Of a stretch of 64,000 nt of DNA, positions 1 through 64,000 are shown piece by piece; the first letter of the stretch is position 1; each line of letters starts with the position of its first letter. Under the pieces are notes generated by a model. That model was not told the DNA's origin, ran no database searches, and saw only the letters and a list, made by a program, of their open reading frames with translations. This DNA is from Pratylenchus scribneri. Lineage: Eukaryota; Nematoda; Chromadorea; Rhabditida; Pratylenchidae. The stretch covers positions 219,001 through 283,000 of the forward strand of contig JAQSEB010000166.1 of NCBI GenBank assembly GCA_030063045.1, in the 5' to 3' direction. A program made the position numbers and the translations under genes.

Positions 1-410
1 ACAGTTTAAACCGATTTTGGTTTTTAAATAAGGTAGAATTGATTAAACCTAATATAATAAGCTAAAACATAATCAAATGATGCGTCTTGACAAGAATGGG
101 TTTGGGATAAACCACTGAACCATTACAATCTTTTCTGCAGATTTAACTCATTTCGAATGTCTTTTTTCGACATGAATTACCAAATAATGAATAATAAATT
201 TACAAATTTAACTGCCATATTTATATAATCGGGGGAATATATATCTGAAAATGCGCAGAAATATTTAAAATATACCCGAAAAATAGAAAAAAAAAAGAAA
301 TTAAAATATCTAATCAAAGAATTCTACATTGATTCCCCCAAAATTTAAAATTCTCGTCAATTTCCATTTTCACTTTACATTGGCCCTTCAGTCCTTCCTC
401 AATTTTCGCC
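1..410. other. 3' flank of the first gene, no gene seen
   Basis: AT-rich DNA downstream of the minus-strand gene that ends at 411. I see no exon here. A GATGCGTCTTGAC word near 80-92 matches a word that recurs in several repeats of the window. Confidence 0.4.
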
Positions 411-3400
411 TCATTCAATATCATCGCCATCTTTGTTGACATTCCCCTCGGCTGGATTTTTAATTCCGCCTGAAACTTCATCGACCGATTCTGTTTCTTT
501 CTCATTTGGGACTTCAACATTCTGTTTTGTTTCATCATCTTCATTGACATCAACGTTTTTTCTTACTTCTCCATCATCATCTCCGGGATTTGTTTCCGAT
601 GGGATTATTTCTTCCTCTTCAGGGTGGTCCAATCCTCCTCCTAGTTCCTTCTTCCCATCTTCCTCATCTTCCGCCTTTTGTGGTTTACCGCCGAACTCAT
701 CATCCGGGTCAACTGAATTGTCTGATCGTTGGATGATTGCTTCATTGTCAGGTCCCTCATCTTCTTGTTCATGTACTTCAGCTGAGGATCGTGCCGATTC
801 TTCGCCTCGTTGTTCAACGTCGTCTTCGATTCCGCCGAAACTTGCCCCATTCCGATTGCCTCTTGTCAGTGCTAAAAATGAGAAAATATTGAAAAAATTT
901 TTATAAATTTAGATTATTTACCATATTAATATTTAATAATCTTTCATTTTGTTTATGTTCTAGTCGATTTTAAATTGGCCATTTTTGGACCAATTTTGTT
1001 TTCGGCATATTTTAATTCAATTTAACATATATCTTTACTCCTAATCTATTCGATTGAGTCAATTTGTTCACATAATCTAATTTTCATATAGATTTATTCA
1101 GTTTAACAACCTTAAGCCATAGCCTAAAAAATTTCTAACTTTTAAATCGGTTCAACATTTTAAAAATTAAAGAAATCTGGCTAGAATTAGTAAACATTTT
1201 TCAAAGAATGAACTTTAATCAGTTGCAGTTCTCAATTAGAAATGACCAGAGTTCATAAGTTACAATTTCCTATGTTAATTTTGATCAATTGAAATCAAAA
1301 TCGGCTTAGCGTATAATTTGTTTCAATTTAATTGAATTAACTGTTCACTCCTTAAATATTGATAAATTCAAAATAAATTACGCAAGGAATCATCATCCGA
1401 TTCATTTCGCTGCTCCTCGTCCATTCCGTCAAATTGATTATATGAATCCGATGATTCATTCTGGCCATTTTGGCTATCCATCAAGTGCGCATATTCTTCT
1501 TCGTTATGCTGCTCTGGTACATTATGATTTCCATGATTCTGTAAAAATATAAATATTCAATGTGATTTTACATTACTATCATTTTTGCATGGAAATATTG
1601 AATACCAAATACAAATGGAACTCTGCATTTTTTCAATCATTAAATAAGATTAATTATATGTAGAAAGCCATTAGTCGTAATTAATTATTACTATAATATT
1701 TTTATCGCCCATATCGCCATTAATTAATAATTTTAGGCTATTTTCTACAAACCAATATTAAACTCGAAATATGGCACTCCACTCAAATTAGTTAAGGGAT
1801 TCATTCTGTTGCATTGCGTTTATAGACTAATTTATTGACGGATTCTTTGCTCTCGATCTCAACTTATAATTCTTCTACAAATTATCGTGGATTTTCTATC
1901 CATTGATAGATTTGACAGGTAAATATTTCTAAAAGGCAAAGAAAAGAGGCATCAAATTGATTTTTATTTTCAATTATAATTAAGAATTGCCCTTTTTATG
2001 ATAATATTTGAATTAAATTCATATTTAGCCTAAGAAGATATTCTCTCTTCAGATTATCTACCATAAAATTCATAAAAATTAGGAGGTTTTTTTCATTTTA
2101 TATTTTTTTAATTAAAACCTCAGATTTTTGATGCAGTGAATGTGGCTCCGGGATCATCACATGGTCAACTCCACTATAGTCAAATTTAGGGTTTTTGTGC
2201 GATTTGTCGGTATGACTCGAAGGCACACTGTTTCCTCCATTATGCAATTTGCCGGTGGGACTCGGTGGCGCACTGCCATGACCATGATGATGGCTATCGT
2301 TTCCATGACCAGTGCCTCCTACTTCTAAAAAATTGAAGTAATATTGAATTTTTAAAGCTTAATTGTTGTTAAATAGCTAATGGCATTTAGCGTTTATCAA
2401 AACTGTTTTATCTTATCATATGTTACAATAATTAAATATGTAAAAAGAACAGTCCCAAAACTTAGTAGATGCTTCAAAGCTCCTATAGATTTCTTTGGTT
2501 TTTCACAAATGAAATACTACAAAAGAAAAATATTTAAGAAATTTGGGTATGGGTATTGTGTAGTGATAGTGATATTATAACTGATTAAATCAATCGAATT
2601 ATGGGGCTTTATTCTTTTTCATTTATATCATTATAACCGTTTTTACTTTTTAAGCCCATTTTACGACACTTAATAACTTGTATTCAATTTCGATAGAGCT
2701 AAAGTCAAGATGTGCCTCTTGGTCTATAGTTATTCGCGGTTTTGTCATCATCGAAAGTATTAAAAGTCTATACCGTTTTTTTTATCTAAATCAAAATTAC
2801 CGATAAATTCTCTAATAAAAGCCCATCCTGGGCTTATAAATTTCAGAGGTCCTGCGAAGGGAAACTTTTCTGAAATTTTAAAACAAAAAATGTTTATTTC
2901 GGCTTAATTTCACATTTAAATTGGTTATTTTTGACATAAATTTTTCGAGAGATGGGCTTCTAATAGAGCCTGGGCTTCTATAAGAGGATTTACGGAAATA
3001 TACCCGAATTGATGCATCTCGATGAGCTATAGAATAGAAAGTTTAAAAGTTTTGAAGCTTTCAATAATAAATGATTTCTGGGTAAAAATTCTGACTCTTA
3101 GAATCAGTCATAGATGTGAACAATTTGAACTGATTATCCAAATTAATATCTTAGTTTTCAGTCTTCAATCTCTTATTAGAAATTGAATCAAAAGAAAAAA
3201 CTTACGGATTGAAGGAACTTCATGTTTACCACCTTTCTTCTTTCCTTTGGCTTTTTCTTTTGCCGCTTCTTGGTGCACTGCTGATTTCGATGCATGTTTA
3301 ACCTCGGCATCCTTTTTCAGCTTTTCTATTTCCTTTTTATGCGCCTCTTTTCCAATTTCGGTCTCAATCAATTTTTTCACATGTGCTTTATCATTTTTGT

Positions 3401-4578
3401 CCAATTTGCCCACATCATGCTCATGTTTTTTCATTTCTTTTATAACATTGTTCATAGCCGTACCTAAAAGTAAGATGAGGAGAATATTTATTAGCAGATA
3501 CGATTTACTTTGAATATTTCCTTGTATTTTTCCAGCTTCGACCTTTTTCTTATTCTTCGTTGTTTTAATTGCTTCTTTGACTGCTTTTTCCACTTCTTTC
3601 TCTAAAATTTCATTCTTTTTAAATGCAGTCTGAATATCCGATTCCAACAATTTTTTCAATTCTTCTATCGGCAATTTTGCCGCTTTCGCATAATTCTTTT
3701 TGTTTTTGGCACCTTTTTTCTGTCCTTCTTCATTACATTTCTTATGGAGTTGATCTTAAATAAATAAGAATTACAATGTTATTATGAAAAATTATCACAA
3801 ACCGATGATATCTTTCTCAAAGGCTTTCAAATCTTCTTTTCCCGCATGCTCTTTGTGATGTTGTTGATCCTTGGCCGAATGCTTTTGTTCATAATGTTTG
3901 GCTATCACTTCATTCAACGCCTTTTTGAGAAATTCCATTTCTTTTTGATCATGTTTTTGCCCCGCTTTGTGAGTTGGACTGCTAGGAGGTTTCACCGCAG
4001 TAGGCTTTTGAGTTTTCTTTTTGCCAGCACCGGCGGGAGTTGCCGCAGCAGGTTTCGGTTGAGTTTTCGCTTTTCCATGTGTTGGGCTGCCTGGTGGCAC
4101 AGCAGCATGATGATTCGGTTTAGTTTGCTTCGGTTTAGGTTTGCCTTTCTTTCCTTCAGCATGGGCATTCGCTTTAAAAATAAATAATTTCTCTTGAATT
4201 TCATATCCCAATTTAAAAAAAGGTTTAATTTTCAGAATGTACATCAGAAAGACAGTTATTGAATTTAACTCATTTTTAAAGGTTTATTTTAGCTTTTTTT
4301 TGGCTATTTGATGGGAAAATGTATGAAAACTTAACCTAAATTTCAGATTTCAACTTTAATATTATGGAGATGGAACAAATTGGGCACCCCAATATGACTG
4401 CAAATCAATTAATTTCTTTTAATTAGGCTAATTTTAATTAATTTTTTTTTGAAAAAGTTTATGAGAAACCGAATTTTCCCTATTTTTACATTATTATCAT
4501 ACCGCATTGTAGGAATTCAACCAGAACAATGGCACTGATTAAAACAAAAATTGTCAAAAATTTGCTGTTTGGGAACAT
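411..4578 (-). CDS. Secreted lysine-rich/acidic low-complexity protein
   Basis: Function unknown. Seven exons on the minus strand: 4578-4503, 4171-3803, 3754-3509, 3463-3206, 2324-2119, 1538-1382, 871-411. All junctions are GT-AG and in phase, giving 590 residues. Exon 1 codes a 25-residue signal peptide (MF start, hydrophobic LTIFVLISAIVLVEFLQC). Next comes a Lys/Pro/Ala/His region (about 26-148), then a lysine-rich, probably coiled-coil region (to about 310) with many EKEVEKAVKEA-like stretches. A Gly/His/Ser-rich segment follows, and the last 153 codons are strongly acidic and end GDDIE. The charge thus changes from strongly positive to strongly negative along the chain. The leader exon closely resembles that of the RNase H-like gene at 38513-38576. 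I recognise no domain; secretion is inferred from the leader. A shorter form could end by reading through the 1382 donor to a stop at 1368. Confidence 0.8.
2800..2995. repeat. Inverted-repeat element (MITE-like), family CCGTAAATCCTCTTATAGAA
   Basis: Lies in intron 4 of the secreted charged protein gene. The left end reads CCGATAAATTCTCTAATAAA followed by AGCCCA, and the right end is its imperfect inverse. The element at 23085-23350 has closely similar ends. There is no coding capacity. Confidence 0.6.
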
Positions 4579-5090
4579 CGGAATTAATTTTGGATATAAA
4601 TTATTTGGTTGGCTTTTTGGATTGTTGATGTGAGCGTTTAGGCCTTTGATGGGTGGAGAAATGGGGGATCTGACGGGAAAAAGTGAGGATTTTCCCTCAA
4701 AGCTAGGCCAAATTTATGGGAACCATTTTGCCTAAATGATAGAATATGGAAGAACGCGCGCATCCAATGAATTGTGGATGATGTGACCTACCGATATTCG
4801 GGACGCGGGAAGGCACTTCAATGCCCCAACCTTCCACTTTCCCTTAAATCTCGGCATTTTCTCCTTAAAAATTCCCTCTTTCTTTCACCCCTTAAGACAA
4901 AATCGCCAATAAGCACTGCTGGCAAATTCTGATAGGCCAAAATGCCGCACGCGAACATTTGTCCTCTCGCTTTTTCCATTCTCTCAATCAAGCAGGAGAA
5001 ATTGGTGGCCTCTTTCCATCTTCCCCAAAATGTAAATAGGCATTGGCCAATTCCATGACCAACAAAAATGACGTGAGGACATATACAATT
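4579..5090. repeat. Duplicated flanking DNA, copy A (upstream of the 411-4578 gene)
   Basis: No gene seen. About 4820-5075 (ending with a GACATGT-like GGACAT run) matches 5820-6105 in the same order, including shared stretches such as GCCGCACGCGAACATTT and AATTCTGATAGGCCAAA. The part at 4590-4810 matches 17266-17440 (GCGCGCATCCAA and GAATTGTGGATGATGTG). As it abuts the start of the secreted charged protein gene it may contain its promoter; that is inference. Confidence 0.55.
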
Positions 5091-5391
5091 ATTTTGTGGT
5101 TATTTATAAATTCGACTCCTTCTTTTGAAGTGCCGAACTTGAATATAGCTAGTTTTGCATGTAATACAATTTTGCATGTAATACAAAAGTAAATAAATAA
5201 ATAAAACAATTTTATTTATTATTATGGTTAAATTTAGACTTATTAAGATTCATGGTTAAGCTAATGTTTAAGACATCAATTTTAAAATAATTTACAACTT
5301 AATTTTCAACTGTACAATGAGAGAAACCAGAATTCATACGGTCGCCGGTTTGGGCCGTCTGTGCGAGTTGGCTGTTAGTAGAGTAGGCGAA

Positions 5392-5816
5392 TTGTGAGAC
5401 ATCGCGGGTGGACGTTTCAGCGTCGGCCGTTTCAGCGTCAGCGATTTTGACGAGTCATAACTCAGCAAAGAAGAAACCATTTGAGACAATTTTGGTATCA
5501 TTGGATAGAGCTAATCAAACTCTATTAAATGATATATAGCAATTTATGAAAAGTTAAATATCCTCTTAATTACAAGCTTCTAAGTAAGAAAAAGCGACTT
5601 GTATTCAGTTTTTCGACTTAACTTTTTCGACTTTAAGTCACTTAAATTTTCATTTATCCAAAAAGCTTTATCCACTTTTCAATAGAGTTTGATTAGCTCT
5701 ATCCAATGATACCAAGATTGTCTCAAATGGTTTCTTCTTTGCAGAGTTATGACTCGTCAAAGTCGCTGACGCTGAAACGTCCGACGCTGAACCGACCCCC
5801 ACCCGTGATGAGACAT
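5392..5816. repeat. Long inverted repeat containing TTTCAGCGTC words
   Basis: The left arm begins near GAGACATCGCGGGTG and includes GTTTCAGCGTC, GACGAGTCATAACTC and GGTATCATTGGATAGAGCTA. The right arm is the inverse, ending at 5816. The centre is near 5600. The arms carry the recurring ATAACTC and GAGCTAATCAA words discussed in the findings. Confidence 0.7.
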
Positions 5817-5819
5817 ATC

Positions 5820-6110
5820 CACATCGCTTTTCCCCCTCCCTCTTCTTCAATCCCACATTTCCCTTATAGAAAATTCCCTTTTTCATTCACTCCTTCTTAA
5901 GGCAAAATCGCCAATAAACACAGGCAAATTCTGATAGGCCAAATCCAAAATGCCGCACGCGAACATTTTACTCCCTCTGGCTTTTCCCATTCTCCCAATC
6001 CCAATCGAGGCGAAATTTGGTTGCCTCTATCATCCATCATCCCCAATGTATAAATCGGCAATGGCCAATTTATGGCCAACCAACATGACGCTATAGGGAC
6101 ATTTTATTTC
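5820..6110. repeat. Duplicated flanking DNA, copy B
   Basis: Matches 4820-5075 in the same orientation, with small insertions and deletions (GCAAAATCGCCAATAA, GCCGCACGCGAACATTT, GGCCAATTTATGGCCAACC). A weak echo of the last phrase is at 7140-7165. No gene seen here or in 6111-6456. Confidence 0.55.
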
Positions 6111-6456
6111 TCCCTTCAATTCAATTTTTCTCCTACATTTCTCCGATTCTCTCTCAAATCACATTCAAGGGGAGTGGGGTGATCAACCGAAACTATTTTG
6201 CCTATTTTTTATAGGGAGAAGGAGAAAAATTGTGGTAAAGGAGAGAGGCAATGAAATGTCTCGAAAGTGCATTGTTGGCCAAAAGTTGGCCAATTAATCA
6301 ATAATATCAATTACCTTTCTAGCCGATTTGCATTTTGCATAGTGGGGAATGAAAAGGTGAAATGAAGGAGGTAAAATTCAAGGTTGCCGGATTTTGCAGA
6401 ATTTGGGAACAAAATTAAAAGAAGAGATTTAAGGCTGTATAATGACTGGTTGGCAC

Positions 6457-6847
6457 CAGTGCTGTGCATCAGCTATTTTGAGACCCAGCCCCGGCCCCAG
6501 GTCCCGGCTTTTCAGAATTTTGGCCCCGGCCCCAGCCTCGAGGCTTAACTCTTGGCCCCGGCCCCAGGACGTCCGGGGCCGGCCCCGGACAAATAACTAA
6601 AAAAAATCAAAGAAATTTTATAAAAATTATTAAATTATTTAATGTATTTTTTATTTTTAACTATCTATCCTTGAAATATAACGATATTTCCATTATTTCA
6701 TTTTCAAAAAATATAATTTAATCCTTCAAAATCAAAATAATGACCATAATTTTTGTTAAATTCAGGGCCGCCCCGGGGTTGATCCGACCTTCATAAAGTC
6801 GGCTTCAACCCCGGGGCTGGTCCGGAGCCGGGGCCCGCGCATCACTG
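6457..6847. mobile_element. hAT-like non-autonomous element with GGCCCCGG-rich ends
   Basis: It starts CAGTGCTGTGCATC and ends GCGCATCACTG, imperfect terminal inverted repeats of the CAGTG type common in hAT elements. Both subterminal regions are very GC-rich (repeated GGCCCCGG) around an AT-rich core, unlike the surrounding DNA. I could not find a convincing 8-bp target duplication. No transposase is encoded. Confidence 0.55.
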
Positions 6848-7479
6848 CTTATATGATGGTCAATAAAATGGGGAGATTAGAGAGAATAGCATCCATAATA
6901 ACGTTGCCCTAAAATCATCCGTACAAATTTACAGATCACTCGAAACATTTTCGTAAGTTCACCTGTAAATATTATTTAATAAGCAAGCATTTTATAAATT
7001 CTGACTGGCTATCATTTTTCTCTTTATATCTTCCCTATATTATTTCTCTAAATCAAGGCAAAAAAATTGTTTTACTTTTTTTCGATTCTCTCATAATTTT
7101 TTCAATGCAAATCGGCAATGAAGCAAAAATAATTGAGATTGGCCAATTTGTGGCCAACCCGGACCCTCATAACGGAGGAATGCAACAATAAGAGAGCAAA
7201 TTTTGGGAAATTTTGGAAATAATTTAAAGATCTGAGATATTTTGAAAATATCCCAAAAATGACTCAAATTATTCGAATATTTTGACGATTACCAATTATT
7301 TATAAAATTCATGTTTGAACTAATTTTGTAAGAATTAGAAAATAAAAGAAAAAATAATTTATCAAATGAGTGAAAATTGTGAAAATATTTTCAAAATGAT
7401 ATCAAATTGCGATGATATATTGGGAATTGGAAAATTTCTCAGAATATCTCTTGTTGCTAATTATAAAATGAGTTACATA

Positions 7480-7640
7480 ATAATTTTGATTTTGAAATGA
7501 ATTGTGAAAATGAGTTACAAAATATTCTGAAAATGAGATTCATTTTCAGAATTCATTTTCTGTCTCGTTTTCTTATTCAAACGAAAATGAATTTAAAAAT
7601 ATATTCTGAAAATGAGTGGTATTTTTAAAATTTATTTTGA
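7480..7640. repeat. Short AT-rich repeats of the GAAAATGAG.TCATTTTC type
   Basis: Alternating direct and inverted copies of a GAAAATGAG / CTCATTTTC core with TCAGAATTCATTTT spacers. The same family makes the 79-bp tandem array at 13935-14300. Confidence 0.5.
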
Positions 7641-7784
7641 TTTTATTTTATAATAAATTATAAAATAAGCCAAATGACTAATTCCGAAAATAATTTTAAA
7701 TTTTCTAGCAAATTTGCAACAAAAGACTTCTTTTGAGAATATTTTGAGAAAAATATGAATATCGATTTTAAATAAAGAGATCAG

Positions 7785-8290
7785 CAGGGGTGGTAAGATA
7801 AGATGTTTGCCAAATGGAAGTCAACTTTTGGCAGTTTGCTTAAAAGTAGACTACTCACTGAAAGCATTTGAGTTATAAAAATTCACTGAATTCAGCGAGA
7901 AAATAACTGGCTGTCGTTCTTATCTTAAGCATGTTGCTTTTCTCTCCTTTTATAAGCAATTTTTCAAAAATTTATTAAAAATCAATGAAGAGAAAAATAT
8001 AAAATTTTTGCATAAATATGTATAGGAAGCTTAATTCTAAATCTTAAAAATATTTCTAAATTATTTAGACAGCTCTAAAATTTTTTTCCTTGTCTAAATA
8101 GTTGATTGAAGTAGGGCACTTCCATCATTTTTCAGTCTGCTCGTTGAATTCAACGTTCTTATCTTGAGCCGCTTTTTTTCAGCGAGCAACCTGCCATTTG
8201 GCAGAAATTGATTGCGCGTCTTATCTTATATTGAAAGCAGACTGCGCCGCCTAATAAGACCGCTTTAACATTTCTTATCTTATCACCCCC
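7785..8290. mobile_element. MITE-like element with GGGGTGRTAAGATAAGA ends
   Basis: The left end is CAGGGGTGGTAAGATAAGA and the right end the near inverse (TTCTTATCTTATCACCCCC). Internal sub-repeats of TTCTTATCTT and of GCCAAATGG/CCATTTGGC form further inverted pairs. There is no coding capacity. Confidence 0.6.
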
Positions 8291-8379
8291 AAGATATAAA
8301 ATATAGAAGATAAAAAAATTAGAAAAAAATATCATGAAATATTAATAAAAAAAACCAAGATGAATTTGTTTAGCATTAA

Positions 8380-9560
8380 TTGATCCTCTAGCTCAAAGAT
8401 GTCTTCCACGCCATTTTGCCTAGGGCTGACATTTTCCGGCACAATTCTAACATCGAGATCTTCCGGCGCCATTCGGCTTAGCATTGTTCCACCTGAATTC
8501 GTAAAAATTAAAGTTAAATTGCATTTTTTAGGTGGTTTTTTTTGCCGAGAGATTTGGGTTCTTTTGCCGAGAGATTGGGTTCTTATGCCGTAAATCGGTT
8601 TTTTGATTATAAGTTGTTAGCGCTTGATCCTAGAACCCTAAACCTTAAATCTATTTTATAGAGCTAATCAAGATGCGTCGATTGATATATAGTTTGTTGA
8701 AGTTTGGCTCAAAACTAAAAGAGTTAAACCGTTTAAACCATATTTTAGTTCTTGGTTTATAACTCTTTTAGTTTTGAACCAAACTTCAACAAACTATATA
8801 TCAATTGACGCGTCTTAATGAGCTCTATAAAATAGGTTTAAGGTTTAGGGTTCTAGGATCAAGCACTTACAAGTTATAATCAAAAAACCGATTTCTCGGC
8901 AAAAGAACCCAATCTCTCTGCAAAAGAACCCAAATCTCTCGGGAAAAAAAACTTTTCTCATTTTTTTTGTAAGTATTTAATTTAATAAAAATTAACCTCG
9001 GCCTCGGTGTCTGCAGTATCTGAAGAAAGATCGATGGTATGGTGGTGTCGGAGAGCTCGATGGTTAAGTCGTTGACTTTTTGCTAAATCTTTTTTTTTTA
9101 TCAATTTTATTACAAAAAATAAACCTGTGCATTTTCATTGCATTACCAGAACCGCGTATAACATTAAGATCTTCACCGCCATTTGGCGCAACTTTGACGG
9201 GGTCATCCTGAATTCTTTAATAAATTATTTTTTACATTTTTACAAATATTTACCTGCTAAATAAGTTCACCCAATTCACGGCCTTCAGGTGCCACTTATT
9301 CAACATTCTGATGGTCCTGAATTAGAATTAATTTTGGTTTTTACTTTATAAATTTATAAAAAATAAATAAACCTTTTAATTTGAATATCTGCCACACCAA
9401 GATCTTCAACGCCAACTGGTTTGACGTTGTTGTGGTCTTCAAGAATTTGTTTAAATTTAAATTTATTTATTTGTTCAAAAAACCTGTTAATTTGATTCAC
9501 CAAAATTTTGATCATGTGCCATGAGTTCCACAGCCGAATTGTCCCGGAATTTTGCAAAAT
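8380..9560 (-). pseudogene. Decayed exon-like units, minus strand
   Basis: At least four short units on the minus strand look like exons bounded by GAATTCAG-type acceptors and GT donors: near 8390-8492, 9150-9205, 9262-9317 and 9380-9440. Three share a coding theme of the form A-P-x-x-G-x-E-D-L-x-V, spelled by DNA close to GAAGATCTTGATGT. One unit (9262-9317) has stops in the frame that matches its siblings. Reading phases do not chain into a continuous protein, so I call it a decayed duplicated-exon cluster. The original gene is not recognised. Confidence 0.35.
8533..8955. repeat. Long near-perfect inverted repeat
   Basis: The arms include TTGCCGAGAGATTTGGGTTC, CTTGATCCTAGAACCCTAAA, GAGCTAATCAAGATGCGTCG and TTGAAGTTTGGCTCAAAACT, mirrored about a centre near 8740. 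It sits between two of the decayed exon units on the minus strand. Same layout as the inverted repeats at 19815-20178 and 35801-36205, but different in sequence outside the shared words. Confidence 0.8.
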
Positions 9561-10499
9561 AATTATTTCAATTTGGTCTCTAAATTATGCAATTTCTAAA
9601 AAATAATAAAACAACTCAATTTAAATATTGTAATTACAATTTAGAAATTAAAATTTTACAATAATTTCGGCCTAGGAAAAATCAGATGCATATACATTGC
9701 ATTGCAGTTATTATTTGAAAAAATCTCTAATATAAAAGAGCAGATATTTTTGATAAAAGAAATTTATTGGACATAGAATATAACTTTCTCGCTTCCCAAT
9801 TTTTTTATTTTTAAAGATCTTATAATAAAAAAAATGCACATGATTCAAATAGGTTGTTATCGATTAAAATGCATCAAGACAAAAATGTGAATAAATTTAT
9901 TCACTTGCAATGAGGTTTGCTTATTTTTTAATTTATAAAATCCTTTTGCAAATTATGAATTTTCAAAATTGCGATGCCAAAGAATGCATATTTGCTTACC
10001 AAAAATGAGAGATTCATCATGAACAAACTTGAAGATCTTGAGGTTTGCATTCCCCACTTATTTCGAGAAAAAATATTCTCATTAAAAACAATTAACTATT
10101 TCTAAAAATATTAATAGGTTCCTTAATTTGTTGGCCATCTAGTATATAAAAAGTAACTATATAATGAAGATTTTTAATAGTTTTTTTATTCTCAATAAAC
10201 TAGTTTATAAATTATAGTAAAAGATATTACATTATTAGGAAATGTATGCGAAACGAAAAATTTGAAATCATCTGGAATTTTACATTAAGATCTCACATTA
10301 TGCTAAGCGCCTCATGAAACAAGTTCAATCAATTAATGGTGCTGATTTTTTGAGGAGATATTTGATCAGATAAAAAAATGAAATCTAAATTTTAAGAACA
10401 TAAGGATGAGTCAATTAAGGAAAAGGCACCTAATTGCCAAAAGCATGTGGAAGCAATTTCAAAGGTTAATATAAGTCAATTTAATAAATAATATTCAAA

Positions 10500-12010
10500 C
10501 GGGCAATAGCAACAATTTCATGATGCATGTTTAGCCTGATGCTGGCAAAGATCTTGTTGAAATAACAACGTAGGTAATATTTAAATAGAAATAAAAACTA
10601 AATTTTAACTTTTCAGGACGAGTCGAATAATGACAATGTGCAACATAATAGGCAAGATCTGATGGAAATATTTGCCAAGGTTGCCTTTTAAAAATCAATA
10701 AGCAAAATTAATTAAACAAAGTTAATTACAACCAAGGACCAAAAAGCAACGATGAATCAATTGCCGGCCCAGATCATGACGTGGCAATGGCATTGAGTGG
10801 AACCATTTACACAGGTTTACCCAGGTTTATATTTATATAAAATTAAAAGTTTAATTTTAATACATTCATGACCACAAAAGCAATGATGAATCAATTGCCG
10901 GCCGGCCCAGATCTTGATGTGGCAATGGCATTGGGTGGAAATATTTGCACAAGTTTACCCAGGTTAATATTTATACAAAATTAAAATTTTAATTTTAACA
11001 CATTCATGACCACAAAAGCAATGATGAATCAATTGCTGGCACGCCCAGATCTTGATGTGGCAATGGCATTGGGTGGAAGCATTTGCACAGGTTTACTTAT
11101 TCTAAATCAAAATAATTAAAAAAAACATTCAGAGCAACTATGGACCAAATGGCATAGAAAATAATGTTTTGCATCAGAAATGGTTTTCAAAAGGAGCAGG
11201 TTAATTTTTTAGAATTTAAATAATTTTTAAACCAAATAAAAATAAATTTAAAATACAATGAACAATGGGGAACTTGTGGGACCTAACCAAAAATTTGATA
11301 AACCAACTTAATAGATTTATATTTTTACAAATATTAAAATGTAGATTTTAACAAATTTAGATCAACTAAAAAATGATGAATCAACTGGCAATACAGATCT
11401 TAGTGTGGCAATTAGCCTGAAAATTACTATCAAATTCATCAGGTTTAAGAAATAAGCAAAATTCAAATGAAATTATTTAGAAAACCAACTCAACGTTGAT
11501 CTATTGCAGCAATCATGACTCTCAACGAATACTGACAAAAAAACAACGAGGTTAATTACTAAAATAAATACTTCCTAATAAATCCAATTAGCCTAATAGC
11601 CTAAGATGATTTTGTTAGTTATCTAGATCGATTTGAAAATGACATTATAAATTAAATCAAATAGTATTTCAGAAATGGCAGAATGGTTCCTTATGGCAAG
11701 CCGATATTGGAATGTGAACTCTGGGGGCCACTGCTAAATCAATGGTTTCAACGATTTGTAATCCATTTTTAAATGAATTCAAATAGTCAATTCACAGAAA
11801 ATTTGAAATTGAGATCTGGCCACTGGAAAGAAAAATTGTGCAATCCAAAATTGCCACTGGAAACTGCAAAAAAACAAAAGATCTTGGCGTTCAGTACAAG
11901 GTAATATTCCAAAATTAATCTATGATATAAATTATTTTATTAGGAATATGAGGCTGCTTCATTGTCAGAAAGATCTATGCAAGTGGAATGAAAAGAATAT
12001 GGAAAAATGG
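10500..12010 (+). pseudogene. Decayed exon-like units, plus strand, with a threefold tandem array
   Basis: Three units start at about 10738, 10871 and 11009 (spacing 133 and 138 bp) and share ATGATGAATCAATTG, CAGATCTTGATGTGGCAATG and a GT-type end after TTTGCACA. A weaker fourth copy is near 11365-11420. Copies two and three can be read as M-M-N-Q-L-x-A-x-P-D-L-D-V-A-M-A-L-G-G; copy one is shifted by a 4-bp difference. Further exon-like pieces at about 11672-11755, 11800-11900 and 11943-11990 read partly as protein but are out of phase with each other. The GATCTTGATGT core links them to the minus-strand units at 8.4-9.5 kb. Confidence 0.35.
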
Positions 12011-12303
12011 TGGACCCTAAAATGCTTATTTCATAATGGTTGAGGTAAATGTACCTTCTCGTTAAAAATTTTACATTCCTTAAAAAAATTCATTTACATA
12101 TCAAATGAATAATTCAATCATTTCTGGCAAAAATTTTTATATAGATAGGATTTTTGATCTAATCAAATCAAGTTGTACAATTCGATTGAGCTCGACCAGC
12201 TGAATCTATTTAGGTTTAAAGAAAATTGTACCAAATTGAATCAACGAATTTTATTAACTCATGAAAATAAAAAATTAAAAGATTCTTAGTTCTTACCTTA
12301 GGT

Positions 12304-12894
12304 CGTTAAAGCTTTGTTCACAATGGTCGTGTTCGTGTTCGTGTTCGTGCGAATGTTCGTGTTCGTGTGCGAGTGAGTGCTTCATGCTTCGACTTCATGC
12401 ACAACCATTTCACACTGGGAGTGTTCGTGTTCATGCTCGAGTGAATGTTCATGTTCGTGTTCGTGTGAAACGAAAATTGCGAGTAATCTCTAATCTATTT
12501 CACAATGGAAACATGAGGATGTGCACGAACACGAACACGAAGTGCACGAACAAAAATCAAATTGATTTGATTTTTTGGCTCTCCCTTGTTTTCGAGTTAA
12601 TGCTATAGCACGAACACAAGCATTAACAAAAGCATTAATCATTGTGAACACCCCATGTGCATGCACTCGCACTCGAACATTGACACGAACATGAAGTCAT
12701 TTTTTTCCCATTGTGAAATCCCGTAGATATTTTGTTCGTGCTCGAGTTCATGCTATAGCATTAACTCGGATTTTTTGTGCACGAACTCGGTGAGTGCATG
12801 CTTTTTTTAGGGTGTTCACAACAAAAACATTGATTTTAGCCTAACACGAACATTAACACGAACACGAACACGACCATTGTGAACAAAGCTTAAC
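12304..12894. repeat. Foldback element with TTCGTG-repeat arms
   Basis: The outer arms are GTTAAAGCTTTGTTCACAAT on the left and its inverse on the right. Inside each arm are tandem GTTCGTG units, on the right as CACGAAC. The middle holds more CACGAAC/GTTCGTG clusters (12420-12545, 12640-12690, 12730-12790) in alternating orientation. Several short open frames on both strands are products of the repeat, not genes. Confidence 0.85.
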
Positions 12895-13934
12895 AAGAGA
12901 GTTTAACAATTGTGTATAGTCATATTTTTCGATGAAATAGAAGCAGATCTTTAATTTTCCATCAGGAGGGTGAGACCAAATAAATAGCTCTAAGCGGGTG
13001 CACAAAAATTTTTTTCTGAACGAGGGATAAACTAATCGGATGAGGTTTTTAAGTTTTTTTTCAAAAATTTTAATTTGCGACTTGCGTGCTTCAAGAAGAA
13101 AGGGGAGCAATTTTTAATCTTTTAGGTTAAAAATACTAAAGATTTAGATAAATTACTTTTTTTTCTGAATAAAATTCTTTGATTTTTTGGTGTAACTGCA
13201 AATAAAAACCTTACTTTTCTCATTACCACCATTGGCACTCGGGGTACCTGTACTTTTCCCCTCCCATAAACGCCATTGCAATAAGCTAAGCGCGAATATT
13301 TCTTAGTAGGAAGCGGCAAAAGTCGCAAGATTGGTACTTTTTAGATAAATTTAAATAAAAATTAATGTGATAATTTTTTTCTTTTTTTTATAATGAAATT
13401 CCCAAAAATTGCCAAATTAGGTAATTTATCAAAAAAAATTATTCAAAAAGAAAGAAATAATCAAAAATATTATTTATGGGTTTACCCATGATCTTGAAAT
13501 TGAAATAAAAATATTTCAAAACATATACAGATAGAGCTCGGTCTAGGATTCGGAGTATTGAAATCATAAAAAGTTAATTGCGAAGGTTTAAAGAAAATAT
13601 AATTCTTAGTTTCCTGGTAATAATATTCGCGACTTTTGAAAAGTAGCTGAGCAACATGGCATTACTCCCCCAAACATAGATTGATTCAGTTTTTAGAGCT
13701 CTTTCGAATGGTAGCATATTCGTCCAGATTAGCCCAAAAATCCACAAACTTATAAAGTCAACTAAAGAAATTTAAAAAAAAACGAGAAGGTACAAAATAT
13801 TTTTAAAATTATCTTATTGTAAACACAAGTTGTATAATTCATTAAATTTCAAGTTATGTAAAGAATAAAATTTTCAAGATCTATATTTTGTCTTATTTTT
13901 AAAACAGGTTAGGCTATTAGACAAAAAACGAATT
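12895..13934. other. AT-rich intergenic DNA, no gene seen
   Basis: Short open frames on the minus strand (12853-13110, 13122-13328) lack splice partners or recognisable motifs. A GAGCTCTTTCGAATGG word at about 13697 is another copy of the recurring word. Confidence 0.4.
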
Positions 13935-14300
13935 TTGAAAATATTTCTCATTTTCAGAATATATGTTTTTATCTCATTTTCCTATAATAGGAATATGAGT
14001 TAAAAAATATATTTTGAAAATGAGGACTTATTTTCAGAATTCATTTTTTATCTCATATTCCTATAATAAGAAAATGAATTAAAAAATATATTTTGAAAAT
14101 GAGGACTTATTTTCAGAATTTATTTTTTAACTCATATTCCTATAATAAGAAAATGAATTAAAAAATATATTTTGAAAATGAGGACTTATTTTCAGAATTC
14201 ATTTTTTAACTCATATTCCTATAATAGGATTATGAGATAAAAAATAAATTTTGAAAATAAGTCCTCATTTTCTGAATTCATTTTTTAAACTCATATCCTA
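13935..14300. repeat. 79-bp tandem repeat array
   Basis: Copies of a unit starting ATTTTGAAAATGAGGACTTA begin at about 14011, 14090 and 14169, with flanking partial copies. Each unit is partly palindromic (GAAAATGAG against CTCATATTC), and the last copy at about 14250 is inverted. Same family as 7480-7640. Confidence 0.7.
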
Positions 14301-14710
14301 GCAATTTCCACAAAATGAGGGAAAAAATAAGTGGGCAAATGAGTAAAATATTTTCGCAATATTTTCAATATTAGGTCACATTTTTATAAGATCTTCAAAA
14401 TCGGAATTCGTCGAAATGGCGTCATAACTAAAAAATGAGGACTCATTTTCAAAATATTGCCGGGATGAGAACCCTATTTTGTTAGTCCGGGAACCTGATA
14501 TTGATGACAGCATTTTACCCATTGACTTTCCTTTTTCGCCCAATGAAAATATTGGCATTGGAGTGAATGAGGGAATTCAGAAGAATGTGAAATCCACATT
14601 TTCACCAAATCCTAATTTGTTTGCCTATTTTGATTGAATTGGGGTTGCTGCGAGATAAATAGAAAGAGGGGATATTGAAAGAGATAAGGGATATTTTTAT
14701 TTTACCTTTT

Positions 14711-17103
14711 CTAAAATTTGGCCAATTCTTCGGCACTGGAAAAATCACTGGCGGCGATAAATGAATTGGCAGGAATTCCATCAAATTCATTCAAAATTTC
14801 TCGGGATAAAATAATTGGAACAGTCAAATGGCGAAGTGGATTCCAGAATTTTTCAGTTAAATAATCCACACAAACAGCATTTTCAAAAGCCAAAAAGAAG
14901 AAATGGCCATCTGCGGAAAATAAAATATTTATAAATTTTTAATTTGATATGATAATCAATAAAATTATTATATAAATTTATGAATACTCTCCTAGGGTTG
15001 CCCAAGGTCAGTCCGAAAAGAAATCGAGGATCTTTGCCACCCAATAAACGAAATCGAGATTCGAAAACCGACCAAAACTGAGATAGGGGTCAAAACCGAT
15101 TGGTTTTCGATTATTGATTTAAAATTTATAAATTTTACATTTTTAACTAAAATTTCCCTCTAGCAGGCCATTTTTTGGCATAAATTTTCTTAGCACTTGG
15201 CAGTACCATTTCGGTTTAATTTTTTTACTTAGCTGGCCTGATTTTTTGGCTAAGCAATTTTGGATTTTTTCTCTCCCTTAAGTGAAATTTTTGTTAAAAT
15301 TTCTCTCTATGTGGCATGAATGAAAAAAGTTTTGGAAAAATATTTGACAATTTGTTTTATTTCGATATTTTATGAAAAAATTAAATTTTAAAAATTTTTA
15401 TGACATTTTCAAAAAAAAAACCGAGAAAACCGGAATCGAGAAATTTTCAAAAACGGAAACGGAGATTCCAAAACTAACCAAAACCTATACTGAAAATTTT
15501 GGTTTAAAACCGACTTTGAGCAACCCTAATTATTTCATTACTTTTCTCCTTAAAAAAGTACCCATTTCCGAATCGTAACATTGCTGATTGCATTTCCCAT
15601 TGTTGGAACATTTTCCATATTTTGTAATATTAATATATTTAGATAATTCATCCATGTAAAATTGACGGCCAGAAGGAGGCGAACAATTGGAGGAAATTTG
15701 CAGGACTGATTTTCGTTTACGTCGCACTTTTTTCAAAATCTGTAAAATTATATTTTTTTGAATAGAATTAAATTTTAAAAAATCACCTCATTCACATCCC
15801 ACATATCACTTAAATCTTCATTATTGGAAAAATTTGCTGGCCAAAAACTTCCATATGGAGCATGTAAATTCAGTTCATTTTCAATTCGATAGGTCATTGA
15901 AAGATTGAAAAAATTTGGCATTAGAAATTCAATGCCAAAAGCAGAATATGGAGCTTCCATACTGAAGAAGACATAAAGCTGATCAGGACGTCGATTTATT
16001 TCAGGGAATGGAGCTTTAAAATTAACAGAATTCCCATGGAAAATAATTATAGAGGCATTTTGCGATCTGATGAGGGAAAAAAGTTAGATAACATTTTTAA
16101 ACCGATTGATCACTTAATTTAATAGATAGATTCATCCCATTTGAAAATTATTTAAATTGAGAATTGTGCTGAATATTATAAAACAATTCTAACCATTTAT
16201 TCAATTTTTACAATTCTCAATTTTATGAAAAAAATTATTTAGATTTATTTTCTAGAGTTTTGAATTCAATCAAACCAAATTTGGGATATTACTTAATTAA
16301 TGAAGGAGGCAAACATTTATTGGGGGCGGGCAAAAATTTAATGTGGGAGACGGAAGACACCTTAATTAAAAGTAATTATTCTGATTCCCCCAATACTTCT
16401 GACTGAGTATAAAATAACACAACAAGAATTCTGAACTTTGAAACTTAAATATAATCCTATCATACCTTATCATCTGTGGACCAGTCTAACGTCTAACCTA
16501 CCCTACCCTAAAGCCATCATGCTGAGAACACCATCCTAAATCCTAACCTAGAATAACCTAACCTAAACCCTATCCAGCATCTGGCCAATCTTTTTAGATA
16601 GGATTAGGTTTAGGAATTTGTGCTTAATTTTCGGCTGCCTCCACAATTAATTTTTTGCCCCCCCCCCCCCCCCCCATTGTAAAGTAGTAGCCCAAATTTA
16701 CTCTAAATTTCCAATAAAAAATTATATTCCCAAATAATTTCCGCATTCAATAATCCCATTTTATATATGAAAATAATTAACTCTTTTTTATTGTCCGAAT
16801 AAATGCATCGTCGATTGCATTCATTTGTTTGCTCTTTTGGTGCAATTGTGCGAATAACATTTCCCGTGTCGAAGAAATCATTCCATCCCAAAATTAATGG
16901 AAATTGCCATTTATTATTATTTCCATTAATTGAATTGGCAATCACACAATACTAAATTTAACAAATAAAATCATTTAATTTTATAAAAAAAAATATTTTA
17001 CCTAAATTCAATAAAAATTTAATATATTTAAAAAATAACAAATCACCTGAAGGCAAAGAATTAAAAACAATTTATTTGAGATGGGGATTATTGACAAATT
17101 CAT
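14711..17103 (-). CDS. GT10 alpha-1,3-fucosyltransferase-like protein
   Basis: Family GT10 enzymes transfer fucose from GDP-fucose to N-glycans or related glycans in the Golgi. Five exons: 17103-17047, 16951-16782, 16066-15787, 15739-15562, 14910-14711, all GT-AG and in phase, giving 294 residues. Exon 1 starts at the ATG at 17103 and codes a hydrophobic leader (LFLILCLQYCVIA). Family hallmarks are in order: ASIIIFHG (80-87), YVFFSMEAPY (107-116), NLSMTYRIENEL...APYG (130-148), ISSNCSPPSGRQFYMDEL (184-201), then FLAFENAVCVDYLTEKFW (234-251) and VPIILS. The acidic pair usual after TYR is IENE rather than DSD. The protein lacks a long stem and stops right after the SFIAASDFSSAEELAKF stretch, some 20-30 residues short of typical family ends. 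It could be a short active enzyme or a decaying copy. Confidence 0.82.
16460..16680. repeat. CCTAACCTA-rich tract and poly-C run in fucosyltransferase intron 2
   Basis: Between exons 2 and 3 of the fucosyltransferase are repeated TCTAACCTACCCTACCCTA and AACCTAACCTAAACCC words, then a run of C of about 19 bases near 16657-16675. These resemble the CCCTAACCC tracts inside other repeats of the window. Confidence 0.5.
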
Positions 17104-18452
17104 TCAGAAAATAATATTTTATTTCTTCTAATTGTTATATCTTTTAAAGACAAATAAAAATGGCCAAGAACAATAGGAAAAATGTGGTTGAATGAAAATG
17201 GAAGTTGGGTACTTGGTATAGTGGACCAGTATATTCGCTACTTTAAAAAATATCAGAAATTTTTATTTGGATATAAATTATTTGGTAGAAAAGTGAGGAT
17301 TTTCCTCTCGAAGCTAGGCAAATTTTAGGGCCTTGTTCCTATTCCTAGAAAGGAAAAGGACAAGACGAGACGAACGCGCGCATCCAAATGAATTGTGGAT
17401 GATGTGGCATTGAGAGATAGATATTAGGGACGGACGGCATTTTCCTAACTAATAAGAGATGCATAAATCGCTGATTTTCTAATAATTTGCCGACTGCCCA
17501 ACTCGTCGACTGAAAAGAAATGAACATCAGTTGGGCCAAGGGTTGTGAATTTTTCTGATAAATTCTACAATTATAGAGGAATGAGGTCATTTTTATTCCA
17601 AATCATTCATTCTTCTTTTTTTATACTAATTTTTGAAAATGGACGATTCCATAAATATATGTATCTTTTATTTTATGACAAATAAAAAGGCCGAGAACAA
17701 TACATTAGGAAGTGGATGCAGTAAACCGGTATATTCGCCTCATAAAAAATTATTCAGAAAAATCAGCAATGATTACCGTCAAGGATGAATGTAGATTTAA
17801 GAAAAAAGTTTCGCAAAAATAATCAAAAAATATTAAATTTTTAAAGCGAATAAAATTTATATTCATTTTTTCAAACTAAATATTGAAAAATATTTTAGTC
17901 AATCTTCTTGTAGATTTTAGAATAAAAAAATTGAATATGAACTTAAATGAAGGAAATTAAAAATAAAAATTAATAAAATGATTGTTACTTTCCAACAATT
18001 TACTAGAAATTACAAATTACCTAAGTGTTAACCAAAATATTGTTTTTTTATACTAAATGAATTTTTTTATATACCCCCTCCCCCATATTTCTTTCACAAT
18101 AGCCAATCTTTTATTTCTCCATTTTTGTGATCATTGGAATAGTCGCCTTATTCCTTTATCGATATTATTTACAAAAAATTGTTTATCTTTGATTTTATTT
18201 TTGCAATCGCTTTAAACACCAAAGTTCATTGAGTAAATTAAATAAAAAAAAACATCAAATTTATTCCTTTATTTGCTCTCGAATATATTACATCAAAATG
18301 GGTGATTAATAATCCTTTTTTTATAATCGTTTATAAAAAACTTATACATATTTTTATGCAATGCTTTTTAGTCACTCATTTATTTTTCAATTTTTAAATA
18401 ATGTCTTTCTAGATTTTTTCCCTAAAATATTAATCAAAAATAAAATATAAAT
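17104..18452. other. Intergenic region with a duplicated segment, copy C
   Basis: 17266-17440 repeats the 4590-4810 segment (GTGAGGATTTTCC, GCGCGCATCCAA, GAATTGTGGATGATGTG). The rest is AT-rich with no exon I can support. The promoter of the 18453 gene must lie in its last part. Confidence 0.45.
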
Positions 18453-20525
18453 ATGTCGTATAATGTTTATCAGAAGGCAATTTTAATCCAAAAACTTGAG
18501 AAGAAATTTGCTCAAATCAACAATTTACTGTACACAACAAGTGTCCCGAATGATGAATTGGAGACAAAAGTGTTGCCTTTCATTGCGGATGATGTGATTT
18601 TTAAGGATCCATGGCAGGAAGGCGGCAATAAAAATTTCTACCAAATTGGCATGAAAGGTCCATTTATTTGACTGGCATAAACAATACCATGCTAAAAAAC
18701 GAAAAACTTTTCTGTCTCCCAAATTTGGTGCAAAAAAAGAGTTTCCTTGAAAAACTTTTTAAGGGCTAGGGTTAGGGTTAGGTTAGAGGCGGCATGAGAT
18801 TTAGAGGCTAAGGGCTAGGGATATGTAGGGGTTGGGGCTTGGCCATAAAGTTGCTGAGTGAGTTATGACCAAATTGTGGCCAAAATTTTTTTGGCTATAA
18901 CTCGGTGACCTATAAGCCAATTTATGTGATTTAAAATCCATATTATAGCTTTTTTCAAGGGCTATCGATGGTTTATGGAATACTTAACCTATCTCTAAAC
19001 CCAAAAATTTGGTGCAAAAAAAAACCAAATTTGGGAGATGAAAAAACCGCACATATTCTAAAAATAATTTAAAAAACGAAATATAATAGTTTAATAGTTG
19101 ATTGTCAAACCGTGAAAAACAATGTCAAAAATTTTAGACATGGTTTTTTCCACTTATATCAGCATCGAAAATTAAGAAATTATTAATGAATTAAAAATTT
19201 AAAGGATGGGATGAATCTCATCTAATTTTTTTATACAAAATCAACAATATATTAATTATTTAAATAAAGGAACAATAATAGAAATTAATATTTTGCAAGA
19301 TGATTTATTGAATTTTAAGTCTCCAAAAATACTATTTTTGGTTATAAATTAGGTTTTATGGCATTTTCTTACCTATGCAATTTTTTCATCTTAAACTTTG
19401 AATATATTAGATTTATTTTTCATTGAGTTATAGCCATTCAAAAGCCATCTTTTCCACAGGATTCCACAACATGTTCCATTTCACATTTGACACATTTCAA
19501 ATCGGCGTCCAACTCAATGATGAACCGGATGGTGTGATTGGCCGATGCATTGTTGATGGAATTATGAATTTGAAGCAATTCTCCTGGATTTACACTTTTC
19601 CCCTTCGAACCATTGTTGTTTACTATTTTCGAATGATTGAGAACCCAAATGAACAATCAGAAGATGAAGAACCAAAATTTGAAATATTCCGACAGGAGGA
19701 GATGTGGTTTGTTTTTCCATTTAAAAATTATTTTTCCTTAAAAAAGGAAAATTTTTATTTTTTCAATTTAAATTTTGAAAAATCATAAAAATTTATTTTT
19801 GTCATATTTCATTCGTACCGTGTCAATTCCCGAATAAGCAAAGGACCGTGCAAATGTGGGCATTTCGACTTCTAAATAATCAGAAAACGGTTTTAGATCC
19901 TACAAACTGTATACCATTTTGTAGATCTCATCAAGACGCATCGATTGGTATAAATGTCAGTTTTTAGCCAAAAATTAAAAAGTTAAACCGTTTAAACCAT
20001 ATTTTAAGTTTTTGGCTTAAAACTGACATTTTATATACCATTCGATGCGTCTTGATGAGATCTAAAAAACGGTATAAGGTTTGTCGGGTTTAAAATCGGT
20101 TTCTGATTTATTATAAATAAGTCGAAAACGCCCACATTTCACTGTCCTTTGCTTATTCGGGAATTGACCCGTACGGTGTTTTCAATTATTTTATCAAAAT
20201 AATGCTTTCAAAAATTATTCGTAAATAATATTTTTAAAATGAAATTACCTTAATTTGCTTTAAAGTTGCCTAAATTATATAGTAAAAAAGGAAAAGTATA
20301 TATTTTTTTGTTTATTTGAATATAGTAAATATTAATAATCATTCCTACCCCTCCTTCTTTAGGTCCTATTTGGAATTGATCGAGGGAATTCCCGCGATAG
20401 GGTGGTTCTACAGCAAAATATTCCGTCCCAGTTTTGGCCATCTTTTCGTCGGGATTTCTTTTCTCAGTTGTGCACTCTTCGATTTTTGCAAAAATATGAG
20501 TCCAAAATGGAAATCTTCGGAATAA
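18453..20525 (+). CDS. Small NTF2/SnoaL-like protein
   Basis: Three exons, 18453-18657, 19460-19706 and 20363-20525, with GT-AG junctions in phase, giving 204 residues. The chain begins MSYNVYQKAILIQKLEKKFA. It then has a KVLPFIADDVIFKDPWQ stretch, a central IGRCIVDGIMNLKQFSWIYTF and FPLRTIVVYYFRMIE strand-like region, and a C-terminal segment (YLELIEGIPAIGWFYSKIFRP, then FVGISFLSCALF). The pattern of an N-terminal helix, an F..DPW motif and a curved sheet suggests the NTF2-like fold (SnoaL or DUF2358 relatives). That assignment is from pattern memory and not secure. There is no signal peptide. Intron 1 holds a 320-bp element and intron 2 a long inverted repeat. Confidence 0.75.
18715..19040. 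repeat. MITE-like element with CTCCCAAATTTGG ends
   Basis: In intron 1 of the NTF2-like gene. The ends CTCCCAAATTTGGTGCAAAA and CCAAATTTGGGAG are inverted, with TTTGGTGCAAAAAAA also inside the right end. The core has GGGCTAGGGTTAGGGTTAGG, GAGTTATGACC and CTATAACTCGGTGACC. Confidence 0.65.
19815..20178. repeat. Long inverted repeat in NTF2-like intron 2
   Basis: The arms start GTCAATTCCCGAATAAGCAA and mirror at the other end. They contain GATCTCATCAAGACGCATCG and TAAACCGTTTAAACCA at the centre. The layout matches 8533-8955 and 35801-36205. Confidence 0.8.
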
Positions 20526-20785
20526 TGTGCAAATTACAAATATTTATATTTTATATATTTAATTATTGCTTCCCCCTTTTATTCACTATTTTGGCAAAAA
20601 TTTGCAAAATTTCACAGATAAATGTTCAAAATAATTAAATAATTAAATAATTATTTTTTAATATTTTTTATATTTAATAAAGCTTCGTTTGCAAATGTCT
20701 TCTAGATTTTATAATATATTACATGTCGCTTGAAAAAGAATGATTCCTCTTATATCTTTTTTTATATTCAATTTTTCCATTTGCG
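20526..20785. pseudogene. Fragment similar to a receptor 3' end
   Basis: 20595-20785 aligns by eye with 24570-24745, the last codons and 3' flank of the receptor gene at 21244-24590 (shared GCAAAATTTC, ACAAATGTCTTCTA-like, CACTTGAAAAA and TTCAATTTTTC words in the same order). It lies just after the NTF2-like stop codon and looks like a duplicated 3' flank, not a gene. Confidence 0.4.
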
Positions 20786-20990
20786 CAAAGAAAGTGGGCG
20801 CAAAGAAAGTGGGCGCAAAATGTGGGCGCAAAGAAAGTAGGCGCAAAATGTGGGCGCAAAGAAAGTAGGCGCAAAATGTGGGCGCAAAGAAAGTAGGCGC
20901 AAAATGTGGGCGCAAAGAAAGTGGGCGCAAAGAAAGTGGGTGCAAAATGTGGGCGCAAAGAAAGTGGGCGCATAATGTGGGCGAAAACAA
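20781..20990. repeat. GGGCGCAAAGAAAGT / GGGCGCAAAATGT minisatellite
   Basis: About fifteen units alternate between a 15-bp form (GGGCGCAAAGAAAGT, with GTAG variants) and a 13-bp form (GGGCGCAAAATGT). All three minus-strand frames stay open and give Phe/Ala/Pro/His/Leu repeats; I regard these as artefacts. Confidence 0.9.
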
Positions 20991-21243
20991 TATTTGACTA
21001 ATATGTAAACAAGTTCATTCATTAAGCGAGAATAATACGACGATAGGATGTGGAAGAGAGCTATTGAATCTGCTTTAAATTTGAATTGGTCGTTAATTGC
21101 ATCTTTTAAATAAGCAGCATTTTCATTGCTGGATTTATTTTTTGTTATCATTCAAAATTGAGTATTTAAATTTCTTTTTTTATGAATTTCAGTATTTAAC
21201 GTAATATCCATTCCGAATTAATAAATATAATAAATCCAATATT

Positions 21244-24200
21244 ATGGCATCTGAACCGTATCCAACATTTATGGTTTCAATGTTCGGTTTATGTCTGAAT
21301 GTCCCATTAATTCTTTTGGCCCTATCACTGAATTTATTCTTCTATGCTGTCCTATTTCATGGCCATCGGTATTTTTCACAAAAATCATTCTATATCATTG
21401 CCCGACATTTACAATTGGCCGATTTTATTTCTTTATTTGCTCATTTATCAATAGCAATCCCTATTATGGGATTACCACTTGAATATGGACAAGGTTGGAC
21501 AAAGTTTTGTAAATTTAGAAAATAGAGAAATTTAAGGATAAGCTAAGGCCTTAAAAAAGTTATTTATATATTAATTTCATATAAAAATATAGGTACTTAT
21601 CCAGTTTACATCCCCTTTTTGAAAAGTGCTTGGTCCCCCCTATGGGTCATCAGGTTTAGGGTTGGGGTCATTCAGGGATATGTTAGGGATTGGATTAGGA
21701 TGATGTAAAAATCATCTCAAATGTTTCCTAAGCCCAAACCCTAACCCTAACACCAAAGGGGGGACCCTTCACTTTTTCCTCACTTTTTCCAAGGTGAACC
21801 AAAAAGGGGATGTAAACTGGATAAGTACCAAAATATATTCTACTGATAAAAATAAAATACATGAAAATAATATATGTTGCATTGCAGCCGATCTCGTTTT
21901 TTAACCGATCTCGTTTTCGGCATGTTCTAATTATCGTACAGACCTGATCTATAGCTCAATCGATTCGTCAGGGTCGGTTTTGTTTATAAGATTTCAATTT
22001 TTCAAAATAATTTGACCAGTTTGAACCAAAGTTAGGGCCAATTGAAATTTCAGGTTTTCAAACCGGTTTAACTAGAGTAAGGCTAGGCTAGGGTAGGGCC
22101 AGAATGGGTTTTAGAGCTAGGGATAGGGTTGGACTAATAGAAAAATATTGCTCTAGGTGGTCTAGAAGCCGAGATATGGCTTTCGATATCGGCTAAAAAA
22201 CGAGATCGGCTGTAACATATATATTCTTTATTACAGCTTATTCTGCTACAAATTTTGTGGAATTTATGCTGACTTGTGAAACATTGGCCCATATAGCCAC
22301 ATTTCATTTTATCAGCCTTCAAGCTTTTTGTCAACTTCACAGCATAATTCTTTTCCAGCAAAATTCACGTGCAATTTATCAGCTAAATAATATGGGAACA
22401 TTTATATGCATTTTGGCTTGGCTTTGGCTGGCAGGTAAAAAGCACGGAATGGGACGGTTAGTGGCGGAAGCTAATAGCTAGGCGCCTAATGAATGGTTTA
22501 GAATGTTTTATATATCATTGAAAAGAGCAAAAAATTCTCTATCAGTCCATATAAAAATCGAATTTTAAAACATATTTTTACATTTTTTAAAATTCAAAAA
22601 CCTTCTAATTTGACACTATTTTGCCCACTTTTTTTTCCAAATATCAACTTTTTTTATTTAAAACATTATAAATTGTTTTTTATATCATTCGATAGATAAT
22701 ACATTGCTCTATCAAATGAATATAAAAACATTCAATATGGTTTGGATTAAAATGAGTTATATAACAAAAAATGGTACGCCACTAAAAAGCACATAGGCCT
22801 TTAACAGTAAAATTTCATTCACCAATAATTTTATAGTACTTCTTTTATTGTTTGGAATTTCCCATTGTGCAAAACGCTTCAGTACAGTACTTTACTATTT
22901 CTATGATAGTTGCTATTCCGAACATACATCGAAGGCAGGCGGCTATGTCCTTTTGAATATTTGGTTAATTGTTTTGATGTTTATTACATTTGCCATTTAT
23001 TTCCTTGGAATTTGGACATTGCAGCGTAAAATTGCGTATGTTTTATATTTTATTAAAATAATAGATTTTTAATTATGATTTTATACCGTAATTCCTTTAT
23101 TAGTAGCCCCGGAGCTACTAATTTTCGAAGGCCTAAAAATGACCAAAATTTAGGGTCCAACTCTGTTATTACCGATATTTTTAATTAAACTATAGCGTTT
23201 TTTATAGAGCCTAATGGAATGGCACTAAGAAATGAAATAAAAATTTTGTTAATAAGTTGACCTTGCCAGGAGGTACACTGCCTCAAAGCCAGGGGCTACT
23301 AATAGGGGAGGGGCTACTAATAGGGGAGGGGGCATTAATAGAGGAAATACTCTGTTAGTACTTGGATACTTTTTATCAGCTTTTTGTTGAAAAATAAAAA
23401 GTGAATGCCTCCCTTAACGGTCACCAGTATTAGAGTTAAGGTCTATAGGGATTACCTGAGATGACATCCTCTCCCTGAATGACACCTAATGACCCTAAAC
23501 CCTAATTCTAGCAACGCATAAAATTTGCCGACACTTGTTTACTAAACAGTCTGGCGTTGATGGTGGTAAAGCTATTGTGGATTTGTTTATGGCATATTAT
23601 TATGCATCAAATTAGTTACAAAATAATATCAAAAGCATTGGCCAATATTGAATATTCTCAGAGTTATGGCAAAAAAACCGTTGATTTAATTAAAATTGTG
23701 TTTTTGGCTGTTTTTTGGCCATAACTCGGTGAATATTCAACATTGTCCAATGCTTTTGATATTATTTTGTAGCTAATTTGATGCATAATAATATGCCATA
23801 AGCAATGCCACAATAGCTTTACCACTATCAGCACCAGCCCGATTTGTCCGCAAGCGTCGGGTCCGCAAGGTCGTAATACCCGCATAAAAGGATCCTTAAC
23901 TTTTCTCTAGTTGACCGGTTGGCCAAAAAAGCGAATACAAATTATACAAGTACCATTTTGTTATTAAATTCGATTGAATTATGGAGAATATATTTATATT
24001 TTCATAGACTTGTCCATCCTTCAGCCCTTTCGGGCACAGCTCGCCGTGGTTCAATTAGTGTTGTGGCGCAGCCAACCCAACAAAGTTTGCAATCGCAAAT
24101 GCCAAGCAATAACAATAGTTTTGTGGAAAATTATCAACAACAACAAAGAAAGCCAAAAACTAATAAAAAATATATCATTGAATTGTTCAAGTCAAAGGCA

Positions 24201-24590
24201 GCTTTCATTCAGGTACAAAAAAAAATACATAAATTGATGACAAATAATAAAATAAAATTAATTATTTATTGCATTATTTTCAGGGCTTTTTCATGGCCCT
24301 ATCATTATTTGCTCGTTTCCTTGGTTTCTATGCATTCCCATGGATTGCCGTTACATTATTTGGAAGTGGAATTCAGACATTAAATGAAAGGGCCATTGTT
24401 CATTTAATCGGAAATTCATTCATTTTGGTAGAGTTTATTTTTAATTATTATTTTATTTTTTTTTCAGTTAAGCATTTGTTCGCATCAATGGATTTATTTT
24501 TATTGGAATTTGAGAGTCAGAATTTTGGCAGATGAAGTTCGAATTTATCTATTCAAAAAGTTGCGAATTTGCAAAATTTCTCATGAATAA
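21244..24590 (+). CDS. Seven-transmembrane receptor (nematode chemoreceptor-type)
   Basis: A plasma-membrane serpentine receptor, probably chemosensory. Six exons: 21244-21493, 22237-22434, 22837-23035, 24008-24212, 24284-24427, 24468-24590, all GT-AG and in phase, giving 372 residues. Likely helices are at about 12-38, 56-78, 90-115, 137-163, 187-215, 278-310 and 325-355. Helix 2 begins RHLQLADFISLF and helix 3 has CETLAHIATFHF. The third inner loop is long and rich in Gln/Asn/Ser (AQPTQQSLQSQMPSNNN and ENYQQQQ), then a basic FKSKAAFIQGFF entry to helix 6. The short C-terminal tail ends ICKISHE. I cannot assign a named nematode receptor family. Introns 1 and 3 hold four separate inverted-repeat elements, making them much longer than the others. 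Confidence 0.82.
21592..21829. repeat. Inverted-repeat element GGTACTTATCC, copy 1
   Basis: In intron 1 of the first receptor. The ends GGTACTTATCCAGTTTACAT and its inverse flank a core with GGGTCATCAGGTTTAGGG and CCTAACCCTAACACC. A second copy in the same orientation, of almost the same length, is at 26669-26906. Confidence 0.85.
21871..22222. repeat. Inverted-repeat element ATATGTTGCAGCCGATCTCG, copy 1
   Basis: The ends ATATGTTGC...GCCGATCTCGTTTT and the inverse CGAGATCGGC...AACATAT flank a core with GATCTATAGCTCAATCGATT and CCGGTTTAACTAGAG. An inverted copy is at 30239-30658, in an intron of the second receptor gene. Confidence 0.85.
23085..23350. repeat. Inverted-repeat element, family of 2800-2995
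   Basis: In receptor intron 3. The left end ACCGTAATTCCTTTATTAGT and the right end GGGGGCATTAATAGAGGAAA are inverted, and resemble the ends of 2800-2995. Right-side GGGGCTACTAATAGGGGA units are tandemly duplicated. Confidence 0.6.
23549..23838. repeat. Palindromic element CTGGCGTTGATGGTGGTAAA, copy 1
   Basis: In receptor intron 3. Almost the whole span folds on itself, with arms GTTGATGGTGGTAAAGCTAT and CAATATTGAATATTCTCAGA. The core has GGCCATAACTCGGTGAATAT. A related palindrome is at 41251-41518 in the four-helix protein gene. Confidence 0.8.
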
Positions 24591-26317
24591 ATGCACAGAT
24601 TAGATAGATAATTAATTTTTAATATTTTTATTGATATTTTAATATTTTAATAAATTTTCCTTTACAAATGTCTTCTAACTTCTACATATCACTTGAAAAA
24701 AGGACTGATTCCTTCCTCTTATTCAATTTTTCTATTTGTTCTTTAAAAACCCCCCTTAAGCCGATAATAAATTTAATTGCAATAATTATTAGTCAAACAT
24801 TAATTTTAACTTGACTTCTTCACAATTTAACAAAAATTGGAAAAGATAAACTGGTCTACCAACACAAACACACCTGCTCATTTCCTTTTTTGGCACTAAT
24901 AATAATAGATTTGAATTGTGATACGCAAAATTACGAATAGCCAAAATTGGCCAAAAACGGGAAAAAGCGCAAATATGCGAGGCCAAAAATAATAAAAAAA
25001 ATTTTAGCGAAGAAATAGTAATTTCCCGAAATTCTCTGTCAATAATTTTTTTCCTTAAATAACTAACAAAAAAGAAGTTGAATGTTGTGACAAAAAATTC
25101 AAAAGTTGTTTTGTGATTGAAATAAAAAAATATAAAATATACATTGATTTTTTATGGCCAACATCCAACTTTTTTTATTCTTCTTTTTATTTCCATTTTT
25201 TCTCAATTTTCTACCCCCATTAAATATGTGGTCTTTAAACATTATAAAATTTTTTCGAAAAAAATTTTTTGCCAATTTTTAAAAATGTTTTACCAATTTT
25301 TGTACTTATTAAAAAACCCAAATTTGGAATTTAAAATTCATTGCATTCATCTAATCAAATTTTATTGGGCAATTCGGTTGATATTTTTTCCCCCATATTT
25401 GTCCTAATTTCTATGCAAATATCTGCCACATCGCAATCCGCAATTTATGATCATTTATATTTATTTTTGATAGGATTAAATTTCTGGGTCAAATGATTTC
25501 CATAAAAATGGAGAATTTTTAATTCGTCGGGGACAATTAGTGAATGTTACGGCGGCATTTATGCAAATAAATAGGACAAAAACCATCCATGCCAAAAATT
25601 TTCCCTGAAACTAAACTCAAAAAAATTTTTAAATCAATTTTAAAATTGTTTTCATTGTACTAATTTTTTCTATTTGTTCCAAACAAACATTGGGGGTCAG
25701 AGTACCATCCTACGCCCCTCTCATCCATTCCTTACTTTCAATTTTACTATCCACGTTTTTTTAGGCGAAGATCAAAGTTTTCTCTTTTCTATTTAATTAT
25801 TTACCCTGAGAGGAGAAATGCATAAAATTAAAAAGCATAATAGGATGAAAAAATTATTTTTTTTCTATAATTAGCTTCCATTATTAATAAAATTCACCTG
25901 CCGATAAAAAGTTATAAGAATAATAAAATAAGAATGTCAAAATTGGAATTACAATTTGATTATAATTTAATCATGTATTTTTAGTTTAATAAAATATTTT
26001 AAAATTGTTTAAATATTTTAATTTTCCGATAAGTAAAATTTAATAATTTTTTAAATTAAAGCCATCATTTTTTCCCGCAATAATGAAGCAATTGAATAAT
26101 AAATTTTTTATTTATTTAATCCAACAGAGGAAGCACTATCTACAATTCTAATAATTCACATTCAAAAATTTCCATTTAAGTCCTCTGCCCCAACAAATTT
26201 ATATTTGCCCAACTGGACTAAAATATAGCCCATATATACTCCGATTCAATTATTTAAATGGAATTTTGAAATTAATTCCTTTAAATCCGAATTGAATTAA
26301 AAAATTTTTTTAGCAAA
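24591..26317. other. AT-rich intergenic region, no gene seen
   Basis: Lies between the first receptor and the MtnB-like gene. An open frame at 25144-25407 is Phe/Leu/Ile-rich simply because the DNA is T-rich. I see no exon with a supporting motif or splice partner. Confidence 0.45.
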
Positions 26318-28674
26318 ATGTTTTGTGCATTGCTTGTCGCTGTAATTTTAATTGATTTCTCCATTATTCCGAAAATTGAGAGTGCCTCCAATGCATCCAA
26401 TGCCGCCCATGGATTGTTGCTCACTCGCGACCATTTTGCTGCCATCGTCCGCTATTTCAGTTCCCGCGGTTGGTTTTGGGACTATGGCGGTGGAATGGCA
26501 ATCCGGGTGGTGCAACCAAATGAGAATGGGACGGAATTGGTTTATGTGACTGCCAACAAATATGAGAAGAGTGCTTATGATCCGTAAGAGATTTTTGTAA
26601 AAAGAATAATTTTATAGTTTTAATTTAATTGTAGAAAAAACCAATTCCAATAACTCAAAAAAATTTTAGTACTTGTCCGGTTTACATCCCTTTTTTGAAA
26701 AGTGCTTGGTCCCCCCTATGGGTCAACAGGTTTAGGGTTGGGGTCATTCAGGGATATGTTAGGGATTGGATTAGGATGATGTAAAAAACCATCCCAATTT
26801 TATCCTAAACCCAAATCCTAACCCTAACACCAAAGGGGGGACCCTTCACTTTTTCCTCACTTTTTCCAAGGTGACCCAAAAAGGGGATGTAAACCGGACA
26901 AGTACCAAAATTGTTTTAAAGAAATAATTTTAAGCAAAAATTTTTTCAAGCATCGATTTGGATCGTTTTTCATCTAATTAGAAACAAAATGAGTAGTTCC
27001 CTCATAAAAAATTTTTTCTAGGGGCTAGGAGGATATGCGAGGGTTAGAGTTTTGTGTTTTGTCATAAAGTTGTTGAGTTATGGCCATTTTTAAGCAAATT
27101 TGGGTTTTGACTTATAACTCAGTGGCCAATGGGCCAATTTTAGTGATATAAAATGCAAATAATAGCTTTATGGGCTATCGAATGATTATATAGAATCATA
27201 TACTAAAAAACTTTTTGTAAGGAAACTCTTTTTTCAACAAATTAGAAAAACAATCCGAATCAGATGCATGAAAATCTTCATTTTTAAAAAATAAAGCTTA
27301 ATAAAACTCTGAAAACAGAGACGACATCTTCATCTACAATTACCAACAAACACTGGAATCGAAATATTTGTCGAGTTTAACACTGCCAAAACCAATTAGT
27401 GTCTCCCGTGATCCAGACTCGGTTGTGGCCAGTGCCGCATTGAATATGCTCCGATATGCAAATTATGAACGGACAAAAAACTCTTCATTTGCAGCAAATG
27501 GTAAATAATTATTATATTTATGGACCCTATATACTGGAACTAAGGTTTTTTCAAGGCGAGAGTGGAACTAATAAGCTCTCGCCCCGGTGCCCTGGCCTTC
27601 GCCTGGGTCCTTATAAGCCATCAGTGGCCCAAAGTAGGGGATTGTGATTAATTAGGCTATACTTTATTTAATATATTTATCTGTTCTGCGGAAAATTGTG
27701 ATAACAGAACGTCGTAAAAGTAGGCAAAAAAAGGGAACAAAAAAGTTAACATTTTGTGGGGAAAAGAGTGGGGCAGATTGGGGCAATATTTGATTGTTAG
27801 GGTGTCGGAGCGATTAGGCAAAAAGTGTGAATACAGTAAGATAAATAGGAAAAGTACTTAGGCATTTGGCATTTACAAATATATTTTATAGAAGATATTT
27901 CATATTAAAGGAAATTAATGTAATGAATATGTATTTAAAAAATTTTAAAAAATCAATTTTTTAAATTTTTAGCGCAGTTAAAATAAAAATTCCCACAGAT
28001 ATTGTGGCCTTGATGCACACTCATTCCAAATATTCGGACATTTTGTCCGGAATGCAAAAGCCGGGCGATGTACTGCGCATTACCGGTGAACAAATGATCA
28101 ATTGCATTGAGGATCGATCAACTGGCAATGTGATGTCCTATACGGATGAATTGGTCATTCCAATCATCCAAAATGACCCAAATGAAGCAACTTTCGTTGT
28201 AAGTGGATTTGATAAAAATAATATTTAAAAAATATTAAACTTAAAGGAAAAAATTTATATTTGTCTCAATGACCATTTTATTCTTTTTTTAATTTACCCA
28301 GGAACCAATGATGACAATGCTAAAGAAATATCCAAAAGCCAGTGCTGTCATTATGCACCGTCATGGCATTTTTGTATGGGGCCAAAACACCTGGGGACGC
28401 ACCAAACAAATGTATATGGAAAATATTGTTTATTAATTAAATTTAATTTAAAAAATATAATTTAATGAATTAATTATATTAAAAATAGATTTAATTTTTA
28501 TGACATTTTATTAAATTACATTAATGAATTAAAAATTTATTTAGGTTGGAATGCTATGAATATTTGCTGGAAGTGATATTCACGCGACGTCAATTAAATG
28601 CATTTGGGCTTTTGCCAAAGGAAAAGCGCAAGAAGAAAAGATATACCAGATATGAGAATAATGACGAAGAATAA
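26318..28674 (+). CDS. MtnB/APIP-like methylthioribulose-1-phosphate dehydratase homologue with leader peptide
   Basis: The family (class II aldolase/adducin fold) dehydrates methylthioribulose-1-phosphate in the cytosolic methionine salvage pathway. Five exons: 26318-26583, 27319-27500, 27999-28198, 28302-28411, 28545-28674, all GT-AG and in phase, giving 295 residues. Residues 1-24 form a hydrophobic leader ([20 protein letters not shown]) not usual in this family. Then come [23 protein letters not shown] at 57-59, and a DDIFIYNY segment. The zinc-type His156 and His158 lie in LMHTHSK, Glu180 in RITGEQM matches the family's catalytic glutamate, and His237 lies in [20 protein letters not shown] follows. 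The substrate-loop cysteine of the family (C-x-P-L-F) is absent ([11 protein letters not shown]). Metal and catalytic residues are kept, substrate-side residues altered. It may be a secreted paralogue with a different substrate. Confidence 0.85.
26669..26906. repeat. Inverted-repeat element GGTACTTATCC, copy 2
   Basis: In intron 1 of the MtnB-like gene. Direct counterpart of 21592-21829, with few differences across about 238 bp. Confidence 0.85.
26950..27275. repeat. Inverted-repeat element with TTYGGATYGTTTTTC ends
   Basis: In intron 1 of the MtnB-like gene. The ends GCATCGATTTGGATCGTTTT and the inverse near 27250-27275 flank a core holding GTTGAGTTATGGCC, CTTATAACTCAGTGGCC and GGGCTATCGAATGATTATA. 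The core word order resembles 18715-19040, but the ends differ. Confidence 0.55.
27690..27840. repeat. Dispersed repeat, copy 1 (inverse of 40100-40236)
   Basis: In intron 2 of the MtnB-like gene. Words such as CAATATTTGATTGTTAGGGT, GGAGCGATTAGGCAAAA and TTAACATTTTGTGG recur inverted at 40100-40236. No coding capacity. Confidence 0.55.
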
Positions 28675-29654
28675 AAAAATGTTGAAGAAATAATTTTTTG
28701 AAAAAAATAATTTGAAAGTTTACCAATGTGAAATTTAATTTTATGATTTACGGTATTTATTATAAAGTATACCAGCATATATTTTATCGAAATATAATTA
28801 ATGAATGTTTTTTATTTCAAGTGAATAAAATTATTGCAATAATTATACTGCCTTTTTCCTTGACCTAAAAATGCCAAAAGAGAATATCGCCTCTGTCCAT
28901 TGTTCTCAAAGAATATTTTGACGTAAAGAAAGAAATTTATAAGAGAATTTGAAGAGGAAGTTCCAATTCCAGAAGAATGGATGTTAAATGTCATTTTGGC
29001 CAAAATTAATTGTGGATCGGCATGTCAAGTGGAAAAGTGCCAGAATTAATATGTGGTAGCAAAATGCCTCTTTGTGCCATATCCGAAAAGATGGTCAAAT
29101 AGGAAATTTTCAAAAGGATGAATCGAAAATATTACACCCCAACCAAAGCATCTTGTCCACATTTAGTTCGACTCATCAGTTCATTCATCGAGATATCATC
29201 ACTCATTTTAATTGGTCCATTAGATAAAAAACAACTATAAGAGACCAAAGTATCGCATCTCTAGAGCTAATTAAAAAGAATAATTTTGGCTTAATTTGTT
29301 TACATGACATAATCCAAGATGCGTATATCTTCTTGAATTGCCAATTAAATATTCGCACCTTTTTAATTTCTTAAAAAACAAAATAATATATTATTTTTTT
29401 AATAATCATCGATATGTTATTATTCACTCAGTAAAGTTAAATTTATAGTATCATGACATATTTTGTTTATTTACCATTTTTCAAAACCATTTTTTAATTA
29501 GCAATAAACTTGTTTAAAAAATTTTTATTAGCATAAAAAGTAATTTAAATCAAAGGAATTAATTTATCCTATTTTAAAGATTTTGTCAAAGATTTTAATT
29601 CCATTTTATTGTTTATTGTTATTATTCCCCCCCCCCCCTTTTTTTAAGCAAAAA
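28675..29654. other. Intergenic region, no gene seen
   Basis: AT-rich. It ends in a poly-C/poly-T stretch near 29628-29645 just before the second receptor's start codon. Confidence 0.4.
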
Positions 29655-31455
29655 ATGTCTATAATTCGTCAAATTGTGTCCATCATTTCCTGGTCAACTT
29701 TTTCATTTGGCTGTTTCTTCAATTGCTTTTTGGCATGGCTTATCCTTCATCGAACACCAAAACGAATGCAAATTTATAGTCGAGTAAATATGCACTCATC
29801 CATAAATATTTCGATTAAATCAAAATTTTCTAATAGATTTTGATGCAAACCTTAATTATTGATTTGCTTTTACTGACTTCGATACTCTTTGCTCAATCGG
29901 TCAATTTTCAAATTCGCATTTTTATTAAATAAAATTATTCATAAATTGGGGAAATCGATTTTCTATTAATAAATTCTATATTTTTACATCACAGGTTTAT
30001 TCGCCGATGAATTTTGCAATTGTTTAATTCTTTCTTTCTTTCTTTAAAAACAGATTATTTTCTCACCATCTAAAGGTGGAAATGCCCGATGGCTGAATGG
30101 TCTTGTCCAAATTCAGAATCCTGATTATCGTGTTTTTGGCTTTATGGCCTTTATAGGCTATGTTTTTCTTATCTATGTTTCATTATTCAATTATGTTGTC
30201 CAATTCATTTATCGCTTTTTGGTGTTGAATAGGTGAATATATGTTGCAGCCGATCTCGTTTTTTTAGCCGATCTCGATTTCGGCTAGCCGATCTCGTTTT
30301 TTCTGACAGAAATAGTACAGTGGCAGACATTGTAGTTTGTGACCAATGGCCATAACTCAGTTCCTAGGCCACTTAGAGTTTTAATTCTTTTTCCTAGCCC
30401 TAGCCTACCCTACCATAGCCCTAAAACCCATGCCGACCCAACCAAAGCCCTAGCCCTACCCTAGTTAAACCGGTTTGAAAACCGAAATTTCAATTGACCA
30501 TAACTTTGGTTCAAACTTGTCAAATCTTTCTGAAATTGAAATCTTATAAAGAAAACCGACCCTGACGAATCGAATGAGCTATAGATCAAGTCTGTACGAT
30601 AATTAGAACATGCCGAAAACGAGATCGGTTAAAAAACGAGATCGGCTGCAACATATGTTAAAATTTCATTTTCAATATTGTTTTTTTTGTTCAGATCCAA
30701 AACTATTACAATGCAAAAATATTTTGGAATGTTTATTTTCATGTTAATATTTCCATTGATTCATTGTTTTATTATTGGTTGGTTATATTATCCAGTGGAT
30801 GGCAAAGAATATCTCGATGATCCGGTGGTGGCCAAAATTCTCGATTTGAATATTAGCCAAAAAATTTTATTGGCTGGATCGATAACGAATAATGAAATTT
30901 AATAAATTAATTATATTAAAATAAATAATTTTAGTGGTTTTTAGTGGTTTGATGTTTTCTTTCACCAATTATTATATTATTTTTGCTTGCACATTGGCAT
31001 ATTGCATAATTTGTGTACTCGGCTGGAGAATGCATAAATTCGTCAAAAATAGAGCCAATTTTGGTGAACAGAAGGAAAAGATGATGAATGAAATGAACCG
31101 ACAAATCACCAAAAATTTAATAATACAGGTAATATATAAATTTTAGTCAAAATTCATATCCAAAAGACTTGGATTGATATTAACTAATAAATAGCCAATT
31201 TGCTATTATCTTTCTATACACAAAATTTAATATTTATTTAAGGCCTGCCTCCCATTGACAATATATGTCCCTATGCTTTTCTTCCTCTTTATCCAATTAT
31301 TCGGCATCAATGTGAAAATGATTTCCTGGGTCCAATATTATTACATTCTAATTCTATCCTTTCAACCAATATCGTTTCCACCTGTATTGAATCCAATTGT
31401 GACTATTTCGACCATTTGTCCATATCGAAAAGCTTTCATCAAATGTAAAAAATAA
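29655..31455 (+). pseudogene. Str/Srd-type seven-transmembrane receptor with one broken junction
   Basis: Exons 29655-29783, 29837-29899, 30054-30232, 30695-about 30881, about 30935-31128 and 31243-31455. The protein of about 320 residues follows the nematode Str/Srd layout: an N-terminal helix with CFFNCFLAWLILHRTPKRMQ, a short helix-2 exon (ILMQTLIIDLLLLTSILFAQ), SLFNYVVQFIYRF in helix 3, YIIFACTLAYCIICVLGW in helix 5, and a terminal PPVLNPIVTI...CPYRKAF motif. The junction between exons 4 and 5 fails: the only GT dinucleotides in exon 4 are in phase 0, while both usable AG sites (30933-30934 and 30943-30944) need phase 1 or 2. The place where a donor is expected reads GGATCGATAACG. This may be a recent pseudogene, an unusual splice or a sequence error. 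Confidence 0.7.
30239..30658. repeat. Inverted-repeat element ATATGTTGCAGCCGATCTCG, copy 2
   Basis: In intron 3 of the second receptor, inverted relative to 21871-22222 and about 70 bp longer. It keeps the ends, CCGGTTTGAAAACCG-like core words and GAATGAGCTATAGATCA. Confidence 0.85.
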
Positions 31456-32603
31456 CGAAGATTGCATTATTCTATTTTTGCATTCAGCAATTAAAATATT
31501 GACCCAATTATTGTGTTGTCATTTTCCGTCCTCCTCGATGGGCGAAAGACGAAAGAGAGAGAATGTAATATTTGGCCAAAACTACAACAATAACAATAAT
31601 AATCTTTGAATCAAATCCAACCAAGAATCAATTCTTGGTGATTTAAGTGAATTTACAAAAACTTTTTATATATTATTTATTTTTTTAATGAAATTCAATA
31701 AAGAATTGAATAGATTATTCATAAAAAAAAAATTCAAAACATCCAACAATTGCAAATTTTAATAATAAGTATATATTAAATTTTATCTATAATCTAAATT
31801 ATAAATAAATCTCTTTACACATATAGAGCTAAGTCTGAATAAATTTTTAAAAAAATTAACAGCCAATTTGCTTAATTAGTAAACATTTCAATCATTTAAA
31901 TTTGAAATTTTGTTTGGTTCCGAATAAATTTATAAATAACAGAAAAAAGGAAAATGAACACGATAATCCATTCTATACTCTATCCTTGGCCAAATGAAAC
32001 AGCTTTCATTGTTAAGTGAGCGTTCTTTGGTTTTCCTTTCTAACGATGAGTCACAGTGAATTTTTAAGATTGAACACTGTTGATGGCATTTCTGTTGTCA
32101 GTACCATCATAATCAATTTAATTAAGCCAAATTAGAGGAAGAAAAAGCCCCACTTTTTCAAAAAATTAAGAAAAATTTTGATTTCTTGGAAAATAACAAT
32201 TTTTTAATTTTTTAAAAAAAATATTTAATTTTATGTCAAATGATGAAAGAATTTTTCCCATAAAATTAAAAAAAAAATAAAATTGATATCATATATGAAA
32301 TTTATTCTATAAAATTTTATTTTTTCCATCTCTATTCAAATCCATATTTTCCGGTTTTAGAAAAATTCATTCTCTTAAATTTAAATGATTATTTTCATTT
32401 TAAATTGAATTTTCTGCTATTTCAATCTCTATTATAAAAATTGTTACTTATTATTGAATAAATTCATGGGAAATCCAAATTTACTTAGTTTTATATTAAA
32501 ATACGGAGTAACATAATTATTTATTGAATTAAATCATAAAGGACATTTCGTTTATTCAATAAATTTCCTTGACAAATTGCTATTTGTCTTTTTTCGTCCC
32601 ATT
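31456..32603. other. Intergenic region between convergent genes, no gene seen
   Basis: The first 200 bp (3' flank of the second receptor) recur at 35268-35495. The rest is AT-rich and featureless to the eye. Confidence 0.4.
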
Positions 32604-34950
32604 TCATTTCGTACAAAAGCCACGGTTCATATCAACCAATCCCGCAAAGCCGGGCACTTTGGCACTATGCGTATATTGCCACATTTTCCATTGGTTAAAG
32701 CCATTTGGCAATTTCTCCCGGGGGAGTCCCAGATAACGTTGATACACATCGGACAAAAGGCTGGCCACCCAAAGCGGGTATCGATCAAATGCATAACTCT
32801 GCCATTGGACAATGTCATTCCATTCCTTGTTTGTGTAGAGAAACAAATTCTGGAAACCGGCATTTTCCAACAATTCCATCAATGCCCATAAATTGTCCGC
32901 CATCACTTTTGGCTATTTGAAGAAAAAAAAATTAAAATTTTGGTTAGTGGAATCATTTTTGAAATTTAAAAATGTGGATTGTGGACTCATCCAAGATTTC
33001 ATCTTGGTGAGGCATTACGAACAAGTTGCCAAATGTAACCATATCGGTAAATATTGGCACTGGGCCTACCAAGATTGGCTTTTTAAATTAACAAAAACAG
33101 AAAAAAATTCTAAATTTGTCACAAATAAATTGCATTTTTGTGAATTGAAAAATTTATTGAATGAATCAGATAATTTTATATATGAATTAGTAAAAATAAA
33201 AGCACATTATTAATAACCTACATTAATGCCCCGATTGTACATTGGCTCAACATCAATGGCCAAAATTGATGAATCCAAATTGAATTTGACTTGTTGCAAT
33301 GTATTTTGAATGTTTTTGAGTTGCATTGAAACGGAACAATTTCCAATAAAATAATGATAAGCGTGTGGGCTTATTCCATTTTGCAATGCGCCATTCCAGT
33401 TTGCAACAAAATTTGGATCCACAAATTTTTCTCCTTGTGTTGCTTTGATCATTGCGAATTTGACTTGGACACTTTGTTGCGCTGTTGCCCAATCAATGGC
33501 ACCATTATGATGGGAGACATCGACGCCCTCCAAACAATCATCGCTGCCTAAAATTAAAAAAAAAAAAACAATTTGAAATGACATATTTGTTGCAATTAAA
33601 TTCCGGTATTTATTAAAAAGATGCTGGTAGAGACTAGAATAGGTTCATCATTCTATTCGGCAATTTCGATTTAATTTATGAAATTCAAAGTTCAAACTTC
33701 AGACTGATATTAATGCTTATTAGGAAATTTAGCAAACCAAAAACGATTTTTGTTTAAGCAACAGTTCATTTTTTTCAAAACAAGCTCAAATTGAGCCGAA
33801 TCGAATGAGAGCCTTTTCCAAAATTTATAAGATTAGCATCTAGTATATTCTGGAATTTACTAATTTCCGATAATTTTTATAATAAATTTACGCACAACAT
33901 GCATTGATTCTTATTTCTGGAGGTGACACACACATTGGATGCTTTTTATCGATATTGTGAATGCAAGATTGACTGAAACCTTCCGATCCACATGGACTTT
34001 TGCCTGTGGAATTTGTGGAAAATTAAGAATGGGAATAAAATAATTTATTGGAATAATAATTGTGCTGTTTCATTTTGAATTAATTAATTTAATCTTTATT
34101 TATTTTAATTAATTTAATCTTTATTTATTTTATTTTTATCCAATTTCTTAAACCTTATTTTTATTGTAAAGCACTTTCCCATTCACCCAAATCACTCTCC
34201 TGTCATTCATCCATCCTCCTATCTTTATGTTGTAAACCCCTTTTGCATTGCCAAATCCCCTTTCGATGTCCAGTGTCCAACTTCTCCTTCTGGTGATTAT
34301 TCTTATTTTTTTCGTTATTTCCCAATTCATCCCGCCCAATTTCTTGACCTATTAACTACCCCTTTCCATAATGCAAGCACCTTTATTCTCGACCCACTTT
34401 TATCCTCTCAGTTGAAAATTATTTATTTATCTCAGCTTGAAGCCATTTTAATAATATTTGATTATATTTTGGAAATAAAGCCTTTGGGAAAATTGAATCA
34501 AATTAGAAGGGTTTGAGAGTTTGATATGAGAATCGTAAGACTCGGAGTGAGCAATAATTATTCGAGAATTCCCTGGTAATGCTAAAAGAAATGCCAACAG
34601 AAAATTTTTTTTTCATTTATTGAAAAATTGTTTAGAAAATTTCTAAAAAATCGGGGAAATTGTATTTTATAATTAATTACGATTTGATTTGTTTTTAATT
34701 TTTTAAATAAAAAGGGATGTACTATAATTTGATTTACATACAGCATTGATTGTTGTAACTCAAACAATATGAATCCGCAGGACAATCCGATTGTTTGACG
34801 CATACTATTAAAATAATTACTTAATAATATTTTTTTTGATTTAATTATACTTATTGGATCCAAATAGCACAAAATTTTACAATCAGCAGCATACACGAAA
34901 TTGACAAAATTCAGCAGAATTAATGGCAGAAAAATTAAAAGAATTTTCAT
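32604..34950 (-). CDS. Secreted GH25 lysozyme with cysteine-rich N-terminal region
   Basis: GH25 enzymes cleave peptidoglycan and serve nematodes in digestion or defence. Five exons: 34950-34851, 34804-34742, 34003-33899, 33547-33222, 32912-32604, all GT-AG and in phase, giving 300 residues. A signal peptide (MKILLIFLPLILLNFVNFVYA) precedes about 70 residues with many cysteines (DCKILC, CVKQSDCPADSYC, NNQCCKSPCG, SCIH, MCVSPP). The GH25 domain starts at CLEGVDVSHHNG (Asp99). It continues with FAMIKATQGEKFVDPNF, HAYHYF, the catalytic pair Asp188/Glu190 in ILAIDVEP, NLFLYTNKEWND, and the C-terminal WKMWQYT and GLVDMNRGF. All expected active-site residues are present, so it is probably active. 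The start could also be the ATG at 34977 in the same frame. The cysteine region is not a domain I can name. Confidence 0.88.
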
Positions 34951-35267
34951 AGCCATAATGGGAGCGATGATATTCAATTAAATTTTTTTAAATCAGCACT
35001 ATGATGAATTATAAATTAGTTTAATTAATTTATTTCGAATAAAGTGAAATGACCTATTCCATTCAAATCTTCGCCTTATATAGGGCAAATTTAATTGAGG
35101 GCAAAAAATGGTGATTGCCTTGTTTGTGGCAGAGACTTGACCTTATTTTTATGAGTTTTCTACCCACTGACTATTATTTATTTTTGATTTATTAAGGAAA
35201 ATTTTTTTAATAAGTAGATTTACAATCGTAAAAGGAATTTCCAATTCATTTGAGAGATGTTTGCCTC
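34951..35267. other. Upstream region of the lysozyme gene
   Basis: AT-rich, with no other gene seen. A TATATAGGG word near 35077-35085 could be a core promoter, but I cannot show it. Confidence 0.25.
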
Positions 35268-35495
35268 TTAACGAAAAGCTTTCATCAAATGTAAGAATAA
35301 ACTAATAATTACATTATTCTATTTTTTTTTCATTCAGCAATTCAAATGTTGACTCAATTTTTGTGTTGCCATTTTCCGTCAGCCTCGGTGGGGAGAAAGA
35401 GGGAATATAATATTTAACCGAAAACAACATCGATAATAATAATAATATAATACATTTAATCAAATTCAGCCAGGAATGATAAATGCTTGGTGATC
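35268..35495 (+). pseudogene. Truncated copy of the second receptor's 3' end
   Basis: The word AAAAGCTTTCATCAAATGTAA (last receptor codons and stop region, gene copy near 31427) and about 200 bp beyond match 31425-31655 in order: CATTATTCTATTTTT, CATTCAGCAATT, TGTGTTG.CATTTTCCGTC, ATAATAATAAT and CTTGGTGAT. Upstream exons are absent. Confidence 0.6.
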
Positions 35496-35800
35496 TATTT
35501 TATTATTTACTTTTTTATGAAATGTTGCAAAGATTACAAAAATTATTCAGAAAAAAATGTTCAAAATATCCAATAAACAAGAACACTAAATGTTTGGAAA
35601 AACAAAAACAAGATATTCGAAAAAACAAAAAACAAAATATTTTCAAAATTTTGGTGAATAATTACATGTCGGAAATGACACAAATTTGATATTTTTGATT
35701 TTTTTTTTCTTCCTATCTGATAATAAGAAAGGTGCTTTAGAAAGATAAATTAGCGGGAATATGAAGCAGGATTGACGATTGAGGGTTCAATTCCGTCCGG

Positions 35801-36205
35801 GGTCATCTCCACAATAGATAAAGGGCTATGCAATTATGGGCATGTCCACAATTCTGCAATTATAGGCGTTTTCGATTTATAACAAGTCAGAAAGTGGTTT
35901 TAGACCCCACAGACCTTATACCATTTTGTAGATCTCATCGAGACGCATCGAATGGTATATAATTTGTCAGGGTTTAGTCAAAATTAAATGGTATTAAACC
36001 ATTTTTTAAGTTTTTGGTTTTAAACTCTTTAATTTTAGGCCAAACCATGACAAATTATAGACTATTCGATGCGTCTCGATGAGATCTACAAAATGGTATA
36101 AGGTCTGTGGGGTCTAAAACCACTTTCTGACTTGTTATAAATCGAAAACGCCTATAATTGCAGAATTGTGGACATGCCCATATTTGCAGAATTGTGGAGA
36201 TGACC
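35801..36205. repeat. Long inverted repeat
   Basis: The arms read GGTCATCTCCACAATAG... and GGGCATGTCCACAATTCTGC, TTATAGGCGTTTTCGATTTA and GTAGATCTCATCGAGACGCA, mirrored about a centre near 36005 (TTAAACCATTTTTTAAG). Layout as in 8533-8955 and 19815-20178. Confidence 0.85.
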
Positions 36206-36534
36206 TAGCACCGTTCAATTCCATCGAAATTCAAATAATTTTTTAGATGATTTACGGGTGGAAAACCGTGGAGTAGTTTTTATTAATTAATTGAATTTTT
36301 GGTAAAATTTGAAAACAGAAAATTAGTAAAACGTCATTCGAAAATAGAAAAAATAAATAAAAAGGAAATTGAATAATAAATAATCATGATTTTCAAATCC
36401 ACTTCGGGAAGTATATTTTAAATCAAAAACAAAAAGCATCTTAATAAACAATTCAATCGGCATTGGCATTTAAAATATTTATCGATGAATTGAAAATCGT
36501 GAATCATGCAATAAAAACAAAAAACTAAACACTT

Positions 36535-38576
36535 TTATCTATTGTGTGCTCCATTGTTCGCCAATTGTTTAGCCTGATTATTGCCATAATCGCGGAAATT
36601 CGTTTTTTCGAATCTAACTTGAATTTGGCCCATCAATTGATTAAATCGTCTCAACAATTCTCGATTTCCTATTAACATTCTCTCCAATGTATTTATATTC
36701 AAATTTTGGAGAGATGAAGTCAACTTATTATGGAAAAAAAATTAATTATATTTTTGGATTGGATTTGGAATTATTTAAATAATTCTGAATTGAAAATGTA
36801 CCGAATTAATCATTAAATCTGATTCAGTGCGAATGATCAAAGCGGGATAGCGTCTTGTCACAACAGCCTTCTCAATTGCATTAATTGCAGCCAAATATTC
36901 TGCCTTTTCGCAGTTTTCTATATACCCCGGAATTGATGCCGACACATTGTCCGGATGCCTATCTCCCCAGAATACGCCAATTCCTCCCTTTCCTGCAGGT
37001 AAACCATTGATGCAGTGACCAGCCGTATAAACAATTGGAATTCCTTGGACGGTTTTATAATCGTGAATATTCTCTCTGACTCCATTCCAAGCCAATCGAT
37101 AAGCCTTCCTAATGCCATGATCATCGGAATTCCTTTCATCTTTTTGGAATTCAACTTGAATTCGATCCATCAATTGTTCTAATTGTTCCAATAAATCCCG
37201 ATTTGCCACTGGCTCGCCATCATTTTTGTGCCATCCATTTGCCTTCCAATTTTGGATCCACAAAGACAACTTATTAATGGAAGAAAGATTGAATGACAAT
37301 ATTAATTGTATTTTTTGCGATAAATCAAAATAATTTGATATAATTTAATTAAAATTTTACCAAATCTATCATAAAATTTGATTCTGTGTGAATGATCAAA
37401 GCGGTATAATCCCTTTCCAAAGCCCTCTGCATTGCATTAATTGCGGCCAAATATTCTGCACGATTGCAGGTAACTTCACCTTGAATTGGTGCCCCCACAT
37501 TATCAGCTGGATGTCCATTGCCCCAGAACACGCCAATTCCTCCTTTTGCTCTTTGTGGACCATTATTGATGCAGACTCCAGCAACATAAACTATTTGCTC
37601 TCGGTTTTGCCTATTTGAAGAGCCTGAAGCTAAATTTTACAAATTTTTTGTAATAAGTATAATTATAGAATAATTTTTTCTTGTTCAATTTTTGATGCCA
37701 CTCAACCCTATAAAAACAAACTTTGTATTAATTTTAAAAATTAAAATTTTTCCTATATATATTGAGTTTGATTTCGAAAATTGCCTTTTCCAGGAAAAAT
37801 TTTGGGAATCTAGGCTTCTAGGCAATCCGACCAGAATAAACTCAGTCGACATCGACATGCTCGTTTTAGTTTATAAAATTTCAATTTCAGACCGGTTATT
37901 ACGGTATAGGTGAATGTTAGCAAATCAAAACCGGTTTTGGCTTAAACAATGCTTTACTTTTTTAAAATATGCCAAACAGGTTTGAAAAAATTTTTTAAAA
38001 AATCGATCATGCTGAATAGAATAAACTATTTTCCTATCTGTACGAATTCTTGAAATCGAAATTCTCAAAATCGGCCATCTAAAGTACTGGCCTTTTACAA
38101 TAAAGGCTGATTTCAAAATTGGCCGTAAATATATATTAGGTATAAAAATATATTTTCTCAGGTTTTTTGAATATATTAAAGAAAAAATTCTAGCACATCC
38201 ATTGCTCTGTCCCATTTAAATTTGAAATATAATAGGTTACTTTGAAATTAATAATGTTAATTTTCTCCCAATTAAAATAAAATGACTAATTTGTCAACCT
38301 CTTGCATTATCTACAATGAAATACATTGCTTCTTCTTGGGTAAAGCATTTTTGGTATCGGGCATTACCAAAACCGTAAATTTGTGGATAACATTCCTCCC
38401 ATGAATTGTATATGCCACGTTTTCTTCCTCGAGCAACAGCATAATATACTGCGTCACCTAATAATTGTTCGAAACTTTGATAGAAAATTAATTAAAATAA
38501 ACAATTCCATACCGCAGTGTAGAAATTCAAGCAAAATAGTAAGGACAAGAGTTAGAGTTTGGCATTTGGAAAACAT
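36535..38576 (-). CDS. Secreted RNase H1-like protein with HBD and two catalytically defective RNase H folds
   Basis: RNase H1 normally cuts RNA in RNA:DNA hybrids in nucleus or mitochondria. Five exons: 38576-38513, 38457-38299, 37629-37361, 37269-36802, 36723-36535, all GT-AG and in phase, giving 382 residues. Residues 1-21 are a signal peptide (KCQTLTLVLTILLEFLHC). A hybrid-binding domain spans about 25-70 (YYAVARGRKRGIYNSWEEC, then GFGNARYQKCFTQEEA). Two RNase H folds follow, about 86-235 and 241-382. Of the four catalytic acidic positions, the first fold has Ala91, Glu133, Glu157 (Asp usual) and Tyr221; the second has Ala247, Glu288, Glu313 and Lys372. Only the Glu is kept in each, so hydrolysis is unlikely. 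Scaffold motifs survive (GGIGVFWG, AEYLAAINA, WIQNWKANGWHKNDGEPVAN). It may bind nucleic acid without cutting it. The leader exon resembles that of 411-4578. Confidence 0.88.
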
Positions 38577-40810
38577 GGATATTTTGAGAAATTGTCAGCA
38601 ATTTGAATGTTGGATTTTCGAATAGCCGAGGCTTTTGAATTTGAATGAGAGTGAGATACGGATTTTCCCTTGAATAAATGATCTGTTTAAGAATCCATTT
38701 TCCATAGGCAATAAGTGAAGCAGATTGATGTGGCGCATATCAAATGAACGACAATGAAAAGATTGTTTGTAACTGTAATGATGTGGAATGTGATAGGTAA
38801 AGGCAAAATGCCACCATCAAATGCCACTTTGGCCAAAAATTGGCCATTCTCGATCATTTTGGCCTTTAAGAAAAGAGAATGAAAAAAGGAAGGACAATGT
38901 TTTGTCTTGATTAGGAGAAATAGAGAATGTAAGAGAAAAAATCAGAGGTCTTTGCATTGAGAATGGAATGAATAAGAGGAGAAAATGCTGGATTTCATTG
39001 AAGGAGGATTGAATCTCGGTGAGCATTACAGCCCACATTGACGACAAAATTTAAGCATTAGCATTCATCAATTTAAGCTCATCAGGCTCCATTCGCTCGT
39101 GATCGCGCTTAGCTTTTTGCTTGTGGTCTCTCACGGGACTGATGTTCGGGGTCGACATGGCAGTATTTACTAACCAAATATGTTTGTTCATGATAAGCAC
39201 AGAAATACCCTTAAAATTATTCAAACATTCTTCAAAGTTAATATAAATTCTAATCATAGTTCATCCATAAAACATATTAATTTCTAATAATTATAATATT
39301 TAATTCTTGATTACCAAAAAAACTTCCAAATAAAATATTTTGGTGATGCGCTTCAACATTAATGGTCCCCACCCGAGTGCTTGACCACTGACCAACAGCA
39401 GAGTGGTGACCACTTTGTTTCATCCCTTATTAGAAAGCCCAAAGAACGCCCGTGTCCCAATTTACTGCACTCTATCCAAATGAAAGCTAATTCACAGCTC
39501 ACACAACAGACACAGAGCTCAAAAATATTCGGTTTTAAAATACGTACTTTGTTTCTTGGTTGGAGGCGTGCGGCGCCAAGTATATAGAGGTCCTTTATTG
39601 TTGCTTTTGCTTCCACTTTCCTCTGCTGTATTATAAAATAATGAAGGCAAGTGGCGTATTATATTTATAAACCCCTCCCTCTATGTCTTCTTTTAACATC
39701 TTAAATAATTTTAAATGGTTCTAGTGCAGTTTTAAGTCGTCCTTTTTAAATGCATTCAGAGTATGGTCGATTCTGTCATCAATTTACCCTATTCATTTAT
39801 TCATTTCGACAATGGCATTTTGGAATTTCCCAAACAATTCATTTAATCCTCATCGACATTTTGATTTTGATCTTTGCTTTGTCTTTATTTTTCTTCGTAT
39901 ATGGAAGAATTGCCAATTCTAGGTATATGTATTTTTCCTCCATCTACTTTCATGATTCTTCAATATGATTCCAATTTCCAATCTGGATTATGCCATAATT
40001 CTCATTCCCATTTCTAAAAGATCATATTCTAATTATATGCTATTATTTTTAAAAAGATGACAATGCCACATGCCAGTAATACTTAAGGGCTTTTCTATTC
40101 ATTCTACTGTACCCCCACTTTTGCCTAATCGCTCCGTCACCCTAACAATCAAATATTGCCTCAATCTGCCTTTTAATATCGCTTAGTTCCACCAAAATGT
40201 TCACCTTTTTTGCGACTTTCTGTTATCATATTTTTCCCTATAATTGTTCAATTTGATTTTGCGGTTTTTGAATTGTTTCTCTCATCCCTGATTAATTTTT
40301 TTTCTCATCTTATATTTAGCCAATTGGAGCAGCTGCCGAAAATTAAAAGTTGAAATATTTTGCATAAATTCAACAACTGCATAAATGTGAATGAATCGAA
40401 AGAATTTAAATTAATTCTCTGTACGCCTTCTAAATTAATGAAGGGGTAGGTAGTCCCAGTAGCCACTAGCCAGCCCTTTGGCAAAATTCAAAGTGCTATG
40501 CAGAGGAATCAACTAAGGAAAATTTAAGTTAAAAAATTTTCTAAACATTGATAAAAATTTGGTTGACAAAATAATAATTTCCCAATTGGTAATTTGAAAT
40601 TAAAATCCCCACAATTTAAAAAATAATTAATCCGCAAAAATTATATCTCAAAAAGTTTATTGGCAAAAAAGAAAAATGAAGAATGTCAATTAAATTTGAT
40701 TGATGGAATTATAATTTGAGTCTTTTTTGATGATGGTGTCTTTACATAATTGAAAAAATAAATAATTGGTCCTTTTGATTTCATTCTTCCAAATCATTTG
40801 TGTTTCTTCT
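38577..40810. other. Intergenic region, no supported gene
   Basis: Holds several open frames without splice partners. A minus-strand frame of 35 codons from an ATG near 39158 (MSTPNISPVRDHKQKAKRDH...) has unusually protein-like composition and ends at 39051; it could be a small peptide gene or first exon. A T-rich hydrophobic frame at 39750-39968 is not supported. 40100-40236 is the inverse copy of 27690-27840. Confidence 0.35.
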
Positions 40811-42130
40811 TTAAACTGTCAAAATTGCTGGAACCGGAACTCTTCCTCCTCCAACTCCATATGATTTGCCCTTTGCCGGAACTTTTCCTCCTCCCACACG
40901 TGATTGGCCCTGCTGTTCCTTCTTCATGAATTCATAGGCTCGATAAACCACCGAATGGAACCAGGAATTGATGGCAGCACACCAGCACAATCCATTGATA
41001 AAATTGGTGAGCCCAGAATCGGGACGGATTTCTGTAAAAAAAATGAATTTTTTTAATTTTATTTGGTTACCTGGGTAGAGAATCATGTAGACCACGGTGA
41101 TGGAAATAATCACAAGATCGCAAACCAAGCTAACTCCCTAAAAAAGAAAAATATTTTTAAAATTTCTGCACTTTATTTTTTATTGGATTAGCCATATTAA
41201 ACCCAAATTGTGATGAATCCATTTGGGTTCGACAATTAGGGATGAAAGAGTCTAGCGTTGATGGTGGTAAAGCTTCAGGGACAATTTAAATGGCATTTTA
41301 TAGGGGATGTTACAAAATGATGGCAAAATAATAAGCCAATGATGCATATGACCAAAATCACAATTTAATTAAATCAACGGTTTTTGCACATAACTCCGTA
41401 AATATCCAACAATGGTCAATGGCTAATTATTTTGGCATCATTTTGTAGTTAATTTTCCTATAAATGTCATAAAAATTGTCCAAAAAAAGCTTTACATTTT
41501 ACAACCATCGACGCCAGCAGGCAGACACCCCTCCTCCCTCCCCTTGTTGTAAAGGTTCGCCGACATTTGCGAACTATTTTTTTGTCAAGTCAAACTTATA
41601 TAGAATCCCCAAACCCCTAACCCATAGCCCTTAAACCCATGCCTGCCCCTAAACTTAACCCTAGCCATAATCCCTAGTTAAAAAAAATAGTGCGCAAATG
41701 TCGGGTTTTTAAAATAGAGTGCGCAAATGTCGCGGCACGGTTGTAAAATCAAAATTTTATGTTTTTTGACATTTCTAAGTTTATTGAACAAACCACGATG
41801 ATCAAATAGTTCAAATAATGTGAGGGTTTTCGTTTCCACTGGGCCACAATGATGGACAAATGGCACAGGGCAACAAAAATGCGGGCCTGTAATTGGAAAA
41901 AAATAAACATATTTTTGAAGATTTTTACCAATCCAGAGAAGAAAAGATGGAGCGAAAAGCAATAAATTGCTTGGGCAATGTAGATGCCGGAACCGAAAAT
42001 AGCGATCAAGAAGGCAGCCTAAAAATTTAAAAATTTTTAAAATTGATTAAATTTTAATGACCTCTTCAACATGAGTACGGAATGGGCCAAAGCAGCAGGT
42101 GAAGCGTGATTCCATTTGTTCATATGGCAT
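40811..42130 (-). CDS. Four-helix membrane protein (nematode DUF7027/LAPTM-like layout)
   Basis: Five exons: 42130-42062, 42018-41929, 41886-41794, 41137-41071, 41031-40811, all GT-AG and in phase, giving 179 residues. It starts MPYEQMESRFTCCFGPFRTH, a short cytosolic head with a Cys-Cys pair. Helices follow at about 25-48 (FLIAIFGSGIYIAQAIYCFS), 54-72 (ARIFVALCHLSIIVA), 85-106 (SLVCDLVIISITVVYMILYP) and 116-138 (FINGLCWCAAINSWFHSVVY). The tail is Gly/Lys-rich with a repeated SYGVGGGRVP / SRVGGGKVP motif. The layout recalls small nematode tetraspan proteins related to LAPTM; that is a pattern-level guess and the function is unknown. Intron 3 is enlarged by two repeats. Confidence 0.78.
41251..41518. 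repeat. Palindromic element CTAGCGTTGATGGTGGTAAA, copy 2
   Basis: In intron 3 of the four-helix gene, related to 23549-23838. The arms AGCGTTGATGGTGGTAAAGC and CCATCGACGCCAGCAG are inverted, and the core has ACATAACTCCGTAAATATCC. A second small inverted pair follows (CGCCGACATTTGCG at about 41559 and GCGCAAATGTCG at about 41693), flanking a CCCTAACCC-like tract. Confidence 0.7.
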
Positions 42131-42505
42131 TTTTGTTGTTGAAAAAATTTGATCGACTTTATTTTGTTTTGATTGTGTCAAAATTTGATATCTGAAAAAT
42201 AAAAATGTTCAAACGAAACTATTGACAAAGGAAAGCCAAAAGCAAATGGTGATATTTATTTATTAAGATATAAAAATTTAAGTTTAATCATCGGGAATCG
42301 GGATGGAATTGATTGGATTATTGGATAATAGAATAGGCGCTATGGAAAAGAGGTATTTTTTTAGTTTCCTCGTCCCATCTCAATTTTATATGCGCCCAAT
42401 ATAAAATTATAAATTATGTCTGCCTCAAATTGTTCGTATTGAAGAATGTGTAAAATGCATAAGTGTGCATGTGCACTAAGTTTCTTAGCAGATTAGAAGG
42501 CTCTA

Positions 42506-43030
42506 CCCCGAAATCCCGAAAAGACGAAACCCCGAAAGGACGAAACCCCGAAAGACGAAACCCCGAAAAGACGAAACCCCGAAAGACGAAACCCCGAAAA
42601 GAAGAAAATGGGACGAAATCCCGAAAACTTGAACTTATGGATCAATTTTTTCGATCGATACCTCAATCGATGCGTCTTGATTCCAGGATCATGAATATGC
42701 CATTTGTTTTTCAAAAAACTCAAAAATAAAAAAGTTATGGCCATTTTAATCAAGCTGGGTTACACCTATGGTAACTTTAATGGCCATAGCTTTTTTATTT
42801 TTGAGTTTTTTGAAAAACAAATGGCATATTCATGATCCTGGAATCAAGACGCATCGATTGAGGTATCGATCGAAAAAATTGATCCATAAGTTCAAGTTTT
42901 CGGGATTTCGTCCCATTTTCTTCTTTTCGGGGTTTCGTCTTTTCGGGGTTTCGTCCACTTCCCTTTATTCGGGATTTCGTCTTTCGGGGTTTCGTCTTTT
43001 CGGGGTTTCGTCTTTTCGGGATTTCGGGGG
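42506..43030. repeat. Palindromic element with GACGAAACCCCGAAA tandem arms
   Basis: The left arm is tandem CCCCGAAA-GACGAAA units; the right arm is the inverse (TTTCGGGGTTTCGTC). The inner arms contain GATCAATTTTTTCGATCGAT, CTCAATCGATGCGTCTTGAT and AGTTATGGCCATTTTAAT. The flanks TTAGCAGATTAGAAGG (left) and TTAGCGGATTAGAACC (right) are nearly identical direct repeats, possibly a target duplication. Confidence 0.85.
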
Positions 43031-43044
43031 TTAGCGGATTAGAA

Positions 43045-43709
43045 CCAGTGACTCTGCACAGGCAACCCTTTTCAAGAATTGCTGCCCAGAAAAAAAAATT
43101 AAATTTTTCCAAAATCCATATTTAAGCGGTTTTCGTAGTTGGGGAATTCGAATCTGATTTTAACCTAATAATGGAATAAATGGTGAATATGTTGTGCGGT
43201 GAATTATAAATTATTGATTGATTTACAAAAGCAATCGTAGTCAACAATAAGAGAAAAGAACGGGTTAGACTTTTGACAATTCAACCCATAGATATTTCCA
43301 AAATCCCTGCTATTTGTTCCTTAATAAAACGCACGCACTGCTAATGTTTGTTGTTTGCTACTCCCTCCCGCCCGCCTCCCCAGTCCAGTCTCCACTCGAA
43401 CCCGACCCACACAACATTTATTCAATTAAGAACAGCAGCATTTTTCTCCGGTTCATGATCTTGATTATTTAACGATTAGATTTGGATTTTTAATATGTTT
43501 CAATTTCCTTAATAAGACTGATCGATGAGAAATTAAATTTTTCTTATATCGACTTTTCCGTATAAGTTTTATCTTTTCTAATGTGTTCATAACCTCATTC
43601 ATTTTTTGATTAGTCATCTTCGTCTTTTATTTAGAAAGAGTAATAAATCAAGCATCAAACATTACTCAATAATTATTTTATTCAATAACAAACAAAACAA
43701 TATACAAAT
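43045..43709. promoter_or_regulatory. Probable promoter region of the DDX60-like gene
   Basis: A C-rich, CpG-containing patch at about 43329-43420 (CTCCCTCCCGCCCGCCTCCC) stands out in AT-rich DNA about 300 bp before the DDX60 start codon. Promoter role is inferred only from position and composition. Confidence 0.3.

Positions 43710-64000
<20,291 letters not shown>

Follow-up and report, generated by a model that had tools for sequence, protein, structure and literature searches.

RNase H1 has housekeeping duties in the nucleus and the mitochondria, and loss of the aspartates from its catalytic D-E-D-D set abolishes RNase H cleavage. The gene that we analysed on contig C166 of the nematode Pratylenchus scribneri has in common with human and other eukaryotic RNase H1 enzymes a hybrid-binding domain (HBD), the RNase H fold, the order of these domains and, in our tree, a place beside the intact RNase H1 of the same genome. 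It departs from them in that its product is predicted to be secreted, that the RNase H part is doubled, that both domains (D1 and D2) have lost the catalytic histidine and carry changes at three of their four catalytic positions, and that it lacks one of the introns of the intact gene.

An inactive RNase H1 serves as an R-loop sensor in the R-ChIP procedure, where its HBD and RNase H fold bind the hybrid without cutting it (PMC7888926). This tool is man-made and intracellular, whereas the C166 protein is natural, predicted to be secreted and endowed with two altered folds; in the wider scenario that we consider unlikely (see below), the dead C166 form would be nature's equivalent of this laboratory trap for hybrids. 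In its logic, the predicted-secreted C166 protein resembles the RALPH proteins of Blumeria (CSEP0064/BEC1054), in which a plant parasite secretes an RNase fold devoid of catalytic residues; CSEP0064 associates with RNA (PMC6464244, PMC7857584). The RALPH proteins possess a fungal RNase T1/F1-like fold and no HBD, whereas the fold of the C166 protein is that of RNase H. With respect to the evolutionary route, the GS-like effectors of cyst nematodes provide a parallel, as a housekeeping gene was duplicated, gained a signal peptide and changed its activity (PMC5919673). The enzyme concerned is a different one, and it is for these effectors that gland expression and delivery have been demonstrated.

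Tandem RNase H1 folds are also present in a 552-residue protein of Ditylenchus destructor (P0128), whose first copy reads D-K-D-H with an Arg at the position of the histidine, so that doubling with partial inactivation occurs elsewhere too. Unlike the C166 protein, P0128 starts with MPYYAVARG and is leaderless; it contains three HBD-like stretches, as judged by eye, and its second copy reads D-E-D as far as aligned. We assume that this tandem, which lies outside our tree, originated independently. Among the open-licence papers listed for secreted or inactive RNase H1 in nematodes and for effector RNases of Pratylenchus and Meloidogyne, none describes a secreted or inactive nematode RNase H1. 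An RNase acting as an effector is absent from the main texts of PMC7585316, PMC8601627, PMC11309470 and PMC4684371, in which the term occurs only for a reagent or within 'RNAseq', and passages of a review (PMC12861698) add nothing further.

Gene structure, leader and domains

The window referred to here is the whole stretch of 64,000 nucleotides from position 219001 to 283000 of contig C166, and our searches covered an assembly of 276 contigs with 227,248,964 bases, which was published with 276 contigs and 227.24 Mb (PMC10138993). Splicing of five exons on the minus strand yields a protein of 382 amino acids with no internal stop codon, and all four introns are bordered by GT and AG. The five-exon model of the preliminary description had given the same 382 residues, with all eight residues named there at positions 91, 133, 157 and 221 and at positions 247, 288, 313 and 372. 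The features are, in the order of transcription:

Exon 1, 38513..38576, minus strand: leader MFSKCQTLTLVLTILLEFLHC, a predicted signal peptide with the hydrophobic core TLVLTILL
Intron 1, 38458..38512, minus strand: 55 nt, GTATGG..TTAG
Exon 2, 38299..38457, minus strand: RNase H1 HBD, by PF01693, by sequence match to 3bsu and 1qhk and by fold match to 3bsu_A
Intron 2, 37630..38298, minus strand: 669 nt, with a dispersed repeat at about 37798-38134
Exon 3, 37361..37629, minus strand: first half of D1 with A91 (for Asp), E133 and E157 (for Asp)
Intron 3, between exons 3 and 4 (37361..37629 and 36802..37269), minus strand: GT..AG
Exon 4, 5' part, within 36802..37269, minus strand: second half of D1 with Y221 (for Asp), His lost
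Exon 4, 3' part, within 36802..37269, minus strand: first half of D2 with A247 (for Asp), E288 and E313 (for Asp)
Intron 4, between exons 4 and 5 (36802..37269 and 36535..36723), minus strand: GT..AG
Exon 5, 36535..36723, minus strand: second half of D2 with K372 (for Asp), His and handle region lost; stop codon

Exon 4 is thus a single exon that fuses the second half of D1 to the first half of D2. No in-frame ATG precedes the HBD core in exon 2, and an upstream exon is therefore required. The hydrophobic leader encoded by exon 1 stands in frame with the HBD, in line with the secretion proposed in the preliminary description; its maximum value over eight residues on the Kyte-Doolittle scale is 2.8 (from a hydrophobicity scan only), and one basic residue (Lys) precedes its core. 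From this leader, the C166 protein is predicted to be secreted. Mitochondrial targeting is a less likely role, given that only one Lys precedes the hydrophobic stretch and that intact RNase H1 starts inside its HBD exon. The donor site that follows exon 2 (GTTGAC) is weak; the same point reads GTTAAT in the intact RNase H1 gene on contig C2 and GTTTTC on contig C50. Retention of intron 2 would lead to an immediate stop and to a product consisting of the leader and the HBD. Frame breaks and lost splice sites, the marks of a pseudogene, are absent from the C166 gene. The dispersed repeat within intron 2 (37798-38134) has longer copies of 69-78% identity on many contigs.

The HBD anticipated from inspection of the letters is present and folds as expected: it is recognized by PF01693 (6.3e-16), aligns by sequence to 3bsu and 1qhk, and its predicted model (pLDDT 92.9, 22 alignment rows) lies within 0.4 Å of the human HBD with bound hybrid (3bsu_A) across 45 columns. 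Residues Y27, W41, Y56 and K58 of the C166 protein align with human Y29, W43, F58 and K60. We take W43 and F58 to be contact positions for the hybrid in the human domain, further to Y29 and K60. The latter two are among the hybrid-contact positions described for the human HBD (PMC7657459). At the position of human K59, the C166 protein carries a Gln, and the net charge of its HBD is +1, versus +6 in both the intact paralogue and the human domain. The RNase H domains have net charges of -3 (D1) and +4 (D2), versus +6 for the intact RNase H domain, and the WxxxW..NGW handle is kept in D1 and lost from D2. The lowered charge of the HBD, the acidic nature of D1 and the loss of the handle from D2 would speak against tight binding.

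Both RNase H folds can be traced across their exons. PF00075 matches the exon-3 frame (1.2e-8) and, in two stretches, the exon-4 frame (3.3e-12), and phmmer aligns both halves of D1 and the first half of D2 to human RNase H1 (2qk9). The exon-5 frame alone has no Pfam match; it is 61% identical over 44 amino acids to the three intact RNase H1 copies of the genome (tblastn), and the second half of D2 was assigned by this match together with the family alignment. A repeat protein of 1343 amino acids that ranked first in one of the phmmer comparisons owes its rank to the sum of 14 weak repeats and is unrelated.

In place of D-E-D-D, the catalytic positions read A-E-E-Y in D1 and A-E-E-K in D2, exactly the sets listed in the preliminary description; three of the four positions are changed in each domain, and the catalytic histidine is lost in both. 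An intact D-E-D-D at some other place in the folds, which had been raised as a possible objection to inactivation, is not seen for D1 or D2 in the family alignment. D-E-D-D is present, by best local alignment, in 211 of the 229 relatives (P0004-P0232) listed by three homologue searches, which include the best 120 of 2042 and the best 120 of 212 matches. Gaps at one or more catalytic positions occur in 14 of these 229, and four have a substitution among positions 2 to 4; a substitution of the first Asp was found in none, with a gap there in two. Judged from the missing Asp residues, the C166 protein is predicted to have lost the ability to cleave RNA:DNA hybrids.

Descent from RNase H1 and a second leader-bearing family

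Searching the genome with the HBD profile returned 13 matches, namely three intact RNase H1 genes, the dead type on contigs C50 and C166, six loci of a family that we refer to as S1, and two exons beside a DEAD_2 helicase. The intact genes (contigs C2, C47 and C187) possess D-E-D-D and start with MKYYA within the HBD exon; their loci are 89-92% identical across 7 kb, with a summed omega between the copies of 0.04-0.10. The RNase H1 of M. hapla is only 54% identical. When 25 RNase H domains, C50 not among them, were placed in a tree, D1, D2 and the intact C2 gene grouped together (support 99/97) with tip lengths of 0.65 for D1 and 0.71 for D2, versus 0.049 for the intact gene. The branches of D1 and D2 are hence more than 10-fold longer than that of intact RNase H1, so that the C166 gene presents itself as an enzyme that lost its active site, was doubled, and changed more than 10 times faster than its parent. 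The dead type lacks the intron present inside the first half of the RNase H domain of the intact gene. By its place in the tree, the C166 gene descends from the housekeeping RNase H1 of this genome; the HBD, the introns and the tree speak against an origin from the RNase H of a retroelement. One PF00075 match elsewhere in the genome (contig C37) looks retroelement-like by its frames.

The preliminary description had placed inactivation before the duplication of the RNase H part. This order is borne out by the exchange of the first Asp for Ala, which is common to D1, D2 and C50: because the single domain on C50 also has Ala there, the loss of this Asp likely predates the separation of the copies. 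At the third catalytic position, D1 and D2 have Glu and C50 has Lys. A late tandem duplication, with D1 and D2 as closest sisters, is the worst of the three topologies when C50 is included (free-omega lnL of -1737.05 with an inner branch of 0, versus -1731.58 and -1732.42; one inner-branch omega in this comparison ran to its bound and carries no meaning). From these likelihoods and the inner branch of zero, the order of D1, D2 and C50 is near a three-way split. The tree without C50 pairs D1 and D2 at 99/94, which is no test of their sisterhood against C50.

The six S1 loci are situated on contigs C16, C22, C9, C181, again C22 (C22b) and C164; their positions are L023 2184-4814, L024 2141-4769, L025 2372-4682, L028 2067-4049, L029 1982-2608 (minus strand) and L030 2401-4052. 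A signal-like peptide, MKKLQ..LLFFLFQLLL or MEKL..VLLLLFLILQNASA, opens the HBD exon in five of the six (C16, C22, C9, C181 and C22b); since it shares one exon with the HBD, no guess about splicing is involved in this leader. No leader was assigned to C164. The S1 genes keep FTDG/YTDG, GELHA or EELLA, IMTD and QADRL wherever the exons are present, and D-E-D-D is found without visible defect in C22, C9, C181 and C164, the last with Arg for His. The last exon of C22b is missing from the fetched stretch, and exon 3 of C16 seems out of register with exon 2. Going by these features, C22, C9 and C181 would encode predicted-secreted, predicted-active RNase H1 enzymes. The likely donor of exon 2 reads GC for GT in three of the four S1 genes examined. 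Pairwise omega over exons 1 and 3 is 0.16-0.28 among C16, C22 and C9 and 0.62, at low divergence, between C181 and C22b.

Together with P0127 (source label lgn), the S1 genes form a separate clade (100/100) on a stem of 1.94. P0127 is 57% identical to C181 and shows no leader; its model (mean pLDDT 72.7) has an RNase H fold in the C-terminal part and a long unstructured N-terminus, and it matches human RNase H1 (2qkk) with an E-value of 9.4e-11. P0129 (137 amino acids, source label lgn) corresponds to the N-terminal part of an S1 protein and has a leader of the S1 kind. If both leaders work, a secreted type of RNase H1 would have arisen twice in P. scribneri.

The HBD exons beside a DEAD_2 helicase, which we take to be of the XPD/FANCJ type, closely precede the helicase exons in two copies on contig C22 that are separated by about 20 kb (L026 2001-2470, minus strand; L027 2271-3665, plus strand), and the HBD is possibly fused to the helicase there. 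A third RNase H1-like group (L036 1755-2810, minus-strand count; L037 2323-3010) is leaderless and has an HBD-like start (MSHYFYAIKSGQHRGIYW... on L036) that was missed by the Pfam HBD search; by eye, L036 reads D-E-D-D.

Homoeologous copies and selection

The flanks of the gene within the window match contigs C50, C15 and C126, with identities of 83-92% for the longer pieces and of 76-77% or 94% for some short ones. Contig C50 retains an HBD and one RNase H domain that reads A-D-K-T and is thus dead as well; each of these exons is Pfam-positive. The ATG on C50 leads to a stop after eight codons, and the frame entering the HBD has no ATG. C15 keeps the upstream sequence and, with an ATG of its own, a leader similar to that of C166 (MFSNCRILPLVLVVLLEY..; L033). 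An element of about 6 kb then breaks the copy within the leader exon (L033 about 895-7480); it has repeated ends, by which it is LTR-like, and contains long open frames, and neither HBD nor RNase H was found in the fetched stretch. On C126, no part of the gene was found between the flanks. P. scribneri has been estimated to be diploid (PMC10138993), with which the four syntenic contigs for the flanks (C166, C50, C15 and C126) and the three for RNase H1 do not obviously agree.

Where C166 and C50 align, exons 1 to 4 are 72-74% identical and exon 5 is 85.7% identical over only 21 bases; the corresponding values are 73.5% for the upstream region, 74.7% for intron 3, 58.6% for intron 2, and up to 94% farther out. 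By these figures, the exons are no better kept than nearby noncoding sequence.

We applied a codon model to the RNase H codons of six sequences, of which 138-143 are comparable between dead and intact forms, under three topologies. Omega is 0.07 for intact RNase H1 and 0.35-0.39 for the stem. The C50 domain evolved at 0.24-0.29, with 2dlnL against an omega of 1 of 12.5, 14.7 and 9.9 over the three topologies. For D1, omega is 0.49-0.67 and does not differ significantly from 1 (2dlnL of 3.1, 3.6 and 0.8), and for D2 it is 0.87-1.45 (0.01, 0.10 and 0.46), without purifying selection; the pairwise value between D1 and D2 is 0.85. The HBD gives 0.62 on C166 and 0.38 on C50, neither of them significant with up to 52 codons. 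What stands of the purifying selection considered in the preliminary description is therefore the constraint on the C50 domain; D1 and the HBD do not reach significance and D2 shows none. In the C166 lineage, constraint on D1 is doubtful and D2 is either free or diversifying.

About 0.6 changes per codon have accumulated on each of the D1 and D2 branches. When neutral drift was simulated from C50, D1 stayed free of stops in 41 of 3000 runs, D2 in 25 of 3000 and both in one of 1500, and from C2 the numbers were 38 and 25 of 3000; these runs scored stops only, and indels were not counted. Since drift alone leaves both domains stop-free in one of 1500 runs, the C166 gene is not an old pseudogene. 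The constraint under which the equally dead C50 domain evolved suggests that a dead copy was useful, and the dead fold is likely to have been useful on at least one lineage.

Possible function and competing explanations

Orthologues with the same A/E/E/(Y,K) pattern in related nematodes, as envisaged in the preliminary description, did not turn up among the matches listed: neither an orthologue nor a leader-bearing tandem is present among the three proteins from a full-length search of 2453 candidates or among the best 120 of the 212 profile matches, which came from 5652 candidates and of which eight full sequences were examined, plus one from another search. As expected for a plant parasite, the genome has 27 matches to the pectate lyase family PF03211. 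The effector gland promoter motif of P. penetrans is absent within 600 bp of the C166 gene. Of eight leader-bearing loci that we scanned, two have it within this distance on the reverse strand, which is close to the background rate, as against none of the three intact RNase H1 genes, so that a gland-effector promoter signature lends no support. Even in P. penetrans, just 12 of 30 new effectors carry the motif (PMC7585316).

We tentatively favour, as a reading that is quite possible, that the C166 gene encodes a recently evolved, secreted pseudoenzyme, likely a non-cutting binder of RNA:DNA hybrids or dsRNA outside the worm's cells. RNase H1 would have been copied, the copy would have gained a leader exon and lost one intron and the first catalytic Asp, and the doubling of its RNase H part would have preceded, or followed shortly upon, the divergence from the C50 copy, whereupon D2 would have been freed to change. 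Binding may proceed via the HBD and possibly D1, and a target in plant tissue is suggested by the plant cell-wall enzymes that the genome carries. For the hybrid or dsRNA decoy put forward in the preliminary description, the HBD contact positions speak in favour, kept as Y, W, Y (for F) and K; the fall of the HBD charge from +6 to +1, the acidic D1 (-3), and the lost handle and missing constraint of D2 weigh against it. A wider scenario, which we consider unlikely, holds that RNase H1 turned secreted twice: first in a family whose cutting residues are retained, and more recently in a doubled and dead hybrid trap, the latter shielding hybrids or dsRNA from host sensing or silencing in plant tissue. 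Should secreted forms be active in roots, a candidate target of nematode secretion would be found in hybrids or dsRNA, and with residue-keeping and dead families in one worm, this idea could be tested side by side.

Less probable than a secreted binder, and the main rival to it, is a decaying duplicate that is still open, serves nothing and is to follow the C50, C15 and C126 copies into loss. Damage or absence on these three homoeologous contigs fits such decay, as do the omega of D2 near 1, the values for D1 and the HBD not significantly below 1, and the failure of the full-length and profile searches to find an orthologue among the matches listed. Yet exons, splice sites and stop codon have all survived the roughly 0.6 changes per codon on the branches of D1 and D2, which both domains are expected to do in one of 1500 runs without constraint, and the dead C50 domain has been under purifying selection. 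Damage to C50 also bears on whether the leader belongs to the protein at all, as the leader frame of that copy is out of register with its ATG. That the leader lies outside the protein, with a product that stays inside the cell or begins at a different start codon, is nevertheless very improbable, because the HBD exon needs an upstream exon, exon 1 joins it in frame via the 55-nt GT-AG intron, and a similar signal-like peptide with an ATG can be read on C15.

Two further explanations accept secretion and assign the protein a different partner, and we regard each of them as quite improbable. The C166 protein might be a dead competitor that tempers S1 by occupying the same substrates or by pairing with those predicted-active enzymes, for which there are six loci, five with a signal-like peptide, and D-E-D-D in C22, C9, C181 and C164. 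A catalytically inactive form of human RNase H1 leaves the hybrids that it binds unresolved, and competition with the endogenous enzyme could result (PMC7888926). S1, however, forms its own clade (100/100, stem 1.94), and it and the dead type did not arise together. Alternatively, the RNase H folds might hold another protein in a secreted protein-protein module from which nucleic-acid binding is gone; the lowered positive charge, the loss of the substrate handle from D2 and the fast change of both domains agree with this, whereas the preserved HBD fold and contact positions argue against it.

Two other features of the window lie close to the gene. An exon of the GH25 lysozyme type (33213-33584, minus strand; PF01183, 1e-18) with a hydrophobic start is located 3 kb downstream of it and has no tblastn match in the fetched stretches of C50, C15 and C126. 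At 35801-36205, there is a 405-bp inverted repeat, 86% identical to its own reverse complement, which constitutes a foldback-type element that is also present on C126 (L035 1597-2007).
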